Shown here: positions 1 to 64,000 of the stretch, piece by piece | Layout of the letters: each line of letters starts with the position of its first letter | How positions within the stretch are numbered: position 1 is the stretch's first letter | Source of the DNA: Candidatus Microbacterium phytovorans | GTDB lineage: Bacteria > Actinomycetota > Actinomycetes > Actinomycetales > Microbacteriaceae | Length of the DNA stretch: 64,000 nt | Assembly: GCA_029202445.1 (NCBI GenBank) | Contig: CP119321.1 | Coordinates: 1,612,001 to 1,676,000, forward strand | Direction: 5' to 3' | The notes under the pieces: model-generated | The model's database searches: none | Seen by the model: only the letters and a program-made list of their open reading frames with translations | Told to the model about the DNA's origin: nothing | Translations under genes and position numbers: made by a program

Positions 1-299
1 GCGGGTGCACGCCGCGTGAGGCGCATGCGGTCGCGCCACCCGTAGCGATACCAGATCGGCACGCGATCGACGCCCGCGAGTTCGGCGGCGTCATGGGCGG
101 TCACCCGGGCGCTGTTCGCGTCGCCGTCGGCGTCGTACCAGCGCAGGAATGTCCCGGCATCCTCGTGGTCGACGAGCGCTTCGGCGGGGAGCCACGTTCC
201 GTCGGCCGCCCAAAGGACGAGAGCGAGGATGCCGAGCGCCACCGCACCGCCGAAACCGAGCCACGCGAAGACCTCGATCACCGCATCGAGCGCGTTCAC
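1..299 (-). CDS. hypothetical membrane protein (partial, C-terminus off window)
   Basis: Reading leftwards from GTG at 299, an open frame runs off the window edge after 99 codons. The start is preceded by AGGAGG four bases upstream, a strong ribosome binding site. The protein begins VNALDAVIEVFAWLGFGG and has one hydrophobic segment at about residues 8-30, followed by a soluble acidic/aromatic part (WYDADGD, IWYRYGWRDR). This looks like a single-pass membrane protein with a cytoplasmic or extracellular tail. I do not recognise a family and assign no function. The right-hand neighbour is tRNA-Thr on the same strand. Confidence 0.7.
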   Translation of the reverse strand, partial: MNALDAVIEVFAWLGFGGAVALGILALVLWAADGTWLPAEALVDHEDAGTFLRWYDADGDANSARVTAHDAAELAGVDRVPIWYRYGWRDRMRLTRRAP

Positions 300-379
300 C
301 CGGCCTCCTGAGCCCTCGGATCGCCGCCGCGCGCGACCCGTACGACGAAGGCCCGCCGAGCGACGGGCCTTGCTTGTCG

Positions 380-452
380 AGCCACCTAAGGGAATCGAAC
401 CCTTGACCTATTCATTACGAGTGAATCGCTCTGCCGTCTGAGCTAAGGTGGC
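380..452 (-). tRNA. tRNA-Thr (anticodon CGT)
   Basis: On the minus strand the sequence folds as a full cloverleaf. The acceptor stem GCCACCT pairs with AGGTGGC. The anticodon stem ATTCA/TGAAT closes the loop CTCGTAA, giving anticodon CGT (threonine). The T arm contains GGTTCGATTCC and the discriminator base is T. No CCA is encoded. On the same strand TAAGAT (484-489) is a plausible -10 box about 30 bases upstream. Confidence 0.95.
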
Positions 453-560
453 GCGTGCTCTGCTCACGCATGCACGATCAACGATCTTACAGGGTCGGTG
501 AGGGTGCCGCGAACCGTGCTCCGCGGTCCTGCCTCGAACGCCCCGCCGCGTCGACGAGCG

Positions 561-2123
561 TCACTCGCACCGCAGCCCGTCTTCGGGCACCGTGCCGTCG
601 ATCAGGTAGGCGACGACGGCGTCATCGACGCACGCGTTGCCCTTGTTGAACCCCGTGTGCCCCTCCCCTACGCGCGTGACGAGCACGCCGGACGACAGCT
701 GATCGGCCAACGACTCCGACCACTCGTACGGCGTGGCGGGGTCGTTCGTGGTGCCGACGACGACGATCGGCGCGGCGCCCTCGGCGGTGATCGGCTCGCG
801 CACGCCGGTGGGTTCTGCCGGCCACACCTCGCACACGTCGACGCCCTGCCAATACGGTGCGATCGTGGGCGCCTTCTGCGCGATGAGGGCTTCGGCGGCG
901 GCCTGATCGGCATCGTCGGTGTCGAGCGGATAGTCCATGCAGTTGTACGCGCGGAACGCTTCGGTCGAGTTGTCTGCGTACGCGCCGTCGGGCGAGCGGC
1001 CGTAGTAGAAGTCGGCGAGTTGGAACGCCGTGTCCGGGTTCCCGCCGAGCGCGTCGTCGAGCGCCATCGTCAGGTAGCTCCAGCTCTCCTGCGAGTACAG
1101 CGCGGCGATGATGCCGGTCAGCAGGGAGTCGGCACCGAGCTCCCGGCCGTCGGACGCCTGCAGTGGCGAGCGGTCGACACTCGCGAGCAACGTGCCGAGG
1201 TCGGCCATCCCCTCGTCGACCGAACCGTCGAACGGGCACTCGCTGCTGTCGAGACAGTCGGCCATGTACGCACGCAGCGCCGACTCGAAGCCGACCGCTT
1301 GGATCGTGCCGACGTCGAGGCCCGGGATCGCGGGATCGATGGCCCCGTCGAGCACGAGGCGCCCGACCTGTGCGGGGAACAGCTTGGCGTACGTCGCGCC
1401 GAGGAAGGTGCCGTACGAGTAGCCGAGGTAGTTGAGCTTCGCGTCGCCGAGCACCGCCCGCAGGAGGTCGAGGTCGCGGGCCGCGTTGTCGGTCGTGATG
1501 AACGGGAGGATGCCGTCGCTGCCGTCGATGCACGCCTGCACGAACTCGTCGTTGCGTTCGGTGAGCTCGGCCTCCCAACCGGCGCTGCCGCGCGGGTCGG
1601 CGGGGATGTCGAACAGGTACGCGTCCATCTTCGCCGCGTCGAGGCAGGTCACGGCGGTCGACCGCCCGACACCGCGCGGGTCGAACCCGATCACGTCGTA
1701 CGCGTCGGCCAGCTCGTCGCCCACGGCGAACAGCGCGCTGTCGGCGATCATGTCGTAACCGCTGGCCCCCGGACCGCCGGGGTTGGTGAGGAGCGATCCC
1801 TGCGCGTCGCGGCCGGACGCCGCGCGGCGGATGACCGCCAACTCGATCTCGCCGGCATCCGGGTCGCTCCAGTCCAGGGGCGCCGTCACGGTCGTGCAGT
1901 CATAGCTGCCCGGGTCGGTGCCCTCGCACTCCTCCCACGACAACGCCTGCCCGTAGAAGTCCTCGAAGCCGGCGGGGACGCTGTCGAGGTTCGGAGACGA
2001 ACTGGGCGCCGCGGACGGCGAGGCCTCGGTCTTCGGGTCCCACAGGATGCCGCAGGCACTGAGGGTGAGGGCGGCCACCGCCAGCCCGGCGGTGACGGTC
2101 AGGAGACGACGAGTGCGGTTCAC
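561..2123 (-). CDS. alpha/beta-hydrolase lipoprotein, TAP-like (S33) peptidase family
   Basis: This 520-residue exported hydrolase resembles the Streptomyces/mycobacterial tripeptidyl-aminopeptidase family. The N-terminus (MNRTRRLLTVTAG...) is a signal peptide ending in the lipobox LSAC, so the mature protein should be a membrane-anchored lipoprotein. The oxyanion region is LTNPGGPGASG, GFDPRGVGRS follows, and the nucleophile elbow is GYSYGT with Ser236. The C-terminal TAP-like domain carries the late Asp (GTTNDPATPY) and His (GEGHTGF) of the triad. The GTG start at 2123 overlaps the holB stop by four bases (GTGA) and follows GGAAGGAC, so it is probably translationally coupled to holB. The substrate is unknown; small peptides are likely from the family. 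Confidence 0.88.
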   Translation of the reverse strand: MNRTRRLLTVTAGLAVAALTLSACGILWDPKTEASPSAAPSSSPNLDSVPAGFEDFYGQALSWEECEGTDPGSYDCTTVTAPLDWSDPDAGEIELAVIRRAASGRDAQGSLLTNPGGPGASGYDMIADSALFAVGDELADAYDVIGFDPRGVGRSTAVTCLDAAKMDAYLFDIPADPRGSAGWEAELTERNDEFVQACIDGSDGILPFITTDNAARDLDLLRAVLGDAKLNYLGYSYGTFLGATYAKLFPAQVGRLVLDGAIDPAIPGLDVGTIQAVGFESALRAYMADCLDSSECPFDGSVDEGMADLGTLLASVDRSPLQASDGRELGADSLLTGIIAALYSQESWSYLTMALDDALGGNPDTAFQLADFYYGRSPDGAYADNSTEAFRAYNCMDYPLDTDDADQAAAEALIAQKAPTIAPYWQGVDVCEVWPAEPTGVREPITAEGAAPIVVVGTTNDPATPYEWSESLADQLSSGVLVTRVGEGHTGFNKGNACVDDAVVAYLIDGTVPEDGLRCE

Positions 2124-3310
2124 GGGGTCCTTCCGCTGGCGACGGTGATGAGAAGGCTCTCCAGCGCGAGCGCGGGCGCGGCGTTGCCTTCCAGGTTGGT
2201 GCGGGTGACGGAGATCTGGTCGAGCACCGTGAGCGTGCGGGGCGCGTCCCACGCGGCGGCCAGGGCGGTCAGCTCGTCGGCGAGCTCGCGGTTGATGAGG
2301 TCGTCGCCCCGCGAGAACTGCAGCATGAGCGTGTCGCGGTACATCGACTCGAGATCGGTGAGCACACGGTCGATGCCGTCGCGCAGGCTGCGCGTCGCGC
2401 GCCGCTTCTGATCGTCTTCGAGCGCGCTCAACTGTCCGCGGACAGCGGGCGGCACGGCGCTGCCGGCCGGGATGCCGAGGGTGCGCAACAGCGCTTCCCG
2501 CTCGCTCTCGTCGCGTTCCGCCGTCAGCGCCTTGGCATCTTCCGTGGCGGCCTGCACGACACGCGCCGCGACGTCGACCGCATCGCCCACACCGCGCACG
2601 CGCAGCACCGCGCGCAGCGTCTCGTCGCGGCGGGCGCGGGCGGCTTCGTCGGTGGCGAGGCGCTGGGCCATACCGATGTGACGCTGGGCAAGGCGTGCAG
2701 ACTGCTCGGCGACGGCCGGGTCGGCACCGGTGCGCTGTGTGATGAGGCGGGCGACATCGTCGACGTCGGGCTCGCGCAGCCGGAGCGTGCGCACGCGCGA
2801 CCGGATCGTGGGGAGCAGGTCGGCGTCGCTCGGCGCGCACAGCACCCACACAGTGCGCTCCGGCGGCTCCTCGAGGGCTTTCAGCAGCACGTTGCTCGTG
2901 CGTTCGACCATGCGGTCGGCGTCTTCCATGACGATCACGCGGTAGCGGCCGAGCGACGGCGCGAAGTACGACCTCTCCACGAGCGCCCGCGCATCCTTGA
3001 TCGAGATGATGACGCCCTCGGTGCGCAGCGCCGCGAGGTCGGGGTGGGTGCCGGCCAGCACCTGACGCATGGCCGTCTCGTCGCCGGGCTCGGCGATGAG
3101 GGCGGCGGCGAACGCGTAGGCGAGGGTCGAACGGCCCGACCCGGGCGGTCCGGTGATCAACCACGCGTGAGCGAGTTGCGCCGGGTCGGACGCGGCCGCC
3201 TGCAGCTGCGCGACGGCATCCGCCTGGCCCCACACCTCGCCCCAGGGAACCTCTCGCGCCGCGGCGGGTGCCCCGTGCGACGCGGGGCGTGCCGAGGGTG
3301 CCGTCGTCAT
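2120..3310 (-). CDS. holB: DNA polymerase III subunit delta-prime
   Basis: This is the clamp-loader stator subunit, working with DnaX (gene at 30820-33042) and delta to load the beta sliding clamp. The 396-residue protein has an AAA+ core with P-loop-like GPPGSGRST, in which Arg replaces the Walker Lys, consistent with the non-hydrolysing role of delta-prime. VIVMEDADRM, LLKALEEPPERTVWVL and the sensor-1 region IRSRVRTLRL follow. The ATG at 3310 has no ribosome binding site, but TAGGCT lies seven bases upstream (3318-3323), suggesting a leaderless transcript inside the topA-tmk-holB cluster. The gap to tmk is 42 bases. The downstream lipoprotein gene overlaps the stop. Confidence 0.93.
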   Translation of the reverse strand: MTTAPSARPASHGAPAAAREVPWGEVWGQADAVAQLQAAASDPAQLAHAWLITGPPGSGRSTLAYAFAAALIAEPGDETAMRQVLAGTHPDLAALRTEGVIISIKDARALVERSYFAPSLGRYRVIVMEDADRMVERTSNVLLKALEEPPERTVWVLCAPSDADLLPTIRSRVRTLRLREPDVDDVARLITQRTGADPAVAEQSARLAQRHIGMAQRLATDEAARARRDETLRAVLRVRGVGDAVDVAARVVQAATEDAKALTAERDESEREALLRTLGIPAGSAVPPAVRGQLSALEDDQKRRATRSLRDGIDRVLTDLESMYRDTLMLQFSRGDDLINRELADELTALAAAWDAPRTLTVLDQISVTRTNLEGNAAPALALESLLITVASGRTP

Positions 3311-3317
3311 GGCGACC

Positions 3318-3323
3318 AGCCTA
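3318..3323 (-). promoter_or_regulatory. -10 box of leaderless holB promoter
   Basis: TAGGCT on the minus strand ends seven bases before the holB ATG (3310), with no Shine-Dalgarno sequence between. Together with the same arrangement at many other starts in this window it suggests transcription begins at or next to the start codon. Confidence 0.5.
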
Positions 3324-3352
3324 CGGGGTGCCGACGACGCCGCGTCGGGCGG

Positions 3353-4009
3353 TCAGGAGAGGAGCGCGGCGACGCGCGTGCGCACGCCCTCCGCCAACTC
3401 TTCGACGGGCCGCGTCGCATCGAGCACGAGGAAGCGGTCGGGTTCCGCGTGGGCGAGCGCGAGGTAGGCCTCGCGCACCCGGGTGTGGAAGTCGGCCTTC
3501 TCCGCCTCGAGCCGGTCGAACGGCTTGTCGTCGGCGTCGAGGCGGTGCCGTGCCGCGGCGGGATCGAGATCGAGGAGCACGGTGAGATGGGGAAGCGAGC
3601 CGCCCGTCGCCCACAGCGACAGGTCGCGGATCTCGCCCGGGTCGAGCACGCGACCGGCACCCTGGTAGGCGACGGAGGAGTCGAGGTAGCGGTCCTGGAT
3701 CACGACCTCGCCACGCGCGAGCGCCGGCTGCACGAGCGTGGCGACGTGGTGCGCACGGTCGGCGGCGTAGAGGAGCGCTTCGGCTCGGGGGGCGATGTCG
3801 CCGCGATGGTGGAGGACAATGTCGCGGATGAGGTTGCCGACCTCGGTTCCACCGGGCTCCCTCGTGCGTACGACGGTGCGCCCCTCGCCGCGCAGCCACT
3901 CCTCCAGTCGGGTCGCCTGCGTCGTCTTGCCGGACCCGTCGCCGCCTTCGAACGTGATCCACAGCCCGCCCGGTTTCGCCGGGATGGGCTGCGGCGCGGG
4001 TGAGCTCAC
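3353..4009 (-). CDS. tmk: thymidylate kinase (dTMP kinase)
   Basis: It phosphorylates dTMP to dTDP with ATP, a step required for dTTP from both the de novo and salvage routes (tdk is at 20054-20710). The 218 residues match the family length. The P-loop GGDGSGKTT is at residues 22-30, the dTMP-binding REPGGTEVG follows, DRYLDSSVAYQGAGR is the DRY motif region, and a C-terminal lid carries Arg-rich segments. The start is GTG at 4009, overlapping the topA stop by four bases (GTGA), so the two genes are very probably translationally coupled. A 42-base gap separates it from holB. Confidence 0.96.
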   Translation of the reverse strand: MSSPAPQPIPAKPGGLWITFEGGDGSGKTTQATRLEEWLRGEGRTVVRTREPGGTEVGNLIRDIVLHHRGDIAPRAEALLYAADRAHHVATLVQPALARGEVVIQDRYLDSSVAYQGAGRVLDPGEIRDLSLWATGGSLPHLTVLLDLDPAAARHRLDADDKPFDRLEAEKADFHTRVREAYLALAHAEPDRFLVLDATRPVEELAEGVRTRVAALLS

Positions 4010-6726
4010 TTCTTGGCCGGCGTCTTGCGGGTCGTAGGCCGACGCGTCGTGCGCTTGGGGGCGGGACCCTTCGCGCGCTTCTCGGCGAGCATCTGCACGG
4101 CGATCTCGTAGGTGATGTCGTCGGGCGTCTGTCCGCGCGGGATCGTGACGTTCGTCGTTCCGTCGGTGACGTAGGCACCGAAGCGGCCGTCCTTGATGCG
4201 GATCGGCTTCTCGCTCACCGGGTCGGCCTCGAACTCCTTCAGCGAGGTGGCGGCGCGGTTGGCGTACTTCGGCAGCGCGTAGATCTCCAGGGCCTGATCG
4301 AGCGTGATGTCGAAGATGAGCTCTTCGCTGCCGATGCTGCGCGAATCGGTGCCCTTCTTGATGTACGGGCCGTAGGGGCCGTTCTGGGCGGTGATCTCGA
4401 CCCCCGTCTCGGGGTCGACACCGACGACGCGCGGGAGCCCGAAGAGCTTCAGCGCGGTGTCGAGGTCGATCGTCTCGGGAGACATGCTCTTGAACAGCGA
4501 GGCGCGGCGCGGCTTGGGTGCGGCATCCTTCTTCGCTCCGCGCTTCTTCGGCGCCTCCTCGACCGGTGCTTCGCTCTCCGGCAGAAGCTCCTCCAGGTAG
4601 GGACCGAAGCGGCCGTCCTTCACGACGATGTCGCGACCGTTGTCGGGGTTCTGGCCGAGTACCCGGTCGCCGCCGACGGGTGCGTCGATGAGCTCCTGCG
4701 CCTTCGCGGGAGTGAGCTCGTCGGGTGCGAGGTCGTCGGGTACGTTGATCCGGCGCGGGTTCTCGTCATCGCCGGGCACCTCCAGGTACGGGCCGTAGCG
4801 GCCGAACCGGAGCACGGCGACGTCGCCGATCGGCGTCGAGTTGATCTCGCGCGCATCGATGTCACCGAGGTTGTCGACGACGTTGCGGAGCCCGACGTGG
4901 TCGTCCGCGCCGAAGTAGAACTTCCGGAGCCACTCGGCACGGTCCTGCTCACCGCGGGCGATCGCGTCGAGGTCGTCTTCCAGAGCCGCCGTGAAGTCGT
5001 AGTCGACGAGGTCGGAGAAGTGCTGCTCGAGAAGGCGGACGATGCTGAACGCGAGCCAGCTGGGCACGAGCGCCTGTCCGCGCTTGCTGACGTAGCCGCG
5101 GTTGAGGATGACGTCGATGATGCTCGCGAACGTCGAGGGCCGACCGATGCCCTTCTCTTCGAGCGCTTTGACGAGCGATGCCTCCGTGTAGCGGGGCTTC
5201 GGGCTCGTCGCGTGCCCCTTCGCCTCGATGTCGCGGAGGCTGACCGCGTCGCCGACGGTGAGCGCCGGGAGCGACTGGTCGTCGGACTTGTCGGCGTCCC
5301 CGCGCTTCTCGTCGCGGCCTTCCTCGTAGGCGTCGAGGAACCCCTTGAAGGTGTAGACGGTGCCGGATGCCGTGAACGCGGCGACCTTGCCGCCGGCGGC
5401 GACATCGATCGTGACGGTCGTGGTCTCGTACTTCGCATCGGCCATCTGGCTGGCGACGGTGCGCTTCCAAATCAGGTCGTAGAGGCGCATCTCGTCGCGG
5501 TCCAAGGAGGACGCGACGGAGGCGGGCGTGCGGAAGTCCTCGCCGGACGGGCGGATCGCCTCGTGCGCCTCCTGCGCGTTCTTGCTGTTGTTGCGGTAGC
5601 TGCGCGGGTTCGCGGGAACCGCCGTGTCGCCGTAGAGCGCGACGGCCTGTGCGCGCGCGGCCGACACGGCCTGCGTCGACAGTGCCGTCGAGTCGGTGCG
5701 CATATAGGTGATGAAGCCCTTTTCGTAGAGCCGCTGCGCGACGCCCATGGCGTGCTTGGCACTCATCGAGAGCTTGCGGCCGGCCTCCTGCTGGAGCGTG
5801 GAAGTCGTGAACGGCGGCTTGGGGCTCCGGGTTCCGGGCTTGGCTTCGACGGAGGTGACGGTGCCCGTTCCGACGGCTTCGATGGCGGCGGCGAGGTCGC
5901 GCACCTGGCCTTCGGTGAGCACGACGACGGCCTTCTTCAGCTCGCCGCGGTCGTCGAAGTCGGTGCCCCGGGCGAGGGGCGCCCCGTCGAGGCGGGAGAG
6001 TCGCGTCGCGAAGGCGTCGGAGGACTCCTTCGCCGCGTGCGCCTCGACGTCCCAGTACGACGCGGACACGAACGCCATGCGCTCGCGCTCCCGGTCGACC
6101 ACGAGTCGCGTGGCGGCGGACTGGACGCGGCCCGCGGACGTTCCCTGCCCGACCTTCCGGCGCGTGACGTCGGAGACGTCCCAGCCGTACAGCCGATCGA
6201 GGATGCGGCGGGTCTCCTGCGCGTCGACGAGAGCGAGGTCGAGTTCGCGGGTGTTGTCGACGGCGGCGCGGATGGCATCCTTCGTGATCTCGTGGAAGAC
6301 CATGCGCTTGACGGGGACCTTCGGCTTCAGCGCCTCGAGCAGGTGCCACGCGATGGCCTCGCCTTCGCGATCCTCATCGGTGGCGAGGAGCAGTTCGTCG
6401 GCGGTTTTCAGTGCGCGCTTGAGCTCGGCGACGGTCTTCTTGCCGCGATCACTCTCCACATATAGAGGGGTGAAGTCGTTCTCGATGTCGATCGAGTACT
6501 TGCCCACGGAGGTCTTCTTGAGCTCGGCGGGGATGTCCTTCTTCTCTGCGAGGTCGCGGATGTGACCGACGGAGCTGAGCACTTCGTAGCCGTCGCCCAG
6601 GTATCCCTGGATCGACTTCATCTTGGTCGGCGACTCGACGATCACGAGCTTCTTGCCGCTCGCGCCTTTCGTGCCGGTCGCGCTCTTCGTGCCCGCGCCT
6701 TTCGTGCCCTTGGTGCCTTCAGCCAC
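4006..6726 (-). CDS. topA: DNA topoisomerase I (type IA)
   Basis: This 906-residue enzyme relaxes negative supercoils through a 5'-phosphotyrosine link. The TOPRIM domain starts at KLVIVESPTKMKSI, and the acidic ATDEDREGEAIAWHL is at about residues 115-130. The catalytic tyrosine is Tyr341 in GFITYMRTDST. The C-terminus has several repeat domains with the pattern DGRFGPYL/NGPYGPYI instead of Cys4 zinc fingers, and ends in a Lys/Arg-rich tail (KRTTRRPTTRKTPAKK), as in other actinobacteria. The start chosen is GTG at 6726, preceded by AAGAAAGGACG; an ATG 16 codons upstream has no ribosome site. The first 25 residues are an unusual Gly-Thr-Lys-rich leader. It heads topA-tmk-holB. Confidence 0.96.
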   Translation of the reverse strand: MAEGTKGTKGAGTKSATGTKGASGKKLVIVESPTKMKSIQGYLGDGYEVLSSVGHIRDLAEKKDIPAELKKTSVGKYSIDIENDFTPLYVESDRGKKTVAELKRALKTADELLLATDEDREGEAIAWHLLEALKPKVPVKRMVFHEITKDAIRAAVDNTRELDLALVDAQETRRILDRLYGWDVSDVTRRKVGQGTSAGRVQSAATRLVVDRERERMAFVSASYWDVEAHAAKESSDAFATRLSRLDGAPLARGTDFDDRGELKKAVVVLTEGQVRDLAAAIEAVGTGTVTSVEAKPGTRSPKPPFTTSTLQQEAGRKLSMSAKHAMGVAQRLYEKGFITYMRTDSTALSTQAVSAARAQAVALYGDTAVPANPRSYRNNSKNAQEAHEAIRPSGEDFRTPASVASSLDRDEMRLYDLIWKRTVASQMADAKYETTTVTIDVAAGGKVAAFTASGTVYTFKGFLDAYEEGRDEKRGDADKSDDQSLPALTVGDAVSLRDIEAKGHATSPKPRYTEASLVKALEEKGIGRPSTFASIIDVILNRGYVSKRGQALVPSWLAFSIVRLLEQHFSDLVDYDFTAALEDDLDAIARGEQDRAEWLRKFYFGADDHVGLRNVVDNLGDIDAREINSTPIGDVAVLRFGRYGPYLEVPGDDENPRRINVPDDLAPDELTPAKAQELIDAPVGGDRVLGQNPDNGRDIVVKDGRFGPYLEELLPESEAPVEEAPKKRGAKKDAAPKPRRASLFKSMSPETIDLDTALKLFGLPRVVGVDPETGVEITAQNGPYGPYIKKGTDSRSIGSEELIFDITLDQALEIYALPKYANRAATSLKEFEADPVSEKPIRIKDGRFGAYVTDGTTNVTIPRGQTPDDITYEIAVQMLAEKRAKGPAPKRTTRRPTTRKTPAKK

Positions 6727-6866
6727 TGGCGTCCTTTCTTCGATGCACACCATACACACCGCACAGGGGTGCAATCTCCGAGAGCGCCCGGGGATCGAGG
6801 TCGCAGCACCCGTGTTCTCTCACGGCGCAGGTGCGGCGACCCGCGAGGCGACGGCACGGGCCGAGC

Positions 6867-7223
6867 TCACCCCGGCGGCCCCGCCCGTGCCCTCGCCGTC
6901 GGCTGGAACGGACCGAGCGGCACGGCCACCATGACCGTCGCGACCACCCCGTCGACGTCGCACCCGAGCAGGACGCCGCCCACACGCTGAGCCGTCTCGG
7001 CCGCCCGTGCGCACGGCTCCCCCGCGATGGCTCCGGATGCCGCATCGGCGGCGGCGAGCGCCGCAGCGTCGGCCGCGCCCGCCGCCCGAGCCATGCGGAC
7101 CGATACCGCGCCGGCGGTCGCGCAGCCCACCGCGAGCGTCGCCACGACGGCGGTGGCGCCGACGGCGAGGGCGAGGCCGCTCACGAGTGCGACCCCGCCA
7201 TCACAGCCCTCCCGAAAGGGCAC
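6867..7223 (-). CDS. TadE-like pilus-assembly helper protein (Rv3654c-like)
   Basis: This 118-residue protein is the last gene of the Tad/Flp operon. After a short N-terminus (VPFREGCDGG) comes one long hydrophobic helix at about residues 12-35, then Ala-rich sequence with paired cysteines (GEPC, GCDVDG) and a short C-terminal domain. Position and layout fit the family of helicase/secretion-neighbourhood TadE-like proteins found after TadE in actinobacteria (established knowledge). The GTG start at 7223 lies inside the end of the preceding TadE gene (23-base overlap), so translation is probably coupled. Length and start are moderately certain; biochemical role is unknown. Confidence 0.7.
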   Translation of the reverse strand: MPFREGCDGGVALVSGLALAVGATAVVATLAVGCATAGAVSVRMARAAGAADAAALAAADAASGAIAGEPCARAAETAQRVGGVLLGCDVDGVVATVMVAVPLGPFQPTARARAGPPG

Positions 7224-7548
7224 ACGATCTCGCCGTCAGGGCGGGAAGCGGCAGCGGCACGCCGCTGGGCGCGGAGACGTCGACGCAATCGAAGTCTCCG
7301 TCGGAGCCGATCGCGACGCGAGCGCCGGAGACGAGGACGGCGACCGCCTCGCGCACGCGGCCGTCGCCCTCGCCACGGGCCGCGAGTCGCGCACCCTGGG
7401 CAGCCGCCTGCTCGAGCCGCACCTGCCGGGACGTGCCCGCAAGGGTGGCCGCGGCGAGCGCGACGATCAGCACGACGGCGGGGACGACGACCGCGAACTC
7501 CGCCGCCACCGATCCGAGGTCGTCACCGATCGACCGACGGTGGGTCAT
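7201..7548 (-). CDS. TadE-family pseudopilin
   Basis: A 115-residue pseudopilin of the Flp/Tad system. The signature is a short basic N-terminus (MTHRRSIGDDLGSVAAEFAVVVPAVVLIVALAAAT), with the AAEFA-type peptide followed by a hydrophobic helix, then an amphipathic segment (QVRLEQAAAQGARLAARGEG) typical of TadE. Two cysteines (FDCVD, SCALSGG) may form a disulphide. The ATG at 7548 is used here. A GTG at 7578, overlapping the DUF4244 stop (GAGTGA), is in frame and would add ten residues including a repeated GRR motif; neither start has a good ribosome binding site. Confidence 0.78.
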   Translation of the reverse strand: MTHRRSIGDDLGSVAAEFAVVVPAVVLIVALAAATLAGTSRQVRLEQAAAQGARLAARGEGDGRVREAVAVLVSGARVAIGSDGDFDCVDVSAPSGVPLPLPALTARSCALSGGL

Positions 7549-7574
7549 CCGACGCCCGTTCACCCGACGCCCGC

Positions 7575-7814
7575 TCACTCGACGGTGAGGGCGCGACGCA
7601 CGAGGTCGGTCAGGATGCCGCGTACCTCGTCGCTGCGCATGATCACGACGAGGAGGCCCGCGAAGGCGACCGCCGCCATCGTGGCGATCGCATACTCCGC
7701 GGTGGCGGCGCCGGTCTCGTCGGCGAACAGCCGCGTAGACCGGCGACGCGTGAGGTCGGGAAATCCGGCCGGATGCGGGCGAGATTTCCGGAGGAGAGAG
7801 CGGTGATGAGTCAT
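7575..7814 (-). CDS. DUF4244 protein, Flp-pilin-like subunit
   Basis: A 79-residue small pilin-type protein. Residues 32-60 contain ETGAATAEYAIATMAAVAFAGLLVVIM, which matches class IVb (Flp) prepilins: an acidic residue and Ala-Glu-Tyr directly before a hydrophobic helix. It is preceded by a basic N-terminus. DUF4244 proteins sit in actinobacterial Tad loci at the position of the major pilin (established), so this is the likely structural subunit. The ATG at 7814 follows AGAAAGGAG at good spacing, the best ribosome site in the operon, consistent with high expression. No prepilin peptidase gene is in the window. Confidence 0.82.
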   Translation of the reverse strand: MTHHRSLLRKSRPHPAGFPDLTRRRSTRLFADETGAATAEYAIATMAAVAFAGLLVVIMRSDEVRGILTDLVRRALTVE

Positions 7815-7868
7815 GAGGACTCCTTTCTGGTTTCGAGTGGCTGGGCGGTCTGAGGCTGAGCCGATCGG

Positions 7869-8777
7869 TCAGAAGACGACGGGGGCGGACGACAGCACGG
7901 ACAGGAGCATGGGCGCGACCCCCAGAAGCAGGAAGGCGGGCAGGGTGCACACCCCGAGCGGCAGGAGGAGTCGGCCGCTCAGTTTCGCGGCGCGCAGCCG
8001 CCCCTCGGTCCGGGTGGCACGGCGGCGGTCGGCCGCCTCCGCTTGCAGCAGCTCCACGGCCGGCGCTCCGCATCGGCGTGACAGTGCGAGGACGGATGCC
8101 GTGGCATCCCGCGCATCGGCGCACCCCGCATCCTCGACGACGGCGAGTGCGCGATCGATCGACACACCGCCGCTGAGCGCGATCGTCACGAGCTCGTGCG
8201 ACCATCCCGCGATGCCGTCTGGCGGCTGCGCTCGCCGCACGAGCGTGGCCGTCCAACGCCGCGCGACGACCATGAGAGCGATGCCACCCCCGGCGCTGGC
8301 GAGCCCCAGCGGACTGGACAGCGCGCCAGCGACGTCGAAGCCGAAGGCGGCGACCAGAACGATCGCGAGGAGCGGAAGCCACGCGATGAGCCGCGCGGTG
8401 ACCGCGGGCTCCGCGAGCGCAACGGCGACGTCGTGGCGGGCCTGCTCCGCGTCGCGCAGAGTCTCGGCCACCGTCCGGAGGCTCGGCGCGAGGGGCGCGC
8501 CCACCGTTGTGGCCACGCGCCACGCGATCCCCACCTCCGCCCACACCCCGCCGCGACGCCGGCAGGCCTCGGCGATCCCGGCACCATCGATCACCTTCTC
8601 CGCGATCGCCGTGTCATCGATCGGGCCCGCCATACCCCCGACCGGTGCGGTGCTCGCCGTGATCTCCCCCCAGGCCCGCGCCGGAGTGAGACCCGCCTGC
8701 AGAAGCACCGCCAGCCGGTGGACGTCGGTCGCGACCGTCTCGGCATCCGGGATGGATCGACGATCTGCCCTCGTCAC
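7869..8777 (-). CDS. type II secretion F family protein (TadB/TadC-like)
   Basis: This 302-residue inner-membrane platform protein belongs to the Tad system. A cytoplasmic N-terminal helical domain (LAVLLQAGLTPARAWGEI) is followed by hydrophobic segments LIAWLPLLAIVLVAAFGF and GIALMVVARRW, then a second helical half (ELVTIALSGGVSIDRALAVVEDAG) and a C-terminal membrane helix (LLLPLGVCTLPAFLLLGVAPMLL). The repeated 'L-GG-S/L' helical motif is typical of T2SF domains. Tad systems usually have separate TadB and TadC; only one F gene is present here. The GTG start at 8777 overlaps the tadA stop by four bases. Confidence 0.85.
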   Translation of the reverse strand: MTRADRRSIPDAETVATDVHRLAVLLQAGLTPARAWGEITASTAPVGGMAGPIDDTAIAEKVIDGAGIAEACRRRGGVWAEVGIAWRVATTVGAPLAPSLRTVAETLRDAEQARHDVAVALAEPAVTARLIAWLPLLAIVLVAAFGFDVAGALSSPLGLASAGGGIALMVVARRWTATLVRRAQPPDGIAGWSHELVTIALSGGVSIDRALAVVEDAGCADARDATASVLALSRRCGAPAVELLQAEAADRRRATRTEGRLRAAKLSGRLLLPLGVCTLPAFLLLGVAPMLLSVLSSAPVVF

Positions 8778-9829
8778 GGCGCCTCCGCGATCGACAGGCG
8801 GTCGTCGACGACGACCGGACGTGCGATCCCCGTGACGCGGCGGATGCCGTCTCGTCCGCGCTCGATGTGGATGATCGCATCGATCGCGCTGACGACCTGC
8901 CGGGCGACCGCGCGGTCGCTCATGCCCGCGAGCGCGCCGAGTGCTTCGAGCCGAGCCGGAACGTCGGCGAGCCCGCTGGCGTGGACGGTGCCGGCGCCGC
9001 CGTCGTGGCCGGTGTTCAGCGCCGTGAGGAGCTCACGCACCTCCTCGCCGCGGCATTCTCCGACCACCAGGCGGTCGGGGCGCATTCGCAGCGCTTCGCG
9101 GACGAGACGTGCGAGCCCGACGCCGCCGGCACCCTCGAGATTGGGCTGACGCGCCTCGAGGCGCACGTGGTGCGGATGGTCGATACGCAGCTCGGCGACA
9201 TCTTCGATCGTCACGATCCGCTCCGTGGCGGGAACGAGACCGAGCAGGCTCGCCAACAGGGTGGTCTTGCCCGCTCCGGTGGATCCCGTGACGAGCAGAT
9301 TCGCACGGCGCGCGACGAGCTCCCTCAACCGCCGTTCGACTGCTGCGTCCATCGCACCTCGCCGCATCAGTTCGTCGAGCGACGGAGGCACGGCGGAAGG
9401 CAGCCGGATGGAGACGGTCGCCCCCGCACAGGCGACGGGAGGGAGCACGGCATGGACCCGTGCGCCGTTGTCCCAGCGCACGTCGACCAGGGGCGAGAGA
9501 TCGTCGAGATGGCGGCCTCCGAGAGCGATGACCGCGACCGCGAGCTCGCGCACCGACTCTTCATCGGCGTCCCAGGCGGCGATGCGCTCCGCCCCGCGAC
9601 CTCGGTCGACGAACAGTCCGTCGACACCGTTGACGAACACGTCGGTGACGTCGGGATCGGCGAGGTGCGGCAACAGAGCGCCGAGCGCGGGATGTTCCGG
9701 CACGAGTCGCGCGGACGCGCTCGATCCGACCCGTCGCACCGAAGGGACACCCGCAACGGGGTCCGCCGCGACGCGGGCGAGACCCCCCTCTGATGCGACG
9801 CGAGGGTGGACGAGGAACGGCGCGGTCAT
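8774..9829 (-). CDS. tadA: TadA/CpaF-family pilus-assembly ATPase
   Basis: This 351-residue hexameric secretion ATPase powers Flp-pilus assembly. An N-terminal domain (PDVTDVFVNGVDGLFVDRG...) is followed by the RecA-like domain with Walker A GSTGAGKTT, Asp box TIEDVAELRI, Walker B RPDRLVVGECRGEEV and His box NTGHDGGAGTVHA. The length is at the short end of the family, lacking long N-terminal extensions. The ATG at 9829 has no ribosome binding site, but TACCGT ends six bases before it, so the operon tadA-tadC-DUF4244-tadE-TadE-like probably starts with a leaderless transcript. It is divergent from acs across a 400-base gap. Confidence 0.93.
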   Translation of the reverse strand: MTAPFLVHPRVASEGGLARVAADPVAGVPSVRRVGSSASARLVPEHPALGALLPHLADPDVTDVFVNGVDGLFVDRGRGAERIAAWDADEESVRELAVAVIALGGRHLDDLSPLVDVRWDNGARVHAVLPPVACAGATVSIRLPSAVPPSLDELMRRGAMDAAVERRLRELVARRANLLVTGSTGAGKTTLLASLLGLVPATERIVTIEDVAELRIDHPHHVRLEARQPNLEGAGGVGLARLVREALRMRPDRLVVGECRGEEVRELLTALNTGHDGGAGTVHASGLADVPARLEALGALAGMSDRAVARQVVSAIDAIIHIERGRDGIRRVTGIARPVVVDDRLSIAEAP

Positions 9830-9835
9830 CCCTCG

Positions 9836-9841
9836 ACGGTA
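9836..9841 (-). promoter_or_regulatory. -10 box of leaderless tadA promoter
   Basis: Minus-strand TACCGT ends six bases before the tadA ATG (9829). There is no Shine-Dalgarno sequence. Confidence 0.5.
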
Positions 9842-9951
9842 GGGCGGGGAGAGCCTCGCGCACGGACCCGTGGAGCCCCCCGTGGAGGACGCGTCTGCGC
9901 CAGGACTTGGGGAGGAGACCCCGAGCGCGAAAGCTCTCCGGACATGGAGAG

Positions 9952-9984
9952 GGGCGGCATCCTTTGGGGGGAAGGATGCCGCCC
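9952..9984. terminator. perfect 13-bp hairpin between tadA and acs
   Basis: GGGCGGCATCCTT (9952-9964) and its exact complement (9972-9984) enclose a loop of T plus six G. It lacks a T tract on either side and sits between divergent genes, so it is not an ordinary terminator for either. It may insulate the promoters or be a binding site or mobile repeat. Confidence 0.4.
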
Positions 9985-10230
9985 GGGACGGCGTCCGCTA
10001 CGGGGGATTGCGGGCACGCCGTCACGCCAGAATCTGAGTTCGGCCGGCTCCGAGCATACGCGGAGGCCGTAAGCCGGCCAAACACCCGGAGCGCGTGGCG
10101 GCCGATATATCACCATCCGCGTGCCACCCACTATCGGCGGTAGTCGACGGTGCGCACCGCGGATAGATTGTGCGCAATCGTCACGGAGTCACGACGTCGT
10201 CCCGTGAGCCCGAGCCGCAAGGGAGCGCGC

Positions 10231-12195
10231 ATGAGCAGCCAGATCGACCACCTGCTGAACGAGGACCGCCGGTTCGCACCGAGCGAGGCGTTCGCCCGCA
10301 ACGCCGTCGCGACCGCCGACCTCTACGCGCAGGCGACGGCCGACCGGGAGGCCTTCTGGGCCGAGCAGGCGCGCGCTCTGCACTGGCACACCCCGTTCTC
10401 GACGGTTCTCGACTGGTCCCACCCGCCGTTCGCCGAATGGTTCGCCGACGGCGAGCTCAACGTCGCGTACAACTGTCTCGACCGCCACGTCGAAGCCGGT
10501 CACGGCGACCGCGTCGCGCTCCTGTGGGAGGGGGAACCGGGCGATGAGCGTCGCGTCACGTACGCCGAGCTCACCGACGAGGTCAAGCGCCTCGCGAACG
10601 TGCTGGGCGACCTCGGCGTCGGTCACGGCGACCGCGTGGCGATCTACATGCCGATGATCCCCGAGGCCATCGCCGCGATGCTCGCCGTCGCGCGGGTCGG
10701 CGCCATCCACTCCGTCATCTTCGGCGGCTTCTCGGCCGACAGCCTCCGCACGCGCATCGACGACGCCGGCGCGAAACTCGTGATCACGGCCGACGGCGGC
10801 TACCGCAAGGGCCGCGTGTCGCCGCTGAAGCCTGCCGTCGATCAGGCGCTGTCCGACCGCGGCGCCGGTCCTCAGGAGAGTGTCGAGCACGTCCTGGTGG
10901 TCCGCCGCACCGAGAACGAGGTCACCTGGAAGGCCGACCGCGACGTGTGGTGGCACGACGTGGTGCCCGCGGCATCCGCCGAGCACGAGGCACAGCCGTT
11001 CCCCGCGGAGAACCCTCTCTTCATCCTCTACACGTCGGGCACGACGGGTAAGCCGAAGGGCATCCTCCACACCTCGGGCGGCTACCTGACGCAGGCGGCC
11101 TTCACGAACAAGGTCGTCCACGACCTGCACCCCGAGACCGACGTCTTCTGGTGCACCGCCGACATCGGCTGGATCACGGGCCACTCCTACGTGGCCTACG
11201 GCCCCCTCGCCAACGGCGCGACGCAGGTGCTCTACGAGGGCACGCCGGACACCCCGCATCCCGGACGCTGGTGGGAGATCGTGGAGAAGTACGGCGTCAC
11301 GATCCTCTACACCGCCCCGACGGCGATCCGCTCGTTCATGAAGCTCGGCCGCGCGATCCCCCAGAAGTTCGATCTGTCGTCACTGCGACTGCTCGGATCG
11401 GTCGGCGAACCGATCAACCCCGAGGCCTGGATGTGGTACCGCTCGATCATCGGCGGGAAGACGGCCCCCATCGTCGACACGTGGTGGCAGACCGAGACCG
11501 GAGCGATCATGGTCTCGGCACTGCCCGGCGTCACCGAGACCAAGCCCGGCTCCGCGCAGGTGCCGTTGCCGGGCATCTCCGTCGACGTGGTCGACGAGAG
11601 CGGTGAGCACGTCGGCAACGGCAACGGCGGGCTGCTGGTGCTCACCGAGCCGTGGCCGAGCATGCTGCGGGGCATCTGGGGCGACCCGGAGCGGTTCCGG
11701 GAGACCTACTGGGAGAAGTTCGAGAAGCAGGGCTTCTACTTCGCGGGCGACGGCGCACGGCTGGACGACGACGGAGACGTCTGGTTCCTCGGTCGAGTGG
11801 ACGACGTCATGAATGTCTCGGGCCACCGCCTGTCGACGACGGAGATCGAGTCGGCCCTCGTCGGCAACGAGGCCGTCGCCGAGGCGGCCGTCGTGGGAGC
11901 GTCCGACGAGACGACCGGTCAGGCGGTCGTCGCGTTCGTGATCATCAAGCAGTCCTACCTCGACGCGCACTCCCCCGAGGGCCTGGCGGGAACGCTCCGC
12001 GCGTGGGTCGGCGAGCAGATCGGACCGATCGCTCGGCCGCGCGACGTCTACATCGTGGGCGAACTACCCAAGACGAGGTCGGGCAAGATCATGCGTCGCC
12101 TGCTGCGCGACGTGGCCGAGGGGCGCGAGGTCGGCGACACGACGACCCTCGCCGACACCGCGGTGATGTCGGTGATCTCGGCGCAGGTCAAGTAG
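10231..12195 (+). CDS. acs: acetyl-CoA synthetase (acetate-CoA ligase)
   Basis: It activates acetate to acetyl-CoA through an acetyl-AMP intermediate, the high-affinity acetate uptake route complementing ackA-pta (37652-40998). The protein is 654 residues, the usual length. Motifs are the P-loop-like YTSGTTGKPKG, the WCTADIGWITGHSY region, TWWQTETGA, GDGARLDDDGD and the C-terminal PKTRSGKIMRR, whose Lys619 is the catalytic, regulatory acetylation lysine in the family. The ATG at 10231 is chosen for its AAGGGAG ribosome site and because family members start with a similar short N-terminus; an in-frame GTG at 10150 has no support. No acetyltransferase or deacetylase gene lies nearby. Confidence 0.96.
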   Translation: MSSQIDHLLNEDRRFAPSEAFARNAVATADLYAQATADREAFWAEQARALHWHTPFSTVLDWSHPPFAEWFADGELNVAYNCLDRHVEAGHGDRVALLWEGEPGDERRVTYAELTDEVKRLANVLGDLGVGHGDRVAIYMPMIPEAIAAMLAVARVGAIHSVIFGGFSADSLRTRIDDAGAKLVITADGGYRKGRVSPLKPAVDQALSDRGAGPQESVEHVLVVRRTENEVTWKADRDVWWHDVVPAASAEHEAQPFPAENPLFILYTSGTTGKPKGILHTSGGYLTQAAFTNKVVHDLHPETDVFWCTADIGWITGHSYVAYGPLANGATQVLYEGTPDTPHPGRWWEIVEKYGVTILYTAPTAIRSFMKLGRAIPQKFDLSSLRLLGSVGEPINPEAWMWYRSIIGGKTAPIVDTWWQTETGAIMVSALPGVTETKPGSAQVPLPGISVDVVDESGEHVGNGNGGLLVLTEPWPSMLRGIWGDPERFRETYWEKFEKQGFYFAGDGARLDDDGDVWFLGRVDDVMNVSGHRLSTTEIESALVGNEAVAEAAVVGASDETTGQAVVAFVIIKQSYLDAHSPEGLAGTLRAWVGEQIGPIARPRDVYIVGELPKTRSGKIMRRLLRDVAEGREVGDTTTLADTAVMSVISAQVK

Positions 12196-12210
12196 CCCGC
12201 GGCATCCCTG

Positions 12211-12412
12211 GTGGGGCATGTCCCGGTTTCGGTCGGGTCATGCCCCACTTTCGGTCAGCCGTGTCTGTCGCTTCGGCATGTCCCCGTTTCGGTCAGCCGT
12301 GTCTGTCGCTTCGGCATGTCCCCGTTTCGGTCGCTTTCAGGCCCGCTCAACGACCGCAACTGGGACATGGTCTACACAAAGTGGGACATGGGCCGCACAA
12401 AGTGGGACATGG
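12211..12412. repeat. cluster of facing short repeats, transposon-end-like (no transposase)
   Basis: Four plus-oriented copies of an 18-base unit (consensus CATGTCCCCGTTTCGGTC) lie at 12217-12234, 12239-12256, 12277-12294 and 12315-12332. The last two are part of a 38-base tandem repeat (12253-12290 and 12291-12328). Three minus-oriented relatives containing GTGGGACATGG or CTGGGACATGG lie at 12359-12369, 12376-12391 and 12397-12412. Multiple short repeats facing inwards are typical of IS21-like ends. Only about 25 bases separate the two groups and no transposase is present, so this is a remnant or a minimal non-autonomous element (inference). Confidence 0.55.
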
Positions 12413-12464
12413 TCCGCCGCCGCCGCCGGCGCCGCCGCAGCCATAGGCGGGCCGTCAGAGACCG

Positions 12465-12932
12465 TCAGGCGAGGGCGAAGATGAACTCGACCTCGACGGG
12501 GCTGTCCAGCGGCAGGACGGGCACGCCCACGGCGGATCGCGCGTGGACGCCTGCCTCGCCGAACACCTCGCCGAGCAGTTCGCTCGCGCCGTTGACCACG
12601 AGCGGCTGACCCGTGAACTCGGGCACGGATGCCACGAAGCCCGTGACCTTGACGACCCGCGCCAGATTGTCGACGCCGCCGGCGACAGCGGCCGCAGCGG
12701 CGATTCCGTTCAGCGCGCACTGGCGGGCATAGGCCTGCGCGTCGGCGGGAGGGACCAGGCCGTGGCCGTCGCCGACCTTGCCGGTCGCGGGAAGCGCACC
12801 GGAGACCATGGGCAACTGCCCGGCGGTGTAGACGAGGCCGCCGTGGACGGTCGCCGGCACGTAGGCGGCGACGGGCGGGACGACGGGAGGAAGGTCGATG
12901 CCGAGCTCGGCGAGGCGCTGGGAGATGCTCAT
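12465..12932 (-). CDS. RidA family protein (YjgF/YER057c/UK114)
   Basis: A 155-residue member of the RidA superfamily, trimeric enzymes that hydrolyse reactive enamine/imine intermediates from PLP enzymes. The family pattern is seen in GGLVYTAGQLPMVSG near residue 40, the Ala/Gly-rich helices around residue 90, and the C-terminal FGEAGVHARSAVGVPVLPLDSPVEVEFIFAL, where the Arg of the ARSAVGV segment is the usual ligand-binding arginine. At 155 residues it belongs to the longer subgroup. The ATG at 12932 overlaps the stop of the DUF4177 gene (TGATG), so the two form a small operon with coupled translation. Confidence 0.88.
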   Translation of the reverse strand: MSISQRLAELGIDLPPVVPPVAAYVPATVHGGLVYTAGQLPMVSGALPATGKVGDGHGLVPPADAQAYARQCALNGIAAAAAVAGGVDNLARVVKVTGFVASVPEFTGQPLVVNGASELLGEVFGEAGVHARSAVGVPVLPLDSPVEVEFIFALA

Positions 12933-13147
12933 CAGGCCCCCTCGAACTGCTGGGCCGCCTGAGCGGCGGCACCGAGTCCGGCGTTGGCCGCTCCGCCGCC
13001 GGTGGGACGCTTGAAGTAGGCGACGAGTCCGCCCTCGGGCCCCGGCACCACCTGGACGAGCTCCCACCCCTGCTTGCCCCAGTTGTTGAGGATCGCAGCG
13101 GTGTTGTGGATCAGCAGCGGCGTGGTGAGGTACTCCCACGTGGTCAT
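12932..13147 (-). CDS. DUF4177-like small protein
   Basis: A 71-residue protein beginning MTTWEYLTTPLLIHNTAAILNNWGKQGWELVQVV. The 'WEY...N..G..GWELV.V' pattern is characteristic of the DUF4177 family, whose function is unknown. The C-terminal third (ANAGLGAAAQAAQQFEGA) is low-complexity Ala/Gln. A GGGAG ribosome site lies seven bases before the ATG at 13147. It is the first gene of the pair with RidA, whose start overlaps its stop. Confidence 0.75.
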   Translation of the reverse strand: MTTWEYLTTPLLIHNTAAILNNWGKQGWELVQVVPGPEGGLVAYFKRPTGGGAANAGLGAAAQAAQQFEGA

Positions 13148-13222
13148 TCGGTGCTCCCGTTCGACGTCACGGATAGGCGCGGCATGCGGGGCCCTACCGA
13201 GGCTTCCCCCAGGTATCTCCCT

Positions 13223-13228
13223 TACGAT
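13223..13228 (+). promoter_or_regulatory. -10 box of leaderless penicillin-binding protein promoter
   Basis: TACGAT ends seven bases before the ATG at 13236. The intervening CAAGCCT has no Shine-Dalgarno sequence. Confidence 0.55.
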
Positions 13229-13235
13229 CAAGCCT

Positions 13236-15866
13236 ATGCCCCAATCGAAACGGACAGCCACCGGCGTGCTCGGAGGCCTTCTCGGCCTCATCGGTCTCAG
13301 CACCGTGGCCGGTGTGCTGATCACCGCGACCGTGACCCCCGCCATCGCGGTGTCCGGGTATGCGGCATCCAGCGCCATCACGATGTTCGACAAGATGCCG
13401 AGCTACCTCGAGCCCGCCTCGCTCATGCTCCCGACGCGCATCTACAAGAAGAACGCCGACGGCAAGAACGTGCTGATGGCCCAGTTCTACGACCAGAACC
13501 GCATTCCTGTGAAGTACGACCAGGTCGCGACGGTCATGTACGACGCGATCCTCTCCAGTGAGGACAAGAACTTCTACTCGCACGGCGGCGTCGACCTGCT
13601 CGGCACGCTGAAGGCGCTCGCGGGCAACGCGTCGGGCAGCAACACCCGCGGTGGCTCGACTATCACGCAGCAGTACGTCAAGAACGTGCTGCAGCAGAAC
13701 TGCGAGTTCGACGCGGCGACCGACGAAGAAGTGCAGGCGTGCTTCCTCCAGACGACGGTCAACGAGGGCGCGGAAGGCTACCAGCGCAAGCTCCAGGAGA
13801 TGCGCTACGCGATCCAGCTCGAGAAGGAGTACGAGAAGAACGACATCCTGCTCGGCTACCTGAACATCGCGTCGTTCGGTGGAACGGTCTACGGCATCGG
13901 CGCCGCAGCCCAGTACTACTTCAGCACCTCGGCCGACAAGCTCACGATCGCTCAGGCCGCCACCATCGCGGGCATGGTGCAGGAGCCGAACACCTTCCGG
14001 ATCGACCGCCCCGACGGCTCGTGGACCGACAAGGCGGGCAACGCGCGCAACAGTGCGGAAGACGGCTACGCCGACACCCTCGACCGACGCAACTACGTCC
14101 TCGGACGCATGCTCGCCGACGGCAAGATCACCAAGGACGAGTACGACGAGGCGAAGGCCTCGAAGATCGAGCCCAAGATCAAGAAGCGCACGAGCGGCTG
14201 CGGGCAGGCCAAGGGCGCGGAGTTCTTCTGCGACTACGTGACGCACATCATCCGTAACGACAAGGCCTTCGGCGAGACGAAGGAAGAGCGTGCCGCCGCC
14301 CTCCGCCGCGGTGGGCTCAAGGTCTACACGACTCTCGACTACGACCTCCAGAAGGCCGCGAACTCCGCCATCTCCGTCGTCGAGCCGCGCGTCGACTACA
14401 TGAACCTCGGCGCTTCCGGCATCCAGGTCGAAGTCGGTACCGGCCGCGTCCTCTCGATGGTCCAGAACCGCGACTACGAAGCCGCGGCGACCAAGGAGAA
14501 CGGCAAGACGACCGCGGTCAACTACAACGTCCGCAGCAAGGACGGCGGCGGCGGGCACGCTGCGGGATCGACCTACAAGGTCTTCAGCCTCATCAACTGG
14601 CTGCAGCAGGGCCACTCCGTCAACGAGTACCTCAACGGACGCGTCGGACCCAAGACGGTCGACCGCTGCGACGGCCAGACCCAGGTGGTCCAGACAGGTT
14701 CCGGCAAGGATGCCAACGGCAACAACAAGGTCGGAAACTTCGAGAACAGCCAGGGTTACAACGGCTCGATCTACAACTTCACGAAGGACTCGCTCAACTC
14801 GGGCTTCATCGCGATGGCCGAGCGTATCTCGGTATGCAGCACGAACAAGGTTGCCGGCAAGCTCGGCGTCACGTTCGGCAACGGCAAGCCGATCGCCGAG
14901 GGAGACAACGCACCCTATGACGTGCTCGGCTCGGTCGACGTCGCGCCGATCGACATGGCACAGGCGTACGCGGCGATCGCCGCGAACGGCACCCTCTGCG
15001 AGTCGAAGGCCATCGATCGCGTCGTGAACGCGGACGGCACCGACCACGCCATCCCCGAGACCACCTGCAAGCGCGTGCTGAGCGAGGCCGTCGCCTCGAC
15101 GACGGCCTACACGCTGCAGGGCGTCATGCAGGGCGACGGCACCGGTTCGGGCGCCCGCACCTACGACGGCACCCCCATCTTCGGCAAGACCGGTATCCAC
15201 CAGTTCCTGCACACGTGGATGGACGGCTCGAGCACCGAGGTCACCACCGTGGTGTGGGTCGGGAACGTCAAGGGTGAAGAGCGCCTCGACAACCACTACA
15301 TGGCCGGCTACCGACTGTCGCGGATCCGTAACAGCATCTGGCCGAACATGCAGCGCGCGGCCAACGCGAAGTACGGTGGCGACGCCTTCCCGAGCCCCGA
15401 CAAGGAGCTCACCAAGCGCGTGCTGGTCGAGCTTCCCAACGTCGTCGGCATGACCGTGGACGAGGCCACCTCGACGCTGCGCGCCGAAGGCTTCTCGGTC
15501 ACCGTCGCCGATGAGATCGATGCGACCGAGGCCGCCGGCACGATCGTCGAACAGAACCCCGGCGCCGGCCGTGTCGCCGGCGGGACGACCGTGACGATCA
15601 CCCCCTCCAACGGTCGCGGCGTCGCCGTGCCGTCGGTGGGCGGCACCCCCGACGACGCGGAGAACGCGTTGCGTGCCGCCGGATTCAGTCGGCTCGAGCG
15701 TGAGTGCACGCAGACCGACGGCGCTCCGGGGCCGGGTGTCGTCACCGGCACCGACCCGGCGGCGGGCACGATCGTCGGTCGCAACGACCGGATCACGATC
15801 CTGTACCAGGCCCCCAACTGTGGCGGCAATGGCAATGGGAACGGCAACGACGGGGGCAACGACTGA
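13236..15866 (+). CDS. class A penicillin-binding protein with PASTA domains
   Basis: An 876-residue bifunctional peptidoglycan synthase. An N-terminal membrane anchor (residues 9-35) is followed by a GT51 glycosyltransferase with catalytic Glu109 (SSEDKNFYSHGGVD) and RGGSTITQQYVKN. The transpeptidase has Ser445-x-x-Lys448 (STYK), an SLN motif (KDSLNSGF) and Lys651-Thr-Gly. Two PASTA domains follow (from LPNVVGMTVDEA and VAVPSVGGTPDDA), then a Gly/Asn repeat tail (GGNGNGNGNDGGND). PASTA domains bind muropeptides or beta-lactams and couple to PknB signalling in related bacteria. The start codon is chosen because TACGAT lies seven bases upstream and homologues begin just before the anchor. The downstream phosphoesterase is tightly coupled. 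Confidence 0.95.
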   Translation: MPQSKRTATGVLGGLLGLIGLSTVAGVLITATVTPAIAVSGYAASSAITMFDKMPSYLEPASLMLPTRIYKKNADGKNVLMAQFYDQNRIPVKYDQVATVMYDAILSSEDKNFYSHGGVDLLGTLKALAGNASGSNTRGGSTITQQYVKNVLQQNCEFDAATDEEVQACFLQTTVNEGAEGYQRKLQEMRYAIQLEKEYEKNDILLGYLNIASFGGTVYGIGAAAQYYFSTSADKLTIAQAATIAGMVQEPNTFRIDRPDGSWTDKAGNARNSAEDGYADTLDRRNYVLGRMLADGKITKDEYDEAKASKIEPKIKKRTSGCGQAKGAEFFCDYVTHIIRNDKAFGETKEERAAALRRGGLKVYTTLDYDLQKAANSAISVVEPRVDYMNLGASGIQVEVGTGRVLSMVQNRDYEAAATKENGKTTAVNYNVRSKDGGGGHAAGSTYKVFSLINWLQQGHSVNEYLNGRVGPKTVDRCDGQTQVVQTGSGKDANGNNKVGNFENSQGYNGSIYNFTKDSLNSGFIAMAERISVCSTNKVAGKLGVTFGNGKPIAEGDNAPYDVLGSVDVAPIDMAQAYAAIAANGTLCESKAIDRVVNADGTDHAIPETTCKRVLSEAVASTTAYTLQGVMQGDGTGSGARTYDGTPIFGKTGIHQFLHTWMDGSSTEVTTVVWVGNVKGEERLDNHYMAGYRLSRIRNSIWPNMQRAANAKYGGDAFPSPDKELTKRVLVELPNVVGMTVDEATSTLRAEGFSVTVADEIDATEAAGTIVEQNPGAGRVAGGTTVTITPSNGRGVAVPSVGGTPDDAENALRAAGFSRLERECTQTDGAPGPGVVTGTDPAAGTIVGRNDRITILYQAPNCGGNGNGNGNDGGND

Positions 15867-16852
15867 GCGCCTCCGCAGCGACCCGCACCGCCCTCACGGC
15901 TCTTGCAACCGTGGGGGCGGTCGGCGTCGGGTCGGCCGTCTGGGGTGTCGGCGTCGAGCGCTTCCTGTTCACCGTCCGCCGGCATGAGCTCGCCGTGCTC
16001 CCGCCCGGGGCGCCCTCACTGACGGTGCTCCACCTGTCCGACGCCCATATGGCTCCGTGGCAGAAGCGCAAGCAGCAATGGATCGCGGCGACCGCTGAGG
16101 CCGTACAGCCGGATCTCGTCATCAACACGGGTGACAACTTCGGCCACGAAGACGGGCTTCGCGGCATCCGCTCGGCCTTCGCTCCCCTGCGCGGTGTTCC
16201 CGGCTTCTTCGTCCACGGCTCCAACGACGTGGTCGGCCCCTCGGCGCGCAATCCGCTGCTGTACTTCACCGGCCCGTCCGGCCATCAGGCACGCGCGTCG
16301 AGCCTGGACACCCCCGCGATGGACGCGTTCTTCACCGACGAGCTCGGCTGGACCGACGTGAACGACACTGCGGCGCGACGCACCGTCCGGGGCTTCGTGA
16401 TCGACGCATTCGGCGTCGACGACGCGCACCGGGACTGGGACGACCTCGACGCGAGCGCCGCAGCGCTCGATCGCGTGCGGCGCGGTCGCTGGTGGCAGGT
16501 GCCGGCGGCCGCCGACCTCACTCTCGGCGTGACGCACGCGCCGTATCGCCGCGTACTCGACCGTTTCACGGAGCTCGGCGCCGACATGCTGATCGCCGGG
16601 CACACGCACGGCGGGCAGGTTCGTATCCCGTTCTCGCGGCGCGCTCTCGTCGCCAACTGCGACATCCCGCTCGATCAGGCGCGCGGTCTCAGCGAGTGGC
16701 ATCACGCGGGTCGCACCGTGCCGCTCAACGTCAGCGCCGGGCTCGGACACTCCATCTACGCGCCCGTGCGCTTCGGATGCCGCCCCGAGGCCTCCGTGCT
16801 GCAACTGGTCGCTCGTCGCCCGGAACACGAGTCGCGCGCCGATTCGGTGTGA
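15863..16852 (+). CDS. membrane-anchored metallophosphoesterase
   Basis: A calcineurin-like phosphoesterase of about 329 residues. The binuclear metal motifs are all visible: LSDAHMAP (D-x-H), NTGDNFGHE (G-D-N), VHGSND (G-N-D type) and GHTHGGQV (G-H-x-H). It has an N-terminal hydrophobic segment (TALTALATVGAVGVGSAVWGVGVERF), so it is probably tethered to the membrane; the substrate is not known. The start is uncertain. The only codon giving a complete signal anchor is CTG at 15863, which overlaps the PBP stop (CTGA) after a GGGGG stretch; the first in-frame GTG is at 15911. Coupling to the PBP gene suggests a cell-envelope role. Confidence 0.87.
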   Translation: MSASAATRTALTALATVGAVGVGSAVWGVGVERFLFTVRRHELAVLPPGAPSLTVLHLSDAHMAPWQKRKQQWIAATAEAVQPDLVINTGDNFGHEDGLRGIRSAFAPLRGVPGFFVHGSNDVVGPSARNPLLYFTGPSGHQARASSLDTPAMDAFFTDELGWTDVNDTAARRTVRGFVIDAFGVDDAHRDWDDLDASAAALDRVRRGRWWQVPAAADLTLGVTHAPYRRVLDRFTELGADMLIAGHTHGGQVRIPFSRRALVANCDIPLDQARGLSEWHHAGRTVPLNVSAGLGHSIYAPVRFGCRPEASVLQLVARRPEHESRADSV

Positions 16853-16885
16853 GCGCCGGAACGGGGTAGACTCGGAGGGTTGCCA

Positions 16886-16959
16886 CGGGGTGTGGCGCAG
16901 CTTGGTAGCGCGCGTCGTTCGGGACGACGAGGCCGCAGGTTCAAATCCTGTCACCCCGA
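16886..16959 (+). tRNA. tRNA-Pro (anticodon CGG)
   Basis: The acceptor stem CGGGGTG pairs with CACCCCG and the discriminator is A. The anticodon loop TTCGGGA reads CGG (proline), and the T arm contains GGTTCAAATCC. No CCA is encoded. A rho-independent terminator follows. Confidence 0.95.
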
Positions 16960-16968
16960 CTGCACGAG

Positions 16969-17008
16969 GGCTCCGCCTTTGATTTCGATCACGGGCGGAG
17001 CCTTTCTC
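16969..17008 (+). terminator. rho-independent terminator after tRNA-Pro
   Basis: GGCTCCGCC (16969-16977) pairs with GGCGGAGCC (16994-17002) around a 16-base loop and is followed by TTTCTC. It lies ten bases after the tRNA. Confidence 0.75.
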
Positions 17009-17036
17009 GCACCACCGCCGATACGGAGTCTGCGCC

Positions 17037-17801
17037 ATGACCACGCCCCGCCTCGTCGCCTTCGACCTCGACGACACGCTCGCACCGTCCAAGAGCGCGA
17101 TCTCCCCCCGCATGGGCGAGCTCCTGCTCGCGCTCGCAGAGCGTGTCGACGTCGCGATCATCTCCGGCGGACAGCTGCAGCAGTTCACGGCGCAGGTCGT
17201 CGACCGCCTTCCCGAGGCGGATGCCGCATCCCTCGGCCGATTCCACCTGCTGCCCACCTGCGGCACGCAGTACTACCGCATCGAGGGTGACGGCATCCGT
17301 ACCGTCTACGCCCACGCGCTCACCGATGACGAGAAGCAACGCGCCCTGACCGCTGTGGAAGAGGAAGCACGCAGGCTGGGCGTGTGGGAGTCCGACACGT
17401 GGGGCGACATCCTGGAAGACCGCGGGTCGCAGATCACCTTCTCGGCGCTCGGCCAGAAGGCCCCCGTCGACGCGAAGACGGCATGGGACCCCGACGGCGC
17501 GAAGAAGAACGCGCTGCGCGACGCGGTCGCCGCCCGCGTCCCCGACCTGGAAGTGCGCTCGGGCGGTTCGACATCGGTCGACATCACACGCCGCGGCATC
17601 GACAAGGCCTACGGGATGCGGCAGCTCGCGGAGCAGACCGGCATCCCTCTCGACGACATGCTCTTCGTCGGCGACCGGCTCGACGAGCACGGCAACGACT
17701 ACCCCGTGCTCGCGATGGGTGTGACCTGCCACGCGGTCACCGGGTGGGAAGACACCGTCACCTACCTCGAAGCGCTCCTGCCGACCCTTCCGGTGCGCTG
17801 A
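17037..17801 (+). CDS. HAD-IIB family hydrolase (phosphomannomutase/sucrose-phosphatase-like)
   Basis: A 254-residue haloacid-dehalogenase phosphatase with a type II cap. Motif I is FDLDDTLAPSKSAI (nucleophile Asp and acid/base Asp), motif II is IISGGQLQQF, motif III lysine is in TAWDPDGAKKNA, and motif IV is FVGDRLDEHGNDYPVL. The N-terminal FDLDDTLAPSKS and the central WDPDGAKK resemble eukaryotic-type phosphomannomutases. The bacterial members are usually annotated only as HAD-IIB hydrolases, so the sugar-phosphate substrate is an inference. A GGAG eight bases before the ATG is the likely ribosome site. It stands alone between the tRNA-Pro terminator and the convergent lactate gene. Confidence 0.85.
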   Translation: MTTPRLVAFDLDDTLAPSKSAISPRMGELLLALAERVDVAIISGGQLQQFTAQVVDRLPEADAASLGRFHLLPTCGTQYYRIEGDGIRTVYAHALTDDEKQRALTAVEEEARRLGVWESDTWGDILEDRGSQITFSALGQKAPVDAKTAWDPDGAKKNALRDAVAARVPDLEVRSGGSTSVDITRRGIDKAYGMRQLAEQTGIPLDDMLFVGDRLDEHGNDYPVLAMGVTCHAVTGWEDTVTYLEALLPTLPVR

Positions 17802-17807
17802 TCCCCG

Positions 17808-19079
17808 CTACGCCTTGACGCGCGTCGGTGCCCGGCGCGCGGCGGGCGCTGCGACGGGAACGAGCCGCTGCAGCTGGGTGACGTGACGCGGCTCGAGTTC
17901 GGCCAGCGACGACACCCCCAGGAGCGTCATCGTGCGCTCGATCTCCGACCTCAGGATCGCGATCGTCCGGTCGACTCCGCGACGCCCGCCGGCCATGAGG
18001 CCGTACAGGTAGGCGCGGCCGATGAGCGTGAACTTCGCGCCGAGAGCGACGGATGCCACGATGTCGGCGCCGTTCATGATGCCCGTGTCGATCATGACGG
18101 TGGCATCCTTCCCGACCTCGCGCACCACCTGCGGGAGCAGATGGAACGGGATGGGCGCGCGGTCGAGCTGGCGACCGCCGTGGTTGGACAGCACGATCCC
18201 GTCGACCCCGAGGTCGACGAGGCGCTTCGAATCGTCGACGTTCTGCACGCCCTTCACCACGATCTTCCCGGGCCACATCTCTCGGATGACGGCGAGATCG
18301 TCGTAGCTGATCGTCGGGTCCATGGCGGCGTTGAGGAGTTCGCCCACCGTGCCGCCCGTGGTCGTGAGCGAGGCGAACTCGAGCTTGGGGGTCGTGAGGA
18401 AATCGATCCACCACCAGGGGCGCGGGATCGCGTTGACGATCGTCCCCACGGTCAGCTGGGGAGGGATCGAGAAGCCGTTGCGCTTGTCACGGAGCCGCGC
18501 GCCGGCGATCGGCGTATCGACGGTGAACATGAGCGTGTCGAATCCGGCATCCGCCGCCCGACGCACGAGTCCGTAGGAGATCTCGCGGTCGCGCATGACG
18601 TACAGCTGGAACCAGTTGCGTCCGTGGGGGTTGGCGGCCCGCACGTTCTCGATCGACGTCGTGCCGAGAGTCGACAGGGTGAACGGGATGCCGGCGGCCG
18701 CCGCAGCGCCGGCACCGGCGATCTCCCCCTCGGTCTGCATGAGCCGGGTGAAGCCGGTCGGCGCGATCCCGAACGGCAGAGCGGACGGTCCGCCGAGGAT
18801 CTCGACCGACGTGTCCACGTGCTCGGCGGGGCGGAGGATGTCGGGATGGAACTCGATGTCCTCGAACGCCTGCCGCGCTCGCGAGAGGGAGAGCTCCCCC
18901 TCCGCGGCCCCGTCGGTGTAGTCGAACGCGGCTTTCGGGGTGCGACGCTTCGCGATCGTACGCAGGTCGGAGATCGTCAGCGCGGACTCGAGGCGACGCT
19001 TCGTGCCGTCGAGCTCGGGCTTCTTGAACTGCATGAGCTCCAGGAGCTCGGGGATCTTCGGCAGCTGTCGCTGAACCAT
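17808..19079 (-). CDS. lldD: FMN-dependent L-lactate dehydrogenase / alpha-hydroxy-acid oxidase
   Basis: A 423-residue FMN enzyme that oxidises L-lactate to pyruvate, probably passing electrons to quinone. Family signatures are [11 protein letters not shown] at the N-terminus, [43 protein letters not shown], the FMN lysine in IVVKGVQ, and the catalytic-site SNHGGRQLD. The C-terminal [28 protein letters not shown] binds FMN phosphate. Length and sequence are close to the corynebacterial LldD type. The ATG at 19079 has AAGGACG as ribosome site. The FCD-type GntR regulator gene lies 41 bases upstream on the same strand and probably controls the pair. A mycofactocin-type paralogue is less likely, as no such cluster is nearby. 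Confidence 0.88.
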
Positions 19080-19120
19080 GTGTCGTCCTTCTCGTGGCGG
19101 GATCGCCGGGGTGGGTGTCG

Positions 19121-19843
19121 TCAGAGGGAGTGTGCGGGAGCCGGGAGACCGGCGTCGGCGTAGTAGCCGGTGATGTGCGCGCGCAGCAGTTCGCGTGCCC
19201 GATCTGCGTCGCCGTCCTCGATCGCCCGCAGCACGTCGGCGTGTTCGTGACGGAGACGGGTCGAGGTGGACTCCCAGTCCGGGATGCGCTCGGCGCCCGC
19301 CCGGATGTAGCTCTCGATCGTGGTGCGAAGACCCGCCATCGTCGCCGCCACCACGATGTTGCCCGCCGCGTCGGTGAGGCGCAGGTGGAATTGGGTGTCG
19401 AGGGCCAGGAACTCCTCGGCCGTGAGGCCCTCGGCATCCATCGCCTCGAGCGTTGCCCGGGCCGGGGCGAGGTCGGCTTCGGATTGGGCGGCGAGATGGG
19501 CGACGGCCCACTCCTCCAGCAGGAGGCGGGTCTCGTACACGTCGGGGATGGGGAAACCCTGCGCGGCGACCTGGAGGCGCAGCAGCTGGGCGAGCCCGCC
19601 GTGGGGAGTGGCGGTGACGATCGCGCCGGCCGTCGGTCCGGATCCGGTCGCGGTGCGGATGAGCCCCATGACCTCGAGTACTCGCAGCGCTTCACGCACA
19701 CTCGACCGCCCGACGCCGAGCGTGGAGGCGAGTTCGCGCTCGGGCTGCAGCCGGTCGCCAGGCCCGAGTCGCCCTTCGAGGAGGTCGGCTTCGATCTTCT
19801 CGAGCACGACGCGCCAGGCGCGTGCCGGTGTGGAGTCGGTCAT
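19121..19843 (-). CDS. GntR/FadR-family transcriptional regulator (LldR-like)
   Basis: A 240-residue regulator. The N-terminal winged helix (residues 10-75) has the GntR signature [36 protein letters not shown]. The C-terminal FCD domain (from about residue 95) holds the metal/ligand residues in [18 protein letters not shown] and [16 protein letters not shown]. Its position upstream of lldD and the FadR subfamily strongly suggest a lactate-responsive repressor (inference from the known LldR arrangement). ATG at 19843 is preceded by GGAAGGGAC. Two direct copies of TGGTCTGGCC in its upstream region are probable operators, implying autoregulation. Confidence 0.85.
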
Positions 19844-19856
19844 CGGGTCCCTTCCG

Positions 19857-19890
19857 TGGTCTGGCCACATTACCTCGTGTGGTCTGGCCG
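19857..19890 (-). promoter_or_regulatory. paired operator boxes upstream of lldR-like/lldD operon
   Basis: TGGTCTGGCCA (19857-19867) and TGGTCTGGCCG (19880-19890) are direct repeats spaced 23 bases apart (two helical turns), starting 14 bases upstream of the regulator start. They differ at one key position from the FadR/LldR consensus TNGTNNNACNA. Likely binding sites of the adjacent GntR protein. Confidence 0.55.
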
Positions 19891-19952
19891 CGCCACCACC
19901 GAATGAAACGTTACAACAGTTCCCGCGGTCGGCGCGTTCACGAGGCGGATGT

Positions 19953-20045
19953 CAGTAACTCCTCCACCGTGCGCGTGAGGTGCGACCGCTCCCCCGGAAT
20001 CCCGCGGGTTCCGGCCGCGCCGACTCCCGTCGCGAAGGAGTTACC
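19953..20045. other. nested inverted repeats downstream of tdk
   Basis: The outer pair GTAACTCCT and AGGAGTTAC encloses an inner hairpin CCGGAA/TTCCGG with CCCG/CGGG stacked inside. The structure sits between the tdk stop and the promoter of the GntR operon. It could end tdk transcription, but it has no U tract. Confidence 0.35.
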
Positions 20046-20053
20046 GACGCCCG

Positions 20054-20710
20054 TCAGCTGAGACGACCGCCGGATTCGCGCAGATAGCACTCCGCACACA
20101 TCGACTCGTAGGTGACCCGGTCGGCCGTGAGCTCGTCGATCGCCACCTGATCGCCGTCGAACACGAACCGCCCACCCACGAGCCGCGCGTTGAACAGCGC
20201 CTTGCGCCCGCACCGGCAGATGGTCTTGAGCTCCTCGAGGCTGTGCGCGAGCTCCATGAGGCGAGCCGACCCCGGGAACGCGCGGGTCTGGAAGTCGGTG
20301 CGGATGCCGTACGCCAACGCCGGGATGCCGTCCTCCACCACGATCCGCAGCAGATCGTCCACCTGCGCCGGCGTGAGGAACTGCGCCTCGTCGATCATGA
20401 GGCACGCGACATCGGGACGCGCTCCTGTCGCGGCGGACTCGGGGATCAGCGCCTCCTGCTCGGCCACGGCCCGCACCCGCTCGCGATGCACGCCGAAGAG
20501 GGCGCGGAGATCGTCGCCGGGGGTGATGAGGAAGTCCACGAGACGATCGACACCGAGCCGGCTCGAAATCCGATCAGCGCCCTTCGTGTCGATCTCGGGC
20601 TTGGCCAGGAGCACGTGCTGACCGCGCTCCTCGTAGTTGAACGCCGCCTGCAGCAGAGCCGTCGACTTCCCGGAGTTCATCGCGCCGTAGCGGAAGTACA
20701 GTTTGGCCAC
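20054..20710 (-). CDS. tdk: thymidine kinase
   Basis: It salvages thymidine to dTMP with ATP. The 218 residues carry the P-loop GAMNSGKST (residues 9-17), the catalytic DEAQF (Walker B-like), the thymidine-binding lasso region with YGIRTDFQTRAFPGS, and a four-cysteine zinc site (CRCG ... CAEC). This is the type II (TK1-like) family. The GTG at 20710 has no ribosome site; TAGACT ends six bases upstream, indicating a leaderless transcript. The next upstream gene on the strand is the DUF2207 protein, 20 bases away. Confidence 0.95.
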   Translation of the reverse strand: MAKLYFRYGAMNSGKSTALLQAAFNYEERGQHVLLAKPEIDTKGADRISSRLGVDRLVDFLITPGDDLRALFGVHRERVRAVAEQEALIPESAATGARPDVACLMIDEAQFLTPAQVDDLLRIVVEDGIPALAYGIRTDFQTRAFPGSARLMELAHSLEELKTICRCGRKALFNARLVGGRFVFDGDQVAIDELTADRVTYESMCAECYLRESGGRLS

Positions 20711-20716
20711 CGGACG

Positions 20717-20722
20717 AGTCTA
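20717..20722 (-). promoter_or_regulatory. -10 box of leaderless tdk promoter
   Basis: Minus-strand TAGACT ends six bases before the tdk GTG (20710), with no Shine-Dalgarno sequence. The box lies within the gap after the DUF2207 gene. Confidence 0.5.
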
Positions 20723-20730
20723 TTCGGCCG

Positions 20731-22668
20731 TCAGCGTCCGCCGAAGCTGCCGCCCCCGCCGCCGCTGCCGGAGAAGCCGCCGCCCGACGACGACCCCGAA
20801 CTCGACCATCCACTGCTCGATGAACTCCACGACGAACTCCGGCTCGTGCCGGGTGACGAGATCGGCGTGGCGGCCAACCGGCCCACCGACGCGGAGGCAT
20901 CCGCGAGCGCGTGCGATCCCAGCGCATCGAGCAGCGCCACCTGCGACACCGCCGCCTCGGGCAGCCGAGCCCGGATCACCTTCGCCCACTCCTGCTCCTG
21001 CCCGAATAGGACGGCGTACGGCAGCAGCCTCTCGTAGAGGTTGACGACGGAGCCTGGGGCGTCGTCGCCGAAGGCGCGCAGACCCGATGACACCAGATCC
21101 GCGGTCGCCGGCGCCTGGGCGGCACGGAGCCTCTCCTCCTCGGCGAGCGCCAGGTAGGTGCGGATGCCGTCGAGCTCGTGGACGTGTTCACCGCCGGCGA
21201 CGGTGAGCACCGACCGCGGCAGCGGCACGAACGGCATTCCGAACATCGTCACGCCGCACAGGACGATAGCGAGCACGCGCACCCACCCGAACCCGCCGTC
21301 GTCGACAGCCGTGAACCACTCCGGCGCGATGAGGAGCACGAGGCCGAGCAGGAGACTCCCGAACTGCAGCCACGTGCGCAGCGAAGCGATCCATCCCGGA
21401 GCGGCGGCACGATATCCGCGCTGGATCGTGAACTCGTCGATGCGCCGGACGTACGTCACCGCACGCTTGGGCGGGCGCTCGGCGAACGTCGCCAGCGACG
21501 CGGTCGCGCCGATCTCGGCCGCGCGCCCGAAGAGCAACTCGACGACGCGGCGGTCGTCGTGGTCGAGGCCGTCGCGGTCGATCAGCTCGACCGTGAAGTC
21601 GGCCGGATCGTCGCGGTCCCCGTGGGCGTGCAGCGCGACCTTGTCGCGCACGGCGAGGTCGACGGTGTGCGCGGCGAGTGCTCGGGCGGGAACGTCGAGG
21701 GTGCCCGCGGAGAGGGTGAGCGACTCGTCGGCGGGCGGCTCGTAGCGGACGATGACCGGCGTCGTGTCGGGATTGCGCCGCATCCGCGCTCGGACGACGA
21801 GCATGACGGGGATGCCGAGGCCACCGGCGAGTAGTGCGAGCGCGGGCACGATCCACTGCCACCACGGGTAGGGCGGCGGCGGGGGCGGGCTGGCTGCCGC
21901 GAAGCTGCCGAGGCGGAACCCCATCGACACGGTGACGTTCTCGTCGGGCCCGAGGGCACCCGCCGCCACCGAGAAGGCCTGCGCGCCGGCCGCGGACGAT
22001 CCGTGCCATCCGGCCCATGACGTCACTTCGGCCGGCCACGGGGCATCGGTCTCGGGGCCGGAGAGGGCGCAGGGAGTGGTCGATCCTTCAGGCCCCTGGT
22101 AGCACGCGGTCCGGTCGTCGAGCAGGTCGGCGGCCACATCACCCGTCAGGTGCACCGTGACCGTCGCATCGTCGAAGGGCTGCGCGTGATCGACGCCGAC
22201 GGTGTCCCACGTGAACTCGTCCGCGCCCGTGTCGGGGTAGCGGACGACGACGTCGCTCATCGTGTAGCTGATGACATACGTCTGATCGCCGTGGACGAAA
22301 GCATCGTCGCCGGTGAGCACGTAGACCCACTCGTCATCCGACTCCGTCCACCACGGCACGGCTTCGCCGTCGGCACCGACGACGTTCACGACGCGCGTCG
22401 AGAGATCGATCCCCGACTGCACGCGCGGGAGTGCCCGAACGATGCCCCGGTTCTGATCGGAGTCCGGGAAGGATGCCACGAGCGTCTCGATGACGTACAG
22501 CTCGCCCGCGTCGGAGCTCGAGCGACTCAAGTAGTAGTCGCCCGTGAACGAGTCGAACGTGAAGTCGTCGACGCCCGCGTGCGCGGCGGCCGGCGCTCCG
22601 AGCGGAAGGAGCACTCCGACGAGGAGGCTGAGGGTCAGCAGGGCGCGCGGCATCCGTCGTCTGGGCAC
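20731..22668 (-). CDS. DUF2207 membrane protein
   Basis: A 645-residue exported membrane protein. A signal peptide (residues 6-31, ending AAHAG) is followed by the extracellular DUF2207 domain ([26 protein letters not shown]...). A proline stretch ([10 protein letters not shown]) then leads to a transmembrane helix at about residue 275, a cytoplasmic region, two further membrane helices ([14 protein letters not shown] and [16 protein letters not shown]), and a cytoplasmic domain. The tail is Ser/Gly-rich ([18 protein letters not shown], ending GSFGGR), typical of the family. The function is unknown. The GTG at 22668 is chosen because TAGCCT ends seven bases upstream; an ATG five codons later is possible. 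Confidence 0.85.
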
Positions 22669-22675
22669 GCGGTCC

Positions 22676-22681
22676 AGGCTA
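22676..22681 (-). promoter_or_regulatory. -10 box of leaderless DUF2207 promoter
   Basis: Minus-strand TAGCCT ends seven bases before the GTG at 22668. It lies in the short gap behind the mqo stop. Confidence 0.5.
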
Positions 22682-22692
22682 TCGAACCGCTG

Positions 22693-24165
22693 TCACGGGT
22701 TGATCTGCAGGGCCGCCGCCGTGCGTCGCAGCGACTCCTCCGCGACCTCGGGACGGGGGTTGAGCGTGTCGCCGTAGCTGGGGATCAGTTCGCGCAGCGT
22801 GGGCTCCCACTCGGCGAGCCGGTCGGGGAAGCAGCGCTTGAGGAGACCGAGCATGATCGACGCCGCCGTCGACGCCCCCGGCGATGCACCCAGGAGACCC
22901 GCGATCGAACCGTCGGCCGACGTCACGACCTCGGTGCCGAACTGCAGCACGCCACCCTTCTCGGGGTCCTTCTTCATGACCTGCGCGCGCTGACCGGCCT
23001 GCAGGAGCTCCCAGTCCTCGTCTTTCGCGGTCGGCATGAAGGTGCGCAGGGAATCGACCTTCTTCTTGTGATTCTTGAGAAGCTCGCTGACGAGGTAGCC
23101 GATGAGGCCCGGGTTGTCGATCGCGACCTTGATCATGGGCCACAGGTTGGAAGGGCGCACCTGGGCGATGATGTCGGTGATCCGCCCGTTCTTGAGGAAC
23201 TTCGGGCTGAACGTCGCGAACGGCCCGAACAGCAGAGACGCCTCGCCGTCGACGATGCGCGTGTCGAGGTGCGGCACCGACATGGGCGGCGCGCCGACGG
23301 ACGCCTGCGAGTACACCTTCGCCTTGTGCTGGGCGACGATGGCGGGGTTGCTGGTCTTCAGCCACTGCCCGCCGATCGGGAAGACGCCGTACCCCTTGAT
23401 CTCCGGGATGCCGGAGCGCTGCAGCAGCTTGATGGCCCAGCCGCCCGCACCGACGAAGACGAAGCGCGCGGTGAGGCTGCCCGGGGTCTTCCCGAGCGAG
23501 TGACGGTACGACACCTTCCACGTGCCGTCCTTCTGGCGCGTGAGGTTGCGCACTTCTCGGTTCGTGACGACCTCGACGCCCTTGTCGGCGAGGTCGTCGA
23601 AGAGCTGGCGCGTGAGCGAGCCGAAGTCGACGTCGGTGCCGGCCGGCACGCGGGTCGCCGCGAACGGCTCGCCCTTGCGCCGCTTCTGCATGAGCAGCGG
23701 GGCCCACTGGTTGATGACGCGCGAGTCCTCCGAGTACTCGATGCCGGCGAACAGCGGTTGCGTCTTCAGCGCCTCGTAGCGCTTCTTCAGGTAGGCGACG
23801 TCTTTCTCGCCGCGGACGAACGTCATGTGCGGCGCGGCGTTGATGAACGTCGACGGCTCGTCGAGCACTCCCCGCTCCACGAGCGACGTCCACAGCTGGC
23901 GGCTCTGCTGGAACTGCTCGTTGATGCCGACCGCCTTGGCCGGATCGACCGTCCCGTCGGGAGCTTCGGGCATGTAGTTGAGCTCGCACAGCGCCGCGTG
24001 ACCGGTGCCCGCATTGTTCCACGCGTTGGAGGACTCCTGGGCCACCTCCGACAGGCGCTCGCAGACGACGATCTTCCACTCCGGCTGCAACTGCTTCAGG
24101 AGGGTTCCGAGGGTGGCGCTCATGATGCCACCGCCGATCAGGACGACGTCGACTGGTTCACTCAC
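22693..24165 (-). CDS. mqo: malate:quinone oxidoreductase
   Basis: This membrane-associated FAD enzyme oxidises malate to oxaloacetate and feeds electrons to the quinone pool. The 490 residues begin with the FAD-binding VDVVLIGGGIMSATLGTLL. Further family blocks are SSNAWNNAGTGHAALCELNYMP, VGINEQFQQSRQLW, FVFVGAGGWAIKLLQRSGIPE, GYGVFPIGGQWLK and LLGASPGASTAASIMLGLL. Mqo is the main malate oxidiser in corynebacteria (established). The GTG at 24165 fits the family N-terminus exactly; TAGACT ends eight bases upstream, suggesting a leaderless or very short leader. Confidence 0.97.
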   Translation of the reverse strand: MSEPVDVVLIGGGIMSATLGTLLKQLQPEWKIVVCERLSEVAQESSNAWNNAGTGHAALCELNYMPEAPDGTVDPAKAVGINEQFQQSRQLWTSLVERGVLDEPSTFINAAPHMTFVRGEKDVAYLKKRYEALKTQPLFAGIEYSEDSRVINQWAPLLMQKRRKGEPFAATRVPAGTDVDFGSLTRQLFDDLADKGVEVVTNREVRNLTRQKDGTWKVSYRHSLGKTPGSLTARFVFVGAGGWAIKLLQRSGIPEIKGYGVFPIGGQWLKTSNPAIVAQHKAKVYSQASVGAPPMSVPHLDTRIVDGEASLLFGPFATFSPKFLKNGRITDIIAQVRPSNLWPMIKVAIDNPGLIGYLVSELLKNHKKKVDSLRTFMPTAKDEDWELLQAGQRAQVMKKDPEKGGVLQFGTEVVTSADGSIAGLLGASPGASTAASIMLGLLKRCFPDRLAEWEPTLRELIPSYGDTLNPRPEVAEESLRRTAAALQINP

Positions 24166-24173
24166 GATGTTCC

Positions 24174-24179
24174 AGTCTA
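24174..24179 (-). promoter_or_regulatory. -10 box of mqo promoter
   Basis: Minus-strand TAGACT ends eight bases before the mqo GTG (24165). No clear Shine-Dalgarno sequence is present. Confidence 0.5.
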
Positions 24180-24268
24180 GGCCCGGTTTTCCCCGGCTCC
24201 GACGGCTTGCGGCATCCTCGTCCGTCAAGGATCGGGGTTCTTTCACCCCGGATATGCGCGGCGCCCCG

Positions 24269-25393
<1,125 letters not shown>

Positions 25394-25457
25394 CTACCGG
25401 CCGCTCACCACCACCCCGACCGTGTGACGCCCAGGCGTCGGCACGCCCCGGCATCCG

Positions 25458-26357
25458 TCAACGCCACGCACCGAGCTTGTCGGGATTGCGCATCATCCAG
25501 ATGTCGGTCACGCGCGCCCCATCGGTGGCGAACGAGACGACCGCGGCGACGGCAGCGTCCAGCCGGATCAGGATGCCGTCGCCGTCGCCGTGCACGACGG
25601 GCTCGTACGTGGCCTCCGGCTGCTTCCGCGCGAGGCCGAGAAGGAATCGGGCGACATCGTCCGAGCCGCGGACCGGACGCCGCGCGGCGGAGACCCGGCC
25701 TCCCCCGTCGGAGCGCAGCACCACGTCGGGGTCGAGGACGGCGACCAGCGCCTCGAGGCGGCCGGACCCCGCGGCATCCGCAAAGGCGCGCACGAGGGCG
25801 GAATGGCGGTCGCGTGACACCCCGACGCCGGGCCGCGATCCCACATGGCGACGGGCCGACGCGGCCAACTGACGGCACGCCGCCGGCGTCCGGCCGACGA
25901 CGTCGGCGATCTCGGTGAACGACACCGCGAAGACGTCGTGGAGCACGAACGCGACCCGCTCGGCGGGCGTCAGTGTCTCCAGCACGAGGAGGAGCGCGGT
26001 CGAGACGCTGTCCGCCCGTTCGACACGCTCCGCAGGGTCATCGTCCGCGGCATCCGCGTGCACCGGGAGGGGTTCCGGGAGCCACTCCCCCACATACAGC
26101 TCGCGTCTGCGCCGCGCGGAGCCCCACACGTCCAGGCACACGCGTCCCGTGACGCGGAGGAGCCAGGCGCCCGGAGCACGGACGGCGCCGCGTTCCTCAT
26201 CGCTGAGGCGAAGCCATCGGGTGAAGGCCTCCTGGACGGCATCCTCGGCGTCGGCACGGGTGCCGAGCATCCGGTAGGCGGCGGCAAGGAGGCGCGGTCG
26301 CTCCGCCGCCAGCAGTCCGCCGCCGGCCAGTTCCGCTTCGCTCGTCGTCTCGTCCAC
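25458..26357 (-). CDS. ECF41-type RNA polymerase sigma factor (SigJ-like) with SnoaL C-terminal domain
   Basis: A 299-residue extracytoplasmic-function sigma factor. Region 2 (residues 15-85) includes LLAAAYRMLGTRADAEDAVQEAFTRWL, and region 4 (130-185) includes LLLVLETLTPAERVAFVLHDVF and FTEIADVVGRTPAACRQLA. The C-terminal SnoaL-like domain (from about 195) replaces an anti-sigma factor. The ECF41 hallmark motifs are all present: WLPEPLP in the linker, DGGGR in the SnoaL domain and NPDKLG at the end. In this group the C-terminal domain regulates activity and the target is the adjacent oxidoreductase-type gene (established). The divergent gene at 26447 fits. The GTG start at 26357 follows a GA-rich ribosome site. 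Confidence 0.93.
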   Translation of the reverse strand: MDETTSEAELAGGGLLAAERPRLLAAAYRMLGTRADAEDAVQEAFTRWLRLSDEERGAVRAPGAWLLRVTGRVCLDVWGSARRRRELYVGEWLPEPLPVHADAADDDPAERVERADSVSTALLLVLETLTPAERVAFVLHDVFAVSFTEIADVVGRTPAACRQLAASARRHVGSRPGVGVSRDRHSALVRAFADAAGSGRLEALVAVLDPDVVLRSDGGGRVSAARRPVRGSDDVARFLLGLARKQPEATYEPVVHGDGDGILIRLDAAVAAVVSFATDGARVTDIWMMRNPDKLGAWR

Positions 26358-26388
26358 ACCCCGCCCTCTCGTGCGCGCCGACGCGTCA

Positions 26389-26415
26389 CCTCACATTCTG
26401 CGCGGCTGCGTCGTC
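26389..26415 (+). promoter_or_regulatory. candidate ECF41 target promoter
   Basis: CCTCACA (26389-26395) and CGTC (26412-26415) are separated by exactly 16 bases. This matches the published ECF41 pattern (TGTCACA - N16 - CGTC) in five of seven -35 positions and the full -10. It lies 31 bases before the start of the divergent oxidoreductase gene. Confidence 0.6.
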
Positions 26416-26446
26416 GTTACATTGACCGATCGAGGAAGGGAACACC

Positions 26447-27196
26447 ATGAGGATCGCCGTCATCGGAGGAACAGGCACCGTCGGGAGGGAGGTCGTCGCC
26501 GCCGCACACGCCCGCGGGCACGACGCCGTCGTCCTGGCGCGCTCGACGGGCGTCGACGTGCTGCAGCCGCCCCGAGCGGGTCTCGCCGCCGCCCTCGCCG
26601 GCGCCGACGTCGCGATCGACGTCGCCAGCGTCGGGACGATGAGCGCGGAAGAGTCGGTCGCGTTCTTCCAACAGGCGTCGCGGAACCTCCTCACGGCCGC
26701 CGCCGAGACCGGCATCCGCCATATCGTCGTCCTGTCCATCGTGGGGATCGACCGCAACCCGCACGGCTATTACGCCGGGAAGGTCGCCCAGGAGGCGGAA
26801 TACGCGGCGGGCACGGTGCCGTCCACGATCCTGCGCGCCACCCAGTTCCACGAGTTCGCGCAGCAGGTCGCCGCGCAGGCGAAGCTCGGACCCCTGCAGA
26901 TCGCCCCGCGCGCCCGCGTGCAGCCGATTGCGGCGTCGGCCGTGGCCGAGAGACTCGTGGCCCTCGCGGAAGGTGCTCCCGCGGGGCGCGCCGACGACAT
27001 CGCCGGCCCCCACGAGGAGGCGCTGTCGGACATGGTCCGCGCGTGGGTGCGACACGAGGGCCGTCGGGGACCGGTGCTGCCGATGAGCCTCCCCGGACCG
27101 CAGATGCGCGGAATGCGGCAGGGATTCGCGCTACCGGGGCCGGAGGCGCAGCTGCTCGGCCCGAGCTTCATCGAATGGCTCGCCGAGCGAAGCTGA
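26447..27196 (+). CDS. NAD(P)-binding NmrA/SDR-like oxidoreductase, ECF41 target
   Basis: A 249-residue Rossmann-fold protein. The dinucleotide site is MRIAVIGGTGTVGREVV. The atypical-SDR pattern continues with DVAIDVASVG, HIVVLSIVGIDRNPHGYYAGKVAQE and the substrate-loop ILRATQFHEFAQQV. The central YYAGK matches the Tyr-x-x-x-Lys pair of related proteins. Its place, divergent from an ECF41 sigma gene and behind a matching promoter, fits the usual ECF41 partner class (carboxymuconolactone decarboxylase, oxidoreductase or epimerase). The substrate is unknown. ATG at 26447 has a strong GAGGAAGGGA ribosome site. Confidence 0.87.
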   Translation: MRIAVIGGTGTVGREVVAAAHARGHDAVVLARSTGVDVLQPPRAGLAAALAGADVAIDVASVGTMSAEESVAFFQQASRNLLTAAAETGIRHIVVLSIVGIDRNPHGYYAGKVAQEAEYAAGTVPSTILRATQFHEFAQQVAAQAKLGPLQIAPRARVQPIAASAVAERLVALAEGAPAGRADDIAGPHEEALSDMVRAWVRHEGRRGPVLPMSLPGPQMRGMRQGFALPGPEAQLLGPSFIEWLAERS

Positions 27197-27202
27197 AGCT
27201 GC

Positions 27203-27375
27203 GTTTCGTCTCGCTGCGCTCGCTCAACGACCGGGTAAAGGGCCCGCCTCACCCCGGTCGTTGAGCGAGGAGCGCAGCGACGAGACGAACGGCGATCGCG
27301 TTTCGTCTCGCTGCGCTCGCTCAACGACCGGAAAGCGCTCGCTCAACGACCGGAAAGCGCTCGCTCAACGACCGG
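27203..27375. repeat. dispersed Microbacteriaceae-type repeat, multi-copy, inverted and tandem
   Basis: A unit of about 32 bases (27203-27234; core CGCTCAACGACCGG) is followed by an inverted copy at 27254-27290 with two single-base insertions. A second direct copy lies at 27300-27331. Two truncated tandem copies follow, ending near 27374. The first two units can form a long hairpin between the convergent oxidoreductase gene and lysC, so it may act as a terminator. The same unit recurs at 62101-62235. Confidence 0.75.
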
Positions 27376-27407
27376 GAAGCGGGCGCGACGACCGGGTAAA
27401 GAGCGGA

Positions 27408-28694
27408 TCAGCGCCCGGTGCCGGCGTAGACGACCGCTTCCGCGTCGCCGTCGAGACCGTAGGCGGTGTGCACGATGCGCGCAGCGTCGGCCAGTTCGTC
27501 GCCGCGGACGACGACCGAGATGCGGATCTCGGACGTGGAGATCATCTCGATGTTCACGCCCGCCGTCGACAGCGCCTCGAAGAGGGTCGCCGAGACGCCG
27601 CTGTGGGCGCGCATCCCTGCACCGACGACCGACAGCTTCCCGATCTGATCGTCGTGGACGAGGCTCTCGAAACCGACGCCCTGCTGCTCTGCCGCGAGCG
27701 CCCGCAGCGCCGCCGAGGCATCCGCCTTGGGGAGCGTGAAGGAGATGTCGGTGCGTCCGGTGGCGGCCGCCGAGACGTTCTGCACGATCATGTCGACGTT
27801 CGCCCCGCTGCGCGCGACGATCTTGAAGATCTCCGCGGCCTTGCCGGGAACGTCGGGAACCCCGATGACCGTGATCTTCGCCTGGCTGAGGTCGGTCGCG
27901 ACTCCCGCGACGATCGGCTCTTCCACTTCAACCCCTTCTACGCCCTCGGGAATGCTCATCCCGGGTCCGAGCACGAACGTGCCGACCCCCGAGCTGAACG
28001 TCGAGCGGGCATGGATCATGACGCCGTGGCGGCGAGCGTACTCCACCGCACGGATGTACAGGACTTTGGCACCGTTGGCGGCGAGCTCGAGCATCTCTTC
28101 GGCACCGATCGTGCCGAGCTTGCGCGCCTTGGGCACGACGCGCGGATCGGCCGTGAAGATGCCGTCGACGTCGCTGTAGATCTCGCACACGTCGGCGTCG
28201 AGCGCGGCGGCGAGAGCCACGGCGGTCGTATCGGAACCGCCCCGCCCGAGTGTCGTGATGTCGCGGGTGTCGCGGTTGAAGCCCTGGAAGCCCGCGACGA
28301 TGACGATCGCCCCCTCGTCGAGCGCTTCCCGCACGCGCACGGGAGTGACGTCGACGATGCGGGCGGCACCGTGGTGGGCCGTGGTGATCATGCCCGCCTG
28401 GCTGCCGGTGAGCGACCGGGCTTCGAACCCCATGGAGTGGATCGCCATCGCGAGGAGGGCCATCGAGATGCGTTCACCCGAGGAGAGAAGCATGTCGAGC
28501 TCTCGCGGCGCGGGGATCGGCGCGACGGCGTGCGCGAGATCGAGGAGTTCGTCGGTCGTGTCGCCCATCGCGCTGACGGCGACGACAACATCGTGACCCG
28601 CGCGGCGGGCGTCGACGATCCGCTTCGCGACGCGCTTGATGCTCTCGGCGTCGGCGACCGACGATCCGCCGTACTTCTGGACGATCAGCGCCAC
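27408..28694 (-). CDS. lysC: aspartate kinase
   Basis: It phosphorylates L-aspartate in the first step toward lysine, threonine and methionine. The 428 residues have the kinase N-terminus [15 protein letters not shown], the [15 protein letters not shown] and [16 protein letters not shown] blocks, [11 protein letters not shown], and two ACT domains in the C-terminal third ([19 protein letters not shown] and [23 protein letters not shown]), the allosteric Lys/Thr sensor region. The GTG at 28694 follows GGGAG. TAAGAT (28760-28765) is a likely -10, giving a leader of about 58 bases that contains a GC-rich hairpin (28725-28751). Related aspartate kinases make an internal beta subunit from within the gene; that is not verified here. 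Confidence 0.96.
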
Positions 28695-28759
28695 TGCACA
28701 ACTCCCGGGAAACCTCCGGCCGTAGGGGCCGGGCGGGCCGGAACCGGCCCCGACGTCCC

Positions 28760-28765
28760 ATCTTA
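28760..28765 (-). promoter_or_regulatory. -10 box of lysC promoter and hairpin-bearing leader
   Basis: Minus-strand TAAGAT lies 65 bases before the lysC start. The leader contains a stem of GGGGCCGG (28725-28732) with CCGGCCCC (28744-28751). No T-box or lysine-riboswitch consensus is recognisable. Confidence 0.45.
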
Positions 28766-28814
28766 GAAGGGGTCGGATGCCACGACGGCCATGTGACGGA
28801 CGGCCCCGAACGCG

Positions 28815-28820
28815 TAGCGT
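28815..28820 (+). promoter_or_regulatory. -10 box of leaderless promoter for small acidic protein
   Basis: TAGCGT ends seven bases before the ATG at 28828. No Shine-Dalgarno sequence is present. Confidence 0.5.
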
Positions 28821-28827
28821 GTAACGC

Positions 28828-29244
28828 ATGAGCGCTCACACCGACGCGATCTGGGAACGTGCCCTCGACCTCGCCTCTCCCACCGATGCCACCCACCCCG
28901 GTGACGCCGCCCTCTTGACGGTGCTCACGTTCCACGGGCTCGTCCACAACGGCGGGCTGCTGAACGCCGTCGAACTGCACGCGCACGACGAGGTGTACAC
29001 GAGCGACGCCGTCGTCGATGCCTACCGCTTCCTCGGTCTCGAAGACGCGGCCGCGGCGATCGACAACGCGGTGCTGGAGGAGCGCGACCTCGTCACCGGT
29101 GACGACGACGATGACGACGACGACGACTTCTCCGACGCGGCCGAACGCATCGATGCGACCTATACCCTCACCGACGAGGACATCGACGCGGCACTGCAGG
29201 TCGCGTTCGCGAACGATCCCGAAGCCTTCGCACCGCTCGACTGA
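28828..29244 (+). CDS. small acidic protein, DMP19/DUF4375-like
   Basis: A 138-residue soluble acidic protein. The segment [26 protein letters not shown] resembles the conserved 'HNGG' core of the DMP19-like (DUF4375) family, DNA-mimic-type acidic proteins. The middle carries nine consecutive Asp residues (after VTG, 29101-29127), which would make a flexible strongly acidic linker or metal-binding patch. The rest is helical ([19 protein letters not shown]). There is no close operon partner: lysC is divergent and EamA convergent. Family assignment is tentative and the function unknown. Confidence 0.72.
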
Positions 29245-29303
29245 CCTCGCGCCCGCAGGCGGGTCCGGGCCTGCGGACGACCCCGCGTGCGAGGCGTGCA
29301 CGG

Positions 29304-30224
29304 TCAGACGATGGGGAGTTCGTTCGCGATCGGTCGCCTGCGCAACCGTCCGCCCGTCGCCGCGAGCCAGCATCCGACGATGACGAGCGGGAAGCCGAGC
29401 AGGAGTCCGGGCGAGAGGGGCTCGCCCAGGATCACGACCCCCAGCAGGATCGCGACGACCGGATTGACGTAGGTGAACAGCGGCGCGCGCACCGGGCCCA
29501 CCTCGCGGATGAGCGCGAAGAACCCGAGGAAGGCGACGGCCGTGCAGAGGATGCCGAGGGCCACGAGAGACACGGTGGAGCGGACGGTCGGCACCTCGTG
29601 CTGCGTCAGCAGGCCGAAGGGCAGGTACGCGATGCCGATCATCAGGAGGGAGAGCGTGATCGTGCCGAGCGACGGCACGTCCTTCAGCTTCGTCGCGATG
29701 AGGAACGGCGCGATGGCGTAGAGGACGGCGACCAGCAGCACCTGTCCCACGGCCCAGAGCGCGTCGTGAGGATCGGCGACGGCGAGTCCCGGTCCGAGGA
29801 CGATGACCGCGACCCCCGCGAAGCCCACGCCCAGGCCGATGGCTCGGGCCGGGGACAGCACGCCGCGATCCCCGCGCAGCAGCGAGATGATCGCCGCGAA
29901 GAGGGGCACGGTAGCGACGAGGAGACCCGTGAGCCCCGACGAGAGCGTCTGCTCGGCGTGACCGAGGAGCAGGAAGGGGCCGGCCATCTCGATGGCGCCG
30001 AAAGCCAGCACCCACGGCCAGAGCCGAAGCGCCGGCGTGAGCGCTCGTCGGTGCAGAGCGAGCGGAAGGAGGATGAGCGCGCCCAGCAGGGTGCGCCCGG
30101 CGACGATGGCGGCGGGCGAGTAGGAGTCGACGGCCTCCTTGATGAAGAGGTACGGGATGCCCCAGAGCACGGCCATCGCGCCGTAGAGCAGCCAGCCGCG
30201 CCCCGAGACCGTGGTGGCGCCCAT
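29304..30224 (-). CDS. EamA/DMT-family transporter
   Basis: A 306-residue integral membrane protein with ten predicted helices in two repeated EamA halves, for example GWLLYGAMAVLWGIPYLFIKEA at the start and VALGILCTAVAFLGFFALI in the second half, which also has the typical proline-rich PLFTYVNPVVAILLGVVILGEPLS. The drug/metabolite transporter superfamily exports amino acids or metabolites; the substrate cannot be told from sequence. The ATG at 30224 overlaps the recR stop (TGATG), so it is co-transcribed with dnaX and recR, an unusual pairing for which no functional link is evident. Confidence 0.87.
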   Translation of the reverse strand: MGATTVSGRGWLLYGAMAVLWGIPYLFIKEAVDSYSPAAIVAGRTLLGALILLPLALHRRALTPALRLWPWVLAFGAIEMAGPFLLLGHAEQTLSSGLTGLLVATVPLFAAIISLLRGDRGVLSPARAIGLGVGFAGVAVIVLGPGLAVADPHDALWAVGQVLLVAVLYAIAPFLIATKLKDVPSLGTITLSLLMIGIAYLPFGLLTQHEVPTVRSTVSLVALGILCTAVAFLGFFALIREVGPVRAPLFTYVNPVVAILLGVVILGEPLSPGLLLGFPLVIVGCWLAATGGRLRRRPIANELPIV

Positions 30225-30817
30225 CAGACGGTGCGACGCCCCTCGAAGGCGCGGCCGAGGGTGACTTCGTCGGCGTACTCGAGGTCGCCACCCACGGGAA
30301 GCCCGGACGCCAGCCGGGTGACGCGGATCTCGAGCGTATGCAGCAGCCGACTGAGGTAGGTTGCGGTCGCCTCGCCCTCCAGGTTGGGATTGGTCGCGAG
30401 GATGACCTCCTGCACCGTGCCGTCGGCGAGTCGCTGCATCAGCTGCGTGATGCGCAGATCGTCGGGACCGATCCCCGCGATGGGGCTGATCGCGCCGCCG
30501 AGCACGTGGTACAGCCCTCGGAACTCCCGCGTGCGCTCGATGGCCGAGACGTCTTTGGCGTCTTCGACGACACAGATGAAGGTGGCATCGCGACGCGGAT
30601 CCCGACAGATGCCACAGCGCTCCTGCTCGGACACGTTGCCGCAGATCTCGCAGAATCGCACCCTTTCACGCAGCTCCCCCAGCAGGTGCGAGAGCCGGGA
30701 CACGTCGAAGGTGGGCGTTTGGAGGATGTGGAACGCGATGCGCTGCGCCGACTTCGGTCCGATGCCGGGAAGGCGACCGAACTCGTCGATGAGATCTTGA
30801 ACAATGCCGTCGTACAT
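30224..30817 (-). CDS. recR: recombination protein RecR
   Basis: RecR loads RecA on gapped DNA with RecF/RecO. The 197 residues have the helix-hairpin-helix [20 protein letters not shown], a four-cysteine zinc finger ([16 protein letters not shown]), the Toprim segment [15 protein letters not shown], and the Walker-B-like [18 protein letters not shown]. The ATG at 30817 follows the dnaX TAA stop by two bases. The dnaX-recR order is conserved across many bacteria. Confidence 0.96.
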
Positions 30818-30819
30818 GA

Positions 30820-33042
30820 TTACTGGAACCTCGCGGGCGGGGTGTACGGCTCTTCGCGCACGAAGGTCGCGCCGAGAATCTGGCGGACGACGGCCTCGCC
30901 GACACGCTCGATCCCGCCGGGCCGCGACGTGCGGGCGGGCGCGGCCCGCTCGATCGGACGCTCGACGGCGACGGGAGCACGAGGCGGAAGAGGAGCGTCG
31001 GCGATCACGGGGGGCGGAAGTTCTTCCTCCTCCTCGGCCGTCATCGGCGCGTCCGCGTCGGTGAGCACGTCGCCGTCGTGCTCGCGCGTGAGCGTGCGAA
31101 CGGATGCCGGGGCCGCGGCATCCTCGGGCTCCTCATCGACGGCGAGCGGTGCGGGAGCAGCGTCGCCGCCCGGAATCGGGGCGACGGCCCACTCCGTCAC
31201 GGGAGCGGCGGCGGCCGAGGCGACGGGCGCGGAGCGCGTGGGCTCGGGGGCACGGGCGGGGGCAGGTCGCGGCGCCGCCGAGGCGGTGGGCACACCGGGG
31301 CGTGGTGCCGCCGGCGCGTCGCGGCGGTTGCCGTCCGGCGCGGTCTCGGGTGACGGACCTGACGCACCCTCCGCATCGGCGTCGCCCGACGCAGCGGCAC
31401 CATCGGAACCGCCGGGGTCGCCGAGACCGCCGAGACCGCCGATCGAGGGATCGTGGCGCGCGACGTACTTGACCCGCACGCCGAGCACCTGGACGATCGC
31501 GCCCCGGAGGTCTTCGCTCGGGCCCTTGCCGCCGGCGAGCTTCTTGAAGGATGTGACGTCGGAGGCGCTGTGGAAGGCGAGGGTGAGCACGTCGCCGGCG
31601 AAGGCGACGGGATGCGCCGCGGACGCGAGCATCCACGACGATCGACTGACCGGCTCGAGGGCCGCGAGAACCCGGGGCCACGCCGCGACGACGTCGGACA
31701 GCGCGAGCGGACCCGACGGCACGGCGGGTGCGGCCGGGACCGCGTCGGCGACCGGAGCCGCTTCGGGTGCCGGGGAAGCAGCGCCGGGCGGGGCGGAGAC
31801 CGGCACGGCCGGCGCAGGGGACGCGGCGGACGACGCGGCGACAGGGGTCGAGACCTGCGCGGCGGGAGCGGCGCTCGGCGTCACCGGGACCGCCACCTGC
31901 GCGGGCGCAGCGGACGGCGCCGCGGAGACGAGCGGCGCGGGCGCCGCGCTCGCCAGCACGCGTGCCACGAGCAGTTCGAGCTGGAGCCGCGGCGACGTAG
32001 CGCCGGACATGTCGTCGAGAGCCGTCACCACGATGTCGGCGACGCGCGAGAGACGGTCGGTGCCGAAGGCGGACGCCTGGACGCCCATCCGCTCCAGTTC
32101 GTCGACCGGGACTCCCCGCAGGACGGCAGAGGCCCCCGCTCCGGTGGCGGAGACGATGATGAGATCGCGCAGGCGTTCGAGGAGGTCGTCGACGAAACGT
32201 CGCGGATCCTGACCGGTCTGCACGACGCGGTCGACGGCGGCGAAGGCCGCTCCGGCATCGTGGCGCGCGAACGCCTCCACGACCTCGTCGAGCAGCTCGC
32301 CGTGCGTGTAGCCGAGCAGTGCCACGGCCCGCTCGTATCCCACGACGCCGTCATCGGAACCGGCGATGAGCTGATCGAGCAACGAGAGCGTGTCGCGCGG
32401 CGATCCGCCACCGGCGCGGACGACGAGTGGCAGCACACCCGGCTCGACCGACACGTTCTCGGCCGTGCACAACTGCTCGACGTACTCGAGCATGGCCGCC
32501 GGAGCGACCAGCCGGAACGGGTAGTGGTGGGTGCGCGAGCGGATCGTGCCGATGACCTTCTCGGGCTCGGTCGTCGCGAAGATGAACTTGACGTGCGCCG
32601 GCGGCTCCTCCACGAGCTTGAGCAGCGCGTTGAAGCCCTGCGCCGTGACCATGTGGGCCTCGTCGAGGATGAAGATCTTGAAGCGGTCGCGCGCCGGAGC
32701 GAAGACGGCCCGCTCCCTCAGGTCGCGCGCATCGTCGACGCCGTTGTGGGATGCCGCGTCGATCTCGACGACGTCGAGCGAACCGCCGCCGCCGCGGCTG
32801 AGTTCGACACAACTGTCGCATGTTCCGCAGGGCGTGTCGGTGGGGCCCTGAGCGCAGTTGAGGCATCGGGCGAGAATGCGCGCCGACGTGGTCTTTCCGC
32901 AGCCACGGGGGCCGGAGAAGAGGTAGGCGTGACCCACGCGGTCGCCGCGCAACGCGGTCATGAGCGGCTCGGTGACCTGGGACTGCCCGATCATCTCGCC
33001 GAACGACTCGGGCCGGTAGCGGCGATACAGGGCGGTGGTCAC
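30820..33042 (-). CDS. dnaX: DNA polymerase III gamma/tau subunit
   Basis: The clamp-loader motor that organises the replisome. The 740 residues begin [20 protein letters not shown], followed by Walker [10 protein letters not shown], zinc cysteines ([19 protein letters not shown]), Walker B IFILDEAH and the sensor-1 region [13 protein letters not shown]. After the AAA+ core (to about residue 365) comes a long Ala/Pro/Val-rich low-complexity linker, then a folded tau-like domain ([17 protein letters not shown]), then another linker and a short C-terminal tail ([17 protein letters not shown]). I see no slippery A-tract, so a programmed gamma frameshift is not evident. The GTG at 33042 has TAGTCT six bases upstream, indicating a leaderless transcript. 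Confidence 0.96.
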
Positions 33043-33048
33043 CAGAAC

Positions 33049-33054
33049 AGACTA
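33049..33054 (-). promoter_or_regulatory. -10 box of leaderless dnaX promoter
   Basis: Minus-strand TAGTCT ends six bases before the dnaX GTG (33042), with no Shine-Dalgarno sequence. Confidence 0.5.
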
Positions 33055-33113
33055 CGGCGTCCCGCAGACATCGCGACGGGAAGAACCCCGCCCCCGAGGA
33101 CGTTGCCCCCGGC

Positions 33114-34283
33114 ATGGAGCCTGCACCCGCCGACGTCGTCGTGATCGGCGCCGGGCAGGCGGGCCTCTCGGCCACCTATCACCTCCGCCGCCGCGGTTTC
33201 GGTCCCGTCGACGGTCCGCCGGAAGTCGCGGGAGCGGGGTCGTTCGTCGTGCTCGACGCCGAAACCGCTCCGGGAGGCGCGTGGCAGCACCGCTGGGCGT
33301 CGCTCCGCATGGCGACCGTGAACGGCATCCACGAACTCCCGGGATTCGCGGTGCCGCCGGCAGACCCCGCAGCGGCGAGCCGCGACGTCCTGCCCGCGTA
33401 CTTCGCCGCGTACGAGGCGCGCTTCGACCTGCGGGTACGCCGTCCCGTGCGGGTCGCGGCCGTCCGTCGCGCCGACGACGACCCGCACGGGCGTCTGCTC
33501 GTCGAGACCGACGCGGGAACGTGGAGCGCCGCGTACGTGATCAACGCGACCGGCACGTGGCGGCGTCCGTTCTGGCCGCACTACCCGGGGCAGGACCGGT
33601 TCGCGGGCCGGCAGCTCCACGTCCACGACTATGTCTCCGCCGAGGAATTCGCGGGCCGGCGCGTCGTGATCGTCGGGGCGGGCGTCTCGGCGATCCAGCT
33701 CCTCGACGAGATCTCCCGCGTCGCCGACACCTTCTGGGTGACGCGCCGCGAAGTCGAGTGGGATGCCGGCGACTTCGACACGGCCGCGCGGATCGCCGCG
33801 ATCGCCGGCGTGGAAGAACGCGTGCGCCGCGGACTCCCGCCCGGCAGCGTCATCTCCGTGACGGGCCAGCACTGGACTCCGTGGGCGCGAGCCGCCCACT
33901 CACGGGGTGTGCTCGCACGGCATCCGATGTTCGTCTCGATCGAGGAGAACGGCGTGCGGATGCCGGACGGCTCCTTCGAGCCGGCCGACGTCATCCTGTG
34001 GGCCACCGGATTCCGCGCCGACATCGCCCACCTCGCGCCGCTCGGGCTGCGCACCCCCGCGGGCGGCATCCGTGTGGCCGACGGACGTTCCCTCGACGAC
34101 CCGCGGCTCTTCCTCATCGGCTACGGGCCCTCGCAGTCCACCGTCGGCGCCAACCGCGCCGGCCGCGACGCCGTGCGCGCCATCGTCGCCGACCGCCGCC
34201 ACGCCCCGATGCGGGCAGCAGAAACGCCGACGGCGGGTGCGGAAGCCGGAGCCTCCGCACCCGCCGGGTTCGCGGCGACCTAG
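33114..34283 (+). CDS. FAD-dependent NAD(P) oxidoreductase / flavin monooxygenase-like
   Basis: A 389-residue flavoprotein with two dinucleotide-binding Rossmann motifs: VVVIGAGQAGLSATYHL for FAD and VVIVGAGVSAIQLLDEI for NADPH. YVINATGTWRRPFWPHYPGQDRFAGRQLHVHDY contains the ATG motif and the FxGxxxHxxxY-like loop of class B flavin monooxygenases. ILWATGFRADIAHLAPLGL is the C-terminal ATG block. Substrate unknown. The ATG at 33114 has GAGGAC rather far (15 bases) upstream. The last codons and the TAG stop overlap the stop of the convergent GH65 gene: both stops share the palindrome CTAG. Confidence 0.87.
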   Translation: MEPAPADVVVIGAGQAGLSATYHLRRRGFGPVDGPPEVAGAGSFVVLDAETAPGGAWQHRWASLRMATVNGIHELPGFAVPPADPAAASRDVLPAYFAAYEARFDLRVRRPVRVAAVRRADDDPHGRLLVETDAGTWSAAYVINATGTWRRPFWPHYPGQDRFAGRQLHVHDYVSAEEFAGRRVVIVGAGVSAIQLLDEISRVADTFWVTRREVEWDAGDFDTAARIAAIAGVEERVRRGLPPGSVISVTGQHWTPWARAAHSRGVLARHPMFVSIEENGVRMPDGSFEPADVILWATGFRADIAHLAPLGLRTPAGGIRVADGRSLDDPRLFLIGYGPSQSTVGANRAGRDAVRAIVADRRHAPMRAAETPTAGAEAGASAPAGFAAT

Positions 34284-36820
34284 GAGTCGACGCCGAGGTT
34301 GCCGTTCTCGGTCAACGTGGGCGACGATCCGGTGATCACCGGGATCGACGACGTGGCGGTGGAGATGGGGACGGATGCCGAGATCATCGACCCGTCCTCG
34401 CGCAGCTGCTCACTGATGTCGCCGAGCGTCGGACGGCCCGGCAGCACGGGGCCCTGACCCTCGAGCGGCACGACGACCGTCCCGCCACCCTCGACCGAGT
34501 ACCAAGCCCCGCGCACCTCGAAGCCCACCGATTCACCCGGGCCCGCCACGACCGTGAGGGCGTCGGCGGTCACCGTGATCTTCAGCTCGGTGCCGTGCCA
34601 GTGCAGTGTGTACGACAGCGACGGCCAGTCGGCCGGGAGGCGCGGGTCGAACGACAGGTCGCCGAAGTGGTCGCGCATGCCACCGAAGCCGGCCACCAGC
34701 GCCGTCCACACGCCGCCCGCCGACGCGACGTGCACACCGTCGGCGGCGTTGTGGTGCAGGTCGCCCAGGTCGACGAAGATCGACTCCCGGAAGTACTCCA
34801 GGGCGAGATCCTGGTACCCCACCTCGGCCGCGAGGATCGACTGCACGACGGCGGACAGCGTCGAGTCGCCCGTCGTGAGCGGGTCGTAGTACTGGAAGTC
34901 GGCGAGCTTCTCCTCCGCCGTGAAGTGGTTGCCCTGCAGGTACAGCGCGAGCACGACGTCGGCCTGCTTGAGCACCTGGTAGCGGTAGATCACCAGTGGG
35001 TGGAAGTGCAGGAGGAGAGGCCGCTGCTCCGGCGGAGTGTTCTCGAGATCCCAGACCTCCCGCTCGAGGAACACCGCATCCTGCGGATGGATACCGAGCG
35101 CCTCGCTGTACGGGATGTGCATCGCCTCGGCGGCACGGTCCCAGGCTTCCGGCTCGCCCGGCTCGAGACGCAGGCGGTCGACCATGTGGGCGTAGCGCTC
35201 CGGCTCGTCCTCCTCCATCTCGCGCACCGCACGCGCCGCGAAGCGCAGGTTGTAGCGGGCCATGACGTTCGTGAAGAGGTTGTCGTTGACGACCGTCGTG
35301 TACTCGTCGGGGCCGGTGACGCCGTGGATGTGGAACACCTCGGGGTCGCCGGTCTCGTTGTAGCGCCAGAAACCGAGCGTGGTCCACAGGCGGGCGGTCT
35401 CGACGGCGATGTCCACGCCCTCGCGGTGGAGGAACTCGTCATCGCCCGTCGCTCGCACGTACTTGCCGAGAGCGAAGCTGACGTCGGCGTTGATGTGGTA
35501 CTGCGCGGTGCCGGCCGCGTAGTAGGCCGACGCCTCCTCGCCGTTGATCGTGCGCCACGGGAAGAGCGCACCCGCCTCGTTGAGCTGACCGGCACGCTTC
35601 CGCGCCGACGGCAGCATGAGGTACCGCATCCGCAGCGCGTTGCGCGCCCACAGCGGAGTCGTGTAGATGAGGAACGGGAGCACGTAGATCTCCGTGTCCC
35701 AGAAGTAGTGGCCGCTGTAGCCCGAGCCCGAGACGCCCTTGGCCGGCACCCCCTGCCCGTCGGCCCGCGCGGCCGCCTGCGCCAACTGCCAGAGGCACCA
35801 CCGGGTGGCCTGCTGGAGGTCGTCGCGACCCTCGATGACCACATCGGACCGCTGCCAGAAGGCCTCGGCCCACGCGGCCTGGCGGTCGAACTGCTCTTGC
35901 ACGCCCTCCGCACCGACGCGGTCGAGGGTGCGGCGGCCGCGGTCGACGAGTTCGCGCGCGGGCACGCCGCGGGAGGTGTGGTAGCTCACGAGCTTCGTGA
36001 CCGTCGTGGGAACGCCCGCCTTCGCCTGGACGCGGAAGACGTTCTTGGTGATGTCGGGCTCGGCGAGCGTGCGTGCCGAGTACTCGTTCTCGGTGTCGAC
36101 GACATGGTCGGCGACGACGGCGATCGTCATGCCGGAGGCGGTGACGCGGTACGCCAGCGCCGAGCGCAGGCCGTCCTGCCAGAACTCCTGGGGCTGGAGC
36201 ACGCGCTCGTCGATCTTCTCCGCCTTGCGGGGATCGAAGCCGGCCTTGGCCTTCCCCGCGGGGCCGCCGCCGCCGTAGACGTCCTGGCCGTCCTGTCGGT
36301 TGATGAGCTGGCAGCTCACGGTGACGGGGGCATCGGCGTTGAGCACCGTGACGGTGACGCGCATGACGGCCAGGTGCTTCTCCTCGAACGACACCATGCG
36401 CTCGAAGTCGATGACGACGTCCTTGCCGCTCGGGGTGGTCCACCGCACGTGCCGCGTCAGCACTCCCGTGCGGAAGTCGAAGGCACGCTCGTACTCGCGC
36501 ACGTCGGCCACGTCGAACGACAGGGGTTCGTCGTCGACGTACACGCGCATCACCTTGGCGTCGGGCGCGTTGATGATGGTCTGCCCGACCTCGGCGAAGC
36601 CGTAGGCCTGCTCGGCATGACGGATCGGGAAGATCTCGTGAAAGCCGTTCACGAAGGTGCCGTGCTCGTGGGCATGACGGCCTTCCGGGTGATTCCCCCG
36701 GAGGCCGAGATAGCCGTTCCCCTGGGCGAAGAGGGTCTCGGTGACCCCCACGTCGTCGAGGGAGAACGTGCGCTCGACGAGACGCCACGGGTCGACGGGG
36801 AAGCGATCGCGATCGATCAT
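34280..36820 (-). CDS. GH65 disaccharide phosphorylase (maltose/trehalose/kojibiose type)
   Basis: An 846-residue glycoside hydrolase family 65 enzyme, which splits an alpha-glucoside with phosphate to glucose and beta-glucose-1-phosphate. An N-terminal super-sandwich domain starts at FSLDDVGVTETLFAQGNGYLGLRGN. The (alpha/alpha)6 barrel includes GVSGSGYSGHYFWDTEIYVLPF (phosphate/substrate loop), FPWRTINGEEASAYYAAGTAQYHINADV, and the catalytic acid Glu506 in HGVTGPDEYTTVVNDN. The tail extends about 50 residues past the barrel. The beta-phosphoglucomutase-like gene next to it converts the product to glucose-6-phosphate, supporting the assignment; the exact disaccharide is not decided. ATG at 36820 has a GAGGAG ribosome site. 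Confidence 0.92.
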   Translation of the reverse strand: MIDRDRFPVDPWRLVERTFSLDDVGVTETLFAQGNGYLGLRGNHPEGRHAHEHGTFVNGFHEIFPIRHAEQAYGFAEVGQTIINAPDAKVMRVYVDDEPLSFDVADVREYERAFDFRTGVLTRHVRWTTPSGKDVVIDFERMVSFEEKHLAVMRVTVTVLNADAPVTVSCQLINRQDGQDVYGGGGPAGKAKAGFDPRKAEKIDERVLQPQEFWQDGLRSALAYRVTASGMTIAVVADHVVDTENEYSARTLAEPDITKNVFRVQAKAGVPTTVTKLVSYHTSRGVPARELVDRGRRTLDRVGAEGVQEQFDRQAAWAEAFWQRSDVVIEGRDDLQQATRWCLWQLAQAAARADGQGVPAKGVSGSGYSGHYFWDTEIYVLPFLIYTTPLWARNALRMRYLMLPSARKRAGQLNEAGALFPWRTINGEEASAYYAAGTAQYHINADVSFALGKYVRATGDDEFLHREGVDIAVETARLWTTLGFWRYNETGDPEVFHIHGVTGPDEYTTVVNDNLFTNVMARYNLRFAARAVREMEEDEPERYAHMVDRLRLEPGEPEAWDRAAEAMHIPYSEALGIHPQDAVFLEREVWDLENTPPEQRPLLLHFHPLVIYRYQVLKQADVVLALYLQGNHFTAEEKLADFQYYDPLTTGDSTLSAVVQSILAAEVGYQDLALEYFRESIFVDLGDLHHNAADGVHVASAGGVWTALVAGFGGMRDHFGDLSFDPRLPADWPSLSYTLHWHGTELKITVTADALTVVAGPGESVGFEVRGAWYSVEGGGTVVVPLEGQGPVLPGRPTLGDISEQLREDGSMISASVPISTATSSIPVITGSSPTLTENGNLGVDS

Positions 36821-36869
36821 GGAGCTCCTCTGGTCTGGAGGTCGACGGAGAACGGTACGACGGGGTCGT

Positions 36870-37601
36870 TCAGGAGACGAAGGCGGACAGGTCGTCGACG
36901 ACGACATGTGCCCCCGAGGACAGGAGCACGTCGGCACCCACGCCGCGGTCGACACCGACCACGAGCGCGAACCCTGCCGCCGCGGCGGACTGCACGCCGG
37001 AGTGCGCGTCTTCGACGGCGGCGCTGCGGGCGGGATCGACGCCCAGCATGCGGGCGCCCTCGGCGAACACATCGGGGGCCGGCTTGGAGGGAAGGCCATC
37101 GCGCTCGGCGATGACACCGTCCATCACGACGGGGAAGAGGTCACGGATGCCGGCGACCTGCAGCACCTCCTCCGCGTTCTTGGAACTGGATACGACCGCG
37201 ATCGGCACTCCCGCGGCCCGCAGCCGGTCGACGAGGGCCAGCGAGCCGGGGTACGGGGTGATCCCCTCGGCGCGCAGCACGCTGGAGAACACGTCGTTCT
37301 TCCGGTTGCCGATGCCGCAGACGGTGTCGGCCGACGGCGGATCGGACGGATCACCCCACGGCACCTCGACGTCGCGCGAGCGCAGGAGGCTCGCGACGCC
37401 GTCGTAGCGCTTCTTGCCGTCGAGGTACTCGAAGTAGTCGCGCTCCGAGTAGGGCGGGGTGATGTCCCACGCGGTGAAGAGCTCGGTGAACATGGTCTGC
37501 CAGGCGTGCATGTGCACCTCCGCCGTCGGAGTGAGCACTCCGTCGAGGTCGAAGAGAACGCCGTCGTACGAGGTCAGATCGGGGAGCTGAGCGGCTGTCA
37601 C
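36870..37601 (-). CDS. pgmB: beta-phosphoglucomutase-like HAD hydrolase
   Basis: A 243-residue HAD-IA protein. Motif I is DGVLFDLDGVLTPTAEVHMHAW (nucleophile and general-acid Asp), motif II is IAVVSSSKNAEEVL, the lysine of motif III is in LPSKPAPDVF, and motif IV is SAAVEDAHSGVQSA. The helical cap has the GKKRYDGV and GIGNRKNDVF segments seen in beta-phosphoglucomutases fused or linked to GH65 enzymes. It probably converts beta-glucose-1-phosphate to glucose-6-phosphate for the adjacent phosphorylase, 49 bases downstream. GTG start at 37601; TACGCT ends six bases upstream. Confidence 0.88.
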   Translation of the reverse strand: MTAAQLPDLTSYDGVLFDLDGVLTPTAEVHMHAWQTMFTELFTAWDITPPYSERDYFEYLDGKKRYDGVASLLRSRDVEVPWGDPSDPPSADTVCGIGNRKNDVFSSVLRAEGITPYPGSLALVDRLRAAGVPIAVVSSSKNAEEVLQVAGIRDLFPVVMDGVIAERDGLPSKPAPDVFAEGARMLGVDPARSAAVEDAHSGVQSAAAAGFALVVGVDRGVGADVLLSSGAHVVVDDLSAFVS

Positions 37602-37607
37602 TCGACC

Positions 37608-37613
37608 AGCGTA
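37608..37613 (-). promoter_or_regulatory. -10 box of leaderless pgmB-GH65 operon promoter
   Basis: Minus-strand TACGCT ends six bases before the GTG at 37601, with no Shine-Dalgarno sequence. Confidence 0.5.
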
Positions 37614-37651
37614 GTCGCGAGCCCCGACCCGTGGGAGAGGCGTTGGCGGGA

Positions 37652-38857
37652 TCAGGCGCGCCCGACGATCGACATCGTCTGACGGGCGATCTCGAGCTCC
37701 TCGTTCGTGGGCACGACCAGCACCGTGACGTCGGAGTCGTCGGTCGAGATCGCGCGGATGCCCCGGGCTCGCGTCTCGTTGCGCACGGGATCGACCCGGA
37801 TGCCGAGGAACCCGAGCGTCTCGAGCGCTGCGGCCCGCACGAGCGGCGAATTCTCACCCACGCCCGCCGTGAACGAGATCACGTCGACGCCGCCCATCTG
37901 AGCGATGTACGCACCGAGGTAGGCCCGCAGCCGGTGGACGTAGACGTCGAAGGCGAGCATCGCGGCGCCGTTGCCGGCATCCCTGCGCTCTTCGATGTCG
38001 CGCATGTCGGAGACGCCGGCGAGGCCCAGCATGCCGCTGCGCTTGTTGAGGAACGCATCGAGTTCACCGGGGCTCATCTCCTCGCGGCGGGCGAGCACGA
38101 GGAGCACGGAAGGGTCGATATCGCCGGATCGGGTGCCCATCACGAGCCCTTCCAGCGGCGTGAGACCCATCGAGGTCTCCACCGAGTGCCCGCCGTCGAC
38201 CGCGGTGACCGACGCGCCGTTGCCCAGGTGCAGCACGATCTGCTTCAGCTCGCGCAGCGGCCTGCCGAGGTGCTCGGCGGCCGCGCGGCTGACGAACTTG
38301 TGGCTCGTACCGTGGAATCCGTAGCGCCGGATGCGGTGCTTGCGCGCCATGTCGCGGTCGATCGCGTAGGTGTACGCCGCCGGCGGGAGTGTCTGGTGGA
38401 ACGCCGTGTCGAACACCGCGACGTGAGCGAGGTCGGGGAACGCCTCCCGCGCGGCGCGGATGCCCTGGACAGCGCCCGGATTGTGGAGCGGCGCCAGTAC
38501 CGAGAGCTCGTCGATGTTGATCTCGACGAGATCGTCGATCAGCGTCGGCTGGAAGAACCGCGCGCCGCCCTGCACCACCCGGTGGCCGATCGCCGCCGGA
38601 GGGTTGTCGGTGAGCGACGGGCCGTTCTCCGCGAAGGCGGCGAGCATCACGGCGAAGCCGGCGGCGTGGTCGGGGATCGGCAGCTCCCGCGCCGATTCGG
38701 CATCCCCCTCCGTCCCGATCACCTTGTGACGCGCCGAACCCAGCTCCTCGCCGATGCGCTCGACGAGACCGGATGCCAGCGACCGCTCGCTCTCGACGTC
38801 GAGGAGCTGGTACTTGAACGACGAGGAGCCGCTGTTGATGACGAGGACGACGGTCAC
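37652..38857 (-). CDS. ackA: acetate kinase
   Basis: It interconverts acetyl-phosphate and acetate with ADP/ATP. The 401 residues begin MTVVLVINSGSSSFKYQL and include GHRVVQGG, VFDTAFHQTLPPAAYTYAID, the RRYGFHGTSHKFVSRA block, LHLGNGASVTAVDGG, GLVMGTRSGDIDPSV, and FTAGVGENSPLVRAA. All are ASKHA acetate-kinase signatures. The GTG at 38857 overlaps the pta stop by four bases, giving translational coupling. With pta it forms the reversible acetate pathway, opposite in use to acs. Confidence 0.97.
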   Translation of the reverse strand: MTVVLVINSGSSSFKYQLLDVESERSLASGLVERIGEELGSARHKVIGTEGDAESARELPIPDHAAGFAVMLAAFAENGPSLTDNPPAAIGHRVVQGGARFFQPTLIDDLVEINIDELSVLAPLHNPGAVQGIRAAREAFPDLAHVAVFDTAFHQTLPPAAYTYAIDRDMARKHRIRRYGFHGTSHKFVSRAAAEHLGRPLRELKQIVLHLGNGASVTAVDGGHSVETSMGLTPLEGLVMGTRSGDIDPSVLLVLARREEMSPGELDAFLNKRSGMLGLAGVSDMRDIEERRDAGNGAAMLAFDVYVHRLRAYLGAYIAQMGGVDVISFTAGVGENSPLVRAAALETLGFLGIRVDPVRNETRARGIRAISTDDSDVTVLVVPTNEELEIARQTMSIVGRA

Positions 38858-40998
38858 GCGTGCTCTCCCTGGTTCTGTGCCTGGATCGCGGTGATCGCGA
38901 TGGTGTTGACGATGTCTTCGACGAGCGCGCCGCGCGACAGGTCGTTGATCGGGCGGTTCAGTCCCTGCAGGACGGGGCCCATCGCGACGGCTCCCGCCGA
39001 ACGCTGCACCGCCTTGTACGTGTTGTTGCCGGTGTTCAGGTCGGGGAACACGAACACCGTGGCCCGCCCGGCGACCTCGGACTCGGGCATCTTGGCTTTG
39101 GCGACGGCCGCATCCGCGGCGGCGTCGTACTGGATCGGGCCCTCCACCAGCAGCTCCGGAGCGCGCTCGCGCACGAGCACGGTGGCCGCGCGCACCTTGT
39201 CGACATCGGCGCCCGTGCCCGACTCCCCCGTCGAGTACGACAGCATCGCGATGCGCGGCTCGATGCCGAACTGTGCGGCCGTCGCCGCCGACGACACCGC
39301 GATGTCGGCGAGCTGCTCGCTGCTGGGATCGGGGATCACCGCGCAGTCGCCGTAGACGAGCACCCGGTCGGCGAGGGCCATGAGGAAGACGCTGGAGACG
39401 ACGGAGACGCCCGGGCGCGTCTTGATGATCTCGAACGCCGGCCGGATCGTGTGCGCCGTCGTGTGCGCGGCGCCGGAGACCATGCCGTCCGCCATCCCGA
39501 GATGGACCATCATCGTGCCGAAGTACGAGACGTCGGTGATGGTGTCGGCGGCCTTCTCGTAGGTGACGCCCTTATGCTTGCGCAGCTCCGCGTATGCGGT
39601 CGCGAAGCGGTCGACCGTCGCGGGGTCGAAGGGGCTCAGCACCTGCGCCGCGCTGATGTCGAGGCCCAGTTCGACCGCGCGTCCGCGGACCTCGGCCTCG
39701 TCGCCGAGGATCGTGAGGTCGGCGATGCCGCGGGCCAGCACCGTTGCGGCGGCGCGCAGCACCCGGTCGTCGCCGCCTTCTGGCAGCACGATGCGCTTAC
39801 GCGACGCGCGCGCCGTCTCCAGCAGCTGGTACTCGAACATGAGGGGCGTGACGACGTGCGAGGTCGTGAGGCCGAGCGACGTCGTCAGCTCCTCGGTGTC
39901 GACGTTCTGCTCGAAGAGGGCGAGGGCCGTGTCGTAGCGCCGCTGCGAACCGGCCGCCAGGCGTCCGCGCGTGCCCATCACGCGCACCGCCGTGTCGTAG
40001 GTGTCGAGATCGGTCTGGATGATCGGCAGGGAGGAGTCGAGGCCCACCATGAGACGCTCCACGGCATCCGGGAGCGGGAAGGGACCGTTGAGGATGATGC
40101 CGGAGATCGACGGGAAGGTGCCGGAGGAGTTGGCCAGCAGCAGCCCGAGCAGCACTTCGGTGCGGTCGGCCGGGACGATGACGATCGCGCCCTCGCGCAG
40201 CCTCGGGAGGATGTTGTTGAGCGACATGCCCGCCACGACGACGTCGAGCACCTCTCGCGTGAGGAGGTCCTCGTCGCCGCGAAGGAGACGCCCCTCGAGT
40301 GTGAGCATCACGTCGCGCACGGCCGGAGCCACCAGGTAGAGGTCTTCGGGGATCGACCACACTCCCACAGCCGCCTCGCGGTGCCCGTCGGCGGCCGGGA
40401 CATCGGCGACGACCTTGCGGATGCCGTCGTTGATCGCATGCAGCTTGACCGGGTCGGCGCGGTTGGTGATGACGGCGAACAACTCGGCGCGGTGGGTGCG
40501 CACCTCGGCCACAGCGAGTTCGGTGACCTGGGCGAGCTGCTCGGGGGTGCGCGCGACGCTGACGCCCAGCCGGTCGCCCTCGCCCGCGCGGCCGTTGAGC
40601 ACCAGGAGCACCGGGGCGCCGAGGTTCGCGGCGATCCGCGCGTTGTACCCGAGTTCGGAGGTCGACCCGACGTCGGTGAAGTCGCTGCCGACGATCACGA
40701 CCGCGTCGCACTTGGCCTCGACGGCCTTGAACCGCTCGACGATCTTGGAGAGCGCGGCATCGGCATCCCGACGCACGTCGTCGTAGGTGACGCCGATGCA
40801 CTCGTCGTACTTGAGCTCGACGCCCACGTGGTCGAGCAGCATCTCCAGCACGTAGTCGCGCTCGGTCGTCGACCGCGCGATCGCCCGGAACACACCGACT
40901 TTGGGTGACACGCGGGTGAGGGCGTCGATCACCCCGAGGACGATCGTGGACTTCCCCGAGAGACCTTCGGTCGACGTGATGTAGATGCTCTTGGCCAC
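38854..40998 (-). CDS. pta: phosphate acetyltransferase (long, three-domain form)
   Basis: It converts acetyl-CoA and phosphate to acetyl-phosphate. The 714-residue long form has an N-terminal BioD-like P-loop domain (MAKSIYITSTEGLSGKSTIVLGV), a middle DRTGG domain (about 215-330), and the C-terminal catalytic domain from about residue 385 (RIVLPEGGDDRVLRAA, MVSGAAHTTAHTIRPAFEII, LSYSTGESGTGADVDKVR, FVFPDLNTGNNTYKAVQRS). The N-terminal domains are regulatory in enterobacterial Pta. GTG start at 40998; TAGGCT ends six bases upstream, so the pta-ackA transcript is probably leaderless. Confidence 0.97.
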   Translation of the reverse strand: MAKSIYITSTEGLSGKSTIVLGVIDALTRVSPKVGVFRAIARSTTERDYVLEMLLDHVGVELKYDECIGVTYDDVRRDADAALSKIVERFKAVEAKCDAVVIVGSDFTDVGSTSELGYNARIAANLGAPVLLVLNGRAGEGDRLGVSVARTPEQLAQVTELAVAEVRTHRAELFAVITNRADPVKLHAINDGIRKVVADVPAADGHREAAVGVWSIPEDLYLVAPAVRDVMLTLEGRLLRGDEDLLTREVLDVVVAGMSLNNILPRLREGAIVIVPADRTEVLLGLLLANSSGTFPSISGIILNGPFPLPDAVERLMVGLDSSLPIIQTDLDTYDTAVRVMGTRGRLAAGSQRRYDTALALFEQNVDTEELTTSLGLTTSHVVTPLMFEYQLLETARASRKRIVLPEGGDDRVLRAAATVLARGIADLTILGDEAEVRGRAVELGLDISAAQVLSPFDPATVDRFATAYAELRKHKGVTYEKAADTITDVSYFGTMMVHLGMADGMVSGAAHTTAHTIRPAFEIIKTRPGVSVVSSVFLMALADRVLVYGDCAVIPDPSSEQLADIAVSSAATAAQFGIEPRIAMLSYSTGESGTGADVDKVRAATVLVRERAPELLVEGPIQYDAAADAAVAKAKMPESEVAGRATVFVFPDLNTGNNTYKAVQRSAGAVAMGPVLQGLNRPINDLSRGALVEDIVNTIAITAIQAQNQGEHA

Positions 40999-41004
40999 CG
41001 CTTC

Positions 41005-41010
41005 AGCCTA
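41005..41010 (-). promoter_or_regulatory. -10 box of leaderless pta-ackA promoter
   Basis: Minus-strand TAGGCT ends six bases before the pta GTG (40998), with no Shine-Dalgarno sequence. Confidence 0.5.
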
Positions 41011-41191
41011 GGCGGCGCGCCCGAGAGGCGGCCAGGAGAGGCCCCGGACAAAACCTCCCGCTCCCCCGGAAATCGGAGGTGTCGACGAGCGCGCCGTCAG
41101 ATGTCGGGCCCTCGCGCGTCCTCGAAGGAGAGAAATCGGCGAAGCGTCGAGAAGCGTCGATGCAGGCGATGAGGAGAGGCGGCGGTGGCAC

Positions 41192-41476
41192 GTGGCAGAT
41201 GTGGACGTCGATACCCAAAGTCTCGAGATGGTGACCTCGACCCTGGCGGCGCTGCAGAGCATGCTGGCCGGCGGCGGCGAGTTCTCCGAAGATCCGGGAA
41301 TCGGATTCCCCGCCAACCGCGGTCAGCTGATGGTCATCGCCGGTGAATCTCTCCAGGAGTTCGAGCGTTCGCGTACCCTCTTGGACTCCCGGCTCAGCGA
41401 CCTGCGGATGAGGGCCGAGTCGATCGTCGCCGACTTCCCCGCGCTCGACGTCGAGATCGCGCGGGCGGTCGGCTGA
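41192..41476 (+). CDS. small helical protein, WXG100/LXG-partner-like
   Basis: A 94-residue protein predicted to be mostly helical: LEMVTSTLAALQSMLAG, then a Gly/Pro turn (GEFSEDPGIGFPANRG), then a second long helix (LMVIAGESLQEFERSRTLLDSRLSDLRMRAESIVADF). Two helices around a turn at about 95 residues resemble ESX/WXG100 proteins and small partners of LXG toxins, but no Trp-x-Gly and no YxxxD/E signal is present. The GTG start is not well supported: a GGAGAGG lies 14 bases upstream, and a GTG three codons later is possible. Its stop overlaps the next ATG (TGATG), so the two products are probably made together. Function unknown. Confidence 0.68.
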   Translation: MADVDVDTQSLEMVTSTLAALQSMLAGGGEFSEDPGIGFPANRGQLMVIAGESLQEFERSRTLLDSRLSDLRMRAESIVADFPALDVEIARAVG

Positions 41477-43155
41477 TGGTCGAGGTCGTCTCCCTCACCT
41501 CGCCCACGCGCGGGTATCCCCTGCTGGAGCTCGATGGCCGATCGGGTCGGATGACCGAAGTGGTGCGGGTCATGGGCATGCTCCGAGGCGACCTGGATGG
41601 GCTCGCACCCTTCGTTCACGGCGTCGCGCGAATCGACGGCGAGGGGAAGGCGATCGATGCGCTGCGTGCCGACGCGACCACGGCCGGCGACGTCCTCTCC
41701 GCCGTGACGACGCTGGCCGGTCGCGTGGAACGCGCGCTCGGCCATTACTTCGACGAGTTCGACACGGCCGCCCCGCGCATCCGCGACCTCGTCGCGGAGA
41801 TCACGGCGGCGCACGCGGCGGCGCAGGCAGCACAGCAGGAGGAGGAGGCGACACGGCTGCTCGACGACGACAGCCCCGCGACGACGTGGGCGCGGCAGAC
41901 GGCGCACGAGGCCACGACGGCCGCGACAGCGCGACGGGATGCCGCGTGGGAGGACTACGAGTACTGGTTCGGACGGTGGGATGCCGCCTACGAACGCGCG
42001 CTCGACGAGTTCGCCGATGTGATCGCGGTGGCGGGCGATTCCGGGCTCGCGCTGCGATCCCGTCTGCACGCCGTGATCTCGGGCGACCCCGACCGGGTGG
42101 CGAAGGAATGGGCGGCCTTGTCCCCGTCCGTGCGCGAGGAGCTGATCGCGACGTCTCCGGAGATCATCGGAAACCTGGAAGGCATCCCGTATGCCGCGCG
42201 TCACGCCGCGAACATGGTGCGTCTGAACCGCGTGATCGCGGCTGACCCCGAGAACGCGGAGTTCACGGCCATCGCGAAGTCCATCCGAAGCGGCGGAAGA
42301 CTCCTGTCTTTCCAGCCGGATGCCGAGTCGCAGGTGCTCGCGTCGGTGAGCTTCGGCGATGTCGCACGCGCGTCCCACGTCACGCTGCTGGTGCCCGGCA
42401 TGATGACGACGACGGCCGACCTCGAACCGTGGACCGAAACCGCCATCCACATGAACGATGCGGTCACAGCGGTACCGCACGAGGTGAGCGCGTCAGCGTC
42501 GATCGTGTGGTTCGGTTACGACACCCCGAACTTCGTGGAGGAGCCCGGCAATGCCCACGCGGACGAGGGGGCGGGCCGGCTCTCGACGTTCCTCGGCGGC
42601 GTGCGGAGCGCGAACGCGGCGGCCGTGCTCACGGTCGGTGCGCATTCGTACGGGTCGACGACGGCGGCGGCGGCGATTGGCGCCGCCGCCGACAATCTGT
42701 CGGTTGATCGCTTCGTGACGTTCGGCAGCGCCGGCCTCATCCCCGCGCTCACGGCAACGACGCGGCACCAGCCGCCGACGGCCCGCGGAGATTTCTCCGG
42801 GGTCGAGATGTTCGCCACACGGGCACCGGGCGACTCGCTGGCGATCGTCGGCCGGGCGTCCGGCGTGCACCCCGTCGCGCCCGAGGATGTGCCCGGCGTG
42901 ACGACGTTCGACTCGGACGGGGGGTACGCGCGCAACGACGACGGCTCGCTCGCGACGCCGACGCAGCACACGGGAACGCGGCTCACTCCCACACCGGGCC
43001 ACTCGACGCATGCCTCGGGACTGGGCGCAGAAGCGCCGTGGGACTTCACCGATCAGGGCTACCTCATCGATGGAACGGAGTCGTTCTACAACTTCGTCTC
43101 GATCGTCGCGACGGGTTCCCCGGGTACCGCGCAGGGAGGGGTCGGGTCGGAATGA
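41476..43155 (+). CDS. DUF1023 alpha/beta hydrolase with long helical N-terminus
   Basis: A 559-residue two-part protein. Residues 1 to about 270 are helical and charged (LRGDLDGLAPFVHGVARI, AAHAAAQAAQQEEEATRLL, WEDYEYWFGRWDAAYERALDEF), like the N-terminal secretion part of type VII substrates. Residues 270-559 are a DUF1023 alpha/beta hydrolase: strand and oxyanion region VTLLVPGMMTTTADLEPW, nucleophile elbow VGAHSYGSTT with Ser391, and late His candidates (TPGHSTHASG). No signal peptide is seen. It is flanked by a helical partner (overlap TGATG) and by lipoproteins (overlap ATGA), an arrangement resembling lipase toxin modules. Enzymatic substrate and secretion route are unproven. Confidence 0.82.
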   Translation: MVEVVSLTSPTRGYPLLELDGRSGRMTEVVRVMGMLRGDLDGLAPFVHGVARIDGEGKAIDALRADATTAGDVLSAVTTLAGRVERALGHYFDEFDTAAPRIRDLVAEITAAHAAAQAAQQEEEATRLLDDDSPATTWARQTAHEATTAATARRDAAWEDYEYWFGRWDAAYERALDEFADVIAVAGDSGLALRSRLHAVISGDPDRVAKEWAALSPSVREELIATSPEIIGNLEGIPYAARHAANMVRLNRVIAADPENAEFTAIAKSIRSGGRLLSFQPDAESQVLASVSFGDVARASHVTLLVPGMMTTTADLEPWTETAIHMNDAVTAVPHEVSASASIVWFGYDTPNFVEEPGNAHADEGAGRLSTFLGGVRSANAAAVLTVGAHSYGSTTAAAAIGAAADNLSVDRFVTFGSAGLIPALTATTRHQPPTARGDFSGVEMFATRAPGDSLAIVGRASGVHPVAPEDVPGVTTFDSDGGYARNDDGSLATPTQHTGTRLTPTPGHSTHASGLGAEAPWDFTDQGYLIDGTESFYNFVSIVATGSPGTAQGGVGSE

Positions 43156-43799
43156 GAGGACGAGAGCGTTTTGCACGTTGGGTTGCTGTGGTGGTGCTGG
43201 TGGCGGCGGTGGTGACGGGGTGCGCGGCGCAACCGGTGCCGACGGGCGCGGGGCTGTATGCGCAGGCGAAGGGTCATTACCTCGCGTACCGGGCGATCGC
43301 AACCGACATCCTCACGGCCGTGTACGACGGCGAGTGGGAAGTCGGCGGGGAGGGCGCCGGGTACGGCGCACTCCCCGGGTCATGTGACGGAAACCGCGGC
43401 TATGACTTCAACTTCACGCGGTATCTACGCTCGCCGGATCCGGCGTTGCGGGCGGAACGGTACGAAGCGGCGGCCGCGGCGATCACCGCCGCAGGGCTGG
43501 ACGCATCCATCAGCCCGACCGACGATCCCGACGCGATCTGGGTGATCATCGCCCGCGGCAACGGAATCAGCCGGCTCGTGTTCGACTCCACCCCCCATGG
43601 CGGCGGATTCCACCTCAACATCACCACCGACTGCCACCCGGGCGACAGCGAGGAACTGGTCACCCTCCTCTTCGACGAACCCACCCCGGTGTTCGACGCA
43701 ACCCCCTACTTCCCCAAGACGGAACGCCCCGACGCCGAACCCCTCTTCCTGTTCCCCCTCGACGCCCCCCGCTACCCCGACCCCACCCCCACACCATGA
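43152..43799 (+). CDS. lipoprotein, copy 1 of tandem pair (putative immunity)
   Basis: A 215-residue lipoprotein. The signal peptide MRGRERFARWVAVVVLVAAVVTGC ends in the lipobox VTGC at Cys24. The mature part begins AAQPVPTGAGLYAQAKGHYLAYRAIATDILTAVYDGEW and has a compact mixed fold. Further motifs are RYLRSPDPALRAERYEAAAAAITAAGLDAS, IARGNGISRLVFDSTPHGGGF and a Pro-rich tail (PDPTPTP). No known domain is recognised. The ATG at 43152 overlaps the hydrolase stop (ATGA). A near-identical copy follows directly. Duplicated lipoproteins behind a lipase-type effector suggest immunity or anchoring (inference). Confidence 0.8.
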   Translation: MRGRERFARWVAVVVLVAAVVTGCAAQPVPTGAGLYAQAKGHYLAYRAIATDILTAVYDGEWEVGGEGAGYGALPGSCDGNRGYDFNFTRYLRSPDPALRAERYEAAAAAITAAGLDASISPTDDPDAIWVIIARGNGISRLVFDSTPHGGGFHLNITTDCHPGDSEELVTLLFDEPTPVFDATPYFPKTERPDAEPLFLFPLDAPRYPDPTPTP

Positions 43800-43825
43800 C
43801 GGCTCGGGTCGGAACGAGAGGACGG

Positions 43826-44446
43826 ATGCGTCATGGGCGTTGGTTCGGTGTGGTGGTGCTGGTGGTCGCGATGGTGACGGGGTGCGCGGCGCAACCGGTG
43901 CCGACGGGCGCGGAGCTGTACGCGCAGGCGAAAGGTCATTACCTCGCCTACCGGGCGATCGCAACCGACATCCTCACGGCCGTCTACGACGGCGAGTGGG
44001 AAGTCGGTGACTACGGTGCTCTGCCGGACTCGTGTCGCGACGGCCGCGGATACGAGTTCTACTTCACGCGGTATCTGCGGTCGCCGGATCCGGCATTGCG
44101 GCTGGAACGGTACGAAGCGGCGGCGGCGGCGATCACCGCCGCCGGGCTGGACGCATCCATCAGTCCGACCGATGACCCCGACGCGATCTGGGTGATCATC
44201 GCCCGCGGCAACGGGATCAGCCGGCTCGTGTTCGACTCCACCCCCCACGGTGGCGGGTTCCACCTCAACATCACGACCGACTGCCACCCGGGTAACAACC
44301 GCGCGCTCAAAGCCGAAATGTTCGAAGAGACCGGCATCGGAGACCGCACCCCCTACTTCCCCAAGACGGAACGCCCCGACGCCGAACCCCTCTTCCTGTT
44401 CCCCCTCGACGCCCCGCGCTACCCCGACCCCACCCCGACACCATGA
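43826..44446 (+). CDS. lipoprotein, copy 2 of tandem pair (putative immunity)
   Basis: A 206-residue paralogue of the preceding lipoprotein, nearly identical over most of the mature part (KGHYLAYRAIATDILTAVYDGEW, DASISPTDDPDAIWVIIARG, YFPKTERPDAEPLFLFPLDA). It diverges in two blocks: one before the RYLRSPDP motif (GDYGALPDSCRDGRGYEFYF) and one near the C-terminus (NNRALKAEMFEETGIGDR). The signal peptide is MRHGRWFGVVVLVVAMVTGC. The start at 43826 is chosen because it matches copy 1 and has GAGAGG upstream. The ATG matching copy 1's start has become ACG, and an ATG at 43796 overlapping the copy 1 stop would add ten residues read from duplicated upstream sequence. Confidence 0.75.
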   Translation: MRHGRWFGVVVLVVAMVTGCAAQPVPTGAELYAQAKGHYLAYRAIATDILTAVYDGEWEVGDYGALPDSCRDGRGYEFYFTRYLRSPDPALRLERYEAAAAAITAAGLDASISPTDDPDAIWVIIARGNGISRLVFDSTPHGGGFHLNITTDCHPGNNRALKAEMFEETGIGDRTPYFPKTERPDAEPLFLFPLDAPRYPDPTPTP

Positions 44447-44499
44447 TGGTCAGGCGCCGGGATCGAGCGGCCGTGCGTCCGGCAGTCGCCGGGCAAAAG

Positions 44500-44590
44500 A
44501 AAGACTCTCCGCGAACCCGGCAGAGCCTGGTTACCCTTGCTACGTTTCCGTCCTGGGGGAGTTGGCCTGGATGCCGTCTCGCGGAGAGCT
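44500..44590 (-). ncRNA. ffs: signal recognition particle RNA (small bacterial type)
   Basis: On the minus strand a long hairpin is closed by a perfect 10-bp stem (44579-44588 with 44505-44514). At its apex is the universal SRP pattern CAGG-ACG-GAAA-CGU-AGCA, here with a GAAA tetraloop, followed by AAGGGUAACC. A U-rich run (GTCTTTCTTTT) follows the stem, a fitting 3' end. TAAACT (44602-44607) is a likely -10. The RNA should bind Ffh to direct membrane-protein targeting. Exact ends are approximate to a few bases. Confidence 0.85.
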
Positions 44591-44675
44591 TCTGCAAGTT
44601 TACCCGACGTCCGGCCGCGCGCATGCCGCACCGGGTTAGCATCGAGAAACGCACCGCCGCGGCGAAGGGGAACGC

Positions 44676-45698
44676 ATGCCCGACGATCACACCCACACGC
44701 TCCGTGACGACGCTCCACCGATTCGCGAGGACGTCACGGCTGAGCAGTTCGCGCAGGAGACTACGGCGATCGCCGAGTCCGTCACACGGGTGATCGACGG
44801 CAAGCCCCACGCCGTCCGCGCCGCGCTCGTGTGTCTCCTCGCCGAGGGGCACCTCCTCATCGAGGACGTCCCGGGCGTCGGCAAGACGATGCTCGCGCGG
44901 GCGTTGGCGGCCACGGTGGATGCCACGGTCCGCCGCATCCAGTTCACTCCCGACCTCCTTCCCGGCGACGTGACCGGCGTAAGCGTGTACAACCCGGTCG
45001 ACCGAGTGTTCGAGTTCAAGCAGGGCGCGGTGTTCGCCCACATCGTCATCGCCGACGAGATCAACCGCTCCTCACCGAAGACGCAGTCCGCCCTCTTGGA
45101 GGCGATGGAGGAGCACCAGGTGACGGTCGACGGGACGAGCAGAGCCCTTCCCGACCCGTTCCTCGTCGTGGCCACCCAGAATCCGCTGGAGATGGAGGGC
45201 ACGTACGCACTCCCGGAGGCGCAGCGCGACCGTTTCATGATGCGCGTCTCGATGGGGTACCCGGACGCGGCATCCGAGGCGCTCATGCTGCGCCAACGCG
45301 ACACCCTGAACCCGCTCGACGATGTTCGGCCCGTCCTCACCTCGGCGCGCGTTCGGCAGCTCATCGCCTGGGCGCGCAATGTCCACGTCTCCCCCGCCGT
45401 CGAGGAGTACGCCGTGGGACTGGCGCGCGCGACGCGGTCGCATCCCGATGTTCGTCTGGGTGCGAGCCCGCGCGCCACGCTGCAACTCGTGCGCGCCGCG
45501 AAGGTCTGGGCTGCGCTGGACGGTCGGGAGTTCGTCATCCCCGACGACGTCGCCACCCTCCTCGACCCGGTCTTCGCGCACCGCATGATCGCCGCCCGGG
45601 GAACGAGCGCGACCCGCGGACACACCGCCTCGGATGCCGTCAGCTCCGTCCTGCGCTCGATCGCCGACTCCGTGCGCGTGCCGCTCGCCACTCGCTGA
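44676..45698 (+). CDS. MoxR-family AAA+ ATPase
   Basis: A 340-residue AAA+ chaperone-like ATPase. Walker A is EDVPGVGKTMLARAL, Walker B is HIVIADEINRSSPKTQSALLEAMEE, sensor 1 is LVVATQNPLEMEGTYALPEAQRDRF and sensor 2 is around LGASPRATLQLVRAAK. MoxR ATPases assist assembly or maturation of a client, usually the DUF58 protein encoded next to them. The first of three coupled genes (MoxR-DUF58-transglutaminase). ATG at 44676 follows GAAGGGGA. TAGCAT about 35 bases upstream is a possible -10. Confidence 0.92.
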   Translation: MPDDHTHTLRDDAPPIREDVTAEQFAQETTAIAESVTRVIDGKPHAVRAALVCLLAEGHLLIEDVPGVGKTMLARALAATVDATVRRIQFTPDLLPGDVTGVSVYNPVDRVFEFKQGAVFAHIVIADEINRSSPKTQSALLEAMEEHQVTVDGTSRALPDPFLVVATQNPLEMEGTYALPEAQRDRFMMRVSMGYPDAASEALMLRQRDTLNPLDDVRPVLTSARVRQLIAWARNVHVSPAVEEYAVGLARATRSHPDVRLGASPRATLQLVRAAKVWAALDGREFVIPDDVATLLDPVFAHRMIAARGTSATRGHTASDAVSSVLRSIADSVRVPLATR

Positions 45699-45706
45699 GG
45701 CCTACC

Positions 45707-46954
45707 GTGAATCGCTGGCCGCTGACGCTCCGAGGCACCGGGGCGGTGGTGCTCGGTGTGCTCTGCTTCGTGCTGGCGCACGAGTTCGTCGTCACGGAGC
45801 TGATCTACGTCAGTGTGCTGCTGCTCACCGCCGTCGCGGCGAGCATCGTGACCCTGTACGTCGTGCGGCGGTCCGAGACGGTGACGCGGTCGTTCCACCC
45901 CGACGTCGCGACGACCGGTCAAGAGGTTCGCGTGCACGCGCGGGTGCAGATCCGCTCGCCGCTCCCCGTCGCGCAGGGGGCGTGGCGCGATGCGCTCGCC
46001 CCGGGCATGGATGCCGAAGCGCACGGCCGATTCCCCGCCACGGCATCCGGCATGGGGATCGCGAGTCGGGGCGTCGACCTCGAGTACGACCTGACTCCGG
46101 GGCGACGCGGCATCCACCCGGTCGGCCCGCTCACGGTCACCTCGACGGACCCGTTCGGATTCGCCCGACGCCGCACGACCGTCGGCGAGCCGTCGCTGCT
46201 GACGGTGGCGCCGCAGGCGGTCGAACTCGGTGCCCTCTCCGAACTGCCGGGGGAAGCCGGCGGCAGCATGCACTCGACGACGAATCAGCTCGGCCAGGGC
46301 GCGGACAACCTCATCCCCCGCCACTACGTGCCCGGTGACTCGATGCGCCGCATCCATTGGCGTGCCAGTGCGCACCGCGACGAACTGATGGTGCGGCAGG
46401 AAGAACAGGAGACGACGCCGGAAGCGGTGGTCGTGCTCGATTGCAGCGCCGCGCGCTGGAGCGAGGAGGCGATGCGGGCACCCGGCGAGGACGCGGGATT
46501 CGAAGCCGCCGTGACGGCGTGCGTCTCCACCGCCGCCCGTCTCGTGCGAGAGGGCTATCGCGTCACCGTGATCGACCTCGACGGGTCCGAACTCGCCGAA
46601 CCGATCGACGGCGGCGACGCCTCGGGAGTCGACCGGCTCCTGACGAGCTTCGCGCGCGTGACCGCCGTGCGCCGGGCGTCCGATCCGACGCCGCTCGTGC
46701 GGTTGTTCGCGGGGGTGCAGACGGGTCCGCTCGTCGTCATCACGGGTGTGTTCGACGGCACGGATGCCGACGCACTGGCGGCCTTGCCTCACCACAGCGC
46801 CCTCCCCCTCCTGCTGGTCGTGGCCCCCCGCGCCGACGCGCTCGCGCGGGCCGCGGCGACGGGGTGGCGGACCGCATCCATCCCGCCGGGCAGCGACCTC
46901 GCCGCAGCGTGGGCGGGAGCCGTCGACAGAGGAGGCCGCCGTGTCGGCGTCTGA
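45707..46954 (+). CDS. DUF58 domain protein (VWA-like, membrane anchored)
   Basis: A 415-residue protein with two N-terminal membrane helices (TGAVVLGVLCFVLAHEF and LIYVSVLLLTAVAASIVTLYVV) and a beta-rich part (HPVGPLTVTSTDPFGFARR). The DUF58 core is GQGADNLIPRHYVPGDSMRRIHWRASAHRDELMVRQEEQE, followed by a von Willebrand A-like region starting VVVLDCSAARW. This is the usual client of the neighbouring MoxR ATPase. GTG at 45707 lies eight bases after the moxR stop. The end overlaps the next gene by 14 bases. Role in cell-envelope maintenance is inferred from family context. Confidence 0.9.
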   Translation: MNRWPLTLRGTGAVVLGVLCFVLAHEFVVTELIYVSVLLLTAVAASIVTLYVVRRSETVTRSFHPDVATTGQEVRVHARVQIRSPLPVAQGAWRDALAPGMDAEAHGRFPATASGMGIASRGVDLEYDLTPGRRGIHPVGPLTVTSTDPFGFARRRTTVGEPSLLTVAPQAVELGALSELPGEAGGSMHSTTNQLGQGADNLIPRHYVPGDSMRRIHWRASAHRDELMVRQEEQETTPEAVVVLDCSAARWSEEAMRAPGEDAGFEAAVTACVSTAARLVREGYRVTVIDLDGSELAEPIDGGDASGVDRLLTSFARVTAVRRASDPTPLVRLFAGVQTGPLVVITGVFDGTDADALAALPHHSALPLLLVVAPRADALARAAATGWRTASIPPGSDLAAAWAGAVDRGGRRVGV

Positions 46955-49220
46955 CACGGCGTCGGCCCTCGCGGCGCCCGAGGCGGAGTCGGCCCATCGT
47001 CGCGGCGAACGGCGCCTGTCGCTCGCCCTCTGGCTCGGGATGATCGCGGCGGCGGCGCCGCTGCTGACGGTCGTCGCCCCGGGCGCCTGGCTGTGGGGTG
47101 TTCCCGCGGTGACGGGAACGCTCCTCCTGGTGGGGGCGGCGCTGCGGCGACTGCGCGCGCCTGCCGTCGGGGTGACGCTGGCCGAGGTCGCGGTGTGGGC
47201 CGCCGGCATCACGGCGGTGTTCTTCGGGCGGGAGGCCCTCTTCGGGATCGTGCCCACGCCGCATGTCGTCGACGCCGCGGTCGCCACGGTGCAGCAGGCG
47301 TCGGCCGAGATCCTGCTGGGCGTGGCGCCGATGGCACCGTCGGAGTCCTTGACGTTCCTGATCATCGGAGCGATCGGCATCCTCACGATCGCCCTCGACC
47401 ACGTCGTGCTGACCGCGCGTATGCCGCTTCTGGCATCCATCGCTCTCGTGGCGGTCTGGCTGATCCCGGCGATCGCCGTCCCGAGCGGCGTCAACGTGCT
47501 GGCGTTCGTCTTCCTCGCCTGCGCGGTGCTCGCGCTGATCCGCGCCGAGACGCGCACGCGCGAAGCGCCCGAGCCGGGAACCTCGTCCGGCGTGACCGCG
47601 ATGGCGGCGACCATCGGCGTCGTGACCGTCGTGGCGACGCTCATCAGCGCGCCGGCACTCCCGGCGCCCGTCGCCGCAGGCTCGGGCACGGGAACACTGG
47701 CGACGATCGACCCGACCCTCGATCTCGGCAACGATCTCCGCCGCCGTGACGACGTGACGGTGATGACGGTGCGCACCGACGGACCGACCCTCCCCTATCT
47801 CAGGGTCGCGACGTTGTCGGAGTTCGACGGCGACGTGTGGCGTCCGGATCGGCCGCGTTCGGTGCCCCTGTGGGACGAGGGGATGGAGCCCGTCGTCGTG
47901 GACGACGACATCAGGGTCACGCAGTACCGCACCAACATCGCGATCTCCAACCTCTCCTCCTCCTACCTGCCGGTGTCGTACCCGGCGGTGAGCGTGGACG
48001 GACTGGAGGGGCTGTGGCGCGCCGTGCCGTACAGCCGGACGGTGCTCAGCGGTCAGGCGAGCACCCAGGGTCAGCGATACGAAGTGGTCTCGCAGGTGCC
48101 GCGCCCGACGCTCGAGCAGGTGCGTGCCTCACGAGCCACGGTGCGCGGGCTCACGCTCGATGTACAGGCCCTCCCCGAGTCCACGCCCGCGCTGGTGGGA
48201 GAGCTGGCGGAGCAGGTGACGGCCGGTGCACGGACGGACTACGACCGACTCGACGCACTGCAGGAGTGGTTCCGCGGGCCCGAGTTCACCTACTCGCTGG
48301 AAGCCCCCGTGCTGGAGGGCTTCGACGGGACGGGCTCGGATGCCGTCGCCGCGTTCCTGCAGGCGAAGGAGGGGTACTGCATCCACTTCGCCGGGGCGTT
48401 CGCGCTCATGGCTCGCGCGCTCGACATGCCGTCGCGGATCGTCGTCGGATTCCTCCCCGGCACCTACACGGGTGAGACCGAAGAGGGTCAGCGGCTCGCG
48501 GAGGTCAAGACCAGCCAGCTGCACGCCTGGCCCGAGGTGCACTTCGAGGGCATCGGGTGGGTGGCGTTCGAGCCTACGAAGAGCCTCGGCAACGAGACGC
48601 GCTTCCTGCCGGCGAGCGAGGCGGGGGTCGACGACGGCGGGGAGGACATCGCGGGTCCGACGCCGACGACCACGCCCACCTCGACGGCTTCGGCAGCGCC
48701 CGTCGAGCGTCCCGACGACATCCCGACGGATGCCACGGCCTCCACCCTGCGCCTCGTCGATCTGCGGCCGTACCTGCTGACCGTGGGCGGCATCCTCGTC
48801 GTCGGCGGCCTGCCCGTGCTGGTGCGCACGGTGCGCCGGCGGAGCCTTTCCCGGCGGGCGGCGGACGGCGATGCCGGTGCCGCATGGCGCATGCTCCAGG
48901 AGGCGGCGATCGACGTGGGCATCTCCGTTCCCGCGGCGGAGTCGCCGCGGGGGTTCGGCGCGCGTCTGGTGGCGGAGCACGGAGCACCGGATGCCGTCGT
49001 CGCGCGTCTCGTCGCCGCGATCGAACGGGCGAGCTACGCCCGGGACAGCACGGGCGTCACCGGAGCGGCGACACTCGCGGAGGATGCCGAGGCGGTGCGC
49101 ACCGCACTGCTGTCCGAGCTGTCGGCCGGCGCCCGGGCCGCCGCGGTGCTCCTGCCGCGATCGCTCGTGGTGCGGCCCGGCTCCGCCTTCGCCGGCTCCT
49201 CGGCGACACCGGCGAGCTGA
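46941..49220 (+). CDS. transglutaminase-like membrane protein (TgpA family)
   Basis: A 759-residue protein with six hydrophobic helices in the first 230 residues, then a large extracytoplasmic part with a transglutaminase/cysteine-protease core. Cys480 lies in KEGYCIHFAGAFALMARALDMPSRIVVGF, His528 in QLHAWPEVHFEGIGWVAFEPT. After a Thr/Pro/Ser linker there is another membrane helix (LLTVGGILVVGGLPVLV) and a DUF4129-like cytoplasmic tail. TgpA-type proteins are paired with MoxR and DUF58 (established). GTG at 46941 has GGAGG before it and overlaps the end of the DUF58 gene. Confidence 0.92.
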   Translation: MSASDTASALAAPEAESAHRRGERRLSLALWLGMIAAAAPLLTVVAPGAWLWGVPAVTGTLLLVGAALRRLRAPAVGVTLAEVAVWAAGITAVFFGREALFGIVPTPHVVDAAVATVQQASAEILLGVAPMAPSESLTFLIIGAIGILTIALDHVVLTARMPLLASIALVAVWLIPAIAVPSGVNVLAFVFLACAVLALIRAETRTREAPEPGTSSGVTAMAATIGVVTVVATLISAPALPAPVAAGSGTGTLATIDPTLDLGNDLRRRDDVTVMTVRTDGPTLPYLRVATLSEFDGDVWRPDRPRSVPLWDEGMEPVVVDDDIRVTQYRTNIAISNLSSSYLPVSYPAVSVDGLEGLWRAVPYSRTVLSGQASTQGQRYEVVSQVPRPTLEQVRASRATVRGLTLDVQALPESTPALVGELAEQVTAGARTDYDRLDALQEWFRGPEFTYSLEAPVLEGFDGTGSDAVAAFLQAKEGYCIHFAGAFALMARALDMPSRIVVGFLPGTYTGETEEGQRLAEVKTSQLHAWPEVHFEGIGWVAFEPTKSLGNETRFLPASEAGVDDGGEDIAGPTPTTTPTSTASAAPVERPDDIPTDATASTLRLVDLRPYLLTVGGILVVGGLPVLVRTVRRRSLSRRAADGDAGAAWRMLQEAAIDVGISVPAAESPRGFGARLVAEHGAPDAVVARLVAAIERASYARDSTGVTGAATLAEDAEAVRTALLSELSAGARAAAVLLPRSLVVRPGSAFAGSSATPAS

Positions 49221-49281
49221 CGGCCCGACCGGCGAGCGGTGGCTCGCGGGTCGGGCCGCTCGGGTTGCGTGGGTGTCTCGC

Positions 49282-50250
49282 TCAGCGGTGGCGGTAGGAC
49301 TGGCCCGCCTGGCCGAACACCTGCATGCGGTCGGCGACGATGCGCTGCATCGCCTCACGCCCGGGCTTGCCGTACAGCGCGGGGTCGACGCCGATGCCGT
49401 CGGCGTCGAGGTAGGTGCGCACCGCGGCGCTGTGGGCCATGTGGGAGTCCATGCCCTGGTTGATCTTGCGGATCCCGAGTTTCGTCGAGCGCGCCTTCTC
49501 GCTCTCGGGAACGCCCCACGACTCGGGGAGCTTGCCGCCGTGCGCGTTGATCGTCTCGCGCAGATCGGCCGGGAGCGAGGACGACCCGTGCATGACGAGG
49601 TGGGTGTCGGGGATGCGCGCGGCGATCTCCTCGATGAGGTCCATGCGCAGCACGGTGCCGTCGGGCGGGCTCGTGAACTTGTACGCGCCGTGCGAGGTGC
49701 CGATGGCGACCGCGAGGGCGTCGACGCCCGTCTCGGCGACGAACCGTGCCGCCTCGTCGGGGTCGGCGAGGATGATCTCCTTGCTGCTCGCGCCGCCGTC
49801 CTCCGATCCGCCGATCGTGCCGAGCTCGCCTTCGACGGAAACACCGCGCGCGTGAGCGTACTCGACGACGCGGCGCGTGACCTCGACGTTCTCCTCGAAG
49901 GTCGCCGGGGTGACGTGGTCGTCCCGCATGCTGCCGTCGATCATGACGCTCGTGAAGCCTGCGCCGATCGCCCGCACGCAGTCGTCGTAGGAGGCGCCGT
50001 GGTCGAGGTGGAGCACGACCGGCACGTCGGGGTAATTGCCGATGAGGTTCACGAGCGCCTGCCAGAAGAGCTCGTCGCGACCGTGCACCGAGGCTCCGGC
50101 GATCGTCTGCACGATCACCGGGGAGTCGGTGGCCGCGGCGGCGTCGAGCACCGCTTCGGCCTGGGCGAGATCGGTCACGTTGAAGGCTCCGACACCGTAG
50201 CTTCCTGCGCGTGCGGCATCCAGCGCCGCCCTGAGAGTGATGAGAGCCAA
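49282..50250 (-). CDS. class II (zinc) ketose-bisphosphate aldolase
   Basis: A 322-residue class II aldolase (FbaA/GatY/KbaY superfamily). The metal-binding VPVVLHLDHGASYDDCVRAI, the Glu-rich GELGTIGGSEDGG, GTSHGAYKF, LVMHGSSSLPADLRETI and KINQGMDSHMA are all visible. The substrate is fructose-1,6-bisphosphate or a related ketose bisphosphate. It is divergent from a sugar kinase gene, suggesting a catabolic rather than glycolytic role. The start is TTG at 50250, the only codon with a good ribosome site (GGAGGACGAGC) and a family-like N-terminus (MALITLRAALDAARAG). A palindromic operator lies 89 bases upstream in the shared promoter region. Confidence 0.9.
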   Translation of the reverse strand: MALITLRAALDAARAGSYGVGAFNVTDLAQAEAVLDAAAATDSPVIVQTIAGASVHGRDELFWQALVNLIGNYPDVPVVLHLDHGASYDDCVRAIGAGFTSVMIDGSMRDDHVTPATFEENVEVTRRVVEYAHARGVSVEGELGTIGGSEDGGASSKEIILADPDEAARFVAETGVDALAVAIGTSHGAYKFTSPPDGTVLRMDLIEEIAARIPDTHLVMHGSSSLPADLRETINAHGGKLPESWGVPESEKARSTKLGIRKINQGMDSHMAHSAAVRTYLDADGIGVDPALYGKPGREAMQRIVADRMQVFGQAGQSYRHR

Positions 50251-50338
50251 GAGCTCGTCCTCCGTTTCTCGTGCCCGTCTGCAGCGACGGGCGGTGATTT
50301 CTGACAACGGTAGACAGACTAGGTGTCGGGTGTTAGTT

Positions 50339-50354
50339 TGTCCATCGATGGACA
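50339..50354. promoter_or_regulatory. perfect 16-bp palindrome, likely LacI-type operator
   Basis: TGTCCATCGATGGACA is a perfect palindrome with the central CG typical of LacI-family sites. It lies between the divergent aldolase and kinase genes, 40 bases before the kinase start. A weaker dyad CTGACAACGGTAGACAG lies at 50301-50317. Probable target of the LacI-type regulator at 51856. Confidence 0.65.
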
Positions 50355-50393
50355 GAGATTGTCCGCCGGAGTCGAGGAAGACGAGGAGTGAGA

Positions 50394-51776
50394 ATGCGCG
50401 ACGAGCTGCTGCTGGGCATCGACCTGGGCACATCGTCGATCAAGGCGAACGCGATCGACCGCCACGGCCGTTCCCTCGGCATCGGGGTCGCACCGACGCC
50501 GTTCGCCGCGAGCGCCTTCGGAGTCGAGATGTCGACGGAGGCTCTGTTCGCCGCGATCCGCGCCGCGATCCAAGATCTCGGCGTCCTCGCCACCCGCATC
50601 GCCGCCGTGGGCGTCGCCAGCATGGGCGAGACCGGCACGGCCATCTACGCCGACGGACCGAGCGTCCTCCCCCTCGTGGCCTGGCACGACGAACGCGGCA
50701 CCGAGATCGTCGACGAACTGCTCGATGCGTTCGGCGAGGCCGAGATCCACCGGCGCACCGGCCGCCAGCCACGCAGCGTGACGAGCATCGCCAAGCTCGG
50801 CTGGCTCGCCCGGCACGGCTACGACGCACGCGGCACGTGGACCGGCGTGGCCGGCCTCACGGTGTGGCGCCTCACCGGCGCCCTCGCGCAGGAGCACTCG
50901 CTCGCCGCCACGAGCGGCGCGTTCGACCCCACCCGCGGCGAGTACGACCGCGAGATCCTGGCACGCGTCGGTCTCGACTCCCTCGTGTGGGCTCCCGCAC
51001 GCATCGCCGGAACCGCCCTCGGACACATCTCGGCCGACGGAGCCGCCTGGAGCGGGCTGCCCGCCGGCATCCCGGTCACCATCGCCGGGCACGACCACCC
51101 CGTCGGCGTCATCGGCGCGGGAGGCGACCGCACCGAGGTGATCGACTCCATGGGCACCGGCGAGCCGCTCGTCGTCGCCTGGGAGGCCGACCCCGCGCAG
51201 CCCCACCCGGCCTGGCCCGACCAGCTCGGCGACCTCACCGTCACCGCGTGGCCCGGCACCCCGCGGCACATGCTCCTGTGGGAGACGCTGCGCCCCGGAC
51301 TCGCGACCCGGCACCTGCAGCGGGCGCTGCGCGTCAAGCGAGACGACATCGAGTTCCGCGCGATCCGCGTGGAGGCGGAGCCGCTCGACCTCGCCACCCT
51401 GGTGGACATGCAGGAGGGACGCATCCCGGCCGAGCTCCTCTCCCGCCCCGCCGAGGAGGCCTGGGCGGCGACGCTCGAGGGATACGCGTCCGCCTCGGCG
51501 GAGGCCGAAGCCCAGTTGCGCGCGCTGAGCGGCGTCACCGGACCCACACTGCTCATCGGAGGCGGCCTGCGTAGCCGCCGGTGGGTGGAGGCGAAGCTGC
51601 GCCGGGCACGGCATCCCCTCGCCATGGCCGCCGAACGCGAGGCCGTCTCGCGCGGCGCCGGGTTGCTGGCCGGTGTCGCGGCAGGATGGTGGACACCGGA
51701 GCAGTACCCGCCCGCCGACACCGTTCCGCTGTCCGCCGTCGTCCCCGAGTCCCCGAGCGCGCTGCGCCATGGGTGA
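50394..51776 (+). CDS. FGGY-family carbohydrate kinase
   Basis: A 460-residue sugar kinase. The phosphate-1 motif is ELLLGIDLGTSSIKANAIDRHGR, the first FGGY-type region is AAVGVASMGETGTAIYADG, and the C-terminal adenosine motif is TLLIGGGLRSRRWVEAKLRRARHPLAM. The length is somewhat short for the family and the FGGY signatures are loosely conserved. It begins the operon kinase-LacI-binding protein-permease-ATPase and faces the aldolase, so it probably phosphorylates the imported ketose. ATG at 50394 has GAGGAG five bases upstream; an in-frame GTG two codons earlier is less likely. Confidence 0.86.
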   Translation: MRDELLLGIDLGTSSIKANAIDRHGRSLGIGVAPTPFAASAFGVEMSTEALFAAIRAAIQDLGVLATRIAAVGVASMGETGTAIYADGPSVLPLVAWHDERGTEIVDELLDAFGEAEIHRRTGRQPRSVTSIAKLGWLARHGYDARGTWTGVAGLTVWRLTGALAQEHSLAATSGAFDPTRGEYDREILARVGLDSLVWAPARIAGTALGHISADGAAWSGLPAGIPVTIAGHDHPVGVIGAGGDRTEVIDSMGTGEPLVVAWEADPAQPHPAWPDQLGDLTVTAWPGTPRHMLLWETLRPGLATRHLQRALRVKRDDIEFRAIRVEAEPLDLATLVDMQEGRIPAELLSRPAEEAWAATLEGYASASAEAEAQLRALSGVTGPTLLIGGGLRSRRWVEAKLRRARHPLAMAAEREAVSRGAGLLAGVAAGWWTPEQYPPADTVPLSAVVPESPSALRHG

Positions 51777-51855
51777 GAGAGGAGCACCCATCCATGCGTG
51801 CGTCATCATCCTGGGCATCGCCGTCCTGCACCGCCTGCGTGTACCGGCGGGTGTC

Positions 51856-52932
51856 ATGAGCGAGCTCGACGCGGGTGCACCGCGCGGCTTCCGCCGCCCG
51901 ACACGACTGGTCGACCTCGCCCAGCACGCCGGAGTATCGACGAAGACCGTCTCGCGCGTGCTCAACGGCGAGGCCTACGTCGCACCGGCCATGCGCGAGA
52001 AGGTCATGGCCGCCGTCGAGGAGCTCGCGTACGTCGGGGATGCCGCGGCGACCGGCCTGCGCACGAAGCGATCGGGATTCATCGGCCTCATCATCCCCGA
52101 CGTGCGCAACGGCTTCTTCGCCCTGCTGACCCGCGCGATCGAGGAGCGGCTGGCGCCGACCTCCCCCACGCTCCTCCTCGGCGACTCCGACGAGGAGGCC
52201 GACCAGGAGGAGCGCTACCTGCGCACCTTCCGGCAGCAGCGCGTCGACGGCCTGATCGTGCTCCCCAGCGGCGCCCCGAGCCTGCCCGACGCGGTCTCGG
52301 AGATCCCGACCGTGATCGTCGACCGCACCGTGCCCTCGGTGCGCAAGACCGCCGATCACGTGCTCGCCGGCAATCGGCGCGCCGCTGAAAGGCTCGTGGG
52401 CCACCTCGTGACGCACCACGGACTGCGCCAGGTCGCCCTGCTGGCCGGGAACACGGCCATCTCGAACGTCCGCGACCGCCAGAGCGGATACGCGCGGGTG
52501 ATGAACGCGGCGGGGCTGGAGCACCACGTCAGCGCAGGCCACACCACCCCCGACGACGCGGCCGCCGGGGCCTTGGAGCTGTTCCGCACGCTCACGCCGC
52601 CGTTCGGCGTCTTCACGACCAACAACCGCATGTTCTGGGGCGCGATGGCGGCGATCGCGCGCCTCGGGCTGCACATCCCCCGCGACGTCCTCGTCACGAC
52701 GATCGATTCGATCGGCGAGGCGACGGTGACGGGGCTGAAGCCCACGCAGGGCGTGGTGCCGGTGCACACCGTGGCGGCGAAGGCCATGAAGCTGCTCGCC
52801 GAACGGACGGAAGACCCGACGCTGCCGCCGCGGAGCGTCAGCGTCGACATCGACATCGAGTTCGGCACCACATGCGGGTGCATCCCGCTGACGCAGGCGC
52901 CGCTGATGATGGGGCCGCTCCCGGCATCCTGA
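51856..52932 (+). CDS. LacI-family transcriptional regulator
   Basis: A 358-residue repressor. The N-terminal helix-turn-helix and hinge helix are TRLVDLAQHAGVSTKTVSRVLNGEAYVAPAMREKV, followed by the periplasmic-binding-like effector domain (GFIGLIIPDVRNGFFALL, VDGLIVLPSG, VFTTNNRMFWGAMAAI). A stop-free frame extends about 30 codons further upstream into the end of the kinase gene, but the ATG at 51856 gives the normal distance to the HTH. It likely controls the sugar operon and aldolase through the palindrome at 50339. The effector sugar is unknown. Confidence 0.9.
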   Translation: MSELDAGAPRGFRRPTRLVDLAQHAGVSTKTVSRVLNGEAYVAPAMREKVMAAVEELAYVGDAAATGLRTKRSGFIGLIIPDVRNGFFALLTRAIEERLAPTSPTLLLGDSDEEADQEERYLRTFRQQRVDGLIVLPSGAPSLPDAVSEIPTVIVDRTVPSVRKTADHVLAGNRRAAERLVGHLVTHHGLRQVALLAGNTAISNVRDRQSGYARVMNAAGLEHHVSAGHTTPDDAAAGALELFRTLTPPFGVFTTNNRMFWGAMAAIARLGLHIPRDVLVTTIDSIGEATVTGLKPTQGVVPVHTVAAKAMKLLAERTEDPTLPPRSVSVDIDIEFGTTCGCIPLTQAPLMMGPLPAS

Positions 52933-53039
52933 GACTCCCGTCGGCGACGGACGGGTCAGCTGACCGCAGTGTGCCAGCAAAGCAACCACTGCGGCCAGCC
53001 GCGTCGCACCAGAGAACGAATCACACTCGAAGGAGAGAA

Positions 53040-54083
53040 ATGACCACGATCACCCGGATGCGGACCGCGGGAGCGGCCGCTGCGACGGCGACCATCCTAG
53101 CGCTGGCCCTCGCCGGCTGCGCGGGCACCGAGACGCCCGACGCGACCGAGCCCGGCGGCACCACGACGGAGGGCGGCAAGATCGCCTTCGTCATCAAGCC
53201 GCTCGACAACACGTACTTCGGCGCGATGGCCGAGGGCGCCCAGGCGGCCGCCGACGAGGCGGGCGTCGAGCTCACCGTGGTGGCGGCCGAGAACGTCACC
53301 GACGACTCGGGCCAGGCCTCCAAGCTCAACGCGCTCGTCACCGCGGGCTACGACTGCTACGTCGTCAACCCGACGAGCCAGACCAACCTGCTCACCGGCC
53401 TCGTCCCCGTCAGCGAGGCGGGCACGCCGATCGTCAACCTCGACCTGCCGATCGACCTGGATGCCGCCGCAGACGCGGGCGTCGACGTCACGACCTACGT
53501 GGGCACGAACAACGAGACGGCCGGCGCCGCCGGTGGCGAGGCCATGCTCGACCTGGTCGACGAGGGCTCGCAGGTGGCGCTCATCGGCGGACTGGTCGCC
53601 GACCCGGGCAACATCGCCCGCCTCGCGGGCTTCGAGAAGGCCGTCGAGGGCAAGCTCGAGATCACCCAGACGGTCGCGGCCGACTTCGACAAGGCGAAGG
53701 CCAAGAGCGCAGCGGCGACGATCCTGATCGCGAACCCCGACATCAAGGGCTTCTTCACCCCGTCGGGCGACATGGCGATGGGCATCCAGCAGGCCGTCGA
53801 GGAAGCCGGCAAGACCGGTGAGGTCGCCGTCGTCGGCATCGACGGCACGCAGGACCAGCTCAAGGACATCGTCGCGGGTGGTCAGCCGGCCGCGATCGAG
53901 CAGTTCCCGTACCTCATGGGCGTGCAGTCCGTGCAGGCCTGCGTCGCGGCGATGGGCGGGGCGGACATCCCCGACAACGTCGAGACGCCGGTCCTGATCG
54001 TCACCAAGGACAACGCGCAGGCTGCGCTCGACGCCTTCCCGGCTCCGCCGGAGGGCTTCGAGGTGCCGAACCCGTTCGACTGA
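53040..54083 (+). CDS. sugar ABC transporter substrate-binding lipoprotein (ribose/fructose type)
   Basis: A 347-residue periplasmic-binding-protein-1 family lipoprotein. The signal peptide ends in the lipobox LAGC (Cys near residue 23), followed by an acidic/Thr linker (TETPDATEPGGTTTEGG). The sugar-binding fold includes KIAFVIKPLDNTYFGAMAEGAQAAADEAG, YDCYVVNPTSQTNLLTGLV, and EVAVVGIDGTQDQLKDIVAGG. It should capture a monosaccharide (CUT2 subfamily). ATG at 53040 follows an AAGGAGAG site. The 107-base gap after the LacI gene contains two small palindromes (GTCAGCTGAC, and CCGCAGT/ACTGCGG), a possible weak terminator or operator. Confidence 0.93.
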   Translation: MTTITRMRTAGAAAATATILALALAGCAGTETPDATEPGGTTTEGGKIAFVIKPLDNTYFGAMAEGAQAAADEAGVELTVVAAENVTDDSGQASKLNALVTAGYDCYVVNPTSQTNLLTGLVPVSEAGTPIVNLDLPIDLDAAADAGVDVTTYVGTNNETAGAAGGEAMLDLVDEGSQVALIGGLVADPGNIARLAGFEKAVEGKLEITQTVAADFDKAKAKSAAATILIANPDIKGFFTPSGDMAMGIQQAVEEAGKTGEVAVVGIDGTQDQLKDIVAGGQPAAIEQFPYLMGVQSVQACVAAMGGADIPDNVETPVLIVTKDNAQAALDAFPAPPEGFEVPNPFD

Positions 54084-54127
54084 CCCGGACAGCCAGAGAA
54101 CACAGGAAGAGACGGGGATCCTCACCC

Positions 54128-55120
54128 ATGACCACCCAGACGCCCTCACGCACACGACCGAGCGTCGACGACGCGGCTCACGCCGTGCGCCGCACCCTCG
54201 GCTCGGAAGAGACGTGGATGAAGCTCGCTGCGCCCGTGGCGCTCGTCGTGCTCGCCATCGTGCTCGGCTCGATCAACCCGAGATTCCTCTCGTGGCCGAG
54301 CATCACGAGCATGCTGGCGGACGCGACGATCCCGATCATCCTCGCCCTCGGTGCGACGTTCGCCGTCACTCTCGCCGGCATCGACCTCTCCCTGGCGGCC
54401 ACGGTCGCCCTGGGGAGCGTCACGCTGGCGACGGCGTACCAGGCGGGGCTGCCGTTGCTCGCGTGCTGCGGGATCGCACTCCTCACGGGGCTCGCGATCG
54501 GAACGCTCAACGGCACCTTCATCGGCTGGGTGAGGATCCCCGACTTCATCGTGACGCTCGGCACCCTGAGCGTCGTGATGGGGTTGAGCCTCATCATCTC
54601 CCAGGGCAAGCCCGTGCAGATCCCCGAGCGCGCGCTCACCGCGATCAGCACCGCGAACCTCGGCGGCATCCGCGTGAACTTCCTCATCGCGATCGCCCTG
54701 GCCATCGTGCTGCACGTCGTGCTCTTCCACACCCGGTTCGGAACCCACCTGCTCGCCGTCGGCGACAATCCGGATGCCGCGAAGGCCATGGGCCTGAAGG
54801 TGCCGCGCATCAAGCTCGCGGGGTACATGATCTGCGGCGGCATGGCGGGGATCGGCGCGATCATGCTCACCAGCTACATCGGATCGAGCCAGCCGGCGAC
54901 CAACACCGACTACCTGCTGAAGGCGATCGCCGCCGTCGTGCTCGGCGGGGTGAGCCTCTTCGGCGGACGCGCCACCATCTACGGTCCGGTGATCGGGGCC
55001 ATCCTGCTCACGTTCCTGCAGTCCGGCCTCACGCTGCTCGGCGTGAGCGCCTTCTACTCGCCGCTGATGATCGGCATCGTCGTCATCGCGGCCGCGACGC
55101 TCATGAGGGGGCGGAAGTGA
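54128..55120 (+). CDS. sugar ABC transporter permease (CUT2 family)
   Basis: A 330-residue RbsC/FrcC-like permease with about nine to ten membrane helices, starting after a polar N-terminus (residues 1-30). Characteristic blocks are ILALGATFAVTLAGIDLSLAATVALGS, IPDFIVTLGTLSVVMGLSLIIS, THLLAVGDNPDAAKAMGL (the EAA-like cytoplasmic loop) and AIAAVVLGGVSLFGGRATIYGPVIGAILL. It is the single membrane subunit visible, and CUT2 transporters use a homodimer. Its stop overlaps the ATPase start by four bases. Confidence 0.94.
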   Translation: MTTQTPSRTRPSVDDAAHAVRRTLGSEETWMKLAAPVALVVLAIVLGSINPRFLSWPSITSMLADATIPIILALGATFAVTLAGIDLSLAATVALGSVTLATAYQAGLPLLACCGIALLTGLAIGTLNGTFIGWVRIPDFIVTLGTLSVVMGLSLIISQGKPVQIPERALTAISTANLGGIRVNFLIAIALAIVLHVVLFHTRFGTHLLAVGDNPDAAKAMGLKVPRIKLAGYMICGGMAGIGAIMLTSYIGSSQPATNTDYLLKAIAAVVLGGVSLFGGRATIYGPVIGAILLTFLQSGLTLLGVSAFYSPLMIGIVVIAAATLMRGRK

Positions 55121-55863
55121 CGGACAAGATCGTCGTCGAGAACATCCACAAGTCCTTCGGGAACGTCGACGCCCTCAAGGGCGCGTCGCTCACGATCAAG
55201 GCGGGCGAGATCACCGCGATCGTCGGCGACAACGGCGCCGGTAAGTCGACGCTCGTCAAGTGCCTGACCGGCCTGTACACGCCCGACGAGGGCGAGATCC
55301 GCATCGACGGCGAACCGGTGCGCTTCTCCAGCCCTCGCGACGCCCGCGACAAGGGCATCGAGACCGTCTACCAGGACCTCGCCCTCAGCGACCAGCTGAG
55401 CGTCTGGCAGAACATGTACATGGACCGCGAGCTCGTCTCCGGCATCCCGGGCTTCCGCTTCCTCCGCCGCGGCGAGATGAAGCGGCGCGCGGCCGAGCTC
55501 GTGGCCGACCTGGCCGTCAACGTGCCCGGTGTAGGACGCTCGGTCAAGCGGCTGTCCGGAGGTCAGCGGCAGGCGGTCGCGATCGCCCGGGGCGTGATGT
55601 GGGCGAAGAACATGATCATCCTCGACGAACCGACCGCCGCGCTCGGTCTGAACGAGACGGCGCAGGTCGAGGCGCTCATCCGCCGCGTCGTGGAGGGCGG
55701 CAAGACGGTGCTCGTCGTCTCGCACAACTTCGAGCAGGTCAAGCGCCTCTCGCAGCAGGTGTGGGTGATGCGCGGCGGCCGCGTCGTGGGCGGCACGCGC
55801 ACCGAGGAAGTGACGGGCGAGCAGCTCGTCGGGATGGTCACCGGCGCCGTGCGCACGGTCTGA
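55117..55863 (+). CDS. sugar ABC transporter ATPase (single-domain, FrcA-like)
   Basis: A 248-residue single-domain ABC ATPase. Walker A is VGDNGAGKST, the Q loop is TVYQDLAL, the signature is RLSGGQRQAVAIARGV, Walker B is MIILDEPTAALG, and the switch His lies in VVSHNFEQV. Most ribose/xylose importers (RbsA, XylG) have two fused ATPase domains; a one-domain form is typical of the rhizobial fructose importer FrcBCA. The gene order (binding protein, permease, ATPase, with kinase and regulator) matches that system. GTG at 55117 overlaps the permease stop. Confidence 0.94.
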   Translation: MTDKIVVENIHKSFGNVDALKGASLTIKAGEITAIVGDNGAGKSTLVKCLTGLYTPDEGEIRIDGEPVRFSSPRDARDKGIETVYQDLALSDQLSVWQNMYMDRELVSGIPGFRFLRRGEMKRRAAELVADLAVNVPGVGRSVKRLSGGQRQAVAIARGVMWAKNMIILDEPTAALGLNETAQVEALIRRVVEGGKTVLVVSHNFEQVKRLSQQVWVMRGGRVVGGTRTEEVTGEQLVGMVTGAVRTV

Positions 55864-55892
55864 GGCGCCCCCCGACGCCGACCCCGGAAAGC

Positions 55893-55926
55893 GAAGAGCG
55901 CCACCCCCGACGGGGTGGCGCTCTTC
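55893..55926. terminator. strong hairpin terminator between ABC operon and tRNA-Ser
   Basis: GAAGAGCGCCACCCC (55893-55907) pairs perfectly with 55912-55926 around a CGAC loop. It is 29 bases after the ATPase stop and eight bases before the tRNA-Ser end, so it can stop transcription from both sides. Short A- and T-rich bases flank it. Confidence 0.75.
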
Positions 55927-55934
55927 ATCTGTGG

Positions 55935-56022
55935 CGGAAGTGACAGGATTTGAACCTGCGATACGGGAAAACCGTATACATGGATTCCAGCCATGCTCCT
56001 TAGGCCGCTCGGACACACTTCC
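55935..56022 (-). tRNA. tRNA-Ser (anticodon GGA)
   Basis: On the minus strand the acceptor GGAAGTG pairs with CACTTCC, and the discriminator is G. The anticodon stem CATGG/CCATG closes the loop CTGGAAT, giving anticodon GGA (serine). The long variable arm (TATACGGTTTTCCCGTATC) is typical of class II serine tRNAs. No CCA is encoded. Confidence 0.95.
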
Positions 56023-56085
56023 AAGGGTCGATTCTATCAGTACGGCATCCGTGGTCCGTTCCCGGGCCACTGTCGATCGCGGCGA

Positions 56086-56811
56086 TCAGCCCTCGAGCGG
56101 GATCTCGCGGGACTCGTCCCACGGCTCTGTCCACCCCAGACGGGTGAACAGGGTGTCCAGCACCATCCCCGTGAACCCCCAGACAAGATGCGAGCCGCCT
56201 TCCCGGGGCACGAGGAAGGCCGGCCCCCGCCACTCCTGGCCGTCCCGACGGATGACGGTCACGCCACGACGACGCGGGTCGAGGAGGTCGGCGACGGGAG
56301 CACGGAAGACCGCCGACGACTCCGCGACGTCGACGACGCGCACCGGCGACGGCTGCCGCCACCACCCGAGCACGGGTGTCACGAGGTGGCGCGAGTAGTC
56401 GAGCGGCACGTCGTCGAGGATGCCGAGCACGTCGACGCCGGCCGGATCGAGCCCCGTCTCCTCCTGTGCTTCCCGCAGCGCGGCGGCGACGGGGCCGTCG
56501 TCGCCCGGGTCGACGCGGCCGCCGGGGAAGGCGACCTGTCCGGGGTGGGAGCGGAGCGTCGTGGCGCGTGCGAGGAGGAGCACGTCGAGGTCGCGCGACA
56601 CCACCGCGTCCGCGGCGTCGCGACCGGCGGGAACGGTGTCGAGAACGCCGAAGAGGATGAGCACGGCCGCCGCCCGCGCCCCCGCCACCGCGGGCGGTGC
56701 GTCGCGCGCGAACGCAGGACCGCCCGCGGCGGCGAGGGCCATCAACTCGGCGCGGGCACCGGCATCCGCCTGTCCGTCACGAGTGGCGGGCGGAGGCGGT
56801 TCGGTGGACAC
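56086..56811 (-). CDS. Nudix hydrolase, coenzyme A pyrophosphatase-like
   Basis: A 241-residue Nudix enzyme. The Nudix box is GGRVDPGDDGPVAAALREAQEETGL (residues 96-120), matching G-x5-E/D-x7-REUxEExGU. It is preceded by LLLARATTLRSHPGQVAFPGG, the UPF0035-type motif of CoA pyrophosphatases. A low-complexity N-terminus (PPPPATRDGQADAG) is present. It probably cleaves CoA or related nucleotide pyrophosphates. GTG at 56811 with TAGCCT six bases upstream indicates a leaderless transcript. Its neighbour tRNA-Ser is on the same strand, downstream. Confidence 0.88.
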   Translation of the reverse strand: MSTEPPPPATRDGQADAGARAELMALAAAGGPAFARDAPPAVAGARAAAVLILFGVLDTVPAGRDAADAVVSRDLDVLLLARATTLRSHPGQVAFPGGRVDPGDDGPVAAALREAQEETGLDPAGVDVLGILDDVPLDYSRHLVTPVLGWWRQPSPVRVVDVAESSAVFRAPVADLLDPRRRGVTVIRRDGQEWRGPAFLVPREGGSHLVWGFTGMVLDTLFTRLGWTEPWDESREIPLEG

Positions 56812-56817
56812 CCGTCA

Positions 56818-56823
56818 AGGCTA
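56818..56823 (-). promoter_or_regulatory. -10 box of leaderless Nudix promoter
   Basis: Minus-strand TAGCCT ends six bases before the GTG at 56811. No Shine-Dalgarno sequence lies between. Confidence 0.5.
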
Positions 56824-56879
56824 CGACGCGCCGGCGACGCTGAGGCGGGGTGGCGGTGGGAGGTGCGGCGGCGCACGTG

Positions 56880-56951
56880 CCCGGTTACAGGCAGAATCGG
56901 CCCCGCGCCGGACGAACCGCCGCCACAGACCGGATTCTGCCTGTACCCGGG
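56880..56951. repeat. 19-bp inverted repeat in divergent promoter region
   Basis: CCCGGTTACAGGCAGAATC (56880-56898) and its complement at 56933-56951 match in 18 of 19 positions around a 34-base spacer. It sits between the Nudix and lactonase promoters, directly upstream of the lactonase -10 box. It could be an operator pair, a hairpin or a small mobile palindrome. Confidence 0.6.
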
Positions 56952-56979
56952 CCGCGCCCGCTGTCCCACCGGTGCGGCC

Positions 56980-56985
56980 TACGAT
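56980..56985 (+). promoter_or_regulatory. -10 box of leaderless lactonase promoter
   Basis: TACGAT ends six bases before the GTG at 56992, with CGAAGC between and no Shine-Dalgarno sequence. Confidence 0.55.
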
Positions 56986-56991
56986 CGAAGC

Positions 56992-58029
56992 GTGACCTCT
57001 CCCTCCCTCGTCCTCGTCGCGAACGCCGGCGACGGCAGCATCAGCACCTTCCGCTTCGATGGGGAGCGGCTCGATCGCCTCTCCGTCACCGACGGCCTCC
57101 CGGGCTGCTCGACGTTCGCCGTCGACCCTGAGCGCGACCTCGTGTTCGCCGCCGTGAAGGGCTCGACGGCCGAGCAGCCGCCCGGCATCCAGACCCTCTC
57201 GCTCGACCGCACGACGGGCCGGCTCACGCCGCTGACCCGCCGCGACCTCCCTGCCGGAAACGTCAACTACATCGCCCTGACGCGTGGCGGCGCGGCCCTT
57301 CTGGCAGCGTCCTACGGAGGCGGCTACGGCATCAGCGCGCCCGTCGTCGACGGGGTCGTCGGAGAGCCGGTCTCCACCATCCACTACCCGAACCTCCACT
57401 CGGTGCTGCCGAGCGCCGACGGGCGGTTCGCGTACTTCGTGTCACTGGGGGCCGATCTCGTCGCCCAGTACGCCCTCGGCGACGACCTCGCGCTGCATCC
57501 CCTCACTCCCGCGACGGCTCCCGCCCCGGCCGGGAGCGGACCTCGCCACCTTCAGCTGAACGAGGCGCAGGGTGCCGTGTACGTCATCACCGAGTTCTCC
57601 GGCGAGGTGCTCCACTTCGCGCGCGACACCGAGACGGGCGCGCTGACCCCTCGGGGAGCCGCGTCGTTCGTCGACCCCTCGAAGGGCCTCGGTAACAGCG
57701 TGTTCGGCGCCGATCCGATGGCGAATCACTTCATCTGGGGAGCAGACCTGCACTGGGGTGTCGGGGGGCGCCTCTGGGCCTCGGAGCGCACCGAGAGCAC
57801 GCTGGGCTCACTGGACGTGCGCGCCGACGGCGGCCTGTCGGCGGCGCAGAGTTTCACGGTCACCGAGGCGCAGCCGCGCGGGTTCGCGACGAGTGCGGAC
57901 GGCGCATTCCTCGTCGCGGCGGGCGAGAGGTCGACGGAGGTGTCGCTCTACGCCGTCGACGGCGAGCACCTTCACCTGCTGCAGCGGACGGAGACGGGAC
58001 GCGGCGCGAACTGGGTGCGGTTCGTCTGA
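56992..58029 (+). CDS. beta-propeller lactonase (6-phosphogluconolactonase-like)
   Basis: A 345-residue seven-bladed propeller of the Pgl/YbhE lactonase family. Repeated blade patterns are visible, such as LVLVANAGDGSISTFRFDGERL, NYIALTRGGAALLAASYGGG, LHSVLPSADGRFAYFVSLGADLVAQY and ATSADGAFLVAAGERSTEVSLYAVD. The PRHLQLNEAQGAVYVITEFSGEV block is conserved. Members hydrolyse 6-phosphogluconolactone or other lactones; no pentose phosphate genes are adjacent, so the substrate is unproven. Start by GTG at 56992 with a leaderless promoter. Confidence 0.87.
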   Translation: MTSPSLVLVANAGDGSISTFRFDGERLDRLSVTDGLPGCSTFAVDPERDLVFAAVKGSTAEQPPGIQTLSLDRTTGRLTPLTRRDLPAGNVNYIALTRGGAALLAASYGGGYGISAPVVDGVVGEPVSTIHYPNLHSVLPSADGRFAYFVSLGADLVAQYALGDDLALHPLTPATAPAPAGSGPRHLQLNEAQGAVYVITEFSGEVLHFARDTETGALTPRGAASFVDPSKGLGNSVFGADPMANHFIWGADLHWGVGGRLWASERTESTLGSLDVRADGGLSAAQSFTVTEAQPRGFATSADGAFLVAAGERSTEVSLYAVDGEHLHLLQRTETGRGANWVRFV

Positions 58030-58037
58030 GGCTTGCG

Positions 58038-58085
58038 CAATATCTCCTGAGGAGATATTGATATATCTCACGGATATATCGTGAG
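58038..58085 (+). promoter_or_regulatory. overlapping palindromes, PadR operator region
   Basis: CAATATCTCC (58038-58047) and its exact complement (58051-58060) flank TGA. Directly after come two GATATATC copies and the dyad CTCACG-N7-CGTGAG (58067-58085). This AT-rich island stands out in a 70% G+C sequence and ends 11 bases before the PadR start, so it is the likely autoregulatory operator and promoter. Confidence 0.7.
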
Positions 58086-58096
58086 AGTGAGCGCGC

Positions 58097-58636
58097 ATGC
58101 CCTTCGTCATCCTCGGACTGCTGCTGTCCGGCCCCCTGTCGCTGTACGACCTGCATAAGCGATTCCGCGCCGGCGTCTCGCTCTTCTACAGCGCCAGCTA
58201 CGGCAGCATCCAGCGCAACCTGGCGCAGCTCGTCGCGCAGGGCGACGTCACCGTCGAAGAGGATGCCGGGAGCGCCCGAGGGAGGAAGATCCACACGATC
58301 ACCCCCGCGGGGCGCGCGCACTGGCACGCCTGGATGCTCGCGCCGATCCCCGCCGGGGCGGATGCCGAGACGATCCTCCTGGCGAAGGTCTTCCTGCTCG
58401 GCCGCCTCGATTCCGCGGAGGACCGTCGCCGCGTGATCCGGGCGGCGCGCGAACAGGCGGCGTCGACCCTCGCCGAGCTCGACGGCGTCCGACGCGAACT
58501 CGACACACAGGCCCCCTCGCTGGCGGCGGAGCACCGCGAGGTCTTCACCTACCAGCGCGCGGTGCTGGAATACGGGCTGCGCACCGCACGGCTGGCCGTG
58601 GAGTGGATCGGCGAGCTCGATGAGGACGTGCGATGA
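58097..58636 (+). CDS. PadR-family transcriptional regulator
   Basis: A 179-residue regulator. The winged helix is at the N-terminus (MPFVILGLLLSGPLSLYDLHKRF, YSASYGSIQRNLAQLVAQGDVTVEED, GRKIHTITPAGRAHWHAWM). A C-terminal helical dimerisation domain (LAKVFLLGRLDSAEDRRRVIRAAREQAASTL...) follows, as in subfamily 1-like PadR proteins. It likely represses itself and the two coupled membrane-protein genes downstream. ATG at 58097 has a GAGAGTGAG site; ATGA overlap with the next gene. Confidence 0.9.
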   Translation: MPFVILGLLLSGPLSLYDLHKRFRAGVSLFYSASYGSIQRNLAQLVAQGDVTVEEDAGSARGRKIHTITPAGRAHWHAWMLAPIPAGADAETILLAKVFLLGRLDSAEDRRRVIRAAREQAASTLAELDGVRRELDTQAPSLAAEHREVFTYQRAVLEYGLRTARLAVEWIGELDEDVR

Positions 58637-58959
58637 CCGCGCCGGAGAGCACGCCGCAGCGCGACAGCGCACCGCGCCGGGCAGCCTCTCGCCGAGGATG
58701 GTTCGCCGCTGCGGCCGCGGCGGCGACCGCCGTGACGGTCGTCTTCGCGACGGCCGGAGACGGTGTCGAGGTTCCCGGGGCCACGGGAGTAAGGGCGGTG
58801 ATCGTGGATGCCGGGCACACCGCGGTGTGGGCTCTCCTGGCCATCGCCTTCACCATCGCTGTCGCGCGCGGGCGATGGACGCCGCTGTCGAACCGACTCG
58901 CCCTGGCCGCCGGCGCGGTGTACGCGGCGTTCCTCGTCGCGGTGTTCGCGTGGCGGTGA
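58633..58959 (+). CDS. small membrane protein of PadR operon
   Basis: A 108-residue protein with three hydrophobic stretches (GWFAAAAAAATAVTVVFATAG, AVWALLAIAFTIAVARG, LALAAGAVYAAFLVAVFAW). The basic, Arg-rich N-terminus should stay inside the cell. No family recognised. Start ATG overlaps the PadR stop (ATGA); its stop overlaps the start of the next gene (GTGA). Together with that gene it may form a small transporter or permease pair controlled by PadR (inference). Confidence 0.72.
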   Translation: MTAPESTPQRDSAPRRAASRRGWFAAAAAAATAVTVVFATAGDGVEVPGATGVRAVIVDAGHTAVWALLAIAFTIAVARGRWTPLSNRLALAAGAVYAAFLVAVFAWR

Positions 58960-59327
58960 TCGCGGCGACCGTCGCCGTCATCCTGCTCGCGGCGCTGGCA
59001 GCGCTGCAGGTGTGCGTCGCAGCCGGGATGCCCTGGGGTCGGTTCGTCTGGGGCGGGGCGCATCGGGTGCTGCCCCGGTCGCTGCGGATCGGCAGCGCGC
59101 TCTCGATCGTCCTCTACGTCGCGTTCGCGTGGCTGCTGCTGGCCCGCGCGGGCACGCTGCCAGGGTCCGATCTGCCGTTCGTGGTCGTCTCGACCTGGGT
59201 GCTGCTGGCGTACTTCTGTCTCGGCATCGTGATGAACGCCGCCTCGCGAAGTCGGTCAGAGCGGCTGATGATGACGCCGGTGTGCGGCGTCCTGATCGCG
59301 GCGACGCTGATCGTCGCGCTCGGGTGA
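58956..59327 (+). CDS. membrane protein of PadR operon
   Basis: A 123-residue protein with four hydrophobic helices (VIAATVAVILLAALAALQVCVAAG, IGSALSIVLYVAFAWLLLARAG, LPFVVVSTWVLLAYFCLGIVMNA, VCGVLIAATLIVALG). No known domain recognised. GTG at 58956 is used because it overlaps the previous stop; another GTG two codons earlier is in frame. It is probably co-expressed with the preceding small membrane protein. Confidence 0.7.
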   Translation: MIAATVAVILLAALAALQVCVAAGMPWGRFVWGGAHRVLPRSLRIGSALSIVLYVAFAWLLLARAGTLPGSDLPFVVVSTWVLLAYFCLGIVMNAASRSRSERLMMTPVCGVLIAATLIVALG

Positions 59328-59339
59328 GCGCACCTCACG

Positions 59340-59741
59340 TCAGCGGAGAAGATCGTCGAACCCGCCGAGCGGCACACCGCTGTGCTCGGCCGCAGTGCGC
59401 AACTCCGGGTCGTCGGTCACCAGGACGTCGGCCTGGAGCGTCGCCACCGCGAGATACGCCGCGAGCCGCGTGTTCTGCGCATCGAGACGGACGGCAATCC
59501 GCCACGCGGTCGCCCTCGACACGCGGTCGCCGAGGAGGCGGATCTTCAGCGTCGCGACGCCGTCGAGGAGGCGGCGGCCCTCGGCATCGGTGAGGCGCCC
59601 CGCGCGGACATCGCGGTACAGGGTCTCCAGCGCGTGGGTGCGCAGGACCGTCGGGCCGACGAGGGTGTGGGGCGCCGACGGTGCGCGACCGTCGGAGACG
59701 AGTCGGAGTGCGGTATCGGCGTCGATCGCGAAGCGCGTCAT
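59340..59741 (-). CDS. PIN-domain-like protein, putative VapC-type
   Basis: A 133-residue protein with PIN-domain features: an early acidic residue in FAIDADTALRLV, a central helical part (ALETLYRDVRAGRLTDAEGRRLLDGVATLKIRLLGD, then DAQNTRLAAYLAVATLQ) and a late acidic cluster (ADVLVTDDPELRTAA). These fit a VapC-like ribonuclease with Asp residues at the active site, but the match is partial. No antitoxin-like gene lies beside it, so it may be a solitary PIN protein. Start ATG 59741; a GTG ten codons earlier is possible. Confidence 0.68.
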   Translation of the reverse strand: MTRFAIDADTALRLVSDGRAPSAPHTLVGPTVLRTHALETLYRDVRAGRLTDAEGRRLLDGVATLKIRLLGDRVSRATAWRIAVRLDAQNTRLAAYLAVATLQADVLVTDDPELRTAAEHSGVPLGGFDDLLR

Positions 59742-59781
59742 GGCGGCCAGTCTTGCACCGACCCCGGACACGGAGAATATG

Positions 59782-59800
59782 GTTACATAGTGTAACTATG
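59782..59800. promoter_or_regulatory. overlapping palindromes, MarR operator
   Basis: GTTACA (59782-59787) pairs with TGTAAC (59791-59796) around TAG, and CATAGT with ACTATG (59786-59800) around GTA. The 19 bases end four bases before the -10 box of the MarR gene, so a bound repressor would block transcription. Confidence 0.7.
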
Positions 59801-59803
59801 AGG

Positions 59804-59809
59804 TAAGGT
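59804..59809 (+). promoter_or_regulatory. -10 box of leaderless MarR promoter
   Basis: TAAGGT ends six bases before the ATG at 59816, immediately downstream of the MarR palindromes. Confidence 0.5.
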
Positions 59810-59815
59810 ACGGAT

Positions 59816-60331
59816 ATGCCCGCTCCGCGCTTGCTCGATCGGCTCCTCCTGGTGTCGCACCTGTTCCAACAGGACATGGCTCGGGAGTACGCCGGCACCC
59901 CGCTCTCGGAGTCGCGCATGGCGGTGCTGTGGACGGTCCACCATGCCGGCCCGGTCACCCAGCAGACGATCGCCGAGACGCTGGACCTGACCCCCCGAAC
60001 GATCAGTGCCCACGTCGACGCACTCGAGGCATCCGGGCACCTCCTCCGCACGGCACACCCCGACGACCGGCGTGCGCATCTGGTCGCCCTCACGCCGGAC
60101 GGTGCAGCGCTGATGCGCGAAACGGTCGAGCGTCACGCCGAGCTCAACGCGCAGCTGCGCGCCGCGGTAGCCCCTGCCGACCGCGACGCCCTGGATCGCG
60201 GGTTGGAGGCGGTCGCCGCGCGGCTCATCGAGTTGATCGCCGCAGAGGCCGCCGGGGAAGCCTCCGCCGCCGCACCCGCACCCGCACCCGCATCCGCATC
60301 CGCATCCGCATCCGCATCCGCAGTGTCATGA
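59816..60331 (+). CDS. MarR-family transcriptional regulator with repeat-coded tail
   Basis: A 171-residue regulator. The winged helix is HHAGPVTQQTIAETLDLTPRTISAHVDALEASGHLLRTAHPDDRRAHLVALTPDG, with the DDRR wing typical of MarR. The last 20 residues are an Ala-Pro/Ala-Ser repeat (PAPAPASASASASASAV) coded by hexanucleotide repeats. Start is ATG 59816 with a leaderless promoter and operator palindromes. ATGA overlap with the following membrane gene indicates one operon. Signal molecule unknown. Confidence 0.9.
   Translation: MPAPRLLDRLLLVSHLFQQDMAREYAGTPLSESRMAVLWTVHHAGPVTQQTIAETLDLTPRTISAHVDALEASGHLLRTAHPDDRRAHLVALTPDGAALMRETVERHAELNAQLRAAVAPADRDALDRGLEAVAARLIELIAAEAAGEASAAAPAPAPASASASASASAVS
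60272..60319 (+). repeat. hexanucleotide tandem repeat in MarR coding region
   Basis: Three copies of GCACCC (60272-60289) are followed by five of GCATCC (60290-60319), all in frame, coding Ala-Pro and Ala-Ser. A unit of six keeps the frame if copy number changes. Confidence 0.9.
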
Positions 60332-61029
60332 CAGAGATCAACTCCGGCACGGCCGCCCCCGCGGCGACACCGTCCCACGCGGCGTCCCACGCGGTCCGCA
60401 GCGGCCGCGTGGGACGCGCCGGCTCCTGGATCCTCCGGGCGCTGCGCCTGGAACTCGGGATCTACGCCGCGATCGGCCGCGCGATCGCACGCAGACCTGC
60501 CGTCCCGGCCGGCGCGAGCGGATTCCGCTACGACTCCCCCGTCCGGACCATCCTCATCGTCTTCATCGTCCTATCGGCCGTCGAGATCCCCATCATCGAC
60601 CTCATCGTGCACCCGTGGCCGGCGGTGCGCATCGGCCTGCTCATCCTCGGGATCTGGGGACTGACCTGGATGATCGGGCTCCTCTGCGCGTATCTGATGC
60701 GCCCCCACACCGTCGGACCGCATGGGATCAGGGTGCGCGAAGGCCTCGAGATCGACATCGACCTCCCCTGGGACGACATCGCCGCCGTGGCACGATCCAC
60801 GCGCACGGACGAACCGAAGTCGCCGCGCATCGACGGCCCCGACGACGCCCGGGTGCTGTCGCTACGGATGCAGGATGCCACCAACGTCGAGATCACCTTG
60901 GAGGGCCCAACGACGGTGCGCCTCCCGGAACTTGCGCCGCGGGGAGGAGCACATGCCGTATCGACCGTCCGCCTGTGGGTCGACGATCTGGAAGGTTTTC
61001 TCCACGCGGTCCGTCATCACATCCCGTGA
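60328..61029 (+). CDS. membrane protein of MarR operon
   Basis: A 233-residue protein. After a polar Ala-rich N-terminus come two hydrophobic helices (TILIVFIVLSAVEIPIIDLIV and IGLLILGIWGLTWMIGLLCAYLM) and a soluble C-terminal domain (GIRVREGLEIDIDLPWDDIAAVARSTRT...ATNVEITLEGPTTVRLPE), which has a PH-like strand pattern. No known function. ATG 60328 overlaps the MarR stop (ATGA), so it is the probable regulated target of the MarR protein. Confidence 0.78.
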   Translation: MTEINSGTAAPAATPSHAASHAVRSGRVGRAGSWILRALRLELGIYAAIGRAIARRPAVPAGASGFRYDSPVRTILIVFIVLSAVEIPIIDLIVHPWPAVRIGLLILGIWGLTWMIGLLCAYLMRPHTVGPHGIRVREGLEIDIDLPWDDIAAVARSTRTDEPKSPRIDGPDDARVLSLRMQDATNVEITLEGPTTVRLPELAPRGGAHAVSTVRLWVDDLEGFLHAVRHHIP

Positions 61030-61047
61030 GGAAGCGGAGAGGGGCGA

Positions 61048-61824
61048 TCAGTTGAGCGCGCGCGTGGAGGCGGGGATCGCTCCGTCGGCGTAGAGATCCT
61101 TGGCCAGGTCCTGCAGGGCGGTGAGGGCGACGCGCTGCGTCATCGGACCGTAGGAGATACGTGCGACGCCGAGCGCCTCGTACTCGGCCGCCGTGAGCGC
61201 ACCGGGCAGGCCGATGACGGAGACCTTGCGCTCGCCGATCCCCTCGACCAGCTGGCGCGTCGTGTCGGCGTCCAGGATGCCGGGCACGAACACGACATCG
61301 GCTCCCGCCGCGAGGTAGGCCCGCCCGCGCTCGACGGCATCGGCGATCGACTCCGACAGCGGCCGGTCTCCGGCCCGCACGAACGCATCGGTGCGGGCGT
61401 TGAGCGCGAAGGGCACACCCTCCGCCTCTCCCGCGCGAACGATCGCCTCGACAGTGGCGACCGACTCCGCGAGGGGCTTCAGCCGGTCCTCCACGTTCGC
61501 GCCGACCGCGCCGACACCGATCGCCCGACGAACGGTCTCGCCGGGGTTGCCGAAACCGGCATCCAGGTCGGCGCTGACCGGCACGTCTCCGGCGACCGCG
61601 ACGATGCGACCCACCATGTCGAGCACCAGGTCGAGCGGGATGTTCTCACCGTCGGCGTACCCGAAGGTGGCGGCGATGGAGTGCCCGGCGGTCGCGATCG
61701 CCTTCGTCTCGGGGAGGTCGAGCACCGCACGGGCGGACACGACGTCCCACACGTTCACGACGCGGAGGATCTCCGGCGCGGCGTGGAGGGCGGACAGGGT
61801 CTGGGCGCGCTGGCTCGTGGTCAT
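61048..61824 (-). CDS. isocitrate lyase / PEP mutase family protein
   Basis: A 258-residue member of the PEP mutase/isocitrate lyase superfamily. VNVWDVVSARAVLDLPETKAIATAGHSIAATFGYADG, the metal-binding VSADLDAGFGNPGETVRRAIGVGAVGANVEDR, FALNARTDAFVRAGD and ADVVFVPGILDADTTRQLV are the conserved blocks. The canonical KxKxxC-type loop of isocitrate lyase and methylisocitrate lyase is absent, so it is a shorter 'phosphonomutase-like' carboxyvinyl-phosphonate group protein of unknown substrate. ATG 61824; TAGCGT ends six bases upstream. Confidence 0.87.
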   Translation of the reverse strand: MTTSQRAQTLSALHAAPEILRVVNVWDVVSARAVLDLPETKAIATAGHSIAATFGYADGENIPLDLVLDMVGRIVAVAGDVPVSADLDAGFGNPGETVRRAIGVGAVGANVEDRLKPLAESVATVEAIVRAGEAEGVPFALNARTDAFVRAGDRPLSESIADAVERGRAYLAAGADVVFVPGILDADTTRQLVEGIGERKVSVIGLPGALTAAEYEALGVARISYGPMTQRVALTALQDLAKDLYADGAIPASTRALN

Positions 61825-61830
61825 GCTTCC

Positions 61831-61836
61831 ACGCTA
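61831..61836 (-). promoter_or_regulatory. -10 box of leaderless PEP-mutase-like promoter
   Basis: Minus-strand TAGCGT ends six bases before the ATG at 61824. Confidence 0.45.
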
Positions 61837-61875
61837 CCCACGAAGCGACGGGACGGGGCCGATCCGGGCGGACGG

Positions 61876-62052
61876 TCAGTCAGCGCGACGGAAGACGAGC
61901 CGCAGCACGAAGAAGACGATGAGAGCGACGACGGCGACCGCGAGCAGCTTGAAGGCGAAGGCGATGAGGCTGAACAGCACGTTGACGAGCACCCAGGCGA
62001 TGATCACCGCAACGACGACTCCGACGACGGTCCACAGGGTGCTCTTGTTCAT
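61876..62052 (-). CDS. small two-helix membrane protein
   Basis: A 58-residue protein: MNKSTLWTVVGVVVAVIIAWVLVNVLF, then LIAFAFKLLAVAVVALIVFFVLRLV and a basic end (FRRAD). It fits a hairpin of two membrane helices. No family with known function recognised. TACGCT (62059-62064) ends six bases before the ATG; the spacer GGAGGT looks like a ribosome site but is too close to work as one, supporting a leaderless start. Confidence 0.65.
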   Translation of the reverse strand: MNKSTLWTVVGVVVAVIIAWVLVNVLFSLIAFAFKLLAVAVVALIVFFVLRLVFRRAD

Positions 62053-62058
62053 ACCTCC

Positions 62059-62064
62059 AGCGTA
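62059..62064 (-). promoter_or_regulatory. -10 box of leaderless small-membrane-protein promoter
   Basis: Minus-strand TACGCT ends six bases before the ATG at 62052. The six-base spacer is GGAGGT. Confidence 0.45.
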
Positions 62065-62100
62065 AGCGAGGTAGCCGCGTCGGTCGGAGCGGGGCGGCCC

Positions 62101-62235
62101 GGTCGTCGAGCGGGCGCAGCCGCGGTCGTTGAGCGGGCGCAGCGAGACGAAGCGCCACACGCCGCCCGGTCGTTGAGCGAGCGCAGCGAGACGAAACGGC
62201 GCCCGGTCGTTGAGTGAGCGCAGCGAGACGAAACG
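62101..62235. repeat. four direct copies of the dispersed repeat
   Basis: One partial unit (62101-62120) and three near-full units (62123-62154, 62167-62198, 62203-62235) all point the same way. The core is CCGGTCGTTGAGCG, ending in AGACGAAACG, with single-base differences. The same unit occurs at 27203-27375. It fills most of the 290-base gap between the small membrane protein and the HNH gene; nothing else is seen there. Confidence 0.8.
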
Positions 62236-62342
62236 CCGCACCCTCCTCCACAGCCTCGGCGTGTCGGGAGTTATCCACAGGAAGCGGTGTTGATCTGGGT
62301 TTTGTCGGTCTGAGTGTCGGTGGCCCCGAGAAGAATCGACGT

Positions 62343-63692
62343 ATGACAGGCAACACCGGCACCTCATGGCAACAGCGCATCGAAACGCTGCTGCACGCGC
62401 TCGCCGACGCCCGCCGTGATGCCGCGGTGGCCCAAGCCCGCGAGGTCGCACTCCTGGCCGAAGCGGTCGAGATCGCCCAGGCGATGGCACAGGATGCCGG
62501 TGGACCTTCGTCGGTGGCCGACATCCCGCTCCGTTCCCTCGCGGCGCAGATCGGGGCCTCCGCACGCGTGTCGGACCGGACCGTGCAGAAGCACATGTCC
62601 GATGCCGTCATGCTCCTGGAGAAGTTCCCCGCGACGTTCGCGGCGTGGGCCGCCGGTGACGTGTCCCGCGGGCATGTGCGCGTGGTGGTCGATGCGGGCG
62701 TGGGGATCGACGACAACGCCGCCCGGGCCGTGTTCGAAGACGCGGCCCTGGAGGTCGCGCGGCGGGAGACACCGGGACGGCTCAAGCCCGCCGCCCGGCT
62801 GCTAGCCGCACGGTTGCAACCGGTCCCGCTGCAGGAACGTCACACGGCTGCCGCAACTCAGCGGGAGGTGTGGGTGCGTGACCTCGACGACGGCATGGCG
62901 GAACTGATCGCCATCCTGCCCGCCGCGATCGCCCACGGCATCCGCGACCGCCTCGACCAATACGCGAGGCGCGTGATGGATGCCCGAGGCGCGGCGGGCG
63001 GTGGAGCGAGCGCGGTCGACACCCGCCCCGCCGACACGCGCCGGATCGGCGAGGTGCGCGCCGACGTGTTCGCCGACCTGCTCCTCTCCGGACACGCGTC
63101 ACCTGAGACCACCAACGACGCCATCCCGGCCGGGGAGGCGATCATTGCGCGGGTGCAGGTCACGGTGCCTGTGCTCGCCGCGGTCGGCCACGACGACATC
63201 CCCGCCGAACTGGTCGGGAAGGGACCGATCGACACGGCGACTGCGCTCCGCCTCGCCGGGACTGCCACCGGGTGGGACCGGGTGCTCACCCACCCCGTCA
63301 CCGGCACCGTCCTCGCCACCGACCGATACCGGCCATCCGACCACCTCAAACGCACCCTCCGCGTCAGAGACGAGCACTGCCGGTTCCCCGGCTGCCGCAT
63401 ACCCACCGGCCGATCCGACATCGACCACACCATCGCCCGAGAACACGACGGCCCCACCGAACTCACGAACCTCGCCCACCTGTGCCGACGCCACCACACC
63501 CTCAAACACCACTCCGCCTGGCGAGTCCGGCAAACCCCCGACGGCATCCTCCACTGGACCAGCCCCACCGGACGCGAATACCCCGACCACCCCGCACGCA
63601 CCCTCGTGTTCACCACGGAATACGCGACGGAGACGGAGATGGAGATAGAGATCACCGATACAGGTCCGCCCGCCGAGCCAACATCATCCTGA
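62343..63692 (+). CDS. DUF222 / HNH endonuclease domain protein
   Basis: A 449-residue protein of the large actinobacterial DUF222-HNH family. The N-terminal DUF222 part (residues 10-330) is helical (ETLLHALADARRDAAVAQAREVALLAEAVEIAQAM). The C-terminal HNH nuclease domain has CRFPGCRIPTGRSDIDHT, then LAHLCRRHHTLKHH, giving two Cys-like zinc positions and the His-Asn-His pattern. The family is often found in many copies per genome and may be associated with mobile DNA, but its role is unknown. The ATG at 62343 has only a weak GAGAAG site; it follows the repeat array. Confidence 0.85.
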   Translation: MTGNTGTSWQQRIETLLHALADARRDAAVAQAREVALLAEAVEIAQAMAQDAGGPSSVADIPLRSLAAQIGASARVSDRTVQKHMSDAVMLLEKFPATFAAWAAGDVSRGHVRVVVDAGVGIDDNAARAVFEDAALEVARRETPGRLKPAARLLAARLQPVPLQERHTAAATQREVWVRDLDDGMAELIAILPAAIAHGIRDRLDQYARRVMDARGAAGGGASAVDTRPADTRRIGEVRADVFADLLLSGHASPETTNDAIPAGEAIIARVQVTVPVLAAVGHDDIPAELVGKGPIDTATALRLAGTATGWDRVLTHPVTGTVLATDRYRPSDHLKRTLRVRDEHCRFPGCRIPTGRSDIDHTIAREHDGPTELTNLAHLCRRHHTLKHHSAWRVRQTPDGILHWTSPTGREYPDHPARTLVFTTEYATETEMEIEITDTGPPAEPTSS

Positions 63693-63751
63693 GCGCGATC
63701 GATGCAGCCCTCATCGATGCAGGCCGAAGCGGTGCAGGCCCAGAGGACCGG

Positions 63752-63757
63752 TACGCT
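63752..63757 (+). promoter_or_regulatory. -10 box of leaderless ATP-grasp gene promoter
   Basis: TACGCT ends eight bases before the GTG at 63766. Confidence 0.45.
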
Positions 63758-63765
63758 GGGGCGTC

Positions 63766-64000
63766 GTGTCATCCACCTCGCCCCGCGTCGACGCGCGCAT
63801 CGGGATCGTCGTCACCGACAGCTATTCGGCGGAAGACCCCGACCACGACACGCCCCTGCTGCTCCGCGCACTGCGCGAGCGAGGCGCGAACGCCGAACCG
63901 GTCGTGTGGCATCGCGGCGACGACCCGGCGGCATACGACCTGGTGGTCATCCGCTCGCCCTGGGACTACCCCGAGCGCGCCGCCGAGTTCGCCACCTGGC
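63766..64000 (+). CDS. ATP-grasp-like protein (partial, C-terminus off window)
   Basis: The first 78 codons are visible: VSSTSPRVDARIGIVVTDSYSAEDPDHDTPLLLRALRERGANAEPVVWHRGDDPAAYDLVVIRSPWDYPERAAEFATW. The pattern 'VIRSPWDYPERAAEF.TW' matches the N-terminal part of RimK/DcsG-like ATP-grasp ligases. No ATP-binding motif is within the visible part, so the assignment rests on this short segment. Confidence 0.7.
   Translation, partial: MSSTSPRVDARIGIVVTDSYSAEDPDHDTPLLLRALRERGANAEPVVWHRGDDPAAYDLVVIRSPWDYPERAAEFATW

Follow-up and report, generated by a model that had tools for sequence, protein, structure and literature searches.

An ECF41-type sigma factor and a variant promoter before its divergent oxidoreductase gene in Candidatus Microbacterium phytovorans

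In a 64-kb stretch of the Candidatus Microbacterium phytovorans genome (hereafter the window; C1:1612001-1676000 of a genome of one contig, 3,032,576 bases), an ECF41-type sigma factor gene lies divergently beside an oxidoreductase gene, and the site at 26389-26415 between them carries a promoter form that recurs throughout the sigma factor's clade. On comparative sequence evidence, we are confident that an ECF41-type one-component switch drives the neighbouring reductase gene from this site, with the -35 word of the clade most likely set through sigma residue 167; the sigma factor very probably turns on the adjoining oxidoreductase gene. In the proposed mechanism, its own C-terminal SnoaL_2 domain would keep sigma activity low, and a small ligand or a redox change would relax it. 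The holoenzyme would then bind CCTCACA via sigma4 and CGTC via sigma2, transcription would begin near G26424, and an NAD(P)H-dependent reductase would be made. Serine at residue 167, in place of the guanine-bonding arginine of SigW and sigma-E, would lead to the reading of (C/G)CTCACA. Auto-inhibition by the extension was shown by truncation in Ecf41Bli and Ecf41Rsp (Bacillus licheniformis and Rhodobacter sphaeroides).

The sigma factor gene (25458-26357, minus strand) starts with GTG and encodes 299 aa. The Sigma70_r2, Sigma70_r4_2 and SnoaL_2 domains each exceeded the Pfam cut-off, and the NCBIfam SigJ model NF007214 was passed with 309.9 bits (cut-off 271). The motifs WLPEP, DGGGR and NPDKL were located at residues 92, 217 and 291, respectively; the last is a conserved motif of the ECF41 extension (sections of PMC7730460). 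In all 34 aligned rows, W92 to P96 in the linker between sigma2 and sigma4 were invariant, as were D217-G220, N291, P292, K294 and L295 of the extension, while the fifth residue of DGGGR varied among relatives. The structure model (mean pLDDT 86.3) had SigJ of Mycobacterium tuberculosis (5xe7) as its best Foldseek match, with TM scores of 0.73/0.77; SigJ was also the best PDB match by sequence (34-35% identity), and in the alignment it has Arg where the window's sigma factor has Ser167. Pfam, the model and the fold all gave sigma2 and sigma4 followed by a SnoaL-like C-terminal extension of about 100 aa, and the gene adjoins asd and a COE gene with no anti-sigma neighbour. By these protein features the factor is an ordinary ECF41 member; the original prediction of an ECF41 factor with the three motifs and a SnoaL domain held. 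SigG1/ECF56 of Streptomyces tsukubaensis (7qh5) likewise joins a sigma core to a SnoaL_2 extension, but in it NPDKL is missing and there is a partner, RsfG (sections of PMC7730460). Further candidates for ECF41 factors in the genome were weaker matches (E 6e-9 and 2e-4) and were taken as other ECF factors.

The divergent gene (26447-27196, plus strand), the likely target, encodes a 249-aa NAD(P)-binding atypical SDR of the NmrA/epimerase type and is preceded by a likely ribosome-binding site, AGGAAGG (26433-26439, plus strand). NAD_binding_10 exceeded its Pfam cut-off, as did Epimerase (22.3 vs 20.9), and NmrA fell below (23.3 vs 27). Residues G7, T9, G10, G13, Y108 and K112 were invariant in all 25 aligned sequences. 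Among solved folds, the model (mean pLDDT 94.2) came closest to KstA11, SimC7 and sugar epimerases; doxorubicin-bound SwaQ2 and the quinone oxidoreductase QOR2 took ranks 15 and 16. Under the scheme of Wecke et al., as set out in the sections of PMC3426412 used here, the protein is classed as an epimerase-type COE.

The promoter site lies on the plus strand and consists of the -35 element CCTCACA (26389-26395), a 16-nt spacer (26396-26411) and the -10 element CGTC (26412-26415), exactly as originally predicted. In a matrix of 95 relatives' sites, which had been selected for CGTC, the conserved parts of the spacer were TTC, which follows the -35, and GCTGCGT, which precedes the -10. The distance from CGTC to the ATG of the oxidoreductase gene is 31 nt. 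For ydfG and RSP_0606, Table 5 of PMC3426412 lists 31 and 32, and its text reports that transcription begins at a mapped G and that 22/23 bp are untranslated. If the listed distances are counted from the -10, the 31 nt found here would by analogy place the predicted transcription start at G26424, with a 23-nt leader. A simple consensus scan of 26300-26500 found neither a sigma-70-type promoter nor a terminator.

The ECF41 promoters of Wecke et al. are likewise bipartite with a 16-nt spacer and CGTC, and the Ecf41 factors of B. licheniformis and R. sphaeroides share the sigma2-sigma4 core with a C-terminal extension, the WLPEP linker and the adjoining COE (sections of PMC3426412). The gene order <ECF< >COE> is common to the window and to 55 loci (15%) in Table 4 of that report. 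Unlike the ECF41 systems described in those sections, the window has CCTCACA rather than TGTCACA as its -35 and no motif before its sigma gene. RpoE9 of Sinorhizobium meliloti resembles the window's factor in its CGTC -10 and in the single, COE-type target found, but differs in its TGTCACA -35 and in a target that lies upstream and is probably cotranscribed (sections of PMC6180224). The window -35 matches the published TGTCACA at 5/7 bases, and no exact canonical TGTCACA-N15-17-CGTC occurs in the 64-kb window. With a spacer within 16 ± 1 nt and a CGTC -10 but a different -35, the site is filed as a variant ECF41 promoter rather than a canonical one. The original description of the site as close to the published promoter therefore has to be corrected: the spacer and CGTC agree, but the -35 belongs to a distinct, clade-wide form. 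Compared with its relatives, the window promoter is a good copy of (C/G)CTCACA-N16-CGTC and not an approximate copy of TGTCACA.

The site is conserved among relatives with the same divergent gene pair. Of 37 such loci (L004-L039 and L042), 32 carried xxTCACA-N15-17-CGTC aimed at the oxidoreductase gene, and the other five (L015, L028, L031, L032 and L035) had CCTCACG with the same -10. Two loci, L034 and L036, seem to be repeats of L011 and L014, and the counts without them are 30/35 and 5/35; L041, L053 and L071 (not divergent) and L067 (34% identity) were excluded. The 95-site matrix, built from distinct sites of the sigma clade's relatives with the window left out, scored the window site at 36.9 and the runner-up in the 64 kb at 8.4, the training sites themselves ranging from 7.5 to 37.5 (median 30.7). 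We also searched the 3.03-Mb genome for the bipartite motif, a check suggested with the original prediction, using the extended form CTCACATTC-N10-CGTCGTC. The results showed one exact occurrence, none with one mismatch, four with two and 50 with three, so that the window's copy is unique at 0-1 mismatches; the motif read backwards gave 18 sites at ≤3 mismatches. Conservation in relatives, the left-out matrix score and the uniqueness of the extended motif together argue that the window site is not due to chance. Across the genus, 51/198 genomes had the extended motif at ≤1 mismatch, with 78 sites against 8 in the backwards control (counted by hand from the table). All 25 exact sites fell in genomes with an ECF41 match, and eight one-mismatch sites fell in seven genomes without one. 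Isolated one-mismatch sites before unrelated-looking genes (e.g. L181 and L191) were taken by eye as chance.

The clade-wide form of the -35 became apparent from an alignment of 151 sigma sequences (150 different), from which a quick maximum-likelihood tree was built and clades were read from the printed tree; the repeats L034, L036 and L186 and the locus L185, which had no sigma match, were left out. The window's sigma factor fell in clade A (93 rows, SH-aLRT 99), and clade B comprised 58 rows. The loci of clade A contained 109 strict sites, 105 of them with a 16-nt spacer, whose first two -35 bases were CC in 68, GC in 22, CG in 4, CA, GG and AC in 3 each, and TG, TC and GA in 2 each; the second base was C in 95/109. 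In the 95-site matrix, base 1 was C in 69% and G in 24%, and base 2 was C in 89%. Clade B yielded 19 strict sites, with TG in 15 and CG, GG, AC and CC in one each. The strict pattern read backwards gave two sites in clade A and three in clade B. In 17/93 clade A and 45/58 clade B rows, the flanks of the sigma gene (350 bp upstream, 120 bp downstream) contained no site. The exceptions in clade A were TGTCACA in L056 and in the L211 locus, and CGTCACA or GGTCACA in L021, L031, L216, L055 and L067; in clade B, two sites had C at the second -35 base (L085 and L101). Two further apparent CTCACA cases in clade B (L109 and L198) disappeared once strict CGTC was required.

The two clades also part at sigma residue 167. 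In the window this is Ser167 (codon TCG, 25857-25859, minus strand), in the sigma4 recognition helix, and by analogy it is predicted to face -35 base 2. In clade A the residue was S in 58 rows, Q in 29, A in two and N, H, T or K in one each, and never R; in clade B it was R in 58/58. A by-eye alignment to L002, a canonical ECF factor encoded in this genome (AVRGRLSRAR), placed residue 167 in the register of SigW R175/sigma-E R176 and residue 162 in that of SigW K170/sigma-E R171. The former arginine hydrogen-bonds a guanine at -35 and the latter residue contacts the guanine opposite C-31 (sections of PMC6713349). The guanine contacted at -35 corresponds to base 2 of TGTCACA, which is C in the window's clade, and R162 of the sigma factor is invariant in both clades. 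S167 or H167 occurred despite G at base 2 in L056, L055, L067, L031/L216 and L021. Positions 140, 147 and 170 likewise separated the clades strongly, and many other residues differed too. Judged from these alignments, the clade most likely reads (C/G)CTCACA rather than TGTCACA because residue 167 is Ser (Gln in relatives) and not Arg. The broader proposal, that ECF41 factors in general use two dialects, TGTCACA and (C/G)CTCACA, switched by Arg versus Ser/Gln at 167, we hold at about even chances.

A later test set comprised 20 ECF41 loci on named plasmids; they were chosen for variety from the 60 of 428 records that were listed. Next to the sigma gene, 16/20 had a site, and 16/16 fitted the residue-167 rule. 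Eight of the ten S167 loci had a site, in every case CCTCACA, with CGTC as the -10 in five and TGTC alone in three; L259 and L260 share one same site, and L261 and L262 had none. Eight of the ten R167 loci had TGTCACA with CGTC (Sinorhizobium, Shinella, Neorhizobium, Paracoccus, Gemmobacter, Sphingobium and two Streptomyces), and one R167 locus, L277, had an additional CGTCACA site; L271 had no site and L276 just a poor GTTCACT match. The plasmid loci, which stand outside the tree, presumably belong to the same two clades, so they confirm the rule yet add no new evolutionary events. Since the dialects follow essentially one deep split, the link between residue 167 and the -35 base could reflect common descent. 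This clade-wide link, as seen in the alignments, is the new-looking part of the analysis: we found no report of the CCTCACA dialect in the literature searched, and the ECF reclassification (PMC7826278) may already list it. If the dialects are true, they would keep ECF41 paralogues apart within one cell, a single substitution could re-aim a factor, and a one-residue specificity switch would offer synthetic biology an orthogonal pair that is easy to build. Several Microbacterium genomes (G027, G129 and G160, among others) carry both kinds of ECF41 factor.

Within this genome, the results pointed to a narrow regulon. CTCACA-N16-CGTC occurred at five sites including the window's (two in the backwards control), and in 121,010 bases of loci around candidate matches (overlaps counted) the matrix runners-up scored 20.3 and 18.5 compared with 36.9. 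No DUF4345-like homologue was found in the genome at E 0.001, and visual inspection of 2000 of the 3414 bases at a carboxymuconolactone decarboxylase homologue (L236) showed no motif. One target in this genome, the oxidoreductase, is supported by sequence, in line with the one-oxidoreductase regulon originally predicted; in relatives, the regulon looks larger. There, motif sites are also found before a gene for a DUF4345-like membrane protein, whose Pfam match fell short of the cut-off; this gene was present in 19/198 genus genomes, all 19 with a close sigma relative (best 56-63% identity). Among 22 such loci, 16 had the motif upstream, four had a CATAC(A/G)T form instead and two had neither. 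Five of the 16 motif-bearing loci (L237, L238, L242, L246 and L254) were unlinked to the sigma gene, on a different contig or over 100 kb away. In 12/16, a distance of 8-12 nt separated the end of the -10 from the gene start extrapolated from the query, and the DUF4345-like mRNA may accordingly be leaderless. Motif sites also preceded carboxymuconolactone decarboxylase genes (L183 by Pfam; L185 and L186 by eye) and a DoxX_2 gene (L195). In G115 (L177), they lay before a cytochrome b gene and before a gene for a pyridine-nucleotide-disulphide oxidoreductase that looks, by eye, like NDH-2, which suggests that the regulon there has a respiratory branch.

These further likely targets, which include DUF4345-like genes, point to quinone or redox chemistry. 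They are exposed by the clade's own -35 word, whereas searches with TGTCACA miss most sites of the window's clade. The regulon enzymes, together with the extension's SnoaL/ketosteroid-isomerase-like fold, lead us to guess that the signal is quinone-like or aromatic. ECF41 factors are widespread one-component sigma switches, and no inducing condition for them was known to Wecke et al., according to the sections of PMC3426412 cited here. As a separate observation, the CATAC(A/G)T form stood where CTCACAT was expected before the DUF4345-like gene in four genomes (L243, L244, L245 and L247), with the same kind of -10; it is possibly a third dialect or the mark of another sigma factor.

The sigma-oxidoreductase module is flanked by asd (aspartate-semialdehyde dehydrogenase; 24269-25339, minus strand; Pfam) and, on the other side, by an ORF at 27408-28829 (minus strand) that we take, by eye and by synteny, to be a lysC-like aspartokinase. 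With the module in this position, asd lies 118 nt behind the sigma gene, and the oxidoreductase gene is read against both flanking genes. L004, L005, L006, L008 and L033 share this placement with the window; in L007, asd adjoins the module and the locus showed no lysC. The two flanking genes were separated by a gap of about 87-883 nt in 24 of the 29 genus genomes drawn, and the stretches examined from the other five (the window's own genome and G014, both of which have the module, and three others) showed no lysC. As the pair is adjacent in most of the genomes drawn, the module was most likely inserted once between lysC and asd, judging from gene order. A strict sigma-directed motif was absent in 7/7 members of the window's subclade, and a single motif copy is present in the window, as in each of its six nearest relatives. 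In clade A as a whole, 37/93 loci had a sigma-directed motif, 27 of them together with an opposite-direction copy. Identity within the subclade was 66-72% for the sigma factor and 60-67% for the oxidoreductase.

Four other explanations were weighed against the proposed mechanism, two of which concern the -35 word. Clade A factors might ignore the first two -35 bases, with CC and GC arising by drift after the loss of Arg167 and leaving a relaxed ECF41 promoter. Such relaxation would accommodate the CGTCACA, GGTCACA and TGTCACA sites of clade A and the variation at base 1, but C at base 2 in 89% of the 95 sites, in 95/109 clade A sites and in 8/8 S167 plasmid sites makes it unlikely. The dialect might instead be real and set by other sigma4 residues, e.g. 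140, 147 and 170, with residue 167 a passenger of the clade split. We regard this as possible, if doubtful: these positions do separate the groups strongly and the split is essentially one event, whereas residue 167 lies in register with the Arg through which SigW and sigma-E contact the base, and it parts the 93 rows from the 58 with no exception.

It is very unlikely that the conserved block is an operator of another regulator that governs both divergent genes, with no sigma promoter present. Copies facing both ways in 27/93 clade A loci can make the region look palindromic, but only one copy is present in the window and in the six relatives nearest to it, the 16-nt spacer is kept in 105/109 sites, and the block recurs at DUF4345-like genes not linked to the sigma gene, 8-11 nt ahead of their aligned start. 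A silent module, barely expressed between lysC and asd, would agree with that location and with the missing sigma-directed motif in 7/7 subclade members; with both proteins and the promoter conserved in the subclade at the identities given above, we consider silence quite improbable.

Two minor observations were made in the course of this work. Eleven loci (L011, L013, L017, L018, L019, L022, L024, L029, L030, L219 and L224) had back-to-back ECF41-type promoters, one for each divergent gene, with the -35 starts a constant 6 nt apart, and polymerases on such promoters may exclude each other. In the window, REP-like repeats with the core CGTCTCGCTGCGCTCGCTCAACGACC were clustered in direct and inverted orientation at 27201-27400 and 62124-62230; the core had five window copies at ≤3 mismatches (0.00 expected), and a similar stretch was present in L126 of the same genome.
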